Below, one piece after another: positions 1-64,000 of a stretch of 64,000 nt of DNA; position 1 is the stretch's first letter, and each line of letters opens with the position of its first letter. The DNA is taken from NCBI RefSeq assembly GCF_000023905.1, contig NC_013192.1, positions 2,356,001 through 2,420,000 of the forward strand. Reading direction: 5' to 3'. A model generated the notes under the pieces. The model saw only the letters and a list, made by a program, of their open reading frames with translations. It ran no database searches and was not told the origin of the DNA. The DNA comes from Leptotrichia buccalis C-1013-b. GTDB taxonomy: Bacteria > Fusobacteriota > Fusobacteriia > Fusobacteriales > Leptotrichiaceae. Both the position numbers and the translations under genes were made by a program.

Positions 1-81
1 ATAAACTAAGTAGTAGCCTATGATAGTCAAATAATAAATAATATTTTTATTAAAAATATTTATGTATTTTTATTTTTTAGC

Positions 82-87
82 TATACT
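82..87 (+). promoter_or_regulatory. Possible -10 box for the liv operon
   Basis: TATACT lies 40 bases before the chosen start of the first binding-protein gene. The -35 position (TTTATG at 59-64) is poor, so this is only a candidate, and transcription could also begin left of the window. Confidence 0.3.
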
Positions 88-126
88 TTGGCACTAAAAT
101 ATTTTGATATAGAAAGGATGAACAGT

Positions 127-1239
127 ATGAAAAAATTATTCTTAACGGTTTTGCTAATTATAATATTTGTAGTTAGCTGCGGTAAAAAGACTGCTGACAC
201 TAACGTTATAAAAATCGGAGTCATTGCACCGCTTACTGGGAACTATGCACAATATGGGACTGCAGTAAAAGAAGGTGTTGAACTAAAAGTTGATGCTATC
301 AACAATGCTGGTGGGATTAATGGAAAAAAAATCGAACTTATTATTGCAGATAGTAAAGGTGATGTTCAGGAATCGGTGAATGCATTTAAGAAAATGGTTT
401 CGCAGGATAAGGTGAATGTTGTGATTGGAGAAGTTGTATCGGCTACTTCACAGGCTATTTCTGGACTTGCTCAAAGTGCAAAAGTACCTTTAATTTCAGC
501 AACTGCTACAAGCCTTGATGTTACAAAAGGAAAAGATTTTGTATTTAGAACCACATTTACGGATCCTTATCAAGGAACTGCAACTGCAAAATATGCAAAA
601 TCTAAAGGCGTAAAATCAATTGCAATTTTAACTAACTCTTCAAACGATTATTCTGTAGGAATTGCAAATGCATTTAAAGAACAGGCTGCAAAAGATGGAA
701 TAACTATTACTGAAGAAAAATATACAAATGACGATAAAGATTTTAAAGCAATTTTGACAAAAGTAAAAGGGCAAAATCCACAGGCTATCTTCATACCTGA
801 TTACTACAATACAATTGGATTGATTATTTCTCAGGCAAAAGATTTGGGAATAAATGCTCAATATTTTGGTGGAGATGGATGGGATGGTATTCAGACTAAT
901 TTTGGAGCAGTTGCGGAAGGAGCTATTTTTGCAAGTCAATTTTCTCCAGAGGATAAGGCTGAAAACGTTCAGAAATTTATAAAGGATTACAAATCTAAAT
1001 TTAATAAAGAACCAATAATGTTTGCGGCACTTGGATATGATACAGTAGAAATTGTAGAAGCTGCATTAAAATCTGCAAAAGATTTGACAGGACCATCTAT
1101 AAAAGAAGCTATGAATGCAGTTAGCGGTATTGATTTAATTACTGGAAAATTAAAATTTGATGCTAACAGAAATCCTGAAAAAGCAGTTACATTTATTGAA
1201 GTAAAAGGTGGAAAACTTACATTGAAGGAAAAATTTTAA
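127..1239 (+). CDS. livJ: Branched-chain amino-acid type ABC transporter substrate-binding lipoprotein (copy 1)
   Basis: This is a 370-residue periplasmic binding protein of the Leu/Ile/Val-binding family (type I fold), which delivers ligand to the LivHMGF importer encoded just downstream. A signal peptide with lipobox VVSC puts the lipidated Cys at residue 18. The mature N-terminus has the family signature IKIGVIAPLTGNYAQYG, followed by GGINGKK and the hinge-region segment ALGYDT. I chose the ATG at 127 because AAAGGA at 113-118 sits at good spacing; an in-frame TTG at 88 and ATG at 118 would only add residues in front of the signal peptide. A paralogue follows 57 bases later. The ligand could be an amino acid or another small carboxylate; the family does not decide this. 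Confidence 0.93.
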   Translation: MKKLFLTVLLIIIFVVSCGKKTADTNVIKIGVIAPLTGNYAQYGTAVKEGVELKVDAINNAGGINGKKIELIIADSKGDVQESVNAFKKMVSQDKVNVVIGEVVSATSQAISGLAQSAKVPLISATATSLDVTKGKDFVFRTTFTDPYQGTATAKYAKSKGVKSIAILTNSSNDYSVGIANAFKEQAAKDGITITEEKYTNDDKDFKAILTKVKGQNPQAIFIPDYYNTIGLIISQAKDLGINAQYFGGDGWDGIQTNFGAVAEGAIFASQFSPEDKAENVQKFIKDYKSKFNKEPIMFAALGYDTVEIVEAALKSAKDLTGPSIKEAMNAVSGIDLITGKLKFDANRNPEKAVTFIEVKGGKLTLKEKF

Positions 1240-1296
1240 TTTAAAAAATTAAGTAAAATAGTTATAAAAAATAAAATAGTGAGGGAGAAAATAACG

Positions 1297-2415
1297 ATGA
1301 AAAAAATATTATTTTTAGTTTCATTATTAGCATTATTCGTGCTAAGTTGTGGAGCAAAGGCGTCTAAGGACAAAAATGTTATAAAAATTGGTGTTATAGG
1401 AGCATTAACTGGAAATGTGGCACAATATGGAACAAGTACAATAAACGGATTTAAATTGAAAGTAAAAGAAATAAATGCTGCTGGTGGAATTAATGGGAAA
1501 AAAATTGAAATTGTGGAAGCAGACAGTAAAGGTGATGTTCAAGAAGCGATTAATGCGTTCAAAAAAATGGTTTCACAAGATAAAATTGACATTTTTGTAG
1601 GAGAAGTTACATCTGGACCATCTCTTGCAATTGCACCGCTTGCACAACAAGCTAAAATTCCTATGATTACAGCGACTGGAACTGCATTCGACATTACAAA
1701 GGGAAAAGATTTTGTTTATAGAACTACATTTACAGATCCTTATCAAGGTGTCGTTGTTGCGAAATATGCAAAATCAAAAGGTTATAAAAGTATTACTGTT
1801 TTGACTAATACAGGTAGTGACTATTCTGTTGGGCTTTCTAATGCATTTAAGGAACAAGCTCAAAAAGAAGGAATCCAAGTAAAAGAAGAACAATATACTG
1901 CTGATGACAAGGATTTTAGAGCATTACTTACAAAAGTAAAAGGATACAATTCTGAAGTAATTTTCGTACCAGATTATTACAATACAATTGGATTAATTTT
2001 GACACAGGCAAAAGAGCTTGGGATAAATTCTCAATTTATGGGTGGAGATGGATGGGATGGAATCCAGACTAATTTTGGAAAAGTTGCAAATGGAGCTGTT
2101 TTCGCAAGTCAGTTTGCACCAGATGATCCTGATCAAAATGTTCAAAAATTTATTGCTGCATATAAAAATGAATACAAAATAGATCCAATTATCTTTGCTG
2201 CTTTGGGATATGATACAGGAACTATCTTGGAAACTGCATTAAAAAATGTATCTGACCTTTCTTCAAAAGATGCAATTAAAGAAGCAATCAAAAACTTTAA
2301 TGGAGCAAATTTGGTTACAGGTTCGTTAAAATATGATGCAGAAAGAAATCCTGAGAAAAAAGTTACATTTATTGAAGTAAAAGATGGAAAACTTGCATTA
2401 AAAGAGAAATTCTAG
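1297..2415 (+). CDS. livJ: Branched-chain amino-acid type ABC transporter substrate-binding lipoprotein (copy 2)
   Basis: This 372-residue paralogue of the preceding gene is roughly two-thirds identical by eye along the whole length, with the same lipobox position (VLSC, Cys18). Long blocks are unchanged (SKGDVQE, TKGKDFV, FTDPYQG, GGDGWDGIQTNFG, NPEK), while residues in likely pocket segments differ, for example SATSQA in copy 1 versus SGPSLA here. This suggests tandem duplication with some divergence in ligand preference. GAGGGAG about nine bases before ATG 1297 sets the start; the in-frame GTG at 1279 is upstream of the signal peptide. A hairpin terminator follows, so the binding proteins may be made in excess over the membrane components, as is common in such operons. 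Confidence 0.93.
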   Translation: MKKILFLVSLLALFVLSCGAKASKDKNVIKIGVIGALTGNVAQYGTSTINGFKLKVKEINAAGGINGKKIEIVEADSKGDVQEAINAFKKMVSQDKIDIFVGEVTSGPSLAIAPLAQQAKIPMITATGTAFDITKGKDFVYRTTFTDPYQGVVVAKYAKSKGYKSITVLTNTGSDYSVGLSNAFKEQAQKEGIQVKEEQYTADDKDFRALLTKVKGYNSEVIFVPDYYNTIGLILTQAKELGINSQFMGGDGWDGIQTNFGKVANGAVFASQFAPDDPDQNVQKFIAAYKNEYKIDPIIFAALGYDTGTILETALKNVSDLSSKDAIKEAIKNFNGANLVTGSLKYDAERNPEKKVTFIEVKDGKLALKEKF

Positions 2416-2450
2416 AAATAAATAAAAAATAATTTGAAATAATTATTATA

Positions 2451-2504
2451 AAGTTCGGTTGTTAGGAGAAGTTTTTTTTCTTCTAACAGTCTGGAACTTT
2501 TTTT
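2451..2504 (+). terminator. Rho-independent (attenuating) terminator after the two livJ genes
   Basis: Outer arms AGTTC/GGAACT and inner arms GTTAGGAGAAG/CTTCTAAC enclose a T-rich loop and are followed by TTTTTTTA. It separates the binding-protein genes from livH, so it could end transcription or only reduce it before the permease genes. Confidence 0.75.
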
Positions 2505-2661
2505 ATCTAAAAAGAAGAAATTAATTTTGGTAAATATACGTAAGCAGCTTTAAGATTATACTGATTTTCTAAGATACAAGTAATGAGTATAGTTTTAAGG
2601 TTGCCTAAGTATATGAGTAGAAAATAAACGTATAAGTAGAGAGTATGAGGAGTTTTTAAAT

Positions 2662-3558
2662 ATGTTAAAGAGTTTTATTGAACAAACAATTAACGGACTG
2701 CAGACTGGAAGTATTTATGCTTTGATTGCATTGGGATATACAATGGTTTACGGTATTGTTAAACTTATAAATTTTGCACATGGTGATATACTTATGGTAG
2801 GGGCTTATGCCACATTAATTGCTGTGTCAAATGGGATGCCTTTAATAGTGGCTATTATTTTGTCAATTGTCTTGTGTGCTATTTTGGGAGTTGTAATTGA
2901 CTTTTTTGCATACCGTCCAATTAGAAATGCACCTAAAATTTCGGCACTTATAACAGCAATTGGAATGAGTTTTTTGCTGGAAAGCCTAGCACTTATAATA
3001 TTTGGTGCAAATCCAAAAGTTATTGACCAAAAATACATACCTGCATTTTTATCAAATAACAACAAGATTAATTTAGGATTTTTAAGTATCAGTATGCTTA
3101 CAATATTTGTAATTGTAGTTACTTCAATTTGTATGATAGCTTTGAATTTATTTATTAAAAAAACAAAACTAGGAAAAGCTACAAGAGCGGTGTCACAGGA
3201 TACTGGAGCGGCACAGTTGATGGGGATAAATGTAAATAAGACTATTGCCATAACTTTTGCAATTGGTTCTGGACTTGGAGCATTAGGTGGAGCTTTATAT
3301 GCGATTGTTTATCCACAAATTGAGCCATACATGGGAATGCTTCCAGGATTGAAGGCATTTATTGCGGCTGTATTTGGAGGAATTGGAAGTATTCCAGGAG
3401 CCATGGTTGGCGGATATGTATTAGGATTATTGGAGGCATATGTAAAAGGGTCATCACTTACAACTTGGGCAAATCCGATTGTGTTTGGTGTGCTGATATT
3501 AATATTGATTTTTAGACCAAATGGGTTATTTGGTAAGAATATGAAGGAAAAAGTATAA
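2662..3558 (+). CDS. livH: Branched-chain amino-acid ABC transporter permease LivH
   Basis: This 298-residue inner-membrane permease of the LivH family has about eight hydrophobic segments. The N-terminal family block NGLQTGSIYALIALGYTMVYG is followed by KLINFAHGDI, and the cytoplasmic coupling loop carries GKATRAVSQD and AAQLMGI before GLGALGGALYA. The start is preceded by TGAGGAG with suitable spacing. The gap to the preceding terminator (about 155 bases) shows no clear promoter, so expression may come from read-through. LivH pairs with LivM, whose gene begins 15 bases after this stop. Confidence 0.95.
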   Translation: MLKSFIEQTINGLQTGSIYALIALGYTMVYGIVKLINFAHGDILMVGAYATLIAVSNGMPLIVAIILSIVLCAILGVVIDFFAYRPIRNAPKISALITAIGMSFLLESLALIIFGANPKVIDQKYIPAFLSNNNKINLGFLSISMLTIFVIVVTSICMIALNLFIKKTKLGKATRAVSQDTGAAQLMGINVNKTIAITFAIGSGLGALGGALYAIVYPQIEPYMGMLPGLKAFIAAVFGGIGSIPGAMVGGYVLGLLEAYVKGSSLTTWANPIVFGVLILILIFRPNGLFGKNMKEKV

Positions 3559-3573
3559 TTGGAAGGGAGGAAC

Positions 3574-4692
3574 ATGAAAAATATGGAGAAAAATAATAAA
3601 GATGTAAAAATAAAAAATGTAGATAATAAAGAAAAGAATCAGAAAACTAAAGAAAATAAAGAAACAAAAGAATATAAATGGCAAAATTTGAACTATTTTA
3701 ACAAATTAAAAGTAAAAAATTATGTAGTTACATTTATTTCAATAATTGCACTTTATATCGTTTTGAGTTTTACTTTTGATCCAAATGATGCTTTCAGTTA
3801 TACAAAGGGAATTTATATAAATATTCTAATTTTTATTTTATTTTCAGTAAGTCTGAACATAACAGTAGGGCTTATGGGGCAGCTTAATTTGGGGCAGGCT
3901 GGATTTATTGCAATTGGTGGATATTCAGCGGCATTTATTTCTAAAATATTAGTAAATTACAATTTACCTCCAATTATACAATTGATTTTAGTATCATTGT
4001 TTGGTGGACTGGTTGCGGCTATTTTTGGATTTTTGGTTGGTGGAAGTACGCTTAGATTAAGAGGAGATTATCTTGCAATCATTACTTTAGCATTTGGAGA
4101 AATAGTAAAATATATTATTCAGAATTTAGATTTTTTAGGTGGAGCAACTGGATTAAACAACATTCCAACAATCTTGGATTTTTCAAATACTTATTTCATC
4201 GTAGTTATTTCAATTGTCATAATTACAATGGCAATGACTTCACGAAAAGGAAAGGAAATATTGTCAATTAGGGAAGATGAAATTGCAGCGGAAAATATTG
4301 GAATCGGACTAAATCGTGTAAAACTTTATGGATTTGCTTTTTCAGCATTTTTTGCTGGAGTTGGAGGTTCGTTATTTGCCCATAATATTGGGATTTTGAC
4401 ACCTGATAAATTTGGTTTTTTATTCTCGATAGAAATTCTTGTTATGGTGGTACTTGGTGGACTTGGAAGTATTACAGGGGCAATTGTCGCAGCAACAATT
4501 TTGACATTGCTGAATGAGAGATTGAGAGATGTTTCACAATTTAGATATTTAATTTATGCAATTATCTTAATTTCATTAATGATTTTCCGTCCAAAAGGAA
4601 TCTTTGGAACGAAGGAATTTACATTCGCTGGAACAAAGAGAAGAATTAATCGGATTAGAAATTATAGAAATAATAAAAATGAAAAAGAGTAA
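3574..4692 (+). CDS. livM: Branched-chain amino-acid ABC transporter permease LivM
   Basis: This 372-residue partner of LivH has the family core LNITVGLMGQLNLGQAGF, then LRGDYLAIITLAFGEI and the coupling segment AAENIGIGLNRVKLYGFAFSAFFAGVGGSLFA. GGGAGG ends three bases before ATG 3574; ATG 3583 is an alternative. The first 45 residues or so are unusual: a run of Lys, Asn, Glu and Asp with no hydrophobic stretch, before the first membrane segment. Family members usually begin closer to the membrane. The tail after the last membrane segment is Arg/Lys/Asn-rich, as expected for a cytoplasmic end. Confidence 0.94.
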   Translation: MKNMEKNNKDVKIKNVDNKEKNQKTKENKETKEYKWQNLNYFNKLKVKNYVVTFISIIALYIVLSFTFDPNDAFSYTKGIYINILIFILFSVSLNITVGLMGQLNLGQAGFIAIGGYSAAFISKILVNYNLPPIIQLILVSLFGGLVAAIFGFLVGGSTLRLRGDYLAIITLAFGEIVKYIIQNLDFLGGATGLNNIPTILDFSNTYFIVVISIVIITMAMTSRKGKEILSIREDEIAAENIGIGLNRVKLYGFAFSAFFAGVGGSLFAHNIGILTPDKFGFLFSIEILVMVVLGGLGSITGAIVAATILTLLNERLRDVSQFRYLIYAIILISLMIFRPKGIFGTKEFTFAGTKRRINRIRNYRNNKNEKE

Positions 4693-4766
4693 AACTTAGA
4701 GATTTGAATTATAAATTTGAAGATTTTAAGAAAAATACAAAAAACAAGTAAAATAGGAGAAAAAAT

Positions 4767-5525
4767 ATGTCATTATTAAAAACGACAAATTTAGGAATAT
4801 CTTTTGGCGGATTACGAGCTGTTGATGATGTAAATATTGAAATTAAGGATGGAGAGCTAGTTGGTCTGATTGGTCCAAATGGAGCTGGAAAAACGACAAT
4901 TTTTAACTTGTTGACAGGTGTTTATAAACCAACTGACGGAGACATTTCTATAAATAAGGTCAGTATAAATAAAAAAACTACTCCACAAATAGTTGCTTTA
5001 GGAGTTGCCAGAACATTTCAAAATATACGGTTATTTAAGGAACTGACTGTACTTGACAATGTAAAGATGGCATTAAACAGCAGTATGAGCTATAACACTT
5101 TTGAAGCAATTTTTAGACTTCCGAAATTTTGGAAGGAAGAAAAGGAAATAACGGATAAGGCGTTGGATTTGTTGGATATTTTTGATATGGCTGAAATGGC
5201 AAATATTACGGCTGGAAACTTGTCTTACGGACAGCAGAGAAAATTGGAAATAGCAAGGGCTTTGGCTACAAATCCAAAATTATTGCTGCTGGATGAACCT
5301 GCGGCGGGAATGAATCCAAACGAAACAAAAGAATTAATGAACACAATTAGCTTTATAAGAAATAAATTTAAAATTGCAATCTTGTTAATTGAACACGATA
5401 TGGATTTGGTAATGGGAATCTGCGAAAGATTGTACGTATTGAACTTTGGAAAATTTATTGCTTCGGGGCTGCCTGAAGAAATTCAAAATAATAAGGAAGT
5501 TATTGCTGCTTATTTGGGAGAATAA
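4767..5525 (+). CDS. livG: Branched-chain amino-acid ABC transporter ATPase LivG
   Basis: This 252-residue ATP-binding subunit shows Walker A GPNGAGKT near residue 36, the LivG-specific VARTFQNIRLF block, the ABC signature LSYGQQRKLEIARAL, Walker B LLLLDEPAAG, a D-loop with MNP, and switch histidine IEHDMDLVM. The pocket C-terminus KEVIAAYLGE is typical of this subfamily. AGGAG lies nine bases ahead of the ATG. It forms a heterodimer with LivF to drive LivH/LivM. Confidence 0.96.
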   Translation: MSLLKTTNLGISFGGLRAVDDVNIEIKDGELVGLIGPNGAGKTTIFNLLTGVYKPTDGDISINKVSINKKTTPQIVALGVARTFQNIRLFKELTVLDNVKMALNSSMSYNTFEAIFRLPKFWKEEKEITDKALDLLDIFDMAEMANITAGNLSYGQQRKLEIARALATNPKLLLLDEPAAGMNPNETKELMNTISFIRNKFKIAILLIEHDMDLVMGICERLYVLNFGKFIASGLPEEIQNNKEVIAAYLGE

Positions 5526-5585
5526 AAATTTACAAAAAGTTAAACGAAAAATAAAATTAAACAAAATAGAAAAAGGAGAAGTTTT

Positions 5586-6299
5586 GTGAATATTTTAAAT
5601 GTAAATGATTTAAATGTTTATTATGGCGGGATCCATGCTATAAAAAATATTTCATTTCATATAAAAAAAGGAGAAATTGTTTCTTTGATAGGGGCAAATG
5701 GAGCTGGAAAAACATCTACACTTCATGCTATTTCAGGGCTTGTACCAATAAAATCGGGAGAAATTTCTCTAAATGGAGAAAATGTAACTAATATTGACGC
5801 ACATAAACTTGTCAGCCGTGGTATGGCACACGTGCCAGAAGGTCGTCGAATCTTTACAGAGCTGACAGTATTGGAAAATTTAGAAATGGGAGCATTTACA
5901 AGAAATGATGCTGAACAAATAAAAAAAGATATGGAACATATGTTTTCATTATTTCCAAGACTTGCCGAGCGTAAAAAACAGCTAGCAGGGACAATGAGTG
6001 GAGGAGAGCAGCAAATGCTGGCAATGGCAAGAGCTTTGATGTCAAGCCCTTCACTATTATTGCTGGATGAGCCGTCAATGGGGCTGGCACCATTATTAGT
6101 ACAGGAAATTTTTAATATTATTGAAAGAATTAATAAGGAAGAAAATGTAACAATACTGCTGGTTGAACAAAATGCCAATATGGCACTATCAATTGCAGAC
6201 AGAGGATATGTTCTGGAAACAGGGAAAATTATTCTGGAAGGAACTGGGAAGGAACTGCTTACAAATCCTGATATTAAGAAAGCTTATCTGGGAGGATAA
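5586..6299 (+). CDS. livF: Branched-chain amino-acid ABC transporter ATPase LivF
   Basis: This 237-residue second ATPase of the importer has Walker A GANGAGKTS, the LivF block GMAHVPEGRRIFTELTV, signature MSGGEQQMLAMARAL, Walker B LLLLDEPSMGLAP, and the switch position occupied by Gln in LLVEQNA, as is usual for LivF. The start codon is GTG at 5586 behind AAAAGGAGAAG. It is the last gene of the transporter unit and is followed by a terminator. Confidence 0.96.
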   Translation: MNILNVNDLNVYYGGIHAIKNISFHIKKGEIVSLIGANGAGKTSTLHAISGLVPIKSGEISLNGENVTNIDAHKLVSRGMAHVPEGRRIFTELTVLENLEMGAFTRNDAEQIKKDMEHMFSLFPRLAERKKQLAGTMSGGEQQMLAMARALMSSPSLLLLDEPSMGLAPLLVQEIFNIIERINKEENVTILLVEQNANMALSIADRGYVLETGKIILEGTGKELLTNPDIKKAYLGG

Positions 6300-6322
6300 G
6301 AAATAGAATTTTTTTAATTTTG

Positions 6323-6369
6323 AAAAACTGTCTTGAAAAGTTTATGAGCTTTTTGGGATGGTTTTTTCT
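6323..6369 (+). terminator. Terminator of the liv operon
   Basis: Arms AAACTGTCTTGAAAAG and CTTTTTGGGATGGTTT pair with several G-U pairs around a short loop and run into TTTTTT. It lies directly after livF. Confidence 0.75.
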
Positions 6370-6684
6370 TTTGGAAGAGTTTAAAAAAAAGAAAAAATTA
6401 AGATTTCTCCTAGTTTTATAAGATTTATTTAGAATTATATTTTATAATTTTCCAATACATCTTTGAATAACGCTTGATTTAAAATACTATACATATTTTT
6501 ACTTTCTTTAGTTTGATAATTTATAAAATTTTCATTAGAAATATTAAATTTATTTTTTAAAAGTTTAATTAAAAATCAAGTTTATTATTAAGTAAAATAA
6601 AATGTATTAAGGGTACAATATTAAAGATATAGTTTTCAAATATTGAAAATTTTATAAAATATTTATTTATGGAAGGAAAATAAT
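6370..6684. other. Intergenic region with a possible gene remnant on the minus strand
   Basis: The only structured content I see is a 45-codon open frame on the minus strand (6572 down to a stop at 6435). It ends in a protein-like, amphipathic stretch (SILNQALFKDVLENYKI) and has no start codon or ribosome binding site at its beginning. It could be the 3-prime remnant of a decayed gene or chance. A small palindrome TTTTCAA-ATA-TTGAAAA lies about 40 bases before the next gene. Confidence 0.25.
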
Positions 6685-7293
6685 ATGAATAAAAAGATTA
6701 CTGCAATTATAATTGCAGCCTGTGTTGCAATATTTACATTTTTTCTAGGAGGAGCTTTTCTGATATACAATTCTTTTATAAAAACACAAGAATTACAGGC
6801 AAAAGTAAAGATAGAGCAGGAAAAAACAAAACAAGAAATGTTAAAAACTCAAAATGACCAGCAAATGGCACAAGTAACTACTTCACAAGAAACATCGGCA
6901 CCAGTAGTTGCTAAAAAAGGGACAAATTATGAAGGTGAATTGATGAGTAGAATGAGTTCAGTTCAAGATACGGGCTTTGATGGTTCTGATAGTCAAATGT
7001 ACTATCAAGCTGAAGCAGCATATCAAGCATGGGATAAAGAATTGAACAAAGTTTATAAACTTCTTATGTCAGAATTGCCAGACAGCCAAAAAACAAAATT
7101 ACGAAATGAAGAAAGAGCTTGGTTAAAAGGAATGGTTAATGAAACTAAAAAAATAGTATATGAAGAATGTGGAGAAGAAGGAGAAAATGGATGTGGAAGC
7201 ATAGTTCATTTAAGAAAAATTGGAACAAAAATGGATATGGTAAAATCTCGAACAATAGAACTTGCTAGAATGTATGATGATTTGCATAGATAA
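6685..7293 (+). CDS. LprI-like (DUF1311) envelope protein
   Basis: The protein has 202 residues: a membrane anchor or signal segment at about 7-28, a Gln/Thr/Lys-rich spacer to about residue 75, then a C-terminal LprI/DUF1311-type domain (YYQAEAAYQAWDKELNKVYK ... LRNEERAWLKG ... CGEEGENGCGS). In this family the helical domain with a Cys pair is exported, and in mycobacteria LprI inhibits lysozyme. Here the two Cys residues (CGEEGENGC) lie between helices. An envelope role is inferred; lysozyme inhibition is only a family possibility. The ribosome binding site GGAAGGA precedes the ATG. There is no operon partner upstream. Confidence 0.7.
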   Translation: MNKKITAIIIAACVAIFTFFLGGAFLIYNSFIKTQELQAKVKIEQEKTKQEMLKTQNDQQMAQVTTSQETSAPVVAKKGTNYEGELMSRMSSVQDTGFDGSDSQMYYQAEAAYQAWDKELNKVYKLLMSELPDSQKTKLRNEERAWLKGMVNETKKIVYEECGEEGENGCGSIVHLRKIGTKMDMVKSRTIELARMYDDLHR

Positions 7294-7431
7294 ATACGAT
7301 TGGAGAAATTTGTTATGAAAAAATTATTATTGAGAGAAGTTTTTCTGATAGAAAGTTTTATCATTTACGAGAAGAAGAAAACCGAGAAGTTTAAGATAAG
7401 TGTAGTACAATATTATAGAAAGAAGGTACGA

Positions 7432-7779
7432 ATGTTAAAAAATAAAATAATAACTTTAATAATTATGATTTTCTGCTCTATAAATTTATTAGCAGGATGG
7501 GCTGAATATCGAGATGGACTACTAAATAGTTCAGTAGATAGCGATATAAATGAGGAAATTGAAGATTTGCTGTGTTATCAGAATAAAATTATTGTGGATG
7601 ATGATTATGCTTATATGTGTAAAAATGGTGAAATAAGTTGGTATGAATCACATAGCAATGATGAGGATGATCCTTGGCAATTAGAGGAAGTAGATGGAAT
7701 TAGTTTATTTGATACAGACAATCCAAGATTAATTCGAATAAATGGGAGTTTATTTAAAAATACAAGAAAATTAATGTAA
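7432..7779 (+). CDS. Small secreted protein of unknown function
   Basis: I do not recognise this 115-residue protein. It starts with a clear signal peptide (MLKNKIITLIIMIFC SINLLAG), then an acidic mature part with two Cys residues (DLLCYQN, AYMCKN) and Trp/Asp-rich motifs (ISWYESH, DDPWQLEE). ATG 7432 is preferred because AGAAGG precedes it and the signal peptide starts there; an in-frame TTG at 7300 would add 44 charged residues with no match to an export signal. A TACAAT box about 25 bases upstream of the ATG suggests it may have its own promoter. Confidence 0.55.
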   Translation: MLKNKIITLIIMIFCSINLLAGWAEYRDGLLNSSVDSDINEEIEDLLCYQNKIIVDDDYAYMCKNGEISWYESHSNDEDDPWQLEEVDGISLFDTDNPRLIRINGSLFKNTRKLM

Positions 7780-7785
7780 ATAAAA

Positions 7786-7821
7786 AAAAGCTGTTTTAAA
7801 ATTGACAGTCTTTATTTTTTT
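7786..7821. terminator. Weak terminator between convergent genes
   Basis: AAAGCTGT pairs with ACAG-T-CTTT (one bulge) and is followed by ATTTTTTT. It follows the small secreted gene and may also serve the converging antitoxin gene. Confidence 0.5.
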
Positions 7822-7876
7822 CAATAAAATTCAAAATTTTTTTAGTTGTTTCAAAACATTATAATAATAATATATA

Positions 7877-8095
7877 CTAAAAATCCAACTCTTTTCTTGC
7901 TTCTTCCAGCGAATATTTTTTAGTATATTTACTTTTTTCTATGGCTTTATCTAAAATTTTTAAGTCATTTGAATCTTCCAATTTTTCTAGTAATATTTTT
8001 TTTAGATAAGAAGTTGCATTTTCTCCAGTTTCTTTTAAGATTTCGGAAAATGCTTTTTCTTGTTCATTATTTAACTCTATAGTATATTGACTCAT
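7877..8095 (-). CDS. Solitary RelB/DUF6290-like antitoxin
   Basis: This 72-residue protein begins with a ribbon-helix-helix pattern: a short strand (YTIELN), then two helices to about residue 40. Its C-terminal motif YSLEEARKEL is of the kind that wraps a RelE-family toxin. AAAGGAG before the ATG and a strong upstream -10 box support expression. No toxin gene follows: the 96 bases downstream are non-coding and the next gene runs the other way. It may be a remnant of a toxin-antitoxin pair, an antitoxin acting on a distant toxin, or a small DNA-binding regulator. Confidence 0.65.
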   Translation of the reverse strand: MSQYTIELNNEQEKAFSEILKETGENATSYLKKILLEKLEDSNDLKILDKAIEKSKYTKKYSLEEARKELDF

Positions 8096-8128
8096 TATGT
8101 ATCATCTCCTTTATAAATCGTTTCTTAT

Positions 8129-8137
8129 ATTATATCA
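8129..8137 (-). promoter_or_regulatory. Extended -10 promoter for the antitoxin gene
   Basis: On the minus strand TGA-TATAAT (8137 to 8129) is a consensus extended -10. The -35 position is poor. The distance to the ribosome binding site is short, giving a leader of about 25 bases. Confidence 0.55.
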
Positions 8138-8259
8138 TATTTTTATAAAAAGAAAATAATTTTTAAAATTATAAACTTGAAAAAAGCCTTGTATTTATCA
8201 TACTTATTTCAATACTATAAAAAAATTTCTGAAAAAATGAAAAAATTTTGAAAAAAGTA

Positions 8260-8288
8260 TTGACAAAATTAAAAAAATGTAATATTAT
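8260..8288 (+). promoter_or_regulatory. Vegetative promoter of the hrcA heat shock operon
   Basis: TTGACA (8260-8265) and TATTAT (8283-8288) are separated by exactly 17 bases. The predicted transcription start falls near 8295, immediately before the CIRCE operator. Confidence 0.88.
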
Positions 8289-8298
8289 ATATCTATGA

Positions 8299-8325
8299 TT
8301 AGCACTAAGGGTTAGAGAGTGCTAA
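8299..8325 (+). promoter_or_regulatory. CIRCE operator (HrcA binding site)
   Basis: TTAGCACTA-N9-GAGTGCTAA matches the CIRCE consensus (TTAGCACTC-N9-GAGTGCTAA) at 17 of 18 arm positions. It lies over the transcription start and leader of hrcA, so HrcA represses its own operon here and releases it on heat stress. Confidence 0.95.
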
Positions 8326-8347
8326 CAAGAAAAAGGAAGGTGCCAAG

Positions 8348-9358
8348 ATGAATGATAGAGAGCAATTAATTTTAAAGGCTATTATCAAACATTATCTGGA
8401 ATTTGGTGAAAGTGTGGGATCACGGACGCTGGAGAAAAAGTATAACATTGGAGTGTCGTCAGCGACTATCCGAAATACAATGGCAGATTTGGAAGATAAG
8501 GGCCTAATTGTAAAAACACATACATCTTCTGGACGTATTCCGACAAGTGAAGGATATAAGCTGTATGTCGATGAGCTTTTGAAAATTAGAGATATTTCTA
8601 AGGAGGAAAAAGCGAAAGTCATGCAGGCATATAATAAGAGGATGAATCAAATTGACATGATATTTGAGGAAACATCTAGATTATTGTCAAAAATTAGTCA
8701 ATATGCCGGGGTTGTATTGGAGCCGGCGTTTACGCAGGAAGGTGTAAAAAAGGTAAAATTGGTACATATTAATGAAACGACTGTACTTGCCGTAGTTGTA
8801 ATGAATTCTTCCCTTACAAAAAATTTAAATATCTTTCTGGAAAATCCTGTAACTGAAAATGAAGTGGAAGCGATAAATAGTTTTTTAAATGAAAAAATTG
8901 CGAACAGTAAGTATTTTACATTATCTGACTTAAAGGATTTTTTCACGAATACAAATTTATTTATGCAAAGCGATTTTCAGGATAATATGATTTCTGATGA
9001 AGGAAAATTATTTTTTGAAGGTGGAACAAATCTTATTGAAAACAACGCATCTGATGTAATGAACCTTATAAACCGTGTAAAACTATTTAATAATCCGAAT
9101 GATTTGCGGAATGTATTTGCACAGTTTTTACAGATGGAGGAATTTAAGGATAGAGAAGTTAATGTAATTTTTGGAGAAGATTTGAACATTGCAGGGCTTG
9201 AGGATTTCTCATTTGTATTCTCGGTTTATACGCTTAATAATGCGAAGGGGATTATTGGTGTAATTGGGCCAAAACGGATGGAATATTCAAAAACGGTTGG
9301 ACTCGTTGAATATGTAGCAGAAGAAGTGAATCAGTTATTAAATCAAAAAAATAAATAA
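8348..9358 (+). CDS. hrcA: Heat-inducible transcription repressor HrcA
   Basis: This 336-residue protein has an N-terminal winged helix (YLEFGESVGSRTLEKKY, then SSATIRNTMADLEDKGL and HTSSGRIPTSEGYKLYVD, the family fingerprint), a GAF-like middle and a C-terminal dimerisation part (GVIGPKRMEYSKTVGLVEYVAEEVNQLL). It binds CIRCE operators and depends on GroEL for activity in studied species. AAGGAAGG lies eight bases before the ATG. It is the first gene of hrcA-grpE-dnaK and directly follows a perfectly placed CIRCE site. Confidence 0.97.
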   Translation: MNDREQLILKAIIKHYLEFGESVGSRTLEKKYNIGVSSATIRNTMADLEDKGLIVKTHTSSGRIPTSEGYKLYVDELLKIRDISKEEKAKVMQAYNKRMNQIDMIFEETSRLLSKISQYAGVVLEPAFTQEGVKKVKLVHINETTVLAVVVMNSSLTKNLNIFLENPVTENEVEAINSFLNEKIANSKYFTLSDLKDFFTNTNLFMQSDFQDNMISDEGKLFFEGGTNLIENNASDVMNLINRVKLFNNPNDLRNVFAQFLQMEEFKDREVNVIFGEDLNIAGLEDFSFVFSVYTLNNAKGIIGVIGPKRMEYSKTVGLVEYVAEEVNQLLNQKNK

Positions 9359-9379
9359 GAAGGAGAGTGGGTTTTTTAA

Positions 9380-9955
9380 ATGGCGGAAAAAGATTTGGAA
9401 AAGGAAAATTTGGAAGGTGAAGCTGTACAAAATGAGGCGGTTGAGGAACAAAATGAAAATGTAGAAAGTCAAGAAGCTGAAAAAAGTACAGAAGAAACTT
9501 CTGAAGATAAAATAAAAAAATTAGAAGCTGAACTTCAGGAATGGAAAAATTCCTATACAAGAAAGTTAGCTGAATTTCAAAATTTTACAAAAAGAAAAGA
9601 AAACGAAGTTGCTGAAATGAGAAAATACGCTTCTGAAGAAATTGTCGTTAAATTGCTGGACAATATAGATAATCTGGAAAGAGCGGTTGACGCCTCGAAG
9701 GAAAGTCAAAACTTTGATTCATTAGTCGAAGGAGTTAATATGATTTTGAATAACTTGAAACATTTATTGACTGAAGAAGGTGTGGAAGAAATTGAAGCGG
9801 CTGGAAAAGAATACAATCCTTACGAACATAAAGCGATGATTACTGAAAACAAAGAGGAACTAGATGACAACGTGGTTGTACAAGTTTTCCAAAAAGGATA
9901 CAAGATGAAAGGGAAGGTTGTAAGGCCTGCGATGGTAACGGTTAATAAGAAATAA
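9380..9955 (+). CDS. grpE: Nucleotide exchange factor GrpE
   Basis: The 191-residue cochaperone releases ADP from DnaK. The first 50 residues are very acidic (Glu/Gln/Asn/Val repeats) and probably disordered. Next comes the long coiled coil with EWKNSYTRKLAEFQNFTKRKE, then the four-helix and beta-wing part containing GVEEIEA, YNPYEHKAM and the GrpE signature VVQVFQKGYKMKGKVVRPAMV. AGGAGAG lies ahead of the ATG. It sits between hrcA and dnaK in the expected order. Confidence 0.96.
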   Translation: MAEKDLEKENLEGEAVQNEAVEEQNENVESQEAEKSTEETSEDKIKKLEAELQEWKNSYTRKLAEFQNFTKRKENEVAEMRKYASEEIVVKLLDNIDNLERAVDASKESQNFDSLVEGVNMILNNLKHLLTEEGVEEIEAAGKEYNPYEHKAMITENKEELDDNVVVQVFQKGYKMKGKVVRPAMVTVNKK

Positions 9956-9998
9956 TAAAAATTGAAATAAATAAATTAAATTTATAAAAAATTGATAA

Positions 9999-11843
<1,845 letters not shown>

Positions 11844-11878
11844 TTTTAAAAAATAAGAGATTTAAATAAAAATATTAT

Positions 11879-11910
11879 GAAGGAAGGGGAGGTTGTTCTC
11901 CTTCTTTTGT
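11879..11910 (+). terminator. Terminator after dnaK
   Basis: GGGGAG pairs with CTCCTT (part G-U) around a six-base loop, then TCTTTTGT. It is moderately convincing and lies just before the next start codon. Confidence 0.55.
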
Positions 11911-11918
11911 AAAAAATA

Positions 11919-12605
11919 ATGACATTTAAAGAAATTCTTGACGAGGTGATTAAAATAAAAATTAAAACTCTTGAAAAATTCCAAAAAGTGGCAAAATACG
12001 TGAGGAACCATTTTAAATATGTGATTTCGTCTATATTTATATTATTTTCTTGGGTATATCAATGGTGTATTATTGCATTTAAACAAGATAGTAAATCGAA
12101 TGATTTTGAAACTATTAAAACTATATTTGATTTTTTTCTTTCTTATATTTTAGTAACTTCATTGAAGGATTATTTAGAAAAATGGATTAGAGGAAAGTTT
12201 TATAGGTTTAAAAGTTTTAATAAGGAAACAATAATTATTATTCCAATAATAGTTATCTTAATGCTAAGTGTGTTGATTATATTCGCACCATTATTTTTTA
12301 AAATAATTGGAATAATTGTTCTAATTCCTTTGTTAATTTCAGTTTTTATATTTTTCTTTTCAAATGACACAGAAGAATTATTGGAAAGTTTTGGATTGAC
12401 TTTTATATTTATATTAATTGGAATTATAATAACTATTTTTTTTATTTATATACCTATAATACCAAATTTTAATTCAAATAAATTTATTTATAAGTATTTA
12501 TTCATAGTGTTTACAGAGATATTTAAATTAACAGATCAAAAGTCTAACAATATTGAAAAACCGAAAAAATATATAAAAGTTATAAAAAATGAAAATATAA
12601 AGTAA
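11919..12605 (+). CDS. Membrane protein of unknown function
   Basis: I do not recognise this 228-residue protein. A basic amphipathic N-terminus (about 1-32) is followed by about five hydrophobic segments (about 33-53, 66-80, 98-120, 120-142, 153-178), with an acidic break (SNDTEELLESF) before the last and a Lys-rich cytoplasmic tail. The ATG at 11919 has no good ribosome binding site because the dnaK terminator occupies that position; the in-frame GTG at 11946 has no clear site either. It lies between dnaK and dnaJ but shows no link to chaperones. Confidence 0.5.
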   Translation: MTFKEILDEVIKIKIKTLEKFQKVAKYVRNHFKYVISSIFILFSWVYQWCIIAFKQDSKSNDFETIKTIFDFFLSYILVTSLKDYLEKWIRGKFYRFKSFNKETIIIIPIIVILMLSVLIIFAPLFFKIIGIIVLIPLLISVFIFFFSNDTEELLESFGLTFIFILIGIIITIFFIYIPIIPNFNSNKFIYKYLFIVFTEIFKLTDQKSNNIEKPKKYIKVIKNENIK

Positions 12606-12647
12606 ATTATTTATCAAAAAATATTGTAAAGTAAGTATAGAAAAGAT

Positions 12648-12764
12648 TATGATAAAAAATTTAGATGTAAAAGAGAAAGCATAAAAAAATTATTTTTAAA
12701 TTATAAAGTGAAATATGAAAAAATAGATTTAAACTGGGATAAAGAGGTTGGGAAAGAAATTTGA
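12648..12764 (+). other. Possible decayed short gene
   Basis: ATG 12648 opens a frame of 11 codons (MIKNLDVKEKA). In another frame the sequence continues with a protein-like segment (YKVKYEKIDLNWDKEVGKEI) to a stop at 12762-12764. The switch occurs at an A-run near 12684. A broken small gene is possible; chance is equally possible given the A-rich sequence. Confidence 0.2.
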
Positions 12765-12825
12765 TACAATGACGAAAATGAAAAATCAAAATAAATAAAA
12801 ATTTTAAGAGAAGGATGTGTTAAAG

Positions 12826-13707
12826 ATGGAAAGTACAGTAAGAACTTTAAAATGTGGAAATGTTGAAATCGCAGTTGCTGATAGAGGGGCTGAATTGAGA
12901 AGTTACAAGGTAGATGGAGAAGAATTTATGTGGGATAGAAATCCTGAAATCTGGGCTGCCAGCTCACCTGTGTTGTTTCCGTTTGTAGGTAGCATAAAAA
13001 ATGGAGTATACAATTATAAAGGGAAAGACTATGAAATCACTACACGACATGGATTTGCAAGAACAGAAGATTTTGATTTTGTTGAAAAAACTGAAAATTC
13101 TTTGAAATTTAGATTTTCTTCAAATAGTGAAACTTTAAAAAAATATCCGTTTGAATTTGATTTGTTTTTAACTTATACAGTTAATGACGGTATCTTGGAA
13201 ATTGGATATGATGTTGTAAATAAAAATAATTCTGAGATGTATTTTTCACTAGGAACACATCCTGCATTTGCACTTAATGTGAACGATGGTCTAAAATTAG
13301 ATGACTATTACTTGGAATTTGAAAAAAATGAAACTTCGCAAAAATATAAACTTACTAATAATGGGCTAGTTTTTGATGAAAAAGTTGATTATTTGAATAA
13401 TACTAACAAGATTCAAATTACTGAAAATGTATTTGATGATGATGCAATAGTATTTGAAGGTTTAAAATCAGAAAAAGTTACAATAAAAAATAATAAAAAT
13501 TCTAAAGAATTAAGCGTTGAATATAAAGGATTCCCGTATATTGCATTTTGGAGTAAGCCAAAAGCTCCTTATGTGTGTATAGAACCTTGGTATGGAATTT
13601 CAGATTTTGAAAACTGTACAGGGAAATTGGAAGAAAAGACAGGGATTCTAAAATTGGAAAATGGTGAAAACTTTTTTGCAAAATTAATTGTAAAAGGTAA
13701 AAAATAA
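12826..13707 (+). CDS. Aldose 1-epimerase family protein (LacX/YihR-like mutarotase)
   Basis: This 293-residue galactose-mutarotase-fold enzyme shows family marks: FPFVGSIKNG, the RHGFAR segment with a pocket His, LGTHPAFAL with the second His, and CIEPWYGISD near the C-terminus with a likely acidic residue. It probably interconverts anomers of a hexose or hexose phosphate; the LacX subgroup has poorly defined substrates. ATG 12826 follows GAGAAGGA at good spacing; the in-frame GTG 12817 is too close to it. An extended -10 (TGA-TACAAT, ending at 12770) may drive it separately from dnaK. Confidence 0.82.
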   Translation: MESTVRTLKCGNVEIAVADRGAELRSYKVDGEEFMWDRNPEIWAASSPVLFPFVGSIKNGVYNYKGKDYEITTRHGFARTEDFDFVEKTENSLKFRFSSNSETLKKYPFEFDLFLTYTVNDGILEIGYDVVNKNNSEMYFSLGTHPAFALNVNDGLKLDDYYLEFEKNETSQKYKLTNNGLVFDEKVDYLNNTNKIQITENVFDDDAIVFEGLKSEKVTIKNNKNSKELSVEYKGFPYIAFWSKPKAPYVCIEPWYGISDFENCTGKLEEKTGILKLENGENFFAKLIVKGKK

Positions 13708-13736
13708 CGAAAAATTGAAAAAACTCAAATTTAGTG

Positions 13737-13765
13737 TTGGCTTTATTGGGAAATTAGGTTATAAT
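13737..13765 (+). promoter_or_regulatory. Promoter for the following small membrane protein gene
   Basis: TTGGCT (13737-13742), a 17-base spacer and TATAAT (13760-13765). The leader of about 130 bases that follows contains nested inverted repeats (13801-13812 with 13840-13851, and AAGTTTA/TAAACTT inside). Confidence 0.6.
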
Positions 13766-13904
13766 ATGTTTACTTAGCTTTAAAACCAATTATTAAATGA
13801 TTATAATTTTTAGTAGGTATTTAAAGTTTAATATAAACTTAAAAATTATAAATTCCTAATAATTAGAGAATATTTGTGGAATATTATAATAGAAGGACGT
13901 GAAA

Positions 13905-14393
13905 ATGATAAATACATTTAAGGAAAGGATGAATAGAATTGCAAATTTAATAGGTTCCATTTCTTTTGGAATATTAGCTTATAGATATTCACGACTCATT
14001 CCAGAAATTCATATATTTATATTTGCTTATTTTTTAATTGTTTTGGGAGTATGTTTTCTTATATATAAATCAGTAAAGCCTGGATTTGAAAATGGGGTTG
14101 CAGATGCGGCAATTTTTACGATAATTCACTTGATAAGAATAGGGCCAGAATTAAAATTATTTTTATTTGGGGCTTACATTTTTATTTCAATAAGTTCAAT
14201 TTTTCATAAAGTTAAGCAAGATGAAAAAGGAAAGGATCCTTTGAGAGGGATTTTATACTTCTTTATTGTTATTGTTGTGGTAGTGTTATTTTTAGAACGT
14301 CCAACAATATGGTGGGAATTAACAAGTTTTGATGTTATTAACGACACTATGTGGTTATTCTTTGGATTAGTAAGTCTCGCGATAAGTATTTGA
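13905..14393 (+). CDS. Small membrane protein of unknown function
   Basis: I do not recognise this 162-residue protein. It has about five to six hydrophobic helices (about 12-32, 37-56, 67-85, 86-102, 116-131, 147-162) with short loops, one basic (HKVKQDEKGKDPLRG), and it ends inside the last hydrophobic stretch. The size and pattern resemble small DUF308/HdeD-type membrane proteins, but I see no diagnostic motif. AGAAGGA seven bases before ATG 13905 sets the start; GTG 13899 is the alternative. dnaJ follows 83 bases later. Confidence 0.55.
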   Translation: MINTFKERMNRIANLIGSISFGILAYRYSRLIPEIHIFIFAYFLIVLGVCFLIYKSVKPGFENGVADAAIFTIIHLIRIGPELKLFLFGAYIFISISSIFHKVKQDEKGKDPLRGILYFFIVIVVVVLFLERPTIWWELTSFDVINDTMWLFFGLVSLAISI

Positions 14394-14476
14394 CAGTTTA
14401 TATTTTTGTATAATTTGAAATAAAAAATGATAGATAAAATAAAATTTGCAGAAGTGGAAAGGATAAAGGATAGAAA

Positions 14477-15646
14477 ATGGCAAAAAAAGATTATTATGAA
14501 GTGCTTGGTATACCCAAAAACGCTTCGGAACAGGATATAAAAAAAGCGTATAGGAGTATGGCAAAAAAATATCATCCAGATAGAAACAAGGACAATCCTG
14601 AAGCTGAAGCCAAATTTAAGGAAGTACAAGAAGCAAATGAAGTATTAAGCGATCCACAAAAAAGGGCAGCTTATGATCAATATGGACATGCGGCATTTGA
14701 AAATGGGGGAGCTGGAGCAGGTGGCTTTGGTGGACAAGGTTTTGGAGGCTTTAGCGGTTCTGGAGGATTTGATTTTGAAGATTTAGGAGATATTTTTGGA
14801 AGTTTTTTTGGTGGAAGAAGTCGTAGTCAAGGACCAAGAGTGCATCAAGGATCTGATTTAAGATATAATCTAAAATTAACTCTTGAAGAAGTAGCTTTTG
14901 GTACAGAAAAAGAAATAAAATATAAAAGGGAAGGACAATGTAAAACTTGTCATGGAAGTGGTGCTGAACCAGGGCATCATATGAAAACCTGTGATAAATG
15001 TAATGGTTCAGGAAGTATAAGACTTCAGCAAAGAACAATGTTTGGAGTGCAAAGTGTAATTCAAGAATGTGATAAATGTCATGGAACAGGAAAAATACCT
15101 GAAAAAGAATGTCACAGCTGTCACGGAACAGGTCTTGAAAAAGAAACATATACAAGAAAAGTAAGATTTCCATCAGGTATTGAAACTGGACAGAGATTAG
15201 TAGTAAGAGAAGGTGGAAATGCAGGGGCAAATGGTGGAATCTTTGGAGATTTATATGTATATGTGACTGTTGAGAAACATGATATTTTTGAAAGAATCAG
15301 TGAGTATGACATTCATTGTGAAGTGCCGTTAAAAATGACAACAGCTATTTTAGGTGGAGAAGTGGAAGTTCCTACACTTAAAGGCAAGAAAAAAATAGTA
15401 ATCCCTGAAGGAACTCAAAATGGAAAAATATTCAGATTGAGAAATGAAGGAATTAAGTATAGCCGAAGTGAAAATAGAGGAGATGAAATTGTCGAAATAA
15501 AAGTAGAAACTCCAACAAATCTTACTGAAAAACAAAAAGAAATTTTAAGGGAATTTGACGGAGCATTAGATAACAAGAAAAATTATAAAAAAGCACATTC
15601 TTTTAAAGATAAAATAAAAAGATTTTTTAGTAAATTTGAAAATTGA
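14477..15646 (+). CDS. dnaJ: Chaperone DnaJ (Hsp40)
   Basis: This 389-residue class I J-protein has a J domain with [19 protein letters not shown] (HPD motif), a Gly/Phe-rich region (about 75-115), and four CxxCxGxG zinc repeats ([32 protein letters not shown]), followed by two substrate-binding beta domains and a Lys/Phe-rich end. It stimulates DnaK ATPase. AAGGATA precedes the ATG. It is separated from dnaK by three unrelated genes. A TATAAT at 14409-14414 may be its own -10 box, although the nearby TTGACA (14390-14395) is only 13 bases from it. Confidence 0.96.
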
Positions 15647-15690
15647 AAATTTTGGTAAATAATTAAAAAGAAAATAGAAATGTAATTTAA

Positions 15691-15748
15691 AAAAGTCGAA
15701 ATAAATCTGTTTATTTAAAATTTCAGAAAAATTTCGACTTTTATTTTT
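15691..15748. terminator. Terminator after dnaJ
   Basis: AAAAGTCGAAAT and ATTTCGACTTTT form a perfect 12-bp stem around a 28-base loop, with TATTTTTT after it and A-rich sequence before it, so it could work in both directions between the convergent genes. Confidence 0.75.
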
Positions 15749-15830
15749 TGGATAAAATTAATCTACTCAACTATAGTCTCATATCAAACTCCATTTGAAA
15801 AAAAGAAATAATTTCCTATTTACTTTCTGA

Positions 15831-15850
15831 CAAGGGGTCTTGACCCCTTG
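15831..15850. repeat. Perfect 20-bp palindrome in the dnaJ/DUF4153 intergenic region
   Basis: CAAGGGGTC followed by TT and GACCCCTTG stands out as the most G+C-rich patch of this region. About 20 bases later a second hairpin (CTCCATTA/TAATGGGG, 15870-15887) is followed by GAATAGCATC. A related GGGGAATAGTATTA lies at about 31940-31953, so this may be part of a dispersed intergenic repeat. Confidence 0.5.
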
Positions 15851-15913
15851 CTAAACGGAATTATAAAAACTCCATTATTTTAATGGGGAATAGCATCAAA
15901 TACAACTAAAATT

Positions 15914-17746
15914 TTATTTTTTTTCAGAAAACATAAAATCAAATTCGTCATAATATAAATTTTCTGATTTTCCATTTACTATTTGTTCATTAATATTTCC
16001 TAAGGAAATCTTATAATTAATTTTTCCTGCTGTTCCAATATATTCCAAATCTTTTGGTGAAACTACATATCCTACATCTTTCTTATCTTGTAATTTCGAA
16101 GTTCTTAATTTTGATACCATTTGTCTTATTGCATCTTCATAATTTATTTTGGCAAGTTCTGTTCCATCTTTACTTTTTATTGTAATTACTTTATTTTTAA
16201 TTGTAATTTTATATTTTTCAGATTCATTTTCTTGATTTATTGGGTCTTCATTATCAACTTTTTTGTAAGATATAAAGTTATCGTAGCCTGTTGTATCGGA
16301 TATAAGTTCAGCATTTTCACTATTTTTTACTCTATATGCGACAATTTCCTTTTCATCGTAATTTTCTCCATTCTCATCTTCATTTCTAACTATGTAATAA
16401 TCTTTCCAAGATTCCTTCACATCCAGTGCTTTTTCCAAATCTTCAAGAGTTGAATAAACTTCCCCTTTTTCATTTTTGAAATTTAGTTTCTGAATGTCGC
16501 TATTGCTAGAAATATATTGAATTGTTGTATGAATGTGGCTTCCTTGTCTATTAGTCAGTTTCTGTGTTATTTTAGAAATTTTTCCATCTTTTAATGCTCC
16601 ATATTTTACAAGCATTCTTTTTAATCTTTCTTTTTGACTGAAATTACTTACACTTTTGGCACTAAACGGAGTATAGACTGCGATTACTACACAGGCGATT
16701 AAACTTATGAAAATTCCTGTAATATTCATTTTTCTGATGAATAAAATCACGCAGAAAAGTAGCCAGAATATTAAGATTAGTACATAGTACCGTTTTTCTG
16801 TAATTCCGTATTGATAAATTCGTTGGAAAAGTGCAAATAGTGAAGCAAATATTAAAGGTATTGAAAAATATGGAAAATATTTTTTGAAATTTCCCAAGAA
16901 TTTATCTTTTTGTGTAAATGGTGTTATTAAAATCATAATGATAACACTAAATGCTGTGTACCAAAGCACAAGATGAGAAATTAATCCTTTTGGTAATTGC
17001 ATAGAAATAACAACCTTAGCCATATAAATATATAAAACACCTGTGTAAATAACAATTAACGGAATAATTACAAACTTAATCAATAAATTGAAAATAGATG
17101 GAAATTTATAGTTTTCTAAATCGTCATCAGGTTTTTTTAATAAAGATAGAAATAGCGATGCTCCAAATACTTCAGCTATAAACCAGAAAGAATACGTGGT
17201 TAATCTGAAAAAGAAGTCATTGTTAGAACTAAAAAAGAGATAACTTATTGTTGTTAAAACTATTGCAATTCCAACAAAGAGAACAGCTGCAAAGATATAG
17301 GTTATAACAAAATCTGAAAATTCAGACTGTAGATATTTTTCCTTATTTTCTCTGTTTAAAATAGGAATTAATACAAATAGAATAATAGAAATAGGAATCA
17401 ATGCCCAAAATTTAAAATTATTATAATCATTAGTTTGCAAATAATCTACATAAAAAATAATTGATAAAACAAGCGTTATAAATGAATAGATTCCTCTAAC
17501 CAGCCATTTATTTTTTTCATAAAAATACTTTTCCCGAATTATTTCGCACATTCCTGTAATAAAAATGCTGCCAAACAAAAGAAGATTAACTTCAATAAAT
17601 TCATCAGATTGAAAATTTCTAACTTCGGCTATGTATATTCCTGTAATGAAATGCATAAAAGTTAAAATAATTGTTATTGGAAATCGCTCAAATCCACTTT
17701 TGAAATGTGAAAGTAGTTTTTTTACATTTTCTTTAATTTTTTTCAT
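15914..17746 (-). CDS. DUF4153-type membrane protein
   Basis: This 610-residue protein has about 12 hydrophobic segments through residue 350 and then a soluble C-terminal domain of about 250 residues. Layout and size match the DUF4153 family, whose function is unknown. The soluble part carries repeated charged motifs (KDYYIVRNEDENGENYDEKE, KNKVITIKSKDGTELAKINY) and is probably exposed on one face of the membrane. AAGAGGTG six bases before ATG 17746 sets the start; the in-frame GTG at 17755 overlaps that site. It is a single gene with no partner and is divergent from the next gene. Confidence 0.7.
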   Translation of the reverse strand: MKKIKENVKKLLSHFKSGFERFPITIILTFMHFITGIYIAEVRNFQSDEFIEVNLLLFGSIFITGMCEIIREKYFYEKNKWLVRGIYSFITLVLSIIFYVDYLQTNDYNNFKFWALIPISIILFVLIPILNRENKEKYLQSEFSDFVITYIFAAVLFVGIAIVLTTISYLFFSSNNDFFFRLTTYSFWFIAEVFGASLFLSLLKKPDDDLENYKFPSIFNLLIKFVIIPLIVIYTGVLYIYMAKVVISMQLPKGLISHLVLWYTAFSVIIMILITPFTQKDKFLGNFKKYFPYFSIPLIFASLFALFQRIYQYGITEKRYYVLILIFWLLFCVILFIRKMNITGIFISLIACVVIAVYTPFSAKSVSNFSQKERLKRMLVKYGALKDGKISKITQKLTNRQGSHIHTTIQYISSNSDIQKLNFKNEKGEVYSTLEDLEKALDVKESWKDYYIVRNEDENGENYDEKEIVAYRVKNSENAELISDTTGYDNFISYKKVDNEDPINQENESEKYKITIKNKVITIKSKDGTELAKINYEDAIRQMVSKLRTSKLQDKKDVGYVVSPKDLEYIGTAGKINYKISLGNINEQIVNGKSENLYYDEFDFMFSEKK

Positions 17747-17921
17747 AATAATCACCTCTTACTATATTTCAATTTTTTCTCCAAAAGTTAAATAAATGGA
17801 GAAAACTATTTATTTCACAATAATAATAACATTTTTTGATTAAAGAAAAATGAGAAAAATCATTATAATTTCCTGTTCTTTTTAAAATTATTTAGATTTT
17901 AAAATTATTATTTTTTTACTC

Positions 17922-17950
17922 TGTTAAATAACAAATCAATATGGTATAAT
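17922..17950 (+). promoter_or_regulatory. Promoter of the helix-hairpin-helix gene
   Basis: TATAAT at 17945-17950 is preceded by TGG, giving an extended -10; a weak -35 (TGTTAA, 17922-17927) is 17 bases away. It implies a leader of about 105 bases. The rest of the 17747-18060 gap shows no other recognisable element. Confidence 0.6.
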
Positions 17951-18060
17951 TCAATGTAAGTTTGTTACTATAAACTTAAAAATCAGATTAATTGCATTGT
18001 TTGAGCAGCGAATTTTAGAATGACTTTAAAATTTTTGAAAGTAATCAAAGGGGGATTATT

Positions 18061-18642
18061 ATGAAAATAAAATATGTTATTATTTTTGTGATGCTGTTAA
18101 TTGCAGGTAATTTTTTAAGACTTTTAATTGAAGATAAAAATATTCCTGAAATTGAAATCAGCAAGGAAAAAAATTATAAGAAGGATAAAGCGAAAAAGGA
18201 AACTGATTTAACAAAAAGTAATGTAAAATTTGATATTAACAATATTGAATACAAGGATTTGCTAAAATTGGGAATTAATAAAAATAAAGCTGAAAAATTT
18301 GTAAAATATCGGGATGAAGTTGGAATTATTAGAAATATTGATGAAGTAAAAAATGTTTCAGGCTTTGGAAAGACAGGGCTAGAAATCGCACAAAAATTTC
18401 TATTTGTGGATAATGAAAAAATAAAAAATTCAAAAGAGAATTATGGACGTGAAATTGTAAAGTATAATATCAATAAATTAAACGATAAGGAATTAAAAAA
18501 AATAGGATTTTCAAATAAGGAAATAAAAAAACTGCTTCCTGAAATTGAAAAAAATAACATAAGGTCAAATGTAGATTTGGAAAAGATTATTGGAAAAGAG
18601 CGTTATGTAGAAATTGAAGACAAAATAAAATTTATAGAATAA
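18061..18642 (+). CDS. Membrane-anchored helix-hairpin-helix protein (ComEA-like)
   Basis: This 193-residue protein has an N-terminal anchor (about 4-22), a Lys/Glu-rich spacer, and a helix-hairpin-helix pair of the ComEA type at about 57-115 (FDINNIEYKDLLKLGI, then NIDEVKNVSGFG). A second, weaker copy follows (YNINKLNDKELKKIGF, then NVDLEKIIGKERY), where the usual Gly-rich hairpin is partly lost. ComEA proteins bind incoming DNA at the outer face of the inner membrane during transformation. No other competence gene lies nearby, so that role is a family-based guess. GGGGG precedes the ATG. Confidence 0.65.
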   Translation: MKIKYVIIFVMLLIAGNFLRLLIEDKNIPEIEISKEKNYKKDKAKKETDLTKSNVKFDINNIEYKDLLKLGINKNKAEKFVKYRDEVGIIRNIDEVKNVSGFGKTGLEIAQKFLFVDNEKIKNSKENYGREIVKYNINKLNDKELKKIGFSNKEIKKLLPEIEKNNIRSNVDLEKIIGKERYVEIEDKIKFIE

Positions 18643-18782
18643 AAAAGTAACAACTTAAATTTATTTAATAACTTTAATATTTGCCGCTTTAACAATCTAA
18701 TAATCTGATTGGATTTGACATTTTGATTTAAAAAAATCTAAATTATAAATAATGAAATATGAAAGGAGTTTTTTCATAAAAA

Positions 18783-19673
18783 ATGAGCTTGTTATCAGAT
18801 ATCGCAGTACCTATTGCGAAGTTAGTAAATATGAAAAAATATAAGGAAAAAGATTTTCTTAATCCAAGAAGGGACACAGATTTTTTAAATAAAAAAAACT
18901 TTGATAAGTCATTAAATACGCACGAGCAGTTTATTGATGGATTTCAAGTTTTGACAGTTTTTTCAAATAAAAGTTCCAATAAACATGTGATTTTCCTTCA
19001 TGGTGGAGCTTATGTAATGCGTGCAGTCCGAGCTCACAAAAATATTATTGAAAAATTAGTAAAAACATATCACTTGAAGATAACTTTCATTGACTATCCG
19101 TTAGCTCCTGAAAATACTGTGGAAAAAGCCCACAAAGTAGTAATGGATACATACGAAAAAATTACCGAGCAGTATAAAGATGATGAATTTTACTTGTTTG
19201 GTGACTCTTCTGGCGGCGGACTGGCACTTTCGTTTTTACAAAGGCTAAAAGGAAAAAAAGAATTACCTTTTCCATCAAAAACGGTGTTGATGTCTCCATG
19301 GGTAGATGTGTCTATGACGAATGAAGAAATAAAAGATTTTGAAGAAAAAGACCCAATTTTACCTTTAAATGGGCTAATTGTCACAGGAAAGCAGTTTGCA
19401 GGAGATTTGGATGTGAAAAATCCGTTAATTTCGCCAATTTATGGAAATATGGATAATCTTGGAGAGATTTTTCTGATTTTTGGAACAAATGAAATTTTGT
19501 ATCCAGATTGCTTAAAACTAAGTGATATGCTTGAAATTGCAGTAGGAACGACTGTGGAAATAAAAATAGGCGAAAATTTGTGCCACGACTGGATTTTAGC
19601 ACCTTTGAAGGAATCAGAAGAAACTGTTAATGAAATAGGCGATTTTTTTGCAAATATGCTAAACTCCTTTTAA
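18783..19673 (+). CDS. Alpha/beta hydrolase (HSL/esterase family)
   Basis: This 296-residue enzyme of the hormone-sensitive-lipase-like alpha/beta hydrolase family has oxyanion motif FLHGGAYV, nucleophile elbow GDSSGGG, a likely acidic residue around FGTNEILYPD and the catalytic His in LCHDWIL. Such enzymes hydrolyse short-chain esters, often acetyl groups. There is no signal peptide, so it is cytoplasmic. The ribosome binding site GAAAGGAG is about 14 bases from the ATG, longer than usual. It stands alone. Confidence 0.85.
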   Translation: MSLLSDIAVPIAKLVNMKKYKEKDFLNPRRDTDFLNKKNFDKSLNTHEQFIDGFQVLTVFSNKSSNKHVIFLHGGAYVMRAVRAHKNIIEKLVKTYHLKITFIDYPLAPENTVEKAHKVVMDTYEKITEQYKDDEFYLFGDSSGGGLALSFLQRLKGKKELPFPSKTVLMSPWVDVSMTNEEIKDFEEKDPILPLNGLIVTGKQFAGDLDVKNPLISPIYGNMDNLGEIFLIFGTNEILYPDCLKLSDMLEIAVGTTVEIKIGENLCHDWILAPLKESEETVNEIGDFFANMLNSF

Positions 19674-19821
19674 TATCGAACTGATAAAATTAAATAAACC
19701 TAGGTTTTGAACAAAATAGTCATAACTTTTAAGTTTAGTTTTAAAGTGATTTTACGAGAGTTAAAAAATATTTTCTGAAAAAATAAAATATAAAAATAAA
19801 ACTGATAAGGATTTTAAATCT

Positions 19822-20514
19822 ATGGATAAAAAATTAAAAGATGAAAATAAAGAAATGATAAATAAAATTAATAAGGAAAAAAACGAAGAAATTCAAAAAA
19901 TTTACAAAAATATCAAGCAAAATATTGATATAGCGATAAAAAATTATAAAAAGGCTTGGGAAGGCACAGAAAAAGAAGTTTTTGCAGAAATGGCATTTTG
20001 TATTTTAACGCCGCAGTCAAAAGCTAAGAATGCTTGGCAAGCAATTACAAATTTAGTGGAAAATGGATTGCTATACAATGGAGAGCCTGAAGAAATTGTC
20101 GAGTTTCTAAATATTGTAAGATTTAAAAATAATAAATCGCGATATTTGGTCGAATTTCGTGAACTGATGACACGAGATGGAAAATTACAGCCTAAGAAAA
20201 TTTTATCAGAAATTGACGATACTTTTGAAAAAAGAAAATGGATTTTGAAAAATGTTAAGGGAATGGGATTAAAGGAAGCAAATCACGTGTTGAGAAATCT
20301 TGGATTTGGAGAAAATATCGCAATTTTAGATAGGCATATTTTGAGAAATTTAAAAGAACTTAATGTAATTGAAGAAATTCCAAAATCCATAAGTGAAAAA
20401 AAATATTATGAAATCGAAGAAAAAATGCGGGAATATTCAAAATTTTCAAAAATAAAAATGGATGAGCTGGACTTAGTTTTATGGTACAAGCAAACTGGCG
20501 AAATTTTTAAATAA
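19822..20514 (+). CDS. ogg: 8-oxoguanine DNA glycosylase/AP lyase (archaeal-type Ogg)
   Basis: This 230-residue base-excision repair enzyme of the HhH-GPD superfamily, Ogg2 type, has AFCILTPQSKAKNAW (substrate pocket), helix-hairpin-helix KNVKGMGLKEANHVLRNLG with the catalytic Lys in GLKEA, and catalytic Asp in AILDRHI. The C-terminal LDLVLWYKQTG matches the closing segment of this family. The first 30 residues are a Lys/Glu/Asn coil beyond the usual start of about 205-residue relatives. The ribosome binding site is weak (GATAAGGA). Confidence 0.82.
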   Translation: MDKKLKDENKEMINKINKEKNEEIQKIYKNIKQNIDIAIKNYKKAWEGTEKEVFAEMAFCILTPQSKAKNAWQAITNLVENGLLYNGEPEEIVEFLNIVRFKNNKSRYLVEFRELMTRDGKLQPKKILSEIDDTFEKRKWILKNVKGMGLKEANHVLRNLGFGENIAILDRHILRNLKELNVIEEIPKSISEKKYYEIEEKMREYSKFSKIKMDELDLVLWYKQTGEIFK

Positions 20515-20531
20515 AAAACTTACATTCTATA

Positions 20532-20560
20532 GTGAAAATCTAAAAAAAATATGGTAGAAT
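20532..20560 (+). promoter_or_regulatory. Promoter of the autotransporter gene
   Basis: Extended -10 TGG-TAGAAT (20552-20560) with a weak -35 GTGAAA (20532-20537) at 17 bases. It leaves a leader of about 135 bases. Confidence 0.5.
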
Positions 20561-20701
20561 ACTACTAGAAATTTATTATAAAAAATAATTAAAATCTAAT
20601 AATTGTGAATTATTTTTTAAATAAAATTAATGTTCTCAAAAATAATCATGGTAACAAAAATTTAAAACGAAATGTAAAAATATTGAAAGGAAAAAATTAT
20701 T

Positions 20702-23599
20702 ATGACTAAAAATTTAAATAGCACTAATAAAGATGTCAAAAAAATTTTAAAAAAATACAACTTTAAGAATAATTCTATACTTATCGGATTAGCTGCTTTA
20801 GTAATAAGCTGTGGTGGTGGAGGTGGTGGAGTCGGTACATCAATAAAACCAACTCCAACTCCTAATACACCAAGTGATTCCACTCCAGCAATAGGCTGGA
20901 ATGACTCAACAGTTTCATACAACAAAAACAATCCAAGTAATAAGCCAGATACGACTTTAACAGGTTCTGGAGTTAATATAGGAATTATTGATATAGCTTT
21001 TGAAAATCCAGCATTTGCTTCTGATCTTACAGAAAAATTTGGAACTCGTTTAGAAAAACTTACGGTTCCAGACTTTACTCCCTCTTATCTTCCAGACGAA
21101 GATCACGGTATAGCTGTGGCTGCTTTGGCAGCTGGTTCTACTGAAGGGATTGCAAAAGAGGCAAAAGTATATATAGTTGATGCTGCTAAGAAAGGACCAG
21201 ATCCTAAAGATTCAAGTAAGGAAAAAACACATCCTGAAGTATCATTAGATATGTATCGTGCATTGAAAAATAAAGGTGTCACTATTTATAACCAGTCATT
21301 CGGATCTGATACATTACAGGAATCAGATACTGCTACTTACGCTGATAAAATGGGAAGAGCTGCTGTAAGATTTTATGAAGAAGAAGTAAATAATGGTTCA
21401 TTATTTGTATGGGCTGCTGGAAATGTTTCTACGGATAAGCAGCCAACACTTGAAGGTGGGTTACCTTATTTTAATAGTTCTTTAGAAAAAGGATGGATAA
21501 ATGTGGTTGGTTTAACTGCAAAAGAAGGAGCTGAAAGTGGTAACCGTAATTGGAATAATTTAAAGGCTTTGTCACCAGCTGGAGTTGCAAAGAATTGGAC
21601 TGTTACAGTATTAGGAGATCAGCACTATAAATTAAAAACACAATATTACATCGGTAGTGGTTCTTCATTTGCAGCACCGATTGTAACAGGAACAGCTGCA
21701 CTAATTAAACAAAAATACCCTTGGATGGATGGAAGCCTAATTCGTCAAACAATTTTATCTACAGCTACAGATATAGGAGAAAGAGGTGTCGATGAAATTT
21801 ATGGATGGGGACTTCTAAACATTGATAAAGCGTTAAAAGGACCTGCTTTATTCAGTAAACAGCTTGCATTGTCTGATAATGTAGTTATTAATATTCCGAG
21901 TGGTACTTATACTTTTTCAAACAATATTTCAGGAGATGCTGGATTAATTAAAAATGGAGAAGGAGAACTGATATTATCTGGAAATTCTACATTTACAGGA
22001 GACACTAGAGTAAATGCGGGAAAAGTAAGAGTAAATGGACGTTATAAATCAGCATTAAGTATAGGAAGACAAGCTATTCTTTCTACAGGTAATGCTCTAA
22101 TCCAAAATAATATTATGAATGAAGGAATACTAGAAAATACAGGAACTACACAAATTATTGGAAATTATCAGTCTTTAGGAAATTCAAAAATCATAGCTGA
22201 TTTAAACTCTAACCTATACGTAAAAGGACAAGTCAGCCTAAATAATTCACAACTTGAATTAAAACCAGAAGAAAATGGAGAAAGAAAATATATAACGTCT
22301 AGTGGAATCACACAAGATGTGATTACTTCAGATAATAAAATTGAAGGAAACTTTAAAGATGTCAGTACTGATGAATTGTTAAATGCTAATATTAAACAAA
22401 ATGAAAATTCTATTTCTACAAAATTAAACAGAAAAAATGTTCTGGAATATGCAAAAGAAACAAAAGCGGATGAAATGCAGCAAAATACTGCACAAAATAT
22501 AGAAGCAGCGTTCCAGAAGCTAGATGAAGAAATTGAAAATGGAAAAGCAGGAAATTTATCCAGCTTTGAAAAAAAAGCCGCTACATTGCAGGCTCTTGAC
22601 CTTACAAACAGGGCAGCAATTCTGGACAGTCTTTCTGGACAGATTTACGCATCAGCACAGGCTTTAACTTTCCAGCATTCACAGACTGTAAATAAGGACT
22701 TGTCAAATAGGCTAGTTATGCTTGGAACTCTTGACAATGTTGGAGATAATTTCGGACTGTGGGTTTCAAGTTTTGGAGCAAATGGTAAGCTGGAACAGAA
22801 CGGATATGGTAAAGGTGATACAAAAGTCTTTGGTGGACAAGTTGGGATTGACAAGCAGTTTGGAGATAATCTGATTCTAGGGACAGCACTTTCCTATTCA
22901 AAAGCCGACGTTAAATTTAACAGATATGGTGGAAAATCAGATGCCAGCAACTTTGGAGTTTCATTATACGGAAGATTAGGAAATAAGGATATCCCTTGGT
23001 ATTTACAAGGACGTTTTGGAGTTGGATTTGTTGACAGCGATGTTGAAAGGGATATCATATTGAGCAGTAATGACTATTCAAGAGCAAAAATTAACCATAA
23101 TGATAAAGTTTACTCAGGATATGTGGAAACAGGATATGACATTAAGAACAGCAATGGAGACTTTGTTGTGACACCGTTTGCAGGAATTACTCATGATACG
23201 GTAACAAGGGGGTCATTCTCGGAAGACAAGAGCCAGTTTGGACTAAAATCTGATAAGAAGAACTACAGCCAGACATCAGCATTGGCAGGAGTGAGAGTAG
23301 GTAAGGCAGTGCAATGGAATGGAGGAAGCAAAACTACCTTCCAAGGCTATGTGACACACCAGAGAGCCTTTAATGATGAGGACTTAAGCTTCAAGGCTGA
23401 ATATTCAGGATTACCTGGAAGTTCGTTTAAAGTGAAGGGGATAGGACTTTCCAAGAGCAAGACTAAGGCAGGAGTTGGAGCATTGACAGAAGTAAATTCC
23501 AGCTTTGGATGGTATGTAAACTATGATGGTGAAATAAGCAGTGGAAAAGGCAAGGGAAACAACAATGTTGTTACTACTGGACTTAGATTTAATTTTTAA
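20702..23599 (+). CDS. Subtilisin-family autotransporter with lipoprotein signal
   Basis: This 965-residue surface protease is organised as follows. Residues 1-37 form an extended basic region, a hydrophobic core and lipobox VISC (Cys37), followed by poly-Gly and a Pro/Thr linker. Residues 85-385 are an S8 peptidase domain with Asp97 (GIIDIAF), His135 (EDHGIAVA) and Ser322 (GSSFAAP), and an oxyanion Asn in AAGN. Around 415-455 a passenger-associated repeat (GEGELILSGNSTFTGDT) begins the beta-helix. From about 690 comes a C-terminal autotransporter beta-barrel ending in Phe (TTGLRFNF). The layout resembles neisserial NalP, a lipidated S8 autotransporter that cleaves other surface proteins. The triad is complete, so activity is expected; substrates are unknown. 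Confidence 0.93.
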   Translation: MTKNLNSTNKDVKKILKKYNFKNNSILIGLAALVISCGGGGGGVGTSIKPTPTPNTPSDSTPAIGWNDSTVSYNKNNPSNKPDTTLTGSGVNIGIIDIAFENPAFASDLTEKFGTRLEKLTVPDFTPSYLPDEDHGIAVAALAAGSTEGIAKEAKVYIVDAAKKGPDPKDSSKEKTHPEVSLDMYRALKNKGVTIYNQSFGSDTLQESDTATYADKMGRAAVRFYEEEVNNGSLFVWAAGNVSTDKQPTLEGGLPYFNSSLEKGWINVVGLTAKEGAESGNRNWNNLKALSPAGVAKNWTVTVLGDQHYKLKTQYYIGSGSSFAAPIVTGTAALIKQKYPWMDGSLIRQTILSTATDIGERGVDEIYGWGLLNIDKALKGPALFSKQLALSDNVVINIPSGTYTFSNNISGDAGLIKNGEGELILSGNSTFTGDTRVNAGKVRVNGRYKSALSIGRQAILSTGNALIQNNIMNEGILENTGTTQIIGNYQSLGNSKIIADLNSNLYVKGQVSLNNSQLELKPEENGERKYITSSGITQDVITSDNKIEGNFKDVSTDELLNANIKQNENSISTKLNRKNVLEYAKETKADEMQQNTAQNIEAAFQKLDEEIENGKAGNLSSFEKKAATLQALDLTNRAAILDSLSGQIYASAQALTFQHSQTVNKDLSNRLVMLGTLDNVGDNFGLWVSSFGANGKLEQNGYGKGDTKVFGGQVGIDKQFGDNLILGTALSYSKADVKFNRYGGKSDASNFGVSLYGRLGNKDIPWYLQGRFGVGFVDSDVERDIILSSNDYSRAKINHNDKVYSGYVETGYDIKNSNGDFVVTPFAGITHDTVTRGSFSEDKSQFGLKSDKKNYSQTSALAGVRVGKAVQWNGGSKTTFQGYVTHQRAFNDEDLSFKAEYSGLPGSSFKVKGIGLSKSKTKAGVGALTEVNSSFGWYVNYDGEISSGKGKGNNNVVTTGLRFNF

Positions 23600-23636
23600 T
23601 TAAAATAAAATTTTTTCCCATATTTTTTGAAATTGT

Positions 23637-23665
23637 ATGACAAATATAAAAAAATATAGTATACT
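23637..23665 (+). promoter_or_regulatory. Promoter of the Sel1-pyrD-sirtuin-phosphatase unit
   Basis: ATGACA (23637-23642), 17 bases, TATACT (23660-23665). The predicted leader is about 200 bases long. Confidence 0.6.
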
Positions 23666-23705
23666 TATAGTAATATCATGTATAATTATTTTAAATTTAT
23701 AATAA

Positions 23706-23781
23706 TACTCAAATCCTTTAAAAAAATAACTTAGTGAGAACTATAAATATTTATGATTTGAGTAAAATGGTTTTGCCATTT
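23706..23781 (+). promoter_or_regulatory. Inverted repeats in the leader before the Sel1-repeat gene
   Basis: TACTCAAATC (23706-23715) pairs perfectly with GATTTGAGTA (23755-23764), and directly after it AAATGG-TTTTG-CCATTT (23765-23781) forms a hairpin without a T-run. This looks like a folded 5-prime leader rather than a terminator; I recognise no known riboswitch. Confidence 0.35.
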
Positions 23782-23873
23782 ATTGAATTTAGTTAAAAAA
23801 TGGTATTACTATAGAACTTTAAGTGATTTCCAGATAATAAAAAATAATTTAAAAGTATTGGAGGGTAATTTTT

Positions 23874-24917
23874 ATGGAAAATATCGAATTTGATAATTTT
23901 GAAAATGGGGAAAGAAACGATTCTGAAAGAATGTACGAAATGGGAAAGAATTATTATAGAAATAATTCTGAGGTACTAGCCGAAAAATATCTGAAGGAAG
24001 CTGCTAAGGCTGGTAATAGAAAGGCTTTTCTCATTCTCGCGGATATTTATTTGAAACATAATAAATTGAATTTGGCTGAAAAATATTTAAAAAAAATTGC
24101 TGATGGCGGAGATTTTGAATTGCAGGACAAACTTGGAACCGTTTATAGAAAAAAATCTAATTTTGAATTGGCGGAATATTATTATAAACTGGCTATAAAT
24201 AATGGAAATCAGAAAGCACAGTATAATTTGGGTAATCTTTACTATCATTTTAAAAAGAAAAAATTGGCAGTAGATTACTTAAAACCTATTGCCGATGAGA
24301 GAGATCAGGAAGCACAGGTGCTCCTTGCAAAAATATATTATGAAAACGGTCAGGTTGAACTGGCGGAAGAATATCTTCGTAAAGCTAAGGACAATGGAGA
24401 AGCATATTATTTGCTTGGAAAGCTGCTTGAAGAAAGAAAGGATCTGGAATCTGCAGAAAGATACTGGAAAACAGCAGCTGATGACTATGATAATAAAAAA
24501 TCTCAAGAAATACTTTCAAAATCTTATATTGATAAAAATAATACAACTTTAGCAAAGCATTATTTATCATTGCTTGCCGATGAAAATCATCTGGAAGCTT
24601 TTGTACTACTTGGAAATATGTTTTCAGAAGAAAAAAATTATAATCTTGCTTATACAAACTATAACCATTTTTTTGAAGGGCAATCATGTACTGATGTAAA
24701 AGTTGACATGTCAAAATATGATAATGAAAAATTAAGATTTAATTTTGGGAAATGCTGTATAAAACTTGGAAAAGTTGATATGGCTGAACAAAATCTAAAA
24801 GATAATGAATATCTTAAAATTTCTGACAATATCATTGAAGTTGCAAAACTTTACGAAGAAGCTGAACAATTGAAATTAGCTCTTCAATACTATAAATTAG
24901 CTTTGCACATTCAATAA
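23874..24917 (+). CDS. Sel1/TPR-repeat protein
   Basis: This 347-residue soluble solenoid is made of about eight to nine helical repeats of roughly 32-36 residues with the recurring pattern [25 protein letters not shown] (for example [40 protein letters not shown]). There is no signal peptide. Such proteins are adaptors for protein-protein contacts; no partner is evident. GGAGGG lies before the ATG. pyrD starts 17 bases after its stop, so they are probably cotranscribed. Confidence 0.85.
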
Positions 24918-24934
24918 AAAAATTAGGAGGAAAA

Positions 24935-25867
24935 ATGGCAACAACAAAAACACATATTGGCAACTTTAAATTTGAAAACTGCTTTATGAATGCAGCGGGA
25001 GTTTACTGCTACGACAGAAATGAATTGGAACAAGTAATAAATTCCGCAGCAGGAACATTTGTTACAAAGACTGCTACATTACAGTCACGTCCAGGAAATC
25101 CTGAGCCTAGATACCATGACACAGCTCTAGGAAGCATAAATTCAATGGGACTTCCAAACTTAGGATTTGATTACTATTTAGATTATTTACTGGAATTACA
25201 GAAAACACATCCTGACAGAACTTTCTTTTTCTCGCTTGTAGGAATGTCAACAGAAGACACTCACGCATTACTGAAAAAAGTTCAGGAAAGTGATTTTAAC
25301 GGAATAACAGAACTTAACCTGTCTTGTCCAAATGTACCAGGAAAACCACAAATTGCCTACGATTTGGAAACTACCGAAAAATTATTGACAGATATTTTTT
25401 CATATTTCAAAAAACCGCTTGGAGTAAAATTGCCTCCATATTTTGATATTGTTCACTTTGATCAGGCGGCAGCAGTATTCAATAAATTTCCATTGTCATT
25501 CATAAACTGTGTAAACAGTATCGGAAACGGACTTGTAATTGAAGACGAAAGCGTTGTAATAAAGCCTAAAAATGGATTTGGAGGAATTGGTGGAGAATAT
25601 ATAAAACCAACTGCACTTGCAAATGTTCACGCATTTTATAAAAGATTGAACCCATCTATTAAAATTATTGGAACAGGTGGAGTTCTTACAGGGCAAGATG
25701 CTTTTGAACATATTTTGTGCGGAGCAAGCATGGTTCAAATTGGTACAACTTTGCACAAGGAAGGTCCTGCAGCTTTTGAAAGAATTACTAATGAGTTAAA
25801 AGCTATTATGGATAAAAAAGGATATAAAACTATTGAAGATTTTAGAGGAAAATTGAAATATTTATAA
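24935..25867 (+). CDS. pyrD: Dihydroorotate dehydrogenase, class 1A (fumarate type)
   Basis: This 310-residue FMN enzyme converts dihydroorotate to orotate in pyrimidine synthesis. Length and sequence match the soluble class 1A enzymes that use fumarate (Lactococcus PyrDA type): [44 protein letters not shown], the catalytic Cys in [22 protein letters not shown], and the FMN phosphate segment [26 protein letters not shown] sits five bases before the ATG. No other pyrimidine gene or PyrK partner lies nearby, which also fits class 1A rather than 1B. Confidence 0.93.
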
Positions 25868-25900
25868 TTTTTTTTACAAAAATGAAACAAGGTGATAAAA

Positions 25901-26635
25901 ATGGATAAAATAAGTTTGATTCAGAAAATAATTGATGAAAGTAAAAGGATTGTCTTTTTCGGAGGTGCTGGCGTTTCCACAGAATCTGGCATTCCCGATT
26001 TCAGAAGTGCAAATGGAGTCTACAATTTAAAACTTGATAGGAATTTTTCTCCAGAAGAGCTTGTTTCTCACACAATGTACGAAAAATATCCAGAAGAATT
26101 TTATGATTTTTATAAAAAACATCTTATTTATCCCAATGCAAAACCCAATTTTGCTCATAAATATTTGGCAAGGCTGGAACAAGATGGAAAATTAACGGCT
26201 GTTATTACTCAAAATATCGACTGTCTGCATGAAATGGCTGGAAGTAAAAATGTTTTGAAGCTACATGGAACTGTTGACAGCAATACTTGTGTCAGATGTG
26301 GAAAAAAATACAACTTGGAGAAATTTTTGAAAATCTGTGAAACAGAAAGTATTCCACATTGTCCAGAATGTAACGGAATTATAAAACCAGATGTTACTTT
26401 GTATGAAGAAGTTCCTGATCCAGATACTTTTAGAAAAGCAATAAACGAAATATCCAAAGCCGATACACTAATTATAGGTGGAACTTCCCTTATCGTGTAT
26501 CCAGCCGCTTCCCTTATACACTATTTTCAAGGGAAAAATCTTGTTTTAATAAATAAGTCTAAGACCGAACAAGACAATTTTGTAAATTTGGCTATACATG
26601 AAAGCATTGGAGAAGTTTTTAAAAAATTAAAATAA
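25901..26635 (+). CDS. cobB: NAD-dependent protein deacylase (Sir2 family)
   Basis: This 244-residue sirtuin has the NAD-binding motif FFGGAGVSTESGIPDFR, QNIDCLHEMAG, catalytic His in LKLHGTVDS, a zinc ribbon with two CxxC pairs (CVRCGKK and CPECNG), and GGTSLIVYPAASL for the ribose. It removes acyl groups from Lys, making nicotinamide and O-acyl-ADP-ribose. ATG 25901 follows AAGGTGAT; the in-frame GTG at 25892 overlaps that site. It lies 33 bases after pyrD and 36 before the phosphatase gene. Confidence 0.93.
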   Translation: MDKISLIQKIIDESKRIVFFGGAGVSTESGIPDFRSANGVYNLKLDRNFSPEELVSHTMYEKYPEEFYDFYKKHLIYPNAKPNFAHKYLARLEQDGKLTAVITQNIDCLHEMAGSKNVLKLHGTVDSNTCVRCGKKYNLEKFLKICETESIPHCPECNGIIKPDVTLYEEVPDPDTFRKAINEISKADTLIIGGTSLIVYPAASLIHYFQGKNLVLINKSKTEQDNFVNLAIHESIGEVFKKLK

Positions 26636-26671
26636 TTAGAATTGAGATAAAATATAAATAAAGAGGTGAAA

Positions 26672-27133
26672 ATGGTAAAAGTATTATTTGTCTGTCTAGG
26701 AAATATATGCCGTTCTCCAATGGCAGAGGCAGTCTTTCGAGATATGGTAAAAAAAAAAGGGCTATCTGACAAAATTATTATTGATTCAGCTGCAACAAGT
26801 TCTTGGGAACATGGAAATCCAGTCCATCATGGTACTAAAACTAGACTTGCCAAAGAAGGAATCAGCGTAAAAGGAATGTATTCAAGAATTTTAAATAATG
26901 ATGATTTGGATGCTGATTACATTATTGGAATGGATGAAAGCAATATAGAAAATATAAAACTTTTCGCAGATGGCAAAAATAAAGGTGAAATAAAAATGCT
27001 GTTAGAATACGCAGGAGAAAAACGGGAAATAAAAGATCCGTGGTTTACTGGCGATTTTGATACAACTTATGATGATGTAGTAAAAGGTTGTAAAGCGTTG
27101 TTAGAATTTATTAAAAAGAATGATTCAAATTAA
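26672..27133 (+). CDS. Low-molecular-weight protein-tyrosine phosphatase
   Basis: This 153-residue enzyme has the P-loop CLGNICRSPMAE (nucleophile Cys, Arg) right at the N-terminus, and the general-acid Asp in KDPWFTGDFDTTYDDV. The fold length is normal for the family. In Gram-negative bacteria such phosphatases often act on tyrosine kinases that control polysaccharide export, but here no kinase is adjacent. The start ATG 26672 follows AGAGGTG; GTG 26666 lies inside that site. It is the last gene of its unit. Confidence 0.92.
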   Translation: MVKVLFVCLGNICRSPMAEAVFRDMVKKKGLSDKIIIDSAATSSWEHGNPVHHGTKTRLAKEGISVKGMYSRILNNDDLDADYIIGMDESNIENIKLFADGKNKGEIKMLLEYAGEKREIKDPWFTGDFDTTYDDVVKGCKALLEFIKKNDSN

Positions 27134-27146
27134 TTATTAAAAATAT

Positions 27147-27201
27147 TTGGTGCTAAACATTTATAAATTTTTCAGAAAAATGAATAGCACCAATTTTATT
27201 T

Positions 27202-27203
<2 letters not shown>
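27147..27203. terminator. Bidirectional terminator between the phosphatase gene and bglA
   Basis: TTGGTGCTA (27147-27155) pairs with TAGCACCAA (27185-27193), with TTTTATTTTT to the right and an A-rich stretch to the left, so it can end transcription from both sides. Confidence 0.8.
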
Positions 27204-28644
<1,441 letters not shown>

Positions 28645-28730
28645 CTAACAATTTTTTGTTTATAGTTATTTATAAGAGCCTATAAAATTCAATTATAATT
28701 TTTCTTTGTTACAGAATAATTATACCCTTT

Positions 28731-30629
28731 TTATTTGACAATTGTAATTAATTTTTCTCCAAATTCGATGTTTTCCTTATCTATTTCAATGACATCCAGA
28801 AATTCATCAGTATTAGTTACAATTACAGGCGTTGTCAAAACATATCCAGCCTTTTTAATTTCATCAATATCAAATTCAAGCATTAAATCACCTTTTTTTA
28901 CCTTATCCCCTTCTTTAACTTTAGGATAAAAATATTTCCCATCTAATTGAACTGTATCAAGTCCAACGTGAATTAATAATTCCGCTCCTGAGTCAGTTTC
29001 AATCGCAATTGCATGATTTGTTGGAAATAAAGTTACTATTGTCCCATCTGTTGGTGCCACAACCTTTCCTTCTGTTGGAACAACTGCCGCTCCTTTTCCT
29101 AAAGCACCTGAAGCAAATGCCTCATCTTCTGCTTCACTTAATTTTTTTATAGTCCCTTTTAATGGGCTGTAGACAACTTCTTTTTCTAACATTTTATTTT
29201 CTGTGTTTTCAGGCTTTTTGTCTACTTGTTTTTCATCAGTATTTCCAGTTACATTTTCATCTTCATAAAGTTTTGGAATTTTAACAAACATTGTTAGTAT
29301 AATTCCAAAAATAAGTGAAATTAGGCAAACTGCAGAATATATATAGAAATCTCTCCCAATTCCTTCTTTCGGAATATATGAAGAAAGGCTAAATAATCCA
29401 AGAGCACCTATTGTATAAGTTTTCATTTTAAAGAAGCCACCGATAGCTCCTCCGATTGCTGCTGAAATACAGGCTATGATAAATGGTATTTTCATTGGAA
29501 GTGTTACACCATAAATTCCAGGTTCAGTCACTCCAAATAATGCCGAAAATGCAGCTGGAATACTTAAATCCTTTACTTTTTGTTCTTTTGTCTTTAAGAT
29601 AATTACAAGCAATACTCCTAAAAGAGCAAATGAATGTGCCATCAAACTTCCGATTATAGTATCGTAACCTAATGTAGCGACATTATTCATAGCAATTGGT
29701 ACCAGTCCCCAATGTAATCCAAACATTACCATAACCATCCAAAGTCCTGCAAGAAGCCCTCCAGCAATAGTTGAATTTAGATTATACAAAGCTGTTAATC
29801 CTGTTCCTAAAGCTGCAGAAGCATTAGATATAACAGGTCCAATTACTAATAATGACAAAATATAAGTTATTAACAGAGTAAAAAACGGAACTAAAAATGT
29901 TCTTACCATTGCTGGAACAATTTTTTTAAATAATTTTTCGACGTGAGAACCAAGCCATACAGAAAATATTATAGGCATTACCGTACTTACATATCCTCCA
30001 GCTGGAATTACAATAGGAATCCCTAAAAAATGAGCTTTGTTAAATAATTCCATAGTTCCCAGACTAGGATAAATCAATCCCGCTGCAACCGCAATTGCCG
30101 TAAATCCGTTCATTCCAAAGTAATTAGCTGAAGTCCATGCTAGAAATACAGGAAGCAGCTGAAACAATCCATCTCCTGCAGCCTGTATTGCCAAATACGT
30201 TCCATCTGTATTTAATACGCCTAATGATAGTAAAATTGCCGCAATTCCCTTTAACATCCCAGCTGCAGCCATTACTCCCAGCATTGGCTGAAATAGTTTA
30301 CTAAGCACGTCAATCAAAAGGTTAAGGACGTCCTTAATATTTTTTATTTCCCTTTTAGGCTCATCTTTTTTTACATCCCCATTTAATCCCAAAAGAGGCG
30401 AAACTTCCGCAAACACATCAGCCACGTGATTTCCAATTACAACTTGAAATTGCTCTCCACTTATTAAAGCAGTAGCTACCCCATCCATCTTTTTCAATCT
30501 TTCCATATCAGCCTTATCATTGCTTTTCAGTTTAAATCTCAATCTCGTTACACAATGATGCAGACTAACAACATTTTCTTTTCCACCTACCGCTTCTACA
30601 ATATCTTTCGATAATTTTTCGTATTTCAT
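28731..30629 (-). CDS. bglF: PTS beta-glucoside transporter EIIBCA
   Basis: This 632-residue fused permease has a EIIB domain with phospho-Cys26 (SLHHCVTRLRFKLK), a EIIC membrane domain at about 105-455 with ten or so hydrophobic segments (GVTEPGIYGVTLP is the substrate loop), and a EIIA domain from about 480 with the phospho-His in ELLIHVGLDTVQL. It imports and phosphorylates aryl- or oligo-beta-glucosides, and in related systems it phosphorylates and inactivates the antiterminator when sugar is absent. GGAGG precedes the ATG. A RAT/terminator switch lies in its leader. Confidence 0.95.
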   Translation of the reverse strand: MKYEKLSKDIVEAVGGKENVVSLHHCVTRLRFKLKSNDKADMERLKKMDGVATALISGEQFQVVIGNHVADVFAEVSPLLGLNGDVKKDEPKREIKNIKDVLNLLIDVLSKLFQPMLGVMAAAGMLKGIAAILLSLGVLNTDGTYLAIQAAGDGLFQLLPVFLAWTSANYFGMNGFTAIAVAAGLIYPSLGTMELFNKAHFLGIPIVIPAGGYVSTVMPIIFSVWLGSHVEKLFKKIVPAMVRTFLVPFFTLLITYILSLLVIGPVISNASAALGTGLTALYNLNSTIAGGLLAGLWMVMVMFGLHWGLVPIAMNNVATLGYDTIIGSLMAHSFALLGVLLVIILKTKEQKVKDLSIPAAFSALFGVTEPGIYGVTLPMKIPFIIACISAAIGGAIGGFFKMKTYTIGALGLFSLSSYIPKEGIGRDFYIYSAVCLISLIFGIILTMFVKIPKLYEDENVTGNTDEKQVDKKPENTENKMLEKEVVYSPLKGTIKKLSEAEDEAFASGALGKGAAVVPTEGKVVAPTDGTIVTLFPTNHAIAIETDSGAELLIHVGLDTVQLDGKYFYPKVKEGDKVKKGDLMLEFDIDEIKKAGYVLTTPVIVTNTDEFLDVIEIDKENIEFGEKLITIVK

Positions 30630-30675
30630 ACGACAACCTCCTATATATTTATTTTTTATTTTATATAATTTTTTT

Positions 30676-30752
30676 CAAAACAAAAAGGCAAAACCTGACA
30701 ATAAAAAATCAAATTAAATAATAATTCAAATTTTTTATTCTCGGTCTTGCCT
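30676..30752 (-). terminator. Switchable terminator 2 in front of bglF
   Basis: On the minus strand the 5-prime arm starts GGCAAGACCGAGAATAAAA and the 3-prime arm ends GTCAGGTTTTGCC, followed by TTTTTGTTTT. The stem of about 21 pairs shares its first arm with RAT2, so the two structures exclude each other. Confidence 0.88.
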
Positions 30753-30771
30753 AATTTAATAGTTACAATCC
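30743..30771 (-). promoter_or_regulatory. RAT2, ribonucleic antiterminator site
   Basis: Read on the minus strand: GGATTGTAACT, then ATTAAATTA, then GGCAAGACC. This matches the BglG/LicT RAT pattern (GGATTGTTACTG ... GCAGGCAAAACC) with some substitutions. Binding of the antiterminator would stop terminator 2 from forming and allow bglF-bglA transcription. Confidence 0.85.
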
Positions 30772-30787
30772 TTTTTTGTATTTATTT

Positions 30788-31622
30788 TTATTTTTGAGTT
30801 ATTCTCTGAATATGTATCGCTAAATATGTTTTCTCTTCTTCTGATAATTTTCTTTTATATGTTTTTAAAAAATAATTCTCAATTTTCTCAGCACATTGAT
30901 AAGCCTTGGTATATTTTTTTCTTACTTCCTGATAAATAAAGTCATTATCATCATTTATCTGGGTATTTTTCATAATTCTTTGAAAGAAAAATTTTAAATG
31001 TGTCATAAATCTTTCATAACTAAGACTGCTTTCATCCAGTTCAATTCCAAATGTATATTTTATAATGTTCAGAATATCCTGTGTCATTTTTACAAGCTGC
31101 ATTGTTTCACCAATTTCATTTTTACTATTAATTCTGGCGTTCACGAGATGCAGTGCAATATTCGCTGCCTCATCTTCAGAAAATTTTATTCCCAGCTCAT
31201 CATTTATAAATTCCAGAGCTTTTAATCCGATTCCATATTCTTTTGGATAAAATTTCTTTATTTCCCACTGAAGAGCATTCACATAACTTATATTTTCCCT
31301 GTATCTTTGAATCGCAAAATTTAAGTGATCTGTCAATGTTACATAAATAAAGTCATTAAATTGTACATTCAATATATTTTTTGCATATTCAATAATATCA
31401 TAGGAAATTGAAACATAGTCTACAGGTATGTCTTCCAAAAGAATCTTAAATTTTTCAGATGTTTCATTATGCTTTAAAATAAACGTTTTTTCAATTTTAT
31501 CTCTATCTATCAAATCTCCAGCTTTTTTCCAAATGCTATGCCCTTGCCTGTTATGATAATTTCTTCCGTCTGGTTATTTTCTGAAATGATAGCATTATTA
31601 TTCAAAATTTTTTTATCTTCAT
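30788..31622 (-). pseudogene. BglG/LicT-family antiterminator with interrupted frame
   Basis: The protein binds RAT RNA through an N-terminal CAT domain and is controlled by two PRD domains phosphorylated by the PTS. PRD1 and PRD2 are intact, with the expected His residues (TLTDHLNFA, IALHLVNA, FMTHLKFF, AIHIQRI). The CAT domain is split. The canonical start (ATG 31622, GGGAG eight bases upstream) stops after six codons because an A-run (31608-31614) is one short. The frame that does encode LNNNAIISENNQTEEIII and GKGIAFGKK then stops at 31510 after a second A-run (31523-31528). A -1 shift at each run gives a normal protein. An in-frame ATG at 31650 avoids the first break but has no good ribosome binding site. 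Options: pseudogene, phase-variable gene, programmed frameshift at A AAA AAG, or sequencing error. Confidence 0.85.
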
Positions 31623-31659
31623 TTTTCAGACTCCCATTAACATTCATCATTTTAGATAG

Positions 31660-31713
31660 AAAAAACCTTGATTATTAAACACGAAAAAGATCATATTTAT
31701 TAACCAAGGTTTT
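31660..31713 (-). terminator. Switchable terminator 1 in front of the antiterminator gene
   Basis: Minus-strand arms AACCTTGGTTAATAAA and TTTAATAATCAAGGTT form a long stem followed by TTTTTCT. The first arm overlaps the AAAACC end of RAT1, so RAT1 and the terminator are mutually exclusive. Confidence 0.9.
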
Positions 31714-31735
31714 GCCTGCCTTACAGTAACAATCC
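31708..31735 (-). promoter_or_regulatory. RAT1, ribonucleic antiterminator site
   Basis: Read on the minus strand: GGATTGTTACTG, TAAG, GCAGGCAAAACC. It is a near-perfect copy of the RAT consensus bound by LicT/SacY/BglG, six bases after the predicted transcription start. Confidence 0.93.
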
Positions 31736-31747
31736 ACTTATGAAGTA

Positions 31748-31776
31748 AGTTTAGCACTTTTTTTCACATTTATCAA
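31748..31776 (-). promoter_or_regulatory. Promoter of the beta-glucoside operon
   Basis: Minus strand TTGATA (31776-31771), 17 bases, TAAACT (31753-31748). The transcript would begin near 31741, just before RAT1. I see no catabolite-response-like palindrome close by. Confidence 0.7.
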
Positions 31777-32010
31777 TAGCAAACGAAAAAAATTTTATTT
31801 ACTTATACTAAACCTCATTTAAATAAAATAATCTGATACTAAATCCCATTATAAAATAGAAACTATATTAAGGACAAAAAGTTTTAATTTCTTATTAAAT
31901 AGTATGGAATTCAAATTTTATTAAACATTCGCTATTTAAACGGGGAATAGTATTAGTTAAATGATTATGAATTAATTATCAAACAACTCTATTATAAAAA
32001 TTTATTTCTA
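31777..32010. other. Intergenic region with a possible dispersed repeat
   Basis: No gene is visible. ATACTAAACCTCATTTAAAT near 31805-31824 and GGGGAATAGTATTA near 31940-31953 resemble ATATCAAACTCCATTTGAAA (15781-15800) and GGGGAATAGCATC (15885-15897) in another gap, suggesting degenerate copies of one intergenic element. Confidence 0.3.
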
Positions 32011-32044
32011 ATAAATAAAAAATAGTCCAAATTTGAACTATTTT
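32011..32044 (-). terminator. Terminator after priA
   Basis: AAAATAGTTC/GGACTATTTT stem on the minus strand with a six-base loop, running into TTTATTTATT. Confidence 0.7.
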
Positions 32045-32077
32045 ACTTTTTTTTACCTTTTATAAAATTATACAAAC

Positions 32078-34360
32078 TCACATCATATTTACAGGATCTA
32101 CATCAATTGTTATCCTAACTTTCTTTTCTCTTTCCCGAAATTTACCTACACATTTTTTTATAATTTTTTTAATTTTTAAGATATTTTCTCTTTCAAATTT
32201 AAAAAATATTTGGTACCTGTATCTGCCGTTTATTTTGTAAATTGGGGATTTGAAAGCATCTGAAATAAAATCATTTGAAGTCAAGTTCATAGTTGCATTT
32301 ACATTTCTTGTAATTTCTTCACGCAAAATTTTGGCTTTTTCCATTACCAAATTTTCCTCCGTTGCTGAAATTACCAAAATTATAATTCGTCCAAAAGGAG
32401 GATAATTTAACATTTTTCGCATAATCATCTCATTTTTGTAATATCCTTCATAATCACTTTCGATTGTTTTTTTTATTACATCATTTTCGCCATTAAAAGT
32501 CTGAATAATCACTTCCCCATCCTTTTCTCCACGTCCTGCACGCCCTGAAGCCTGTGTCAGCAACTGAAAAGTCTTTTCTGAGGCCCGAAAGTCTGGAAAA
32601 TTTAAGATTATATCAGCATTAATTACTCCAACTAATGTTACGTTTGAAAAATGCAGTCCCTTTGCGATAATCTGTGTTCCAAGCATTATGTCGTATTTAT
32701 GATTTTTAAAGTCATTGTAGGCTTTTTCATAATTTTGCTTTGTCTTTATGCTTTCAGAGTCCACTCTCACAATTTTCGCTGATGGAAATGCTATTGCCAG
32801 TTCCTCTTCAATTTTTTCCGTTCCAGCCCCAATTTGCCTCATTTTATGTCCGCCACATTCATCACACGTGTTGTCAAAACGTTTTTCATAGCCGCAGTAA
32901 TGGCATTTGAGGCGATTGTCATATTTGTAGTAGTTTAAGGAAATGCTGCAATTAGGACAAGTTGGAATATTTCCACAATCCTTGCATTTCAGCAAATTTG
33001 AAAATGCTTTTCTGTTCAAAATCAAGATAACCTGCTCATTTTTTTGCAATGTCTGCGAAATCTTATCCAGCAATTCTTCCGAAAAATTTTCTGTTGTTTC
33101 ATTCAAATCCACAATTTCAAATTTTGGCAACTTCGCATTTTTGTACCGTTTCGTAAGCTCAATTAATTCAATATCGCCCTGCTGTGCCTGATAATAAGTT
33201 TCAAAAGATGGAGTTGCTGAACCTAAAATCACTTTTATCTTTTCACTTTTTACAATTTCAGCTTCTTCCAAATTATCATTTTTCTCTAATTCACTATTTT
33301 TTTCAAGTTTCTCATCTTTTTTCAAATTTTCATTTTGTAAAAATGCTCTTTTTATCGCCACATTTTTTACGTGATAACGTGGGTTATTCTCCTGCTTATA
33401 CGTATTTTCATGCTCCTCATCCACAATAATATATTTCAAATTCTGAACAGGTGCAAAAACCGCCGATCTTGCTCCAATCACAATTTTCTTTTCGCCATTT
33501 CGTATGAAAGTCCATTCTTCCCGCTTTTCCTTGTCTGTAAGTTTGCTGTGAAGAATAGCCACTTCATTGTGAAATTCCTCCTCAAGCCTTTGTATCATCT
33601 GAACTGTAAGCGAAATTTCAGGCACTAGGAAAATACTGCCAAACCCTTGTTTCAAGGCTTCCTTTATTAAATTAATATAAATTTCCGTTTTCCCTGAGCC
33701 AGTTATCCCTTTTAACAGAAAAATCTGATTTTCACTATTTTTTATCGTATCCACAGCCTTTTGCTGCTCATCATTCAAAATAATTTCCTTTTCTACAATT
33801 TCACTTTTTCCCTTTTCTCTTTTTGAAATTTTAGAATTTAAAATAACTTTCTTTTCAATGGAAATAACCTTTTCATTTACAGCTCTTTCCACAATTTCGC
33901 TGGAAAAATTCTTTTTCAAAGTTACAACCGTAACTTCCTGACGTTTTTTCATATATTCATTAAATTTTTTTATTTCCTCAATTTTTTCCACTTCCAAAGT
34001 TTCATTATTTTCAGAAAATTCCCTTTGGAAAATGGCTTTTTTGGAATAATTTAACTTCAACGCTCCTGGATAAACTGCCTTTATCACGCTATAATAATCA
34101 CTTATGTAATAATTTTTTATCCACCTTATAAGCTGCATAATATCGGATGGAATGGACAAAACTGGGGCAGCATCCTTAATTTTTTTCACTTTTGAAATAT
34201 CAAACTGAATCTGATTTTCATTAACGATTGCTATAATAATCCCCATTTTATCCTTATTTATAAAATTGACAATGCACCATTGCCCAATTTCATACTTCTC
34301 TTCCGATTTATATGTGTATGTTCCCTGATTATTTTCCACATAAATTTCATAATAATACAT
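32078..34360 (-). CDS. priA: Primosomal replication restart helicase PriA
   Basis: The 760-residue superfamily 2 helicase reloads the replisome at stalled forks. It has an N-terminal 3-prime-DNA-binding domain, a winged helix, Walker A KGITGSGKTEIY, Walker B VDEEHENTYKQ, and the zinc domain with eight Cys (CKDCGNIPTCPNC ... CHYCGY ... CDECGG), followed by motifs V/VI (MLGTQIIAKGLHFSNVTLV, LLTQASGRAGRG). Between the helicase lobes it carries a Lys/Glu/Asn-rich insert of about 25-30 residues (NENLKKDEKLEKNSELEK). ATG 34360 follows GGGGG; a TTG at 34372 is also in frame. It is the last gene of the gat-pbp-priA run. Confidence 0.95.
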   Translation of the reverse strand: MYYYEIYVENNQGTYTYKSEEKYEIGQWCIVNFINKDKMGIIIAIVNENQIQFDISKVKKIKDAAPVLSIPSDIMQLIRWIKNYYISDYYSVIKAVYPGALKLNYSKKAIFQREFSENNETLEVEKIEEIKKFNEYMKKRQEVTVVTLKKNFSSEIVERAVNEKVISIEKKVILNSKISKREKGKSEIVEKEIILNDEQQKAVDTIKNSENQIFLLKGITGSGKTEIYINLIKEALKQGFGSIFLVPEISLTVQMIQRLEEEFHNEVAILHSKLTDKEKREEWTFIRNGEKKIVIGARSAVFAPVQNLKYIIVDEEHENTYKQENNPRYHVKNVAIKRAFLQNENLKKDEKLEKNSELEKNDNLEEAEIVKSEKIKVILGSATPSFETYYQAQQGDIELIELTKRYKNAKLPKFEIVDLNETTENFSEELLDKISQTLQKNEQVILILNRKAFSNLLKCKDCGNIPTCPNCSISLNYYKYDNRLKCHYCGYEKRFDNTCDECGGHKMRQIGAGTEKIEEELAIAFPSAKIVRVDSESIKTKQNYEKAYNDFKNHKYDIMLGTQIIAKGLHFSNVTLVGVINADIILNFPDFRASEKTFQLLTQASGRAGRGEKDGEVIIQTFNGENDVIKKTIESDYEGYYKNEMIMRKMLNYPPFGRIIILVISATEENLVMEKAKILREEITRNVNATMNLTSNDFISDAFKSPIYKINGRYRYQIFFKFERENILKIKKIIKKCVGKFREREKKVRITIDVDPVNMM

Positions 34361-34407
34361 TTTTACCCCCAAAAAATCCCCTTATTTTGATTTAAAATTA
34401 TCTTTAT

Positions 34408-36510
34408 TTATTCTAGCACTATCTGAATTTTAGATTGTTTATCCAATTTTATCCCTTTTTCCGGGAACTGCCCTATTACTTTTCCGCTTCCTTTAACTTC
34501 ATATTGAGAAAATTTTCCTTGTGGATAAATAGATAAAAATTCTCTCAAGCTAATTCCAGTTAAGTCAGGCATAATATTCTTATCAAAATCCTGTTTTATT
34601 TTTGTTAAGTCTTTTTTCTTTTCTTCCTTAACAACGTCTGATTTTTTATCATCAGTATTTTTCTTAATTCTTCCGTTTGTTTCAATTTTTCTATAATCAA
34701 TTAATTTTTCCAGAACATGTCTTACCGATGGCAATGCAACATCTGCACCATAATAATTTCCTTTCGGTTCATTAACCGTTATTAGCATAGCGTATTTAGG
34801 CTTGTCTGCAGGAAAGAATGCAAAAAACGAACTGAAATATTTACCTTTTGTATATCCACCAACCGCTGATTTTTGAGCTGTTCCAGTTTTTCCTGCTACT
34901 CTATAGCCAGAAATATATGCATTTTTACCAGTTCCATAATTTACAACAGCTTCCATATATCTTCTGACTAATCTTGAAATTTCATCACTAAATATCTTTT
35001 TTATTATAATAGGTTTATTTTGTTCCACAATTTTCCCATTACTGTCTTCTATTCTGTCCACTAAATACGGTTTCATCAATTTACCGTTATTCACAACCGT
35101 ATTTAAGGCCACAAGCATTTGAATTTGCGTCATTGAAATACCTTGCCCAAAAGAGATGGTAGCTTTTCTTACTTCAGTTAAATCTCTTAATTTCGGTAAT
35201 TCCTTTGTTGATTCAAAATAAGTGTCAATTCCAGATTTTGCTCCCAATCCAATATCAGTCAAATATTTGTGAAAAGTATTTTTATCAATCATTTGTGAAA
35301 TTTTTACCATCGCCACATTTCCCGAATATGCGACTATATCTGTTAAGTTTAAGTTTCCAATTGTTAAACTGCTATGATCACGTATCGTTCTATCTTGTAC
35401 ACGAATAGAACCTGATGAAGAAATCCTTGAATTTTCGTTAATTACTTTTGTTTGTAATCCCATTGAAACTGTTATAGGTTTAAATATTGATCCTGGCTCA
35501 AAATAATCTGTAATTGCTCTATTTTTTATATTTGCTTTATCTTCTGATTTTGGATAAGATGACATTGCCAGTATTTTTCCAGTTTCGACTTCCATCAGAA
35601 TTCCCATTGCTGAATCAGCAGAATATTTTTCAAAAGTTTGCTTCAACTCTTCATCAAGTGTATACTGCATAATACTATCAAGTGTAAGTACAAGATTATT
35701 TCCATCTTTTCCAGAGGATGAATTCTCTTTATTTTTTATATTTATAATACTCAAAAAGGCTTCTGGAATTCTAAGTCCTTTTATAATTCCTGATTCTCCA
35801 GCCAACTGTTTATTATAAAATTTTTCAATTCCATAAACTCCTTGATTTTCGTTATTGACAAATCCGAGCGTTTCTTGAAATGCATCATTTTGTACGTAAT
35901 TTCTTGTAAATGATGTTTCAAAGGCTACACCTTTATATTTTCTCTTGTACTTTTTGCCTTTTATCTTTGCATCTTTTCTATCATTGTCAATTTGTTCTTC
36001 AATTGCTATTTTAGTGCTATAAGAGATTTTATGCTTTATTTTTAAATATTGCTTTTTTGCTTTTTTGCTTTTTAAATACTCATTTTTATAATTTTCCACT
36101 TCTAATGGCTCAATATATCTTTTTAACATATTTAGAACAGAATCAATGTTATCTTCCTCAATTAAAGTAGGATCCAGTGTAACAATAAAATCTTCATTGT
36201 CATATGCTAAAACTTGCCCATCAGTTGTTGAAATTTTACCTCTTTTAGCTTTTATATAGTTTTTTGAAGAATATTTTTCTTCTCCAGCAGCTCTCCATTT
36301 GTTTCCTTGTATTATTTGAATTTTATAAAGATTCGCTGTTATTACTATAAATCCTATAATTGTAAAAAAAACTATTATAGTAAATCTACCTTCAAATGTA
36401 TTCAAAAAATCATATATTTTATTCAGCCGATTGATATTTTTCTTTCTATTTTTTACTATATTTGACTTTGCTCTGTCAACAATACTGTTTTTTTTATTAC
36501 CCTTTTTCAT
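34408..36510 (-). CDS. Class B penicillin-binding protein with PASTA domain (FtsI/PBP2x-like)
   Basis: This 700-residue peptidoglycan transpeptidase has a basic cytoplasmic N-terminus (about 1-45), one membrane helix (FTIIVFFTIIGFIVITANLY), a dimerisation domain (AKRGKISTTDGQVLAYD), a transpeptidase with active Ser in EPGSIFKPITVSMGL, SGN in AYSGNVAM, and KTGTAQKS. After a Lys-rich linker comes one PASTA domain (MPDLTGISLREFLSIYP). This layout is that of septal PBPs such as PBP2x/SpoVD. AGGAGAG directly before ATG 36510 sets the start; a start at 36543 would overlap gatB. It lies between gatB and priA. Confidence 0.92.
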   Translation of the reverse strand: MKKGNKKNSIVDRAKSNIVKNRKKNINRLNKIYDFLNTFEGRFTIIVFFTIIGFIVITANLYKIQIIQGNKWRAAGEEKYSSKNYIKAKRGKISTTDGQVLAYDNEDFIVTLDPTLIEEDNIDSVLNMLKRYIEPLEVENYKNEYLKSKKAKKQYLKIKHKISYSTKIAIEEQIDNDRKDAKIKGKKYKRKYKGVAFETSFTRNYVQNDAFQETLGFVNNENQGVYGIEKFYNKQLAGESGIIKGLRIPEAFLSIINIKNKENSSSGKDGNNLVLTLDSIMQYTLDEELKQTFEKYSADSAMGILMEVETGKILAMSSYPKSEDKANIKNRAITDYFEPGSIFKPITVSMGLQTKVINENSRISSSGSIRVQDRTIRDHSSLTIGNLNLTDIVAYSGNVAMVKISQMIDKNTFHKYLTDIGLGAKSGIDTYFESTKELPKLRDLTEVRKATISFGQGISMTQIQMLVALNTVVNNGKLMKPYLVDRIEDSNGKIVEQNKPIIIKKIFSDEISRLVRRYMEAVVNYGTGKNAYISGYRVAGKTGTAQKSAVGGYTKGKYFSSFFAFFPADKPKYAMLITVNEPKGNYYGADVALPSVRHVLEKLIDYRKIETNGRIKKNTDDKKSDVVKEEKKKDLTKIKQDFDKNIMPDLTGISLREFLSIYPQGKFSQYEVKGSGKVIGQFPEKGIKLDKQSKIQIVLE

Positions 36511-36532
36511 TTCTCTCCTAATTCCACCAATA

Positions 36533-37969
36533 TTAACCTTCAAGTCTTGCTAAAATCATTTCATTAATCATTTTCGGATTAGCCTTGCCTTTAGACAATC
36601 TCATTGACTGTCCCACAAGATATTTTAATGCGTTGCTCTTTCCAGCCTTGTAATCTTCCACAGATTGAGGATTTTCAGCCAGTACCTGCTCTACAATCTT
36701 TTCAATTTCGCTGTTGTCTGTAATTTGCACAAGCCCTTTTTCCTTTACGATAATTTCAGGATCTTTATTTTCTGAAAGCAAGATTTCAAACACATCTTTT
36801 GCAATTTTTGAACTAATCGTATTAGCTTTTATCAATTTAATTAATTTTCCAATATTTTGAGGCTCAACAGAAAATTCCTCAATAGAAATATTTTTTTCTT
36901 TTAGCACACGTAAAATTTCTGTCAATACCCAATTCGCTGCAAGTCTTGCATCATCCGAAACTTTTACAACTTCCTCATAATATTCAGCCAGTTCCTGCTC
37001 TGAAGAAAGGGTAGCTGCTTCCATTTCATTCAATTTATACTCATTAATAAATCTTTTAGCCTTCTCATCTGCAAATTCAGGCATTTCATCTTTTACATTT
37101 GAAAGTCTTGATTCAGTAATGATAATCGCTGGCAAGTCAGGCTCTGGAAAATATCTGTAATCCATTGCTTCCTCTTTACTTCTCATTGGCTTTGTAACCG
37201 CATTTTCCTCATCCCAAAGCCTTGTTTCCTGAACTACACGTCCACCATTTTCAAGCACTTCAATTTGTCTGTTTGTTTCATACTCAATCGCCTTTACAAC
37301 CGCCTTAAACGAGTTCAAGTTCTTAGTTTCCGTTCTAGTCCCAAGTTTTGTTTCACCCTTTTTTCTAACAGAAACATTAGCATCGCATCTAAGCGATCCA
37401 AGTTCCATACTTACATCACTAACTTTTGTATATTTTAATCTATCCTTCAATGTATTCAAATAAGCATACGCTTCCTCAGCATTTTTTATCTCAGGCTTTG
37501 AAATAATCTCAATTAACGGTACAGAGGCCCTGTTATAATTTAGCAAAGTTTCAGAAGCAGTATGAATACTTTTCGCTGTATCTTCCTCAATCTGTATTCT
37601 TTCAATTCCAACACTTGCCTCTTTTCCACTATTTGTCGTAATTTTCAAAACTCCATTTTCAGCATAAGGTTTAAAAAACTGTGTAATTTGATAATTTTTT
37701 GGCGAATCAGGATAAAAATAATTTTTTCTGTCAAAATAACTCTCCCTGTTTATCTCACACCCAAGTGCAAGTGCTGCCTTTATCGCATAATCCAGTACTT
37801 TTTCATTCAATTTTGGTAAAGCCCCAGGCTGTCCTGTACAAATAGGACATACCGCAGTATTAGGCTCTTTATTATCATAATCCGCATCACAAGAACACCA
37901 TACTTTTGTATTTGTTTTCAATTGACAATGCACTTCCAGTCCGATGACTGTTTCATATTCCATACTCAT
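36533..37969 (-). CDS. gatB: Asp-tRNA(Asn)/Glu-tRNA(Gln) amidotransferase subunit B
   Basis: The 478-residue subunit B of GatCAB binds the mischarged tRNA and activates its carboxylate with ATP. Visible marks: YETVIGLEVHCQL, the zinc site (CSCDADY ... CPICTGQPGALP), YFYPDSPKNYQITQF, IQIEEDTAKSIH, RSKEEAMDYRYFPEPDLP, and the C-terminal YqeY-like tail (YLVGQSMRLSKGKANP). Its presence implies that the organism makes Gln-tRNA and/or Asn-tRNA indirectly. The gene follows gatA on the minus strand. Confidence 0.97.
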   Translation of the reverse strand: MSMEYETVIGLEVHCQLKTNTKVWCSCDADYDNKEPNTAVCPICTGQPGALPKLNEKVLDYAIKAALALGCEINRESYFDRKNYFYPDSPKNYQITQFFKPYAENGVLKITTNSGKEASVGIERIQIEEDTAKSIHTASETLLNYNRASVPLIEIISKPEIKNAEEAYAYLNTLKDRLKYTKVSDVSMELGSLRCDANVSVRKKGETKLGTRTETKNLNSFKAVVKAIEYETNRQIEVLENGGRVVQETRLWDEENAVTKPMRSKEEAMDYRYFPEPDLPAIIITESRLSNVKDEMPEFADEKAKRFINEYKLNEMEAATLSSEQELAEYYEEVVKVSDDARLAANWVLTEILRVLKEKNISIEEFSVEPQNIGKLIKLIKANTISSKIAKDVFEILLSENKDPEIIVKEKGLVQITDNSEIEKIVEQVLAENPQSVEDYKAGKSNALKYLVGQSMRLSKGKANPKMINEMILARLEG

Positions 37970-38031
37970 TTTTTATTTATTCCCTTTCTTTCATAAAATT
38001 TATTTTATCAAAATTCCTTTTCAAAACTTTT

Positions 38032-39495
38032 TTACAATTCAGGATATTTTATCTCCCCACGTTCCTTCTCAAACCTATTCGCCACATTAAACAACAAATC
38101 TTCCCTAAAGTAATTTCCAATCAGCTGTATTCCCACAGGAAGTCCATTTACAAATCCTGCTGGAACTGAAATTGCAGGCAATCCAGCCATATTTATTGAT
38201 ACAGTAAAAATATCTCCCAAATACATTTGAACTGGATCAGTAACTTTTTCACCTTTTTTAAACGCTGTTGTTGGAGAAACTGGTGTCAAAATTAAATCAA
38301 CTTCTGAAAGAACTCGCAAAAAATCATCTCTTATTAATCTTCTAACTTGCGAAGCCTTTTTGTAATAAGCATCATAAAATCCAGAACTTAACACATAATT
38401 TCCAATCATAATTCTACGCTTCACTTCATCTCCAAAACCTTCTGTTCGTGATTTTACATACATTTCCTCAATGTTTTCATCACTTTTTCTAACTCCATAT
38501 CTCACTCCGTCATATCTTGACAAGTTTGAAGCCGCTTCAGCCGATGAAATTATATAATAAGTAGAAATTGCGTATTTTGTGTAAGGTAAGGATACTTCTT
38601 TCACTTCTGCTCCAAGTTTTTTCAATGTTTCCACAGTTTTATCCACAACTTCCTTTATTGATTTATCCAGTTCATCTGAAAAATATTCTTTTGGAAGCCC
38701 AATTTTTAATCCTTTTATATCTTTTTCAAGCAAAGATACATAATCAGGCACTTCCACATCCGCAGTTGTCGGATCATTTTCATCATATCCAGAAATTATC
38801 TGCATAATTCTTGCCAAATCTTCTGAACTTTTTGCCAAAGCCCCAATCTGATCCAGCGAAGAACCAAATGCCATAAGCCCATATCTCGAAACTCTTCCAT
38901 AAGTTGGCTTTATTCCCACAGTTCCAGTCAAGCTCGCAGGCTGTCTAATACTTCCCCCTGTATCTGTTCCCAAAGCCACAGGTACTTCACCAGCCGCAAC
39001 CGCAGCAGCCGATCCCCCACTGCTTCCTCCTGGCACTCTTTCCAAATCCCAAGGGTTAGATGCTGACTTTATTGACGAATTTTCATTTGAAGACCCCATC
39101 GCAAATTCATCCATATTAGCCTTTCCAACTAGTACTGCTCCAGCTTCCTTCAACTTTTTCACAACAGTTGCATCATAAACTCCCACATAATTTTTCAAAA
39201 TTTGCGAAGCCGCCGTTGTCAAATCTCCCTTTGAAACAATATTATCCTTCAACGCCACAGGCACTCCAAAAAGTCCTGTATTTTCATATTTTTTTCTTCC
39301 TTCTTCGTTATTTTCTTCATCAATTTTTCGAGCCTGTTCCAATGCCTTCTCCTCAAAAATATTAGAAAAAGCCCCAACCTTATCTTCAACAGATTTTATT
39401 CTATCTAAAAAATTTCTTGTAACTTCTTCTGAAGTAATCTCTTTATTCTTTATCATTTCAGCCAGTTCGCTAGCCGTTTTTTTGTATAAATTCAT
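38032..39495 (-). CDS. gatA: Asp-tRNA(Asn)/Glu-tRNA(Gln) amidotransferase subunit A
   Basis: The 487-residue glutaminase subunit has the amidase signature fold: catalytic Lys in VALKDNI, the Ser-rich GGSSGGSAAAVAAG region, TDTGGSIRQPASLTG with cis-Ser and nucleophile Ser, and YGLMAFGSSLDQIG. It releases ammonia from Gln, which passes to GatB. ATG 39495 follows AGAAAGGTG; the in-frame GTG at 39504 lies in that site. It is 20 bases after gatC. Confidence 0.97.
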   Translation of the reverse strand: MNLYKKTASELAEMIKNKEITSEEVTRNFLDRIKSVEDKVGAFSNIFEEKALEQARKIDEENNEEGRKKYENTGLFGVPVALKDNIVSKGDLTTAASQILKNYVGVYDATVVKKLKEAGAVLVGKANMDEFAMGSSNENSSIKSASNPWDLERVPGGSSGGSAAAVAAGEVPVALGTDTGGSIRQPASLTGTVGIKPTYGRVSRYGLMAFGSSLDQIGALAKSSEDLARIMQIISGYDENDPTTADVEVPDYVSLLEKDIKGLKIGLPKEYFSDELDKSIKEVVDKTVETLKKLGAEVKEVSLPYTKYAISTYYIISSAEAASNLSRYDGVRYGVRKSDENIEEMYVKSRTEGFGDEVKRRIMIGNYVLSSGFYDAYYKKASQVRRLIRDDFLRVLSEVDLILTPVSPTTAFKKGEKVTDPVQMYLGDIFTVSINMAGLPAISVPAGFVNGLPVGIQLIGNYFREDLLFNVANRFEKERGEIKYPEL

Positions 39496-39515
39496 TTTTT
39501 TCACCTTTCTTTTTT

Positions 39516-39815
39516 CTAATTATCCGCATTTTCTCCAACAACTTTTGGAACAATTATAAATTCCTCATCCTTATTAGGCGAATTTTCTAAAATTTCCTTC
39601 TTAATCCCAGCATCCCTAACTTTATCTTCTCTCAACTTATCTTTTAAGTCCAGCACATTAAAAAGCGGCTCCACATCAGTAGTATCAACCCCATTCAACT
39701 CTTCCATATGCTCAAATATTTTATTCAAATCCACCCTAAATTTTTCAATTTCACTTTCTGAAAATTCCAATTTAGAAAGTGCTGCTATTTTTAAAACATC
39801 TTCTTTACTTAACAT
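39516..39815 (-). CDS. gatC: Asp-tRNA(Asn)/Glu-tRNA(Gln) amidotransferase subunit C
   Basis: The 99-residue subunit C stabilises the GatA-GatB complex by wrapping between them. It shows the family pattern VLKIAALSKLEFSESEIEKF, then a long helix and VEPLFNVLDLKDKLREDKV. AGGAGG lies before the ATG. It is the first gene of gatC-gatA-gatB-pbp-priA; a methyltransferase gene ends 69 bases upstream. Confidence 0.95.
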   Translation of the reverse strand: MLSKEDVLKIAALSKLEFSESEIEKFRVDLNKIFEHMEELNGVDTTDVEPLFNVLDLKDKLREDKVRDAGIKKEILENSPNKDEEFIIVPKVVGENADN

Positions 39816-39884
39816 TCGTTTTTTTCCTCCTATTAAAAATATTTTTTCAATAATCTTTTTACTTATCTAAAATTTCTCCACATT

Positions 39885-40628
39885 TTATTTTTTAAAAACA
39901 AATAGATATTCATGTGCAATTAACAAAAAGTTATATTTTACACTATTTGTTTTCCAAAAACCTGTTGCCTTACAATTATGCTGTTCTTTTATAATGATTT
40001 CCTTTGTTTTAAATCCTACTTTTTCAAATATTTTCATAACTTCAAAACTCATGGGTATTATATGTCCTTTTTGTCTTGTATCTCCCATCAAAATGGCACA
40101 AAATTTGTCTTTTTTTAAAACTCGATAACTTTCTGATGCAACTTTTTCCATTTCAATTAAGAAATCTTTTACTTTTAAATGTGATAAATCATTTTCTATA
40201 TCCTCACTATATTTAATAATATTAGCATAAGGAGGATGAGTACATATAAAATCAATATTTTCATCTGGAATAAAATTTAAATTTCTTGCATCAGCTTCGT
40301 AAAAATAAACTTTTCCTAAATTTTCATATTCAAAATCACATTTTTCTTTACAACGTTTAAGTGCATTGCTGTTAATATCAACTCCTATAATATTTCTATT
40401 TAATAATTTTGCTTCAACTAATGTTGTACCTCCACCTGCAAATTGGTCTAAAATTAAATCGCCCTCATTTGAATATCTTAATAAAAGATTTCTTGGAATA
40501 TATGGTGACCAGTTTCCCCGATATTTTGCATCATGAGTTGCCCATTTTCCTCTATCTGGAAAACTCCACACTGTATTCATTTCAAGCTCAAATTCTTCAG
40601 GTTCCCATTTTTTTATTTTTTTTACCAT
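39885..40628 (-). CDS. DNA methyltransferase (HPPY motif; N6-adenine or N4-cytosine type)
   Basis: This 247-residue amino-methyltransferase shows SAM-binding motif I LDQFAGGGTTLVEA and catalytic motif IV THPPYANI, with YRGNWSPYIPRNLLLRYS ahead of motif I. Order and size suit a compact stand-alone modification enzyme; I cannot tell adenine from cytosine specificity. No separate target-recognition domain is evident except perhaps the C-terminal 60 residues. ATG 40628 follows AAGGTGGGGG; the GTG at 40637 lies inside that site. It is the last gene of a tightly packed run with the Dam fusion, and may be the second methylase of a restriction-modification system. Confidence 0.85.
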   Translation of the reverse strand: MVKKIKKWEPEEFELEMNTVWSFPDRGKWATHDAKYRGNWSPYIPRNLLLRYSNEGDLILDQFAGGGTTLVEAKLLNRNIIGVDINSNALKRCKEKCDFEYENLGKVYFYEADARNLNFIPDENIDFICTHPPYANIIKYSEDIENDLSHLKVKDFLIEMEKVASESYRVLKKDKFCAILMGDTRQKGHIIPMSFEVMKIFEKVGFKTKEIIIKEQHNCKATGFWKTNSVKYNFLLIAHEYLFVFKK

Positions 40629-40650
40629 TTCCCCCACCTTAAAATTTAGT

Positions 40651-40728
40651 TTATTTTATTATTTTGTTTACATTATTATTTTCTAAATCATTGACATTTT
40701 TAAAAATTTTTTCAAAATTTGTTTTCAT
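40651..40728 (-). CDS. Very small ORF with a strong ribosome binding site
   Basis: The 25-codon frame begins at ATG 40728, six bases after GGGAGGAG, the best ribosome binding site in this region, and encodes a Lys/Asn-rich peptide (MKTNFEKIFKNVNDLENN, then VNKIIK). It fills the gap between the Dam fusion (stop 22 bases upstream) and the second methyltransferase (start 22 bases downstream). It could be a leader peptide for coupling, the surviving head of a deleted gene (a restriction enzyme would be expected here), or a real microprotein. Confidence 0.4.
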   Translation of the reverse strand: MKTNFEKIFKNVNDLENNNVNKIIK

Positions 40729-40750
40729 ATTTATCTCCTCCCATAATAAA

Positions 40751-42187
40751 TCAAACTAAGCCATTATCTTTCAAACACTGATATAACATCCCTCTTCCAC
40801 TATAATTCCAATAAGTTACATCTTGTTCCAAAAATAACCATTTTACAATTTTCAAAATTCCTTCTATCTCAATTCCAATCGCAAAATATATGTTTGAATA
40901 TTCCTCTTCATTCACAAATTCACAATTATACAATTTATTCAATATTTTCTTTACTTTTTCATATTCGCAAAAATTTTCTAACTGTTTTTGTTTCAAATCA
41001 TCTATAATATTTGAATGACTAGGCATATCTCTAGCTGGTCCTTGTAGACGAAATTGCGTATTTTCAAGATGAACTGTGAAATCCATTCCATAATTTAAAG
41101 TAGCTGGTCTATTTAAATAAATTTTTTCCCCGTTTTTTAAAATTTCAACATAGTATCTATATCTTGAGGCCAATTCTCCTTTTCCTGTACCTGCTTCTTC
41201 TTTTAAAAATTCTAGAATTAAACTTTTTCTCCATTCTTTTCTTGATGAAAAATTAAAATTGTAAAGTTTTATTTCATTCATAACTTTCGCTCCTAACTGT
41301 ATATTTGATATCAGTACCTCAGTTACTTTCCCTCTTTTTTCACCTTTACTATTAATTGCTCTACTTGCTTCAATCCTTTTTATATCAAATCCTTTATACA
41401 AATCATCAAAAAATTGATCATTGATGTCTACATTTTTAGGATCAGAATTACTAAGTAGTAACTTAGCTCCTTTTTCATTTAATAATTTAAAATATTCAGA
41501 AAGTTCAATCTGTTCCTTATCTTCAAATGTATATTCTGTATACGATGTAAATGATGAAGTTTGATTTAATGGACGATATGGTGGATCAAAATAGACAAAT
41601 GTATTTTTATCTATAAAATCATAAGATTTTTTATAATCTCCATAAATAATATCCACATTTTTCAACTTTTTTGATATATTAATTAAATTTTCTTCATCAC
41701 ATATTTTAGGATTTTTATAATCACCCATTGGAACATTAAATAATCCTTTTTTATTTACTCTATAAAGTCCATTAAAACAGGTTCTATTTAAAAATATCAT
41801 TAATGCTGCACGTTTAACTTCTTCACTATTATTTTCTAATTTTAAGTTGTTAAATTGTTCTCTTTTTTCATAGTAATAAATTTTTCTATCTTCTTTATCT
41901 TTAACTAAAAATTCGTTTTCAAATACTTTTAATTTGTCTACTAATTTTTGAACTTTTTCTTTTATAACTTTATAACAGTTCAATAACTCAATATTAACAT
42001 CACTAATATATATTTTTTCTAATTCAAATTTATTTAAAATATCAAATAAAACTGCTCCTCCACCAATAAACGGTTCTGCATATTTATTAATTTTATTATC
42101 AAATGGATAAAACTTTTCAATTTTATCTATTAACTGCCCCTTTCCACCTGCCCATTTTAAAAATGGTTTTACTTTTGTACCTGTCAT
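40751..42187 (-). CDS. dam: Dam-type DNA adenine methyltransferase fused to an unidentified C-terminal domain
   Basis: Residues 1 to about 297 are a D12-class adenine methyltransferase: KPFLKWAGGKGQL, AEPFIGGGAVLFDIL, and DPPY at 201-204 followed by the RPLNQTSSFTSYTEYTF loop, then RGKVTEVLISN, which is the normal end of such enzymes (GATC is the usual target). Residues 303-478 form a second domain I do not recognise (KEWRKSLILEFLKEE, GELASRYRYYVEIL, GMDFTVHLENTQFRLQGPA, YNCEFVNEEEYSNIYFA). This part begins with its own Met303 (ATG 41281), preceded by AGGAG with an eight-base spacer, in the same frame. A separate 176-residue product is therefore possible. It might be a restriction or DNA-binding partner; no nuclease motif is visible. 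Confidence 0.85.
   Translation of the reverse strand: MTGTKVKPFLKWAGGKGQLIDKIEKFYPFDNKINKYAEPFIGGGAVLFDILNKFELEKIYISDVNIELLNCYKVIKEKVQKLVDKLKVFENEFLVKDKEDRKIYYYEKREQFNNLKLENNSEEVKRAALMIFLNRTCFNGLYRVNKKGLFNVPMGDYKNPKICDEENLINISKKLKNVDIIYGDYKKSYDFIDKNTFVYFDPPYRPLNQTSSFTSYTEYTFEDKEQIELSEYFKLLNEKGAKLLLSNSDPKNVDINDQFFDDLYKGFDIKRIEASRAINSKGEKRGKVTEVLISNIQLGAKVMNEIKLYNFNFSSRKEWRKSLILEFLKEEAGTGKGELASRYRYYVEILKNGEKIYLNRPATLNYGMDFTVHLENTQFRLQGPARDMPSHSNIIDDLKQKQLENFCEYEKVKKILNKLYNCEFVNEEEYSNIYFAIGIEIEGILKIVKWLFLEQDVTYWNYSGRGMLYQCLKDNGLV
41279..41294 (-). promoter_or_regulatory. Internal ribosome binding site and start within the dam fusion
   Basis: AGGAG at 41294-41290, spacer of eight bases, ATG at 41281-41279, in frame with the upstream methyltransferase. 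It marks the junction between the conserved Dam part and the extra domain. Confidence 0.6.
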
Positions 42188-42207
42188 TTTTTATTATTCT
42201 CTCCACT

Positions 42208-42852
42208 TCATATCTCTCTAAAATTTTTAAACGTCTCCTTTCTCACAAAAGCAAAGTCCTCTACTTCCAATACTTTATAATTATTATTTATTGTATTTTC
42301 CATCCATTCTGGCAGATCATCTGCTATTTTTATCACTTTTTTATCAATAATTTGCAGTAATGTCCTAAATCTCACACTATTATCATAAACTACAACATTA
42401 TCAAATTTTTTCAAAATTTTCTCAAAATTCTTCAATGATTCCTTGTATCTTTTATCAACAACTTCATCTGGAATATGATGTCCGCCATCCGCCACTCTCT
42501 TTTTTATTCTCTCTTTTGAAATATCAGGACTTCCGACACCAACATAAAATAAATGCAACTTATAATTCTTTTCTCTTACTTTGTCAATCAATTTTAAAAT
42601 TGTTTTACCAGTCAAAGTAGTTTCTTCATTAAAGGAATTTCCTTTTTCCATACATTCATTTCTCAGTCCAACCGCAATTTTAGCCGCCTTTACCTGATCA
42701 GTTTCACTATCCCATTTACCAATTTCTCTTACAATTTCATCACTATTTATCCTAACTGATTTTTTCATATCCCCATTTATCGCATTAAATAGCGTAGTTT
42801 TCCCCACCCCATTCACACCTGCAAACAAATAAAAACTTTTATTCTCCATCAA
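42208..42852 (-). CDS. Zeta-toxin-like P-loop kinase
   Basis: This 214-residue protein of the zeta toxin/UDP-GlcNAc kinase-like family has Walker A GVNGVGKTT at residues 12-20, RINSDEIVRE (the Asp expected in zeta), NEETTLTGK, and GGHHIPDEVVDKRY with the Arg/His region seen in the family. Zeta toxins phosphorylate UDP-N-acetylglucosamine and block wall synthesis. Its ATG overlaps the stop of a 66-residue gene by four bases (ATGA), as in toxin-antitoxin pairs. The last 20 or so residues (YKVLEVEDFAFVRKET) are unlike zeta proteins and almost copy the neighbouring HAD phosphatase tail, from a shared 49-bp segment. Activity is unproven. Confidence 0.75.
   Translation of the reverse strand: MMENKSFYLFAGVNGVGKTTLFNAINGDMKKSVRINSDEIVREIGKWDSETDQVKAAKIAVGLRNECMEKGNSFNEETTLTGKTILKLIDKVREKNYKLHLFYVGVGSPDISKERIKKRVADGGHHIPDEVVDKRYKESLKNFEKILKKFDNVVVYDNSVRFRTLLQIIDKKVIKIADDLPEWMENTINNNYKVLEVEDFAFVRKETFKNFREI
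42233..42281. repeat. 49-bp direct repeat, copy in the zeta-like gene
   Basis: It matches 43794-43842 at 42 of 49 positions in the same orientation. Both copies are translated in the same frame, giving YKxLEVxDFAFVRKxT in both proteins. Confidence 0.8.
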
Positions 42853-43049
42853 AACACACCCTTTTCAATCAATTCTTTCTGTTTTTCTTTTATCAGAAAA
42901 TCTTGCAAGTTCACATAAAAATCAATATTTTTAGAATTTTCAGTGTTTTTCAGCAATTTATTAAAATCTTCATAATTTAGTGATTCAAGTAACTCTTTTA
43001 ATTCCATATTGTCAATATTTTGATTTTTAAACAGTTCTTTTAATTTCAT
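42849..43049 (-). CDS. Small protein, candidate antitoxin of the zeta-like kinase
   Basis: This 66-residue mostly helical, charged protein (ELFKNQNIDNMELKELLESL, YEDFNKLLKNTENSKNI) does not match epsilon, PezA or another antitoxin I know. The candidate role rests on position: it precedes the kinase gene and overlaps it by four bases, which favours coupled translation. AGGAAATGG lies before the ATG. It could instead be an unrelated short protein. Confidence 0.5.
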   Translation of the reverse strand: MKLKELFKNQNIDNMELKELLESLNYEDFNKLLKNTENSKNIDFYVNLQDFLIKEKQKELIEKGVF

Positions 43050-43069
43050 AAATACACCATTTCCTAATT

Positions 43070-43648
43070 TTAAAATATCAAATCTTCAAAATCAATATCT
43101 GAGACCCATCTGTTATCTTTTCTAACCATTGTAATATTTTTAGATGTATTTTTTTTAGGTATTTTTGATATAGAAATTTTTGATATTTCTTTTACTCTGT
43201 CTTTTTCTTTGTTAGTAAATAAACGATTACTTTCCAGTCTATTCTCACCAAATTCTTTTACAAACATCTTTCCAAATTCATAAAATGCTTTTTCATTTTC
43301 TTCTTCATCTAAAAAGGTTAAATTTAATGTAACTTCTATTTTATCTTTTGTAATATAAGATACATTTTCAATCGTATATTTAAAATCCATTGCGGCTTCT
43401 TTACTAAAAATATACAAAGCCGTATAGTAATTATTTTTACCATTTTCCATTTCGTAAAAATCAATAATTTTTTCTCCTAATTCATCCAGAGATTTTTTCC
43501 TTTTACTTTCTATTTCCTGCATTATTAAATTTCTATCATTTTTTTGTTCAATTTCAGACACAGTTATATTTTTAGTTAAATTATTATCCAAACTTTTAGC
43601 AATTCCTAAATTAAAAATTATTATTGATAAAATTAGTATTTTTTTCAT
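43070..43648 (-). CDS. Secreted protein of unknown function
   Basis: I do not recognise this 192-residue protein. It has a signal peptide (MKKILILSIIIFNLGIAKS), then a charged alpha/beta domain with a long first helix (LIMQEIESKRKKSLDELGEK) and beta-strand-like segments (YTIENVSYITKDKIEVTLNL). The pattern suggests a periplasmic or surface protein, perhaps of a DUF4878/lumazine-like NTF2 shape, but no motif fixes it. It lies 38 bases after the HAD gene and 20 before the 66-residue gene. Confidence 0.55.
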   Translation of the reverse strand: MKKILILSIIIFNLGIAKSLDNNLTKNITVSEIEQKNDRNLIMQEIESKRKKSLDELGEKIIDFYEMENGKNNYYTALYIFSKEAAMDFKYTIENVSYITKDKIEVTLNLTFLDEEENEKAFYEFGKMFVKEFGENRLESNRLFTNKEKDRVKEISKISISKIPKKNTSKNITMVRKDNRWVSDIDFEDLIF

Positions 43649-43686
43649 AAATTTTAACCACCTGTATTTGGTATTTCTAATATTTT

Positions 43687-44349
43687 TTAATAAGAAGTAT
43701 TATTTCTCCACTCTAATATCTCATTAAAATTATCAAACTCAAAAAAATCAATTCCATTCTCTTCACAAAACTTAACCGCCCTAGTCCCCTTTCTCACAAA
43801 AGCAAAATCAGCTACTTCCAATGCCTTGTAATCAGACGGACCGTCGCCTACGAAATAAGTTGTGTAGCCCTGTTTTTTATAATTTTCTACTGCTTCCCTC
43901 TTATCAACGCCATAATAGCCTTCCTTGTCCAAAAATGGATTTTCCACAGTAATTTCGTTTTTATCAGTTCCACTAAATTTTAAATCATTTGATATAACTT
44001 CGCTATCTGGCAAGTTTATACCATATTTTGAAAGTGTTCCTTGTACGTTTAGCCTTGCACCTGCACTAACAATTTTAAATTTTGCTCCACTTTTTACAAA
44101 ATCTATAAAAGTTTCATCAATTATCACATTTTCCTGCAAAGTCTGGATATACTGCTCTTTTGTGATATTTAGAGAGCCTAGTCCATATTTTATAAACTCC
44201 CTTATAGAATATTCTCCAGCTCTGTATCTTTTTCGCAGTTCCTGTTTAAATTCAGGCTGATGTGTTTCAAGCAAAACATCTGTCGAATCTTTTTTACTGA
44301 TTGTTATATCAAAATCTATTAAAAAGATTGATTTTTTATTATTTCCCAA
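43687..44349 (-). CDS. HAD-family phosphatase (MtnX/SerB-like)
   Basis: This 220-residue haloacid dehalogenase-fold phosphatase has motif I DFDIT (nucleophile Asp and acid/base Asp), motif II Ser in KIVSAGAR, a Lys in VDKREAV, and motif IV VGDGPSDYKALEVADFAF. It resembles MtnX-type phosphatases that act on phosphorylated small metabolites; the substrate is not determined. The start is a TTG at 44349, chosen because AGGAGG sits six bases ahead and no ATG fits. Its 3-prime part includes a 49-bp segment repeated in the zeta-like gene. Confidence 0.82.
   Translation of the reverse strand: MGNNKKSIFLIDFDITISKKDSTDVLLETHQPEFKQELRKRYRAGEYSIREFIKYGLGSLNITKEQYIQTLQENVIIDETFIDFVKSGAKFKIVSAGARLNVQGTLSKYGINLPDSEVISNDLKFSGTDKNEITVENPFLDKEGYYGVDKREAVENYKKQGYTTYFVGDGPSDYKALEVADFAFVRKGTRAVKFCEENGIDFFEFDNFNEILEWRNNTSY
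43794..43842. repeat. 49-bp direct repeat, copy in the HAD phosphatase gene
   Basis: It matches 42233-42281 at 42 of 49 positions. The HAD copy encodes a conserved part of the HAD fold (just after motif IV), so this is likely the original and the zeta copy the derivative. Confidence 0.8.
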
Positions 44350-44371
44350 TTTTTTCCTCCTGCCAGAAAAT

Positions 44372-45058
44372 TTATAAACTTTTCAGATATTTAATTTCAT
44401 CTTCATTCAAAGCACGATATTCTCCCACTTGTAAATTACCAAGCGTAAGTTCTCCCACTTTAATACGTTTTAATGAATTAACATTATATCCCAATGTTTC
44501 CAGCATTTTTCTTATCTGTCTGTTTCTTCCTTCAAAAATTGCAATTCTAAGTTCCTTTTTGTCAATTTTCTTAACTTTTGCTGGTGCAGTTCTTTTCCCG
44601 TCAATTACAACTCCATGCTGTAGTGCCTCAATATCCTTGTCTTCAATTTCACGGCTAACTTTTGCAATGTAGCTTTTATACAATTTTTTTCGTGGATGCA
44701 TTACGTGATTGTAAACTTCTCCATCATTACTGATTATAATTAACCCTTCTGTCATAAAGTCTAATCTTCCATAAGTAAAAAGTCTGGCACGTGATTTTAT
44801 AAAGTCTACTGCAAGTCTACGCCCAAACTTGTCTTCATTTGAGCAAAGTACTCTTTTTGGCTTATTTAAAATATAATATTCATATCTTGTATTAAGTTTT
44901 ACTCTTTCTCCATCAATTCTAACCACATCTTCAGGCTTTACATCCATTCCTATAATCGCCTCGTGCTTATTTACCGTAACTCTTCCTTCATTTATCAGTT
45001 CATCAGCTTTCCTACGTGAACAAAATCCCGTTTCGGCTATAAATTTATTTAATCTCAT
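44372..45058 (-). CDS. Pseudouridine synthase, RsuA/RluB family
   Basis: This 228-residue RNA-modifying enzyme has an N-terminal S4 RNA-binding domain (MRLNKFIAETGFCSRRKADE) and a synthase domain with catalytic Asp in YGRLDFMTEGLII, then GRNRQIRKMLETLG. It isomerises a uridine in ribosomal RNA, either 16S (RsuA) or 23S (RluB). AGAGGT precedes the ATG. It follows scpB, as rluB commonly does in bacteria, which favours RluB. Confidence 0.92.
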   Translation of the reverse strand: MRLNKFIAETGFCSRRKADELINEGRVTVNKHEAIIGMDVKPEDVVRIDGERVKLNTRYEYYILNKPKRVLCSNEDKFGRRLAVDFIKSRARLFTYGRLDFMTEGLIIISNDGEVYNHVMHPRKKLYKSYIAKVSREIEDKDIEALQHGVVIDGKRTAPAKVKKIDKKELRIAIFEGRNRQIRKMLETLGYNVNSLKRIKVGELTLGNLQVGEYRALNEDEIKYLKSL

Positions 45059-45126
45059 TCTATTTACCTCTTTATTTTCTACTCTTTTTATTTCCCAATT
45101 TCTTTCTTTGTTTCCACTTCTAAATC

Positions 45127-45750
45127 TTATTCTGGATTTAATTTTTCTTCTTTGTTTGTACTTTCATTTTCCGTTTTCTCGTCTTCTTTATAAAGCAGCT
45201 CAATTTTTTGAAATTGCTCATTTCCTGGTAATTCTTCTCTATTACGAATATTCAAATAACTGTAAAAATCATCCGTTACTTCATATAAATTTGGTGTCCC
45301 AGCTGTCTTTTTCCGTCCAGAAATATAAATTAGTTTTCTTTCCAGCAGGTTTGACATAGTCTTGTCTACACCGACACTTCTGATCTGCTCTATTTCTGCC
45401 TTAGTTATAGGTCCTTTGTATGCGATAATTGCTAATGTTTCCATTGCTGAACGGGATAGTTTCTTTAATTTCATTTCTGGATTAAAAAATCTTTTTACAT
45501 CAGATCCAAAAAGCGGATTTGACACTAGACAAACAATTCCATTTTCAATTTTTAAATTTATTCCAGTATTTTTTCTTTTTTCCCTTAAATTATTCAACAC
45601 TTCTTCCATCTCAAAGTTTTCCATCCCATAAAATTGTGCTAATTCTTTAATTGTTATCATTTCCTTTGACAAAAAGATTATCGCTTCCAGTTTTTCTTCA
45701 ATATTGTTAAATTTATTTATATTTTCTTCATTTTCTCTATTATTTTCCAT
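45127..45750 (-). CDS. scpB: Segregation and condensation protein B
   Basis: The 207-residue ScpB contains two winged helices: IEEKLEAIIFLSKEMITIKEL and LSRSAMETLAIIAYKGPITKAEIEQIRSVGVDKTMSNLLERKLIYISGRKKTAGTPNLYEVTDDFY, the strongest signature. It binds ScpA and SMC to compact and separate chromosomes. Both ends are Glu/Asn-rich. No scpA is next to it here: mreB lies upstream. The ribosome binding site is weak. Confidence 0.93.
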   Translation of the reverse strand: MENNRENEENINKFNNIEEKLEAIIFLSKEMITIKELAQFYGMENFEMEEVLNNLREKRKNTGINLKIENGIVCLVSNPLFGSDVKRFFNPEMKLKKLSRSAMETLAIIAYKGPITKAEIEQIRSVGVDKTMSNLLERKLIYISGRKKTAGTPNLYEVTDDFYSYLNIRNREELPGNEQFQKIELLYKEDEKTENESTNKEEKLNPE

Positions 45751-45787
45751 ATTTTACCATTTTCTAAAATATTCAGATTTCTATTTA

Positions 45788-45833
45788 AAATTTTGGGGAA
45801 TTCTCCTTTAACTGTAACTTCAGAAAATTCCCC
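45788..45833 (-). terminator. Terminator after mreB
   Basis: GGGGAATTTTC and GAGAATTCCCC (minus strand) form a stem of about 11 pairs, followed by AAAATTTT. It separates mreB from scpB. Confidence 0.65.
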
Positions 45834-45878
45834 TAGATATTTATTCATAAAATGAATCAAGATGACTTATATTTTAAA

Positions 45879-46925
45879 TTAATATTCGTGCGTTGGAGAA
45901 ATAATAACATTTTTATATCTGTCAAAATCATCTAATACTTGTGCAATCCCTGTTACAACTGCGTGAATTGCATCATCTCCAACAGTTACTTGTAATAGCA
46001 ATTCCTTTTCGATTCTTTCTTTTAGAATTCTGATACCTGCTCCACCACCAGATAAGTAAATTCCAGTTTCATAGATATCAGCTGCCACTTCTGGCTCTAT
46101 TTCTTCTATTGTAAGTCTTACTTCATCAATAATTGAGTCAATATGTTTTCTAATTGCATCGTTAATTTCAGATGTTTTTATTTTCATACTTTTTGGTAAT
46201 CCTACACCTAATTCACGACCTCTAATTTCATATGCTAAATTAGGATCATCTTGACTTATTGTATTCATTTTTAGTTCTTCCGCTGTTCTTTCACCAATTA
46301 ATAAATTATGTTTTTCTTTTACAAATTCCATAATATCTTCATTCAAATGATCTCCAGCAATCTTGATTGATCTTGATAATGCCGCTCCTCCAGATACGAT
46401 AAATGCAATTTCTGTAGTTCCTCCACCTATATCAACGATTAAATGCCCTTTTGGCTCAAACATATCAATTCCAACACCAATTGCAGCTGCTATTGGTTCT
46501 TCGATTAAATAAACTTCTTTTGCTCCAGCATCTTTTACTACTTCAATTACAGCTCTTCTTTCCACTTGTGTAACTCCACTTGGAACACAAATGATAACTC
46601 TTGAGCTTTGAAATCTATCTTTTTTTATTCTATGCAAAAATTCTTCAAGCATTCTTTCTGTAACTTCGTAATTAGAAATTACTCCATTTTTTAATGGACG
46701 TATAATTTCAGTATGTTTTGCTGTTCTTCCAATTATTTCTTTCGCTTTTTCACCAATATGCTCTAGCTCTTCCGTTTTTTTATTAATTGCCACATAAGTT
46801 GGCTCATCTACCTGAATTCCTTCTCCCTTTACATACATAACAGTATTTGCTGTTCCTAAATCAATCGCTATATCCCTTGTAGTTCTTGGTGATATATTGG
46901 TTTTAAACAAATCAAAAAATTTCAT
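45879..46925 (-). CDS. mreB: Rod shape-determining protein MreB
   Basis: The 348-residue bacterial actin has phosphate-1 DLGTANTVMYVKG, EEPIAAAIGVGI, phosphate-2 VDIGGGTTEIAFIV, and adenosine motif YLSGGGAGIRIL. It polymerises under the inner membrane and guides cell-wall elongation, which fits a rod-shaped cell. AAGGAGATAGG precedes the ATG. mreC and mreD are not in the adjacent sequence; ftsK lies upstream in the same orientation. Confidence 0.97.
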   Translation of the reverse strand: MKFFDLFKTNISPRTTRDIAIDLGTANTVMYVKGEGIQVDEPTYVAINKKTEELEHIGEKAKEIIGRTAKHTEIIRPLKNGVISNYEVTERMLEEFLHRIKKDRFQSSRVIICVPSGVTQVERRAVIEVVKDAGAKEVYLIEEPIAAAIGVGIDMFEPKGHLIVDIGGGTTEIAFIVSGGAALSRSIKIAGDHLNEDIMEFVKEKHNLLIGERTAEELKMNTISQDDPNLAYEIRGRELGVGLPKSMKIKTSEINDAIRKHIDSIIDEVRLTIEEIEPEVAADIYETGIYLSGGGAGIRILKERIEKELLLQVTVGDDAIHAVVTGIAQVLDDFDRYKNVIISPTHEY

Positions 46926-47115
46926 CTATTCCTATCTCCTTTATTTTTTGTTTTTTCCTATAATAATCTAACTCTAAACTAAAAATGTTGTATTGTGGAT
47001 AATTATTATATTTTCATTCTTAAAGTATTTTACCATTTTTTTTAAATATACTCAAGCAACTTTAAACATTGAATTGCTATAATTTTTCAATTATTATAAA
47101 AAATTTATTTATTTT

Positions 47116-49665
47116 TTACTTTATATCGTCAATATTGTCTGTTATAATTTGATCATCATAACTTATGATACCAGACTCTTTTAACTGGTCATAAATTCTT
47201 GAAGCTCTTGGAAATCCTATTTTTAATTTCTTTTGTAACAGTGTGATTGATATTTTATTTTTTTCCTGTTTTATAATGTTTATTGCATTTTCAAAAAAAG
47301 GATCCGTATCATTTATTTCTTCTTCAGGCTCTTCCAGAATTTCATTTTTATATTCCACTTTTTTAGTTGTCTTTAATGTGTCTGTCAAGTTTTTGACTTC
47401 CTCATCTGAAATATATGCCCCCTGAATTCTTTCCAGTTTTGAAGAACCGTTTGCAAGTAACAGCATATCTCCCTGTCCTAATAATTTTTCTGCTCCTGAA
47501 GTATCCAGAATTGTTCTTGAATCAATTTGTGATCTTAGTGCAAAGGAAATCCTGCTTGGCAAATTTGCCTTTATCATTCCAGTTATGACATCTGTAGATG
47601 GACGTTGAGTTGCTACAACTAGATGTATACCAACGGCTCTTGCTTTTTGTGCGATTCTTGCAATGGATTCTTCCACACTTTTAGAAGCAACCATCATTAA
47701 ATCTGCCAACTCATCAATTATTATGACAATATAAGGCATTTTTTCAACGTAGCTTAATGCATTGTAGCCTTTTATATTTCTTACTCCATTTTCCATAAGT
47801 TGCTTGTATCTTTTTTCCATTTCATTAACTGCCCATTTTAAGGCAATTGCAGCTTGCTCTGGGTCTATAATTACTGGAACTAATAAATGCGGAATATCAT
47901 TATACGGCATAAGTTCAACCATTTTAGGATCAACCATTATAAATTTTACTTCTTTTTCAGATTTTTTGGAAATTAATGTTGAAATCAAAGTGTTTACAGA
48001 AACTGATTTCCCTGAACCTGTCTGTCCTGCTATCAGCAAATGCGGCATTTTCGTAATATCTATGAATTTATCTCGACCGACAATATCTTTTCCTAATATT
48101 ACTTTTAATTCTCCTGTGTCCAGTTCTTTATTTTTTATAATGTTGGAAAAATGTACAGCCTCCTTTATTTTATTTGGAGTTTCAATACCAATCGTATTTT
48201 TCCCGGGAATCGGCGCTTCTATACGGATACTTTCTGCTGCCAAATTCATTGCTATATCATCTGAAAGTCCTGTAACTTTGCTAACTTTTACTCCTTTTGG
48301 AATAACAATTTCATATCTTGTAATAGTAGGTCCATATTCATAATTTACAACTTTTGCCTCTATTCCAAATTCCTTCAGAACATTTTCCAGATGACTTACA
48401 TTTTCTTTAATTCCATCTTCAATTATTTTTCTTTTTTCAACATCCATAGGTTTTGACTTAAATATTTGTGCAATTGCATTTTTTACAACATCATCGTATC
48501 CTTGATTGTGGTCAAACATTGCATTGACTTCCTTCAATTTTTCCTCAAAGCCCTTTTCTGGCATATCGACATTTTCAAATGCTTCAAGTTTTGGAAATTC
48601 CTGAAAATTTGAATCTATTTGTTCAGAATTAGATTGTTTTGAAATTTCGTCTCTCGCGGTTGGTGTTACAATTTCTAGTTTAGTTTCCCGTTGACCATTT
48701 TCTTTTATAATATCATCTTTTGTTTCAGTTTTCAAATTATCTGTTAAAGATTCCAGTTTATTTTCTTTTTCTTCTGAAATTTTCATATTTTCCAATGGTT
48801 TTATTATTTCTTCCGCTTCATCATTTTTCATTTTATTTTTTTTGATTTTTTCAAGATTTTTTTGATTTTCCTTTTCTTCAAAAATTTCAATCCATTCTTT
48901 TTCTTTTTCAGCTAATTCTTCTTTAGAATATACTTCTGTTTTTTGTAAAAAATTATTTTTTGGTTTTTTAGAAATTTCAAAGCTTAATTTTTCGTTTCTG
49001 GACTGAATAATTTTTGCTTTTAACATTTCTCTCTGATAACGTTTAAAATCTGTCTTTTTTAATTTTTCTGCATATTTTTTAGCTGAAAGTTTTCTTTTTT
49101 TCTCTTTATACTCGTCACTTTTGTAATACTTTAAAACTTCTTTCAAAAGTTCATAACCAAGCTCTATGAGGTCTTTTATTAAAAAACATACACAAATTAT
49201 CATTAAAAATACTAATGCTATTTTCAACACATTCATATGCACAATTTTATAAACCGGCATTAATAGTAATGCTCCTGGAATCCCCCCACTTTCGTGGTTA
49301 AATCCAATTTCCAGCAGCTTTCTTCCAGCTTCCGAAAATACATTTGATAAAGCGTTTTTACCCACAGAATTAGCAACTAACAACATAGAACATGTTAAAA
49401 ATATTCCAACAAGTGCAACAACTTTCCCTTGTGTTATGTCAATTTTAATTTTTTCATAAAAAAATATGATTGTTCCGTATATTATAGCTGCTATTGCTAT
49501 AAACCACGTCATTTTCCCAAAAATTAATGAAATTCCATTTAATATTAAGGAAAAAATATTTTCTCCAACATTATCATTTGACATATTTGATTTATTTGCT
49601 AACAATAGAATCAGTATAAGCCCCACAGCAAACCATATTATACCTTCAATCTTTTTTTTATCCAT
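47116..49665 (-). CDS. ftsK: DNA translocase FtsK/SpoIIIE
   Basis: This 849-residue septal DNA pump has four N-terminal membrane helices (to about residue 170), a very charged Lys/Glu linker (about 180-380), a RecA-like motor with Walker A IAGQTGSGKSVSVN and Walker B YIVIIIDELADLMM, VATQRPSTDVITGMIKANLPSRISF, and a gamma winged helix at the end (ISITLLQKKLKIGFPRASRI). It moves chromosome termini through the closing septum. AAAGGAT precedes the ATG. Confidence 0.95.
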   Translation of the reverse strand: MDKKKIEGIIWFAVGLILILLLANKSNMSNDNVGENIFSLILNGISLIFGKMTWFIAIAAIIYGTIIFFYEKIKIDITQGKVVALVGIFLTCSMLLVANSVGKNALSNVFSEAGRKLLEIGFNHESGGIPGALLLMPVYKIVHMNVLKIALVFLMIICVCFLIKDLIELGYELLKEVLKYYKSDEYKEKKRKLSAKKYAEKLKKTDFKRYQREMLKAKIIQSRNEKLSFEISKKPKNNFLQKTEVYSKEELAEKEKEWIEIFEEKENQKNLEKIKKNKMKNDEAEEIIKPLENMKISEEKENKLESLTDNLKTETKDDIIKENGQRETKLEIVTPTARDEISKQSNSEQIDSNFQEFPKLEAFENVDMPEKGFEEKLKEVNAMFDHNQGYDDVVKNAIAQIFKSKPMDVEKRKIIEDGIKENVSHLENVLKEFGIEAKVVNYEYGPTITRYEIVIPKGVKVSKVTGLSDDIAMNLAAESIRIEAPIPGKNTIGIETPNKIKEAVHFSNIIKNKELDTGELKVILGKDIVGRDKFIDITKMPHLLIAGQTGSGKSVSVNTLISTLISKKSEKEVKFIMVDPKMVELMPYNDIPHLLVPVIIDPEQAAIALKWAVNEMEKRYKQLMENGVRNIKGYNALSYVEKMPYIVIIIDELADLMMVASKSVEESIARIAQKARAVGIHLVVATQRPSTDVITGMIKANLPSRISFALRSQIDSRTILDTSGAEKLLGQGDMLLLANGSSKLERIQGAYISDEEVKNLTDTLKTTKKVEYKNEILEEPEEEINDTDPFFENAINIIKQEKNKISITLLQKKLKIGFPRASRIYDQLKESGIISYDDQIITDNIDDIK

Positions 49666-50075
49666 TTTACTATCCTTTCTAAAAATTTTTATTTCTCACT
49701 TATCTTATAATTATATTTTTATCTATAAATTCTTATTTTAAATACAAAATCTAATTTGTCCTGTACCTACAAAATCAGACTATATAAACTTATAGTTTTA
49801 ATAAAATAGTTAAAACTCTCAAATTTGACTTTGAAGCAATTTTTACATAACATAGATTTTTTACATAATATCATACATTATACTATATTTTTTCAATTTT
49901 GTCATTTTTTTATTAGGATTATTCATCTTTTAAATATTTTTAGTTCAAATTTTATTAAATTAAATAATCACTTTTTATATTTCTTAAAAATTCCCTTAAT
50001 ATAAAGCGTCATTAATATATATCCTTAATCAAAAAGTTAGGAAACCGTTTTTTATATAATAATTTCACAAACACC
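49666..50075. other. Divergent intergenic region between ftsK and uppS
   Basis: It is very A+T-rich and non-coding. It must hold the ftsK promoter, for which I see no convincing pair of boxes, and it ends at the uppS promoter. I see no RNA gene or repeat in it. Confidence 0.5.
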
Positions 50076-50104
50076 TTGAAAAATAATGATTTGACTGTTA
50101 TAAT
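50076..50104 (+). promoter_or_regulatory. Promoter of uppS-cdsA-tyrS
   Basis: TTGAAA (50076-50081), 17 bases, TATAAT (50099-50104) with TGT in front, an extended -10. The transcript would start near 50111, which excludes the in-frame ATG-like upstream extension and supports ATG 50139 for uppS. Confidence 0.85.
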
Positions 50105-50138
50105 TATAGCAATTAAAAAATATCTTGAGAGGGATGTA

Positions 50139-50957
50139 ATGGATAGAGATGAATTGGTAATTCCTAAGCACATTGCGATTATTATGGATGGAAACGGTCG
50201 TTGGGCTAAAAAGCGTGGAAAAATTCGGCTGGAAGGGCATAGAGCTGGGGCTAACAGTCTTGAGAAAATATTAAGACATGCAGGAAATATCGGCGTTAAA
50301 TATTTGACTGTTTATGCATTTTCAACTGAAAATTGGAAAAGACCTGAAAAAGAAGTAAATGGCCTTATGGATTTATTTGCTAAATATTTAGACAGAGAGA
50401 AAAAAACATTAAAAAAACAAGGTGTAAAACTTCTTGTTACAGGGGCAAAAGAAAATATTTCCGAAAAATTGCTGAAAAAAATTGAAGAAACTGAAAATTA
50501 TTTGGCAAATTGCGAAAACATTGTCTTTAATATAGCATTTAATTATGGCGGCCGACGGGAAATTGTTGACGCTGTAAATAAAGTTTTGGAAACAAAACTT
50601 TTGAATGAAACAAGTGGAGTAGCGTCTGAACAGTTTAATAATGAAAATAATGGACTAAATGTTACAGAAAAAGTGGTAAATGGGTTTGTGGATAAAGAAG
50701 AAAATTTGGAAAATATAAAAATTACGGAAGAAGAGTTTTCTAAATTTATGTATCGTCCAGAAATTCCAGATCCAGAGCTTGTAATCAGAACAAGCGGAGA
50801 ATTTAGAATAAGTAATTTTCTGCTTTGGGAGGTTGCCTATTCAGAGTTTTACATAACAGATGTTTACTGGCCTGATTTCGATGAAAAAGAACTAGATAAA
50901 GCTATTTTATCCTTTAATAAAAGGGATAGAAGATACGGAGGACTGAATGTTAAGTAG
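50139..50957 (+). CDS. uppS: Isoprenyl transferase (undecaprenyl diphosphate synthase)
   Basis: The 272-residue cis-prenyltransferase makes the C55 lipid carrier for wall and surface glycans: HIAIIMDGNGRWAKKRG, RLEGHRAGANSLEKI, VYAFSTENWKRP, FNYGGRREIVDAV and LVIRTSGEFRISNFLLWEVAYSE. GAGAGGG precedes ATG 50139. Members are usually near 250 residues. The excess is an acidic Asn/Glu/Val-rich insert of about 35 residues after VNKVLETKL, before the ITEEEFSKFMY helix. cdsA overlaps its end by 11 bases. Confidence 0.95.
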   Translation: MDRDELVIPKHIAIIMDGNGRWAKKRGKIRLEGHRAGANSLEKILRHAGNIGVKYLTVYAFSTENWKRPEKEVNGLMDLFAKYLDREKKTLKKQGVKLLVTGAKENISEKLLKKIEETENYLANCENIVFNIAFNYGGRREIVDAVNKVLETKLLNETSGVASEQFNNENNGLNVTEKVVNGFVDKEENLENIKITEEEFSKFMYRPEIPDPELVIRTSGEFRISNFLLWEVAYSEFYITDVYWPDFDEKELDKAILSFNKRDRRYGGLNVK

Positions 50958-51873
50958 ATTATTTATTATTTTGTTATTTGTACCTTTCCTTTTATGGATA
51001 TTTCTAAAGGGAAATGTGATGTTTCTAGTATTTACACTTGTAATAATTGGAATGTCACTGTTTGAATTTTATAAAATGCTAAAGGATAAAGGCTTTGAGG
51101 TGGCAAGCAGAATTGGAATGGGACTTGGGCTATTTTTGCCTATTGCAATATATTTTCAGGAAAATTCAAAAAATGTATTTTCATATTTTAAATTTGCCCT
51201 TTTTAAACAAATTAACTTTGATATGGGCGGATTTATCGTGTTTGCAATAATGCTATTGGCTTTAAGGCAGATTTTAAAAGTAAAAATTCAAAATGCGATG
51301 GCAGAAATTTCCTACACTTTATTTGGAATAATTTATGTTTCATATTTATTTTCACATATTTTACTAATAAAGTATGAATTTCCAAACGGGAATATTCTGG
51401 TTGTAATGACATTTATGCTAATCTGGGCGTGTGATATTTCCGCCTATCTTGTCGGAATGGCAATCGGTGGAAAAATATTCAAGCACAGGCTAGCTCCGAA
51501 AATTAGCCCCAAAAAATCAATCGAAGGTGCAATAGCAGGAATTTTAGGAGTGTTTTTAGTAATTTTATCATTTGATAAAATATATTTATTTATAGCAAAT
51601 TTCGTATGCGGAATCTCATTTTTATCAAAAAACTGTTCCGTAAATTACAATTACGTTGCCATTGGTGGTTTGAAAGCCTTGATTTTGGCACTTGCAATAG
51701 GAATTTTCGCAGAACTAGGAGATTTGGTAGAATCTAAGATAAAAAGAGAATTAGAAGTAAAGGATTCTGGGAATTTACTTTTAGGACACGGTGGATTTTT
51801 AGATAGATTTGACAGTGCGTTATTTGTATTGCCAATTGTGTATTATTTTATGAAGTACGTAGCATATTTATAA
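50947..51873 (+). CDS. cdsA: Phosphatidate cytidylyltransferase
   Basis: The 308-residue inner-membrane enzyme makes CDP-diacylglycerol for phospholipid synthesis. It has about eight membrane segments and the family signature near the C-terminus (ESKIKRELEVKDSGNLLLGHGGFLDRFDS). Other motifs are WACDISAYLVGMAIGG and KISPKKSIEGAIAG. A hydrophilic loop with two Cys (CGISFLSKNC) lies before the last segments. The start ATG overlaps uppS, with GGAGG ahead of it, the usual uppS-cdsA arrangement. Confidence 0.94.
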   Translation: MLSRLFIILLFVPFLLWIFLKGNVMFLVFTLVIIGMSLFEFYKMLKDKGFEVASRIGMGLGLFLPIAIYFQENSKNVFSYFKFALFKQINFDMGGFIVFAIMLLALRQILKVKIQNAMAEISYTLFGIIYVSYLFSHILLIKYEFPNGNILVVMTFMLIWACDISAYLVGMAIGGKIFKHRLAPKISPKKSIEGAIAGILGVFLVILSFDKIYLFIANFVCGISFLSKNCSVNYNYVAIGGLKALILALAIGIFAELGDLVESKIKRELEVKDSGNLLLGHGGFLDRFDSALFVLPIVYYFMKYVAYL

Positions 51874-51922
51874 AATCAAGTTATTGAATAAAAATAAAAT
51901 AGTAAAAGGAGAAAAAATAAAA

Positions 51923-53161
51923 ATGAGTATAGATAGAAACAATGAAATAGAAGTAAAAAATGAAGTAGAAAGACAGTTTAATATTTTAAGTCGTGGGTGC
52001 GATGAAATAATTAATGAGAATGAATTTAAGAAAAAGTTGGAAAAATCAATTTCGACTAATACTCCACTACGGGTTAAATTGGGGATTGATCCGACAGGTT
52101 CGGAGCTGCATCTGGGGCATGCTGTGCCTTTGAGAAAATTAAAGCAGTTTCAAGATTTGGGGCATGAAGTGCTGTTTTTGATTGGGACTTTTACAGGGAG
52201 AATTGGAGATCCAACAGGGAAATCTGAAACTAGGAAGATGTTGTCGGAGGAACAAGTAAGTGAGAATATAAAAACATACTTGGATCAAGTAAAATTGATA
52301 TTGGACTTGGATAAAATAAACGTTGTTTATAATGCTGACTGGCTGGAAAAATTATCACTTTCAGATGCATTGAATTTATTGTCACAGTTTACTGTATCGC
52401 AAATGATTTCGAGAGAGGATTTTTCAAAAAGACTGGCTGAAAACAAACCAGTTTCGTTAATCGAGTTTATGTATCCAATTTTACAAGGATACGATTCAGT
52501 TGAACTGAAGGCTGATGTGGAATTGGGAGCAACAGAACAAAAATTTAATTTGCTAAGAGGAAGAGATTTACAGAAAAATTTTGGACAGGAGCAGCAAGTC
52601 TGTATGATAATGCCAATTCTGGTAGGGCTTGACGGAGTGGAAAAGATGTCTAAATCACTTGGAAACTACATTGGTGTAAAAGACACTCCTAATGATATGT
52701 TTGGTAAAGTTATGTCAATTTCAGATGAATTGATGGAAAATTACTACACAATGATAACAGATGTTCCTTTTGAAAGAATTGAAGAAATTAAGGTTCAAAT
52801 TGCAGATGGAAGTTTACATCCAATGGAAGCCAAAAAACAATTAGGAGCAGAAGTTGTAAAAATTTACTACGGTGAAGAAGCGGCTAAAGAGGCAAGAGAC
52901 TGGTTTGAAAATGTATTTAGCAAAAGAAATTTAAATGTAGATTTGCCAGAAGTTGAATTGGAATACAAAGAGGTAGGAATTATTGACTTACTAGTAAAAG
53001 AAACAGAATTGCTGCAAACAACAAGTGAAGCTAGAAGATTGATTCAACAAGGCGGATTTAAAATAAATGATGAGCCAATAAAAGATGTAAAAGCTACAGT
53101 TATTCTTGAAAGTGGAATGATTATTAGGGCTGGGAAAAAGAAAATTGTGAAAGTTAAATAA
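51923..53161 (+). CDS. tyrS: Tyrosyl-tRNA synthetase
   Basis: The 412-residue class I synthetase charges tRNA-Tyr. It shows the HIGH-type motif HLGHAVPLRKL, GDPTGKSETR, the tyrosine pocket with YPILQGYDSV, KMSKS in GVEKMSKSLGNYIGV, and a C-terminal S4 domain (TTSEARRLIQQGGFKINDEP). This is the TyrRS-beta (TyrZ-like) form. AAAAGGAG precedes ATG 51923; an in-frame TTG at 51884 has no such site. Only 49 bases separate it from cdsA, leaving no room for a T-box leader. Confidence 0.95.
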   Translation: MSIDRNNEIEVKNEVERQFNILSRGCDEIINENEFKKKLEKSISTNTPLRVKLGIDPTGSELHLGHAVPLRKLKQFQDLGHEVLFLIGTFTGRIGDPTGKSETRKMLSEEQVSENIKTYLDQVKLILDLDKINVVYNADWLEKLSLSDALNLLSQFTVSQMISREDFSKRLAENKPVSLIEFMYPILQGYDSVELKADVELGATEQKFNLLRGRDLQKNFGQEQQVCMIMPILVGLDGVEKMSKSLGNYIGVKDTPNDMFGKVMSISDELMENYYTMITDVPFERIEEIKVQIADGSLHPMEAKKQLGAEVVKIYYGEEAAKEARDWFENVFSKRNLNVDLPEVELEYKEVGIIDLLVKETELLQTTSEARRLIQQGGFKINDEPIKDVKATVILESGMIIRAGKKKIVKVK

Positions 53162-53206
53162 AAAGTTATAATTACAGAAATTTATATAATTTTATAAAAA
53201 TTAATT

Positions 53207-53255
53207 ACTGAACAGACTTATTATTTTCTATTCAAAATCTGTTCAGTTTTTTTTA
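53207..53255. terminator. Bidirectional terminator overlapping the end of the LPS kinase gene
   Basis: ACTGAACAGA (53207-53216) and TCTGTTCAGT (53238-53247) form a perfect 10-bp stem followed by TTTTTTTT. The right arm lies inside the last codons of the convergent gene. Confidence 0.85.
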
Positions 53256-53895
53256 TATCTTTTTTTCTTGAAACTACATTGTATCTTTTTTTTATTTCTT
53301 CAAGTTTATCAATAATTTTTTTATTTTCTTCTCTGGAAAAATTTTTCACTGATAAAAAGAATTTCATTGAACCTTCAAAACTTCTTATAGATTTTGTCAA
53401 AAAAACACGTTTTCTAAAAAAAGGAGGCTTTCTGACAATATCATCAAAATCAATAAACGCAATTCTTCCACTTTCCTTGTCTATAAAAAAATTCCCAAGA
53501 CTAAAGTCCATGTGATAATACCCTTTTTCAAAAAAATTTTCTTCAAAATTTAACCACAAATCGACTGTTTTGTATGAAAGCTCAAAATCATTCTTCTCAA
53601 CCAAATAATTATAATAAGATATAAAATTACCATTAAAAGTTTTATTTATATTTTCAGAAACTGTTTCTATTTTTATGTAAAAAGGGGTATATTTTAAAAC
53701 CTTATACTCGACTATTTTCATAAAATTCAATTCTGGAAAATCTTTTTTTAAATATTTTGCAACTTCAAAGGAATTTTTTCCTTTTTCTCTCGTTAATCTC
53801 AAAAAAATCTTCAGAGCCTTCTCATTTTTGTATTCATAAGTTTTATAAAAAAAATTTTTTTCATTATCTATATTTAAATTTTTACTTTCCTGCAT
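53221..53895 (-). CDS. Lipopolysaccharide-type kinase (KdkA/InaA-like)
   Basis: This 224-residue small protein-kinase-fold enzyme of the LPS kinase group has an N-terminal lobe with FYKTYEYKNEKALKIFLRL, the catalytic loop HMDFSLGNFFID (Asp and Asn as in HxDxxxxN), and the metal-binding Asp in IAFIDFDDI. Members phosphorylate Kdo or heptose in the LPS inner core. ATG 53895 follows AAAGGA; an in-frame upstream start at 53931 adds 12 basic residues. It stands opposite a GT9 gene at the edge of the glycan locus, which fits the role. Confidence 0.78.
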   Translation of the reverse strand: MQESKNLNIDNEKNFFYKTYEYKNEKALKIFLRLTREKGKNSFEVAKYLKKDFPELNFMKIVEYKVLKYTPFYIKIETVSENINKTFNGNFISYYNYLVEKNDFELSYKTVDLWLNFEENFFEKGYYHMDFSLGNFFIDKESGRIAFIDFDDIVRKPPFFRKRVFLTKSIRSFEGSMKFFLSVKNFSREENKKIIDKLEEIKKRYNVVSRKKDIKKTEQILNRK

Positions 53896-53985
53896 AATTT
53901 TTCCTTTATTCTTTTTTATCAATTCTAACATATTCTTTTTTTTATTTCAATGAATAAAAATTTTTTCACTTATTAAATAAAACTG

Positions 53986-54014
53986 TTATAAAAAAATAAC
54001 AAATATGATATAAT
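53986..54014 (+). promoter_or_regulatory. Promoter of the glycan locus
   Basis: TTATAA (53986-53991), 17 bases, TATAAT (54009-54014) preceded by TGA (extended -10). The leader would be about 20 bases. Confidence 0.7.
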
Positions 54015-54041
54015 AGCTCTGTATATAATAAAGGAGAAAAT

Positions 54042-55058
54042 ATGAAAATCTTGATAATACATACAGCATTTATAGGAGATATCGTTTTATCCACACCTTT
54101 GATACAAAAATTAAAGGATTTGTATCCAAAATCTAAAATAGATTACCTGACATTACCGACAAACCAAAGTGTCTTGTATAATAATCCTAATTTAAATGAA
54201 ATAATTCTTTATGACAAAAAAGGAAAGGATAAAGGAATAAAAGGATTTTTAAAAGTTCTAAAAATTTTGAAGCAAAAAAAATATGACTATGCGGTAATTC
54301 CACATAGATTCATAAAATCCATACTACTTGCAAAATTAGCCAAAATTCCTGATATTGTGGGATTTGATGTTGCAACTGGCTCTTCCCTTCTGGATAAGAA
54401 AGTCCATTACGATATGAAAAAGCACGAAGTGGAAAGACTTTTAAATTTAGTCGGATATGAAGGAAAAAGAATTCCAGTTAGAATATATCCAGCAAAAGAA
54501 AATTTTGTAAAAATTGAGAAAATATTGAAAAATAGCGGATATACTGGGAAAAAAGAGCAAAAATTAATATTAGTTGCACCAGGGAGTCAAAGACCTGAAA
54601 AAATGTGGCCGATAGAAAAATATCGAGAAGTAATCCAGAAACTGAAAAAAAATGAAAATTATTTTATTGGAATAACTGGTTCAAAATCTGAAAAGGAGTT
54701 GCCCTTAAATTTTGAAAAAGATAAAAACGTAATTGATTTTCGCGGCGAAATAAGTCTTGTAGAATTTGGAGCTTTAATTTCAAAAGCTGATGTTGTTGTA
54801 GGAAATGACAGTTCTCCAATTCATATTGCAAGTGGATTTGAGAAACCATTTGTAATTGGGATTTTTGGACCGGGAAAACGAAGTTTGGGATTTTTTCCTT
54901 GGACTGAAAAAAGCAATGTTATTGAAGATAATGAATTTTATGAAAATAATATTGTAATAATTCCTAAAAACCAACACAAGTATAAAAAAGATTATTACAA
55001 AGGAATTCCTCTGATTAGTACAGACAGGGTTTATGAAGAAATCATAACACGAATCTAA
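54042..55058 (+). CDS. Glycosyltransferase family 9 (heptosyltransferase-like), first of three
   Basis: This 338-residue GT-B enzyme of the WaaC/WaaF/WaaQ type has N-terminal HTAFIGDIVLSTPLIQKL, then LILVAPGSQRPEKMWP at the donor domain and DVVVGNDSSPIHIASGFEKPFVIGIFGP. It transfers ADP-heptose or a related sugar onto the LOS inner core on the cytoplasmic side. AAGGAGA precedes the ATG. It opens a run of plus-strand surface-glycan genes. Confidence 0.9.
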   Translation: MKILIIHTAFIGDIVLSTPLIQKLKDLYPKSKIDYLTLPTNQSVLYNNPNLNEIILYDKKGKDKGIKGFLKVLKILKQKKYDYAVIPHRFIKSILLAKLAKIPDIVGFDVATGSSLLDKKVHYDMKKHEVERLLNLVGYEGKRIPVRIYPAKENFVKIEKILKNSGYTGKKEQKLILVAPGSQRPEKMWPIEKYREVIQKLKKNENYFIGITGSKSEKELPLNFEKDKNVIDFRGEISLVEFGALISKADVVVGNDSSPIHIASGFEKPFVIGIFGPGKRSLGFFPWTEKSNVIEDNEFYENNIVIIPKNQHKYKKDYYKGIPLISTDRVYEEIITRI

Positions 55059-55112
55059 AAAACAATTGTATAATTTTTACAGCTACCAAAATTATAAAAA
55101 GGAAGAAATATT

Positions 55113-56420
55113 ATGAATGAAAAAATAAATTTAGTTATAAATAAAACAGGATATATTTTTTGTCTATTGGTTGGAATGTCTCTGTTTTTCTCAGAAAAAT
55201 TTGAAAATAATGTTGCGATACCTTTATTAATGATACTGTTTTTAATCTCAATGTTAATAAAGAATAATCGAAAAGAAATTTTGGAAAATATAAATTTAGA
55301 TTTGGAATTTTCCATAGAATTATTGTTATTTGTATGTGTTCCATTTATAATAGCATATTTAGACGGCGGAATAAAAACTCGGTTAGATAATTACATCTTA
55401 AGATACTTAATATTTTTCCCATTTATGTATTTTTTAGGAAATAAGAAAAGAGTTTTCAATTTTTTAAAAGTATTTTTATTTAGCGGAATAATAATTATGA
55501 TTTTAGCAACCTTTAACTTTATAAAAACTTATAATGAATGGGCACATCCAGTAGGGCTTTACTATCCAAGGGTTACTGCTATTCTGACTGTTCAGGATTT
55601 TGCTAATATTATGTGTATAATATTTCTATTTCTATTATCATTTTTACTTTTTTATAAAAATGAAGATAATAAAAAAAATAAAATAATAAAAATATTTTTA
55701 TTTTCCATAATGATGCTAACTTTATTTCTAGTAATTGTAAATCGTTCAAAAATGGTTTATATTTGTTTAATACCTACAATACTTTATATTGTGTATAAAA
55801 AGAAAAAAAGATTTATTCCTATAGTTTTTTTAATATGTCTTGGTGGATATTTTGTATTGCCAAGTTCAATTTCAAATCGATTACAATATATCGTGAATTA
55901 TAAAAAAGATCCTTCAAGTAATTTAAGGGTAATATTTTGGGAAACTGGGCTAGAAGCATTCAAGCAAAAACCATTATATGGCTGGAAAGCAGAAGAGAGG
56001 AAACAATTTAATCTGGATTATTATAAAAAAACAGGTGTTAGCGATTATGTGCATAAAAATTTTTTAGATAGATTAAGTGAATGGAAAATTTATTATGTTC
56101 ATACACATAACACATATTTACAGTTTTTATTGGATTTTGGAATTATAGGAACTTTATTTTTAGTAATATTTTTTGTAAGTGTAGCTTTTAAAGCTATGAA
56201 AATAAATTTTTCAAAAAATATGGAAAATTCAGATTCTAAATTAGTCGCACTTGAAATTGCAACTAAATCTTCCTTAGCAGCTTGGGCAATACAAGGAATT
56301 ACAGATATTAACCTAAATAATAAATATATGGTCATAGTTTCAATGATACTAATATTTTTATTAAATTATCTTTGGAAAGAAAAAATAAATTTGGAAAGAG
56401 GAAAAACAATTAATGAATAA
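55113..56420 (+). CDS. waaL: O-antigen ligase family membrane protein
   Basis: This 435-residue polytopic protein has about eleven hydrophobic segments and a large periplasmic loop with the Wzy_C-type region (RVIFWETGLEAFKQKPLYGW, then HTHNTYLQFLLDFGIIGTLF with the conserved His). Family members transfer lipid-linked glycan onto lipid A-core in the periplasm. The position inside an LOS cluster supports a ligase role, but Wzy polymerase is possible because the two families look alike. It overlaps the next gene by eight bases. Confidence 0.83.
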   Translation: MNEKINLVINKTGYIFCLLVGMSLFFSEKFENNVAIPLLMILFLISMLIKNNRKEILENINLDLEFSIELLLFVCVPFIIAYLDGGIKTRLDNYILRYLIFFPFMYFLGNKKRVFNFLKVFLFSGIIIMILATFNFIKTYNEWAHPVGLYYPRVTAILTVQDFANIMCIIFLFLLSFLLFYKNEDNKKNKIIKIFLFSIMMLTLFLVIVNRSKMVYICLIPTILYIVYKKKKRFIPIVFLICLGGYFVLPSSISNRLQYIVNYKKDPSSNLRVIFWETGLEAFKQKPLYGWKAEERKQFNLDYYKKTGVSDYVHKNFLDRLSEWKIYYVHTHNTYLQFLLDFGIIGTLFLVIFFVSVAFKAMKINFSKNMENSDSKLVALEIATKSSLAAWAIQGITDINLNNKYMVIVSMILIFLLNYLWKEKINLERGKTINE

Positions 56421-57417
56421 ATATAAATTTAGAATTTCAAAACTAGATAGACTTAACAAAACTCTGAGAAAAAAACCTTATAAATATATTTATAAGGAAA
56501 TGATGCCAAAAAAATTGTTTAATAAGATTCAAAATAAAACTTATTTTAAGACTCAAAAAATGGTTGGAGAAGATTGGGACAGAGTATTAAAAGAATATTT
56601 TACAAATAAAATTGAAACTGAACAAATTAAGCCAAAAAAAACATTTAATAATGAAAAAATTATATGGCAGTTCTGGGGACAAGGATGGGACTTTGAAAAA
56701 TTGCCTGATGTTGTAAAAATAAGCTATAAATCTGTAGAAAAATATAAAAAAGATTATGAAATAATACATTTGGATATGAACAACATAAATGATTATCTGG
56801 AAATTCCAGCATATATTTTGAAAAAAGTTGAAAATAAAAAAATGGGATTTGCTCATTTTACAGATATAATAAGACTTGCCCTATTGTATAATTATGGCGG
56901 AGTCTGGATAGATGCAACAATATTATTGACAGATTATTTACCGCAGGAATATTTTGAAATGGATTACTTTATGTTTCAAAGAGATGATAATTTGGAAAAT
57001 AAAAAAGATTGGGAAGATTATGATGACTTTTACTTTTCATGGAATAATGAAATGAAAGTTAGAGTTTTAAACAGTATCATTTTCGCAAAAAAAAATAACG
57101 AAATAATAAAAACACTGCTGGATATGCTGCTAATATTCTGGGAACACAATGATTTAGTTCCAAATTATTTTTTCTTTCAAGTTTTGTACACTGAATTAAT
57201 CGAAAATTATTATAAAAAGAAACAATGTAAAATCGTATCAGATACTTTAACTCACGAACTTATAAGAGTCTGGTTTGATAAATTTTCTCAAGAAAAATTA
57301 GACGAAATAACAAAAAGAAACAATGTTCATAAACTTACATATAAGATAGACAGTGGAAAAAGAGATACAAAAGGGACATTTTTAGATTATTTTAAAAAAA
57401 TGTATGATATAAAATAA
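56413..57417 (+). CDS. Capsular-polysaccharide-type glycosyltransferase (GT32-like)
   Basis: The 334-residue enzyme shows KIIWQFWGQGWDFEKLPDVV, HFTDIIRLALLYNYGGVWIDATILL with the DxD-type metal site (WIDAT), typical of the Caps_synth/TcdA-like sugar transferases. A basic N-terminal 60 residues precede the fold. It has no membrane segment and should act at the cytoplasmic face on a growing glycan. Donor sugar is unknown. The start overlaps the ligase gene end by eight bases, so translation is probably coupled. Confidence 0.82.
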   Translation: MNKYKFRISKLDRLNKTLRKKPYKYIYKEMMPKKLFNKIQNKTYFKTQKMVGEDWDRVLKEYFTNKIETEQIKPKKTFNNEKIIWQFWGQGWDFEKLPDVVKISYKSVEKYKKDYEIIHLDMNNINDYLEIPAYILKKVENKKMGFAHFTDIIRLALLYNYGGVWIDATILLTDYLPQEYFEMDYFMFQRDDNLENKKDWEDYDDFYFSWNNEMKVRVLNSIIFAKKNNEIIKTLLDMLLIFWEHNDLVPNYFFFQVLYTELIENYYKKKQCKIVSDTLTHELIRVWFDKFSQEKLDEITKRNNVHKLTYKIDSGKRDTKGTFLDYFKKMYDIK

Positions 57418-57451
57418 TTTTTAAAAAATATAAAATATAAAAGGTGAAAAA

Positions 57452-58591
57452 ATGAAAATATTGGTGCTGCATGGACATTTAAGCATGGGCGGAGAAGAAA
57501 GAGTTCTGCTAAATGTTCTGAGAAATCTTGTAGAACTGAATTACGATGTTGATTTATTAATAACTTGGAATCATAAGGAAAATAACTTATTTGAAAATGA
57601 AATTCCAAAAAAAGTAAATTATGAATTTTTATTTGACAGTTATAACGGAAAAAATAAATTAATCAAAGAAATTTACCGAATAAAAGCCAAAACAACTTAT
57701 TTAAAAAAAATAGAAAAGAAAATAAAAAACGAAAAATACGATATTGTTATTGATTATTCTTCAAATTTATTAAAATATGATAATTTTGATATAAAGATAC
57801 CTGTTTTTGCATGGATTCATTTTTCTTTGACTTTTGGAGAAAAATTGACTTTGGAAAAAATAAAAAAATACAAAAAGCAATATAAAAAATATTCAAAAAT
57901 ATTTGCAATAACCCGCGTAATGAAAGAGGAATTTATCAATAAAGTTGGAATAGATGAAAAAAAAGTGGAACTGGTTTACAATCCAATTGATTTAAAATTA
58001 ATTGAAAAAAAAGCTGAAAATGTAGAAAAAAAATATGAAAATTATTTAAAACAGGACTACTTTTTACAAGTATCACGCCTAACACAACAGAAGCAGCCTG
58101 AACATCTAGTTGATATCTATTATAAACTAAAACAGGCTGGCATAAAGGAAAAACTTTATTTTATTGGTGATGATGAAAAAAAAGAAATAATTAAACAGAA
58201 AATAAAAGAATATAATCTGGAAGATGACATAATTTTATTAGGACAAATTGAAAATCCATACCCATTTTTTAAAAATGCAAAATTATTTGTACATACTGCA
58301 AAATATGAAGGATTACCGACTGTGCTATTAGAAAGCCTTGCTTTAGGAACACCTGTCGTGTCTTATGACTGTCCTACAGGTCCAAGAGATATATTAGGAA
58401 AAAATAGCGAATATGGGGAACTGATTTCATTAAATGATAAGGATATGTTTGTCGAAAAAGTCCTTGAACTGATGAACAGCAAGGAAAAATATGAAAAGTA
58501 TAAAAAGTTATCATTGATTAGAGCTAATGACTTTTCAATGGAAAATAACAAAGTAAAACTAAAGGAGTTAATAGAAAATATTAAAAAGTAA
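57452..58591 (+). CDS. Glycosyltransferase family 4
   Basis: This 379-residue GT-B enzyme has the N-terminal acceptor loop HLSMGGEERVLLNVLRNL, then YNPIDLKLI, LQVSRLTQQKQPEHLVDIY and the donor-binding EGLPTVLLESLALGTPVVSYDCPTGPRDIL with the Glu-x7-Glu pattern. It retains the anomeric configuration of a nucleotide-sugar donor that I cannot name. AAAGGTG precedes the ATG. It lies 34 bases after the GT32-like gene. Confidence 0.9.
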   Translation: MKILVLHGHLSMGGEERVLLNVLRNLVELNYDVDLLITWNHKENNLFENEIPKKVNYEFLFDSYNGKNKLIKEIYRIKAKTTYLKKIEKKIKNEKYDIVIDYSSNLLKYDNFDIKIPVFAWIHFSLTFGEKLTLEKIKKYKKQYKKYSKIFAITRVMKEEFINKVGIDEKKVELVYNPIDLKLIEKKAENVEKKYENYLKQDYFLQVSRLTQQKQPEHLVDIYYKLKQAGIKEKLYFIGDDEKKEIIKQKIKEYNLEDDIILLGQIENPYPFFKNAKLFVHTAKYEGLPTVLLESLALGTPVVSYDCPTGPRDILGKNSEYGELISLNDKDMFVEKVLELMNSKEKYEKYKKLSLIRANDFSMENNKVKLKELIENIKK

Positions 58592-58615
58592 TTTTCTATA
58601 AAGAAAGGTTACACA

Positions 58616-59719
58616 ATGAGTATAATAAATGGGATAAAATCTAAAATAATAATATGGCTATTTGGTTCAAAAAAAAAGCACAAAAATATTAATTTAAAGA
58701 ATATAAAATCAATTTTATTAAATCCTAAAGATTCAATTGGCGATACTTTAATGTGTTTCTGTTATGCAAGGCAACTCAGAAAAATGTATCCTGATGCAAA
58801 ATTAGGAATAGTTGTGACAGAAAGAAATATAGAATTTGCAAAATTAAACAATGAGAATGAAAAAATAATTGATACTATTGTAAAACGGAAAGATGTACTT
58901 AAAAATCGTAAAAAATGGGATATGCTGCTAGACTTTCTAAGCAAGGAAAATACAAAAAGAATGATATGGAAAAAAATACTAAGTCCAAAAATTACTATGA
59001 TTTTTGGTGAAACAAATGAAAATCATTACTATAACAGGAAAACTTTAAAAAACTATGATTTTGACTGTACTCCGCCAATAGAAACACACATTATAGATTA
59101 TCTGGTAAATTCAGAATTCGCAAAATATTTTAAGATAGAAAGAGAAAAGCCGCATATTGAACTTTTAAAAATGCACATTAACAGGATGGAAAGATTCTGG
59201 AATACTGATTTTGGAAAATCAGGGAAAAAAATAAGGATTTTTCTTCTTCCACAAGGTAGCGACAGGGAAATGAAACCTGAAGAGGTTGCTAGTTTGCTAA
59301 ATAATATTGAAAATGATAAAATTAATAAAGTAAAAATTATTATGGGAAAAACAGACGGAAGTGAAGAATATTTCAAAAAATTGAAAACTTTTTTAAACAA
59401 AGATCTAGATATTTCCCTATCTCAAACATTTAACATTAGGGAATATTTACTATTTATGGCAGCTTCCGACTTGGTAATCGGAGTTGACGGTGGTGGAATT
59501 CACATGGCTTCTTCCTTGAATAAACCATTATTAAGCTTTTATGCGAACAATAAATATAACTTATGCAGATGGTCTCCAATAACAAGTGTTGACAGCCTAC
59601 AAGTAATTTCAAAAAATGAAGGAAATCACAATCAGACATATAATTTTTCAATGTCAGAACCAATAGAATGGCTAAATTCTCAAATAAAAAAATATATAAA
59701 TATTAAATTATCTAAATAA
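58616..59719 (+). CDS. Glycosyltransferase family 9, second of three
   Basis: This 367-residue protein is of the heptosyltransferase type, more divergent than the first copy: ILLNPKDSIGDTLMCFCYARQL at the N-terminal Gly-rich loop, FLLPQGSDREMKPEEVASLL for the donor domain, and DLVIGVDGGGIHMASSLNKPLLSFY. A hydrophobic-basic N-terminus (IIIWLFGSKKKHKN) may hold it at the membrane. GAAAGG precedes the ATG. The 110 bases after it show nothing recognisable. Confidence 0.85.
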   Translation: MSIINGIKSKIIIWLFGSKKKHKNINLKNIKSILLNPKDSIGDTLMCFCYARQLRKMYPDAKLGIVVTERNIEFAKLNNENEKIIDTIVKRKDVLKNRKKWDMLLDFLSKENTKRMIWKKILSPKITMIFGETNENHYYNRKTLKNYDFDCTPPIETHIIDYLVNSEFAKYFKIEREKPHIELLKMHINRMERFWNTDFGKSGKKIRIFLLPQGSDREMKPEEVASLLNNIENDKINKVKIIMGKTDGSEEYFKKLKTFLNKDLDISLSQTFNIREYLLFMAASDLVIGVDGGGIHMASSLNKPLLSFYANNKYNLCRWSPITSVDSLQVISKNEGNHNQTYNFSMSEPIEWLNSQIKKYINIKLSK

Positions 59720-59829
59720 AAAAGAAAAAGTGACAATTCTTTTTAAATGCTTTGTAAGCAAACTATGAGGATATGCGTTCCCCCCTAAAATTAACGTAAA
59801 TAATATATCTAAATAAGGAATAAAAAATA

Positions 59830-60903
59830 ATGAAAAAAATAAATTGGAAATTTTATAGACCATATAGAGATAAGCTGGTTGATAAAAAAAATGAAGTTTT
59901 AAGCAGGATATTTGATAAAAAGAAAAAAGATATAAATTTATTGTCTTCAGAAATAAATAGAGTCTTATTTTTAAGAACTGATGGAAAAATTGGAGATTAT
60001 ATAATAAGTTCATTTATTTTTAGGGAAATTAAGAAAAATTATCCCGATATAAAAATTGATGTAATTGCTGACAAATCTTTAAAAAAATTGCTAAAATTAA
60101 ATAAAAATATAGATAATTACTATATTATTAATAGAAAACATATGAGTGACTGGAGAGCAGTTTCAAAAAAATTGAGAAAAAATGATTACACTGTCTTATT
60201 TGACTCAACAGAAGGATTAAAATACAAGCAAGTTTATTTGCTAAACAGGGTAAATGCAAAAATTAATGTTGGATATAATAAAGATGATTATAAAATATAT
60301 AACAAAAATATAAAGCAGAATAATACTTTAAAAATGACTGAAATTTACAGACAGATGCTAGAAAGTGTAAATATTAAAGTAAAAGACACTAAATATGATA
60401 TTCCAGTTTCAGAAGAATCAGAAAAAAATGTGGATGAATTTCTGAAAGAAAATAATGCAACCGAAAAAATAATCGCATTAAACTTTTTTGGAGCTTCAAG
60501 AGGCAGAAAAATAAACGAAGAAAATGCACTAATTATAATAAAAAGACTAACCGAGATGTATGATAAACACAAAATCATAATACTAGACTCTCCTAACGAC
60601 AGAGAAACAATATACAATATATTAAAAAAGGCTGACAATAAAAACGTGCTATTCTTTGAAAAATCTCAAACAATACTGGACTCAATTTCCATAATAAAAA
60701 GAAGCAATTTAACAGTGTCTCTAGATACTTCGATTTTACATATTGCCGAAGGGCTTAATAAAAAAATAATGGCTTTTTACGGACCGAAAATTAATAAAAA
60801 CAAATGGAGAATAAAAGAGGAAAACAACATACTGATTGATTATCCTGAAAATAGAATAAATGATGTGGATTTTGAAAAATTATTTGACAATTTAAAAGTT
60901 TAA
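59830..60903 (+). CDS. Glycosyltransferase family 9, third of three
   Basis: This 357-residue protein has the GT9 marks RVLFLRTDGKIGDYIISSFIF, then KIIALNFFGASRGRKINEE and NLTVSLDTSILHIAEGLNKKIMAFYGP. The Asp-Thr-Ser near the donor site (SLDTSILH) parallels NDSSPIH in the first copy and DGGGIH in the second, so the three probably differ in sugar or acceptor. TAAGGA precedes the ATG. Confidence 0.85.
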   Translation: MKKINWKFYRPYRDKLVDKKNEVLSRIFDKKKKDINLLSSEINRVLFLRTDGKIGDYIISSFIFREIKKNYPDIKIDVIADKSLKKLLKLNKNIDNYYIINRKHMSDWRAVSKKLRKNDYTVLFDSTEGLKYKQVYLLNRVNAKINVGYNKDDYKIYNKNIKQNNTLKMTEIYRQMLESVNIKVKDTKYDIPVSEESEKNVDEFLKENNATEKIIALNFFGASRGRKINEENALIIIKRLTEMYDKHKIIILDSPNDRETIYNILKKADNKNVLFFEKSQTILDSISIIKRSNLTVSLDTSILHIAEGLNKKIMAFYGPKINKNKWRIKEENNILIDYPENRINDVDFEKLFDNLKV

Positions 60904-60946
60904 AAAATATGAGTAAAATCTAAAAGATGAATTGGGAGAAGATACA

Positions 60947-62503
60947 ATGAAATTGTCCGTTGGAATAATAACTTTTAATGAAGAAAACAGGATTGGAAAA
61001 ACTTTGGATTCTGTGAGAGAAATAGCAGATGAAGTAATAGTGGTTGATAGTGAAAGTACAGATAGGACTACCGAAATTGCTCTTTCTAAAGGGGCAAGAG
61101 TTTTTGTGGAAAAATGGAAAGGATACGGACCACAAAAAAATTCTGTATTGAAAAAATGTAAAGGTGAATGGATTTTATTAATAGATGCAGATGAAGTAAT
61201 TTCACCACAGTTAAAAGAAAAAATAAAATCAATTATAAACAGTGAATCTCCTTCAGGTGATGTTTATAAAATAAAGCTCAGAAATATTGCCTTTAAAAAG
61301 GAAATAAAATTTGGTGGCTGGGATGATTATGTTATAAGGCTTTGGAAAAATGGAAAAGTAACAATAAGTGACCGTGAAGTTCACGAAAAATATAAAACTA
61401 AAAGTAAAATAAAAAAAATAAAGGAATTAATAATTCATTACACTTATGACAATATCGAAGAATTTTTAGAAAAATTAAACAGATATACTTCGCAAAGTGC
61501 TAAAGAATACATAAAAAAAGGTAAAAACGCCAGTTTTATAAAAATATACTCAAAAATGTTATTTAGATTTATAAAAATGTATATTTTACAGCTAGGCTTT
61601 CTCGATGGATATGAAGGTTACTTGCTTGCAAAATATAGCTCCATTTACACAATGACAAAATATACCAAGTTAAGAGAAGAATACTATAACAACCTAGGAA
61701 ATGACACTTCTCTCGTAATCACAACATATAATTGGCCAAAAGCTCTGGAAATCTGTTTAAACAGTGCATTAAATCAAACTGTTCCACCAAAGGAAATAAT
61801 AATCGCTGATGATGGTTCAAAACAGGAGACAGTAGATTTGGTAAAAAGATTCCAGCAAAGTTATCCACAAAGCAATATTATCCATTCTTGGCAAGAAGAC
61901 AAGGGATTTAGGGCTGGAATGTCAAGAAATAGGGCAATTAGCAAAGCAACTGGAAATTATATAATAATAATAGATGGTGATTTGGTATTAAATAGGCATT
62001 TTATTGAAGATCACATAAAAAATAGAAAAAAAGGATGTTTTATACAAGGCTCAAGAGTAATAACTTCTCCAACATCATCAAAAGAAATAATGGAAGGAAA
62101 AAAAATAAATTTCTTTGACAAGGGAATTAGAAATAAAATGAATATGGTAAGAAACGGACTTCTTTCCAAAATGACTACAAAAATTGATAGAAATTTACGT
62201 GGAATAAGATCCTGCAATATGTCTTTCTTTAAAGAAGATCTTGTAAAAGTCAATGGCTTCGAGGAAGAAATTGAAGGATGGGGAAGAGAAGACAGTGAAC
62301 TTGCAGTGAGACTGTTTAATATTGGCTGTAAAAAGAAAAAACTAAAATTTGAAGCATTAACATGCCATTTGTATCATAAGGAAAATGATAGAAGCAGACT
62401 GAAAAAAAATGACGAATATCTGGCAAATGCAATAAAAAGCAGAAAAACAAGAGCCAAGAAAGGACTGAACAGATATGGAAGACGTAACAGCAGTAATTAC
62501 TAG
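60947..62503 (+). CDS. Bifunctional GT2-GT2 glycosyltransferase
   Basis: The 518-residue protein contains two complete GT-A domains. Residues 1 to about 250 are of the WaaE/LgtF core beta-glucosyltransferase type (VGIITFNEENRIGKTLDSV, VVDSESTDRTTEIA, LLIDADEVISPQLKEKI). Residues 255-518 are a second GT2 domain (LVITTYNWPKALEICLNSAL, IADDGSKQETVDLV, IIIDGDLVLN, GWGREDSELAVRL, the last like the galactosyltransferase C-terminal ED motif). Two sugars could thus be added in turn. ATG 60947 follows GGGAGAAG; the in-frame TTG at 60932 is in that site. The next gene begins 29 bases before its stop. Confidence 0.88.
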   Translation: MKLSVGIITFNEENRIGKTLDSVREIADEVIVVDSESTDRTTEIALSKGARVFVEKWKGYGPQKNSVLKKCKGEWILLIDADEVISPQLKEKIKSIINSESPSGDVYKIKLRNIAFKKEIKFGGWDDYVIRLWKNGKVTISDREVHEKYKTKSKIKKIKELIIHYTYDNIEEFLEKLNRYTSQSAKEYIKKGKNASFIKIYSKMLFRFIKMYILQLGFLDGYEGYLLAKYSSIYTMTKYTKLREEYYNNLGNDTSLVITTYNWPKALEICLNSALNQTVPPKEIIIADDGSKQETVDLVKRFQQSYPQSNIIHSWQEDKGFRAGMSRNRAISKATGNYIIIIDGDLVLNRHFIEDHIKNRKKGCFIQGSRVITSPTSSKEIMEGKKINFFDKGIRNKMNMVRNGLLSKMTTKIDRNLRGIRSCNMSFFKEDLVKVNGFEEEIEGWGREDSELAVRLFNIGCKKKKLKFEALTCHLYHKENDRSRLKKNDEYLANAIKSRKTRAKKGLNRYGRRNSSNY

Positions 62504-63209
62504 CTGCGGAAGATTTGACCTGCTGGAAGAAACATTAGACAGTTTTTTTGAGTTTAATACTTATCCAATAAAAAAAATAATAATTACTGAAGATAGTACC
62601 GAAGGAAAAAAATTGGAAAAATTAATTTCAAAATATAAAGATAAGAAACAGAATTTTCAGCTTATAGTCAATGAAACAAGATTAGGACAGCTAAAATCAA
62701 TTGACAAAGCTTACCGTGAAATTGATACTAAATATATTTTTCATTGTGAAGATGACTGGAAATTTTTTAAGAAAGGCTTTATTGAAAAATCTATAAAACT
62801 GCTTGAAGAAGATGAAAAAATTTTAATTGTCGGACTGCGTTCCAAAAAAGATTTTCCAGAAAATTTCTTTTTTGATAAAGATTATGTTTCAAAGTCAGGC
62901 GAGCATTACTACAATGTGAAAGGGGAAATATTTACTTATAATCCAGCTTTAAGAAGAAAAAAGGATATGGATTTATTTGGACTTCATGAAAAACTGGAAA
63001 ATCAGAGATATGAAGAAGTTCTTTCAAATTTTTACAAGGAACGTGGATATAAAACAGTATTTTTTAAAGAACCAGCTGTAGAACATATTGGAAATAAAAG
63101 GCATGTTCATTTTAGCAAAAATAGAAAAAATACTGTACTTAGCTTTAAAATTGATAGGCTAATTAAAAAAATACGAGCAAAAATTTTAAAAATGAGAGGC
63201 AAAATATAA
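62475..63209 (+). CDS. Glycosyltransferase family 2
   Basis: This 244-residue GT-A enzyme shows VITSCGRFDLLEETLDSFF, IIITEDSTEGKKL, TRLGQLKSIDKAY and the metal-binding FHCEDDWKFF. The second half has HEKLENQRYEEVLSNFY and EPAVEHIGNKRHVHF, with a basic C-terminal tail. It starts inside the end of the preceding gene (29-base overlap, another frame), indicating tight coupling. Its donor and acceptor are unknown. Confidence 0.85.
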   Translation: MEDVTAVITSCGRFDLLEETLDSFFEFNTYPIKKIIITEDSTEGKKLEKLISKYKDKKQNFQLIVNETRLGQLKSIDKAYREIDTKYIFHCEDDWKFFKKGFIEKSIKLLEEDEKILIVGLRSKKDFPENFFFDKDYVSKSGEHYYNVKGEIFTYNPALRRKKDMDLFGLHEKLENQRYEEVLSNFYKERGYKTVFFKEPAVEHIGNKRHVHFSKNRKNTVLSFKIDRLIKKIRAKILKMRGKI

Positions 63210-63241
63210 TTTTTTTTAAATAAACTTTTTTCATTTTTTAG

Positions 63242-63270
63242 TTGTTATTTTTTTGTTTTTCGTATAAAAT
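63242..63270 (+). promoter_or_regulatory. Possible promoter of the deacetylase gene
   Basis: TTGTTA (63242-63247), 17 bases, TAAAAT (63265-63270). The leader of about 130 bases has no evident structure. Its presence suggests a new transcription unit after the GT2 gene. Confidence 0.45.
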
Positions 63271-63405
63271 ATAAGGGGAAACATTTATAGTTTTATAGCA
63301 ATATTATTTTAAAATCAAAGTTAAGTGATAAAATTAAACTAATTTAAAATTTGGGTTCAACTTTAAAAGAATATTACTGTGCTGTAAATTTAGAAAGAAG
63401 GAAAA

Positions 63406-64000
63406 ATGATATATACATATTTGTTTTTGACGGTTGTTTTGATATTTTTAATATTTATTATTTATAACAAAACTAGAAAAAGTTTCGTTTTATGCCTTAT
63501 GTATCACAGTGTTGACAATGAAAAAGGAAAAGGTGGAATTTTTGTTAATGAATTTGAAGAACATATAAAATGGATAAAAGATAAAAAAACTTTTAAAATG
63601 GAAGAATTAAAAAATTTAAATTATACATTGCCAAAAAATTCCATATTAATAACCTTTGATGATGGATACAAAAATAACTATACTTTAGCTTTTCCAATTT
63701 TGAAAAAATATAATATGAAAGCTACTATATTTTTGAATACAAAATTTATTGGAAAAGATGAATTTTATTTAAACTGGGATGAAATTAAGGAAATGTATGA
63801 AAGTGGACTCGTGGATTTCCAGTTGCATACCCACTCGCATCAGTTGACAATAAAAGATATTTCCGTGCTTGATTTTTACGATGAAGAAAGTTCGCCATAT
63901 TTTAAAAGAGAAAGTTATAATTTATTTTTTGAAGGAAATTATGATGAAAAAAAAGATAAGGAAAAATTATATGGATTGCCAGTATTTAAATTAAGAAGTA
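63406..64000 (+). CDS. Polysaccharide deacetylase family protein, cut by the window end
   Basis: The first 198 residues are visible. An N-terminal membrane anchor (YTYLFLTVVLIFLIFIIY) is followed by a NodB-type domain with LMYHSVDN, the metal-binding ITFDDGYKNN and the His pair in LHTHSHQ. Enzymes of this family remove N-acetyl (or O-acetyl) groups from surface polysaccharides or peptidoglycan. AGAAGGA before ATG 63406 sets the start. Its position after the LOS glycosyltransferases suggests action on the same glycan. The frame remains open at 64000. Confidence 0.85.
   Translation, partial: MIYTYLFLTVVLIFLIFIIYNKTRKSFVLCLMYHSVDNEKGKGGIFVNEFEEHIKWIKDKKTFKMEELKNLNYTLPKNSILITFDDGYKNNYTLAFPILKKYNMKATIFLNTKFIGKDEFYLNWDEIKEMYESGLVDFQLHTHSHQLTIKDISVLDFYDEESSPYFKRESYNLFFEGNYDEKKDKEKLYGLPVFKLRS

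Follow-up and report, generated by a model that had tools for sequence, protein, structure and literature searches.

The closest described systems are the bglGFB operon of Escherichia coli and the LicT/SacY regulators of Bacillus, which share the RAT logic. In E. coli, the genes stand in the order G-F-B, the regulator combines a CAT domain with two PRD domains, and bglG is flanked on each side by a RAT that overlaps a terminator; both a silent state and erosion of the operon have been described in natural isolates (PMC2646131). Two further systems concern frame changes at poly-A. The -1 frameshift of E. coli dnaX takes place on A_AAA_AAG, a heptamer far more shift-prone than others (PMC5009743), with a Shine-Dalgarno-like sequence approximately 12 nt upstream, and in the AT-rich genomes of insect endosymbionts, genes with frame breaks at poly-A are rescued by transcript slippage, which has been reported on runs of 9 A or on long runs (PMC5009743).

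We analyzed a window of 64,000 nucleotides from the genome of Leptotrichia buccalis C-1013-b, which consists of one contig of 2,465,610 bases. The locus has the textbook bglGFB layout apart from bglG, which is broken; all features given below lie on the minus strand. The gene bglF (28731–30629) encodes an intact PTS EII-Bgl (EIIB-EIIC-EIIA) of 632 aa, and bglB (27202–28635) encodes an intact GH1 (phospho-)beta-glucosidase of 477 aa, both assigned by Pfam; the cognate PTS EII-Bgl and glucosidase that characterize operons of the BglG/LicT family are thus linked to the regulator gene. The RAT pattern, a putative antiterminator binding site, had just two matches in the genome, and these flank bglG: RAT1 (GGATTGTTACTGTAAGGCAGGCAAAACC, 31708–31735) on the 5′ side and RAT2 (GGATTGTAACTATTAAATTAGGCAAGACC, 30743–30771) on the 3′ side. 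As in other regulated operons of this family, each RAT overlaps a terminator, here a strong hairpin followed by a T run. The hairpin T1 (31662–31713) overlaps the end of RAT1 (fold of 31655–31740, -26.3 kcal/mol, z -5.5), and T2 (30686–30752), located between bglG and bglF, overlaps RAT2 (fold of 30675–30771, -28.7 kcal/mol, z -6.0). Rfam gave a weak match to bglG-cis-reg at 31639–31751 (E 0.003, 31 bits, under the gathering score of 80) in register with the leader, and no other RNA family at the bgl locus was found in that register. A candidate promoter, recognized by consensus match only, lies just 5′ of RAT1 (TTGATA-17-TAAACT with TG before the -10, 31748–31776, 9/12); the aligned site in the sister species, genome G011, is TTGACA-17-TATACT (11/12), so that the site in the window is the poorer match. 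In an intact system of this kind, BglG, freed when BglF transports sugar, would bind both RATs and block termination at T1 and T2.

The antiterminator gene itself occupies 30788–31650. The sequence-only reading had assigned it to the BglG/LicT type, which Pfam confirmed (CAT_RBD and two PRD domains), and the frames likewise bear out its description of a CAT part and a PRD part joined only via a -1 change at the A6 run 31523–31528. The CAT-encoding frame begins at ATG 31650, which has no Shine-Dalgarno sequence, and runs for 46 codons to a stop ending at 31510; it covers the N-terminal part, approximately 35 residues, of the CAT RNA-binding domain (E 2e-12, positions 4–34 of 57). The PRD frame (30788–31513), which is -1 relative to the CAT frame and open to 30788, contains the end of the CAT domain and both PRD domains intact (Pfam, 153 bits, E 4e-45). 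At the A6 run, which sequence and alignment with G011 identify as the second frame break, the CAT frame reads GGA AAA AAG CTG; the heptamer A_AAA_AAG is therefore in phase, and CAAGGG is located 12 nt upstream of the run, both as previously noted. The first break is an A7 run at 31608–31614, which had been placed correctly between the best-placed start codon and the CAT domain. The native start, ATG 31622, which corresponds in the alignment to codon 1 of the G011 orthologue and has a Shine-Dalgarno sequence, GGGAG (31631–31635), 8 nt on its 5′ side, reads ATG AAG ATA AAA AAA TTT TGA (31602–31622), that is, the 6-residue peptide MKIKKF and a stop, so that a second -1 change is required at A7 to enter the CAT frame. 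Thus, bglG carries two one-base shortenings in poly-A tracts less than 100 bp apart, and the CAT and PRD domains, which members of the BglG/LicT family hold in one protein, are split over two frames. Unlike LicT and SacY, the window copy has no continuous frame through the CAT domain.

Among 13 Leptotrichia genomes, bglG was present in two, that of the window and that of the sister species G011. Alignment of bglG from related Leptotrichia, which had been proposed as a check, revealed that the G011 copy encodes 278 aa in one open frame, with MKIKKILNNN at the N terminus, and that its PRD part is 94% identical to that of the window copy. At the start it has A8 compared with A7 in the window, and at the CAT junction it reads GGG AAA AAG GCT, where no shift is needed. 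The G011 protein thus unites the CAT domain with two PRD domains, and it matches the PRD structures of LicT (1tlv, 1h99) and the CAT structures of LicT and SacY (1l1c, 1auu). G011 also carries the same RATs and terminator as the window. The homologues of G086 (75%), G079 (67%), and approximately 20 more distant Fusobacteriota extend from CAT through PRD without a stop; the bglG of G085 (64–73%) is broken independently, near residue 50 and hence at a different place from the window copy. A scan of the genome contigs found only one relative, at 45%. Because the relatives have a single open frame, recent loss of the gene or a sequencing slip is likelier than a deliberate frame trick.

Taken together, we proposed that bglG was recently inactivated in the type strain of L. 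buccalis, within a typical but eroding bgl operon, and we assign this reading a probability of roughly 0.6. The option of a recent pseudogene, which the sequence-only reading had listed, is supported by two frame-disrupting lesions relative to intact orthologues, among them that of G011, by the rarity of such breaks in the assembly, by the accessory and eroding state of the operon, and by the independent break in G085. On the other side stands the undecayed remainder of the gene: beyond the two breaks, no decay was found in bglG, and relaxed selection on the remaining sequence was not observed. Between the window and G011, dN/dS was 0.073 over 241 PRD codons, 0.10 over codons 1–150 of bglF, and 0.23 over 29 CAT codons, where 3 and 3 changes are too few to weigh; for bglB, compared between the window and G005, it was 0.096. 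With bglG otherwise undecayed and bglF and bglB intact, the loss, if bglG is dead, must be very recent.

Two one-base poly-A contractions would have inactivated bglG under this proposal. No second CAT-domain protein, as a possible replacement for BglG, was found in the genome, which distinguishes this Leptotrichia from the E. coli case, and with the only such protein broken, T1 and T2 would be unopposed and bglF-bglB nearly silent. We infer that the DNA sequence is correct, that functional BglG is not made, and that the operon is hence off. The bgl operon of the type strain is therefore probably silent, and the earlier suggestion of a cryptic operon holds up. The route differs from that in E. 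coli, where H-NS silences the operon with bglG intact, whereas in L. buccalis the two frame breaks disrupt the regulator itself. We predict that the type strain is unable to induce its only RAT-controlled beta-glucoside operon; a search of the literature for sugar phenotypes of strain C-1013-b yielded nothing usable.

Second to inactivation ranks an error in the assembly: the gene may be intact in the organism, with two A-runs undercounted in a poor stretch beside the T1 hairpin, an explanation that we consider unlikely but take seriously. Pyrosequencing miscounts homopolymers, and both lesions are one-base shortenings of A-runs in a gene that is otherwise strongly constrained. The assembly, which dates from 2009, was produced from 454 GS FLX and Sanger reads, with 86 pseudogenes and a stated error rate of less than 1 in 100,000, which speaks against error (PMC3035221). 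We compared 1.23 Mb, about half, of the L. buccalis genome with 1.6 Mb of G011. Among 471–473 G011 genes with a counterpart (149,395 aa), only three had frame breaks inside the alignment. One encodes a TnpB transposase, another is a spurious ORF that covers a tRNA cluster, and bglG was thus the sole ordinary gene among them, which makes two independent errors in one gene unlikely. Gap counts from a DNA alignment of the full set of orthologues were set aside, as paired spurious gaps made them too noisy. In the aligned coding DNA, approximately 1,280 A/T runs of 5 or more were equal in length; of 130 coding runs of at least 7, two were shorter in L. buccalis and none was longer. One of the two is the A8 to A7 change of bglG. 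The other, A7 to A6, lies just after the start of a gene for a secreted protein with a signal peptide at approximately 99,450 of the same genome, outside the window; the DNA there is 96% identical to that of G011, and the A6 following the ATG closes the frame at its start, so that this gene is another candidate, either for variable tract length or for error, again toward the shorter run. Noncoding runs differed in both directions (10 shorter and 15 longer in L. buccalis), without a general bias toward shortness. Genome-wide undercalling of A-runs was rejected on these symmetric noncoding differences and the near-absence of coding ones.

If breaks were independent, 0.005–0.05 genes with two breaks would be expected, and the two breaks of bglG therefore probably share a cause: either constraint was relaxed because the gene was dead, or a single stretch of the consensus is bad. 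Such clustering, rare by chance, is what decay predicts. However, two noncoding A-runs near the 5′ end of bglG, beside the strong T1 hairpin, are each one A shorter than in G011, which fits a poor local consensus and keeps this possibility alive. On the other hand, the other A6–A7 runs within bglG read normally. The earlier view that scattered sequencing error is the less attractive explanation thus agrees with the near-absence of such breaks elsewhere, even though local error is the foremost alternative to inactivation.

Recoding is a minor possibility. Slippage of the ribosome or of RNA polymerase on the A-runs might yield full-length BglG in small amounts that suffice for antitermination, which we regard as highly improbable; the narrower version, in which low-level ribosomal slippage on A_AAA_AAG and A7 still gives some full-length BglG and makes the bgl switch leaky and noise-prone, is a shade less probable again. 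The resemblance to dnaX is real as far as the shift-prone heptamer and the Shine-Dalgarno-like CAAGGG are concerned, the first break likewise falls on an A-run, and tRNA-Lys(UUU) is present and tRNA-Lys(CUU) was not found in the half of the genome that was scanned. The likeness ends there. Downstream of the A6 site no stem-loop was found (-2.5 kcal/mol, z +0.9), two successive shifts would be required from the Shine-Dalgarno start, bglG having a second break, and the frame transition is not conserved. The single open frames of the orthologues in G011, G086, G079, and approximately 20 other genomes exclude a conserved programmed frameshift. The heptamer is also common: in the same half genome, A_AAA_AAG occurs in frame in 161 of 1,025 ORFs of at least 100 codons (16%; 195 sites, 22 of them with a Shine-Dalgarno-like 4-mer upstream), and A_AAA_AAR in 814 of the 1,025. 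Moreover, the AAA/AAG lysine codons are those most prone to A loss, and loss of an A from such paired codons leaves A_AAA_AAG, so that the heptamer is not independent evidence and its presence where a frame is broken at poly-A in an AT-rich genome is to be expected by chance, which calls for caution elsewhere. Programmed frameshifting of bglG, the dnaX-like mechanism given prominence by the sequence-only reading, was consequently rejected on the orthologues, the missing downstream structure, and the base rate of the heptamer. As in the insect endosymbionts, the breaks occur at poly-A in an AT-rich genome; the runs of bglG, however, are of 6–7 A, shorter than those on which transcript slippage is known (PMC5009743), and there is no sign of rescue.

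Reversible slipped-strand phase variation at the A tracts, the phase switch of the earlier reading, is the least probable alternative: the breaks are indeed one-unit length changes in mononucleotide tracts, with A8 at the start in G011 and A7 in L. buccalis, but tracts of 6–8 A are ordinary (886 coding A/T runs of at least 7 in 471 orthologous genes) and seldom differ, the CAT-junction tract of G011 is interrupted (GGGAAAAAGG) and hence not a conserved switch, and a simple switch is unlikely given that two separate tracts close the native start and would have to switch together to reopen its frame.

Inactivation of bglG would accord with the state of the operon in other members of the genus, in which sequence comparison indicates that bgl is accessory and is eroding differently in G011 and G005. 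In G011, a large deletion has joined approximately the first 168 bglF codons, with the frame kept, to approximately the last 15 codons of bglB, giving a frame of 184 codons (L004:2448-3002); the intact antiterminator of this species is thus left without an operon to control. In G005 (L068:3920-6484), bglB and the 3′ end of bglF (residues 578–632) are retained with a TnpB-like gene upstream, and bglG is absent. The bglB copy of G005 lies next to TnpB-like ORFs and adjoins an aminotransferase gene that also borders the G011 copy, and the window copy adjoins priA. These observations suggest erosion of the bgl operon in this oral genus, with different species losing different parts, comparable to that in E. 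coli (PMC2646131). G011 also has, just before L004 1390, a leader ORF of 10 codons (MMTVNGSLKK) that overlaps the bglG start by ATGA, an arrangement that suggests translational coupling of the two frames; in the window (31620–31650), the ATG corresponding to the start of this leader ORF reads directly into the CAT frame.
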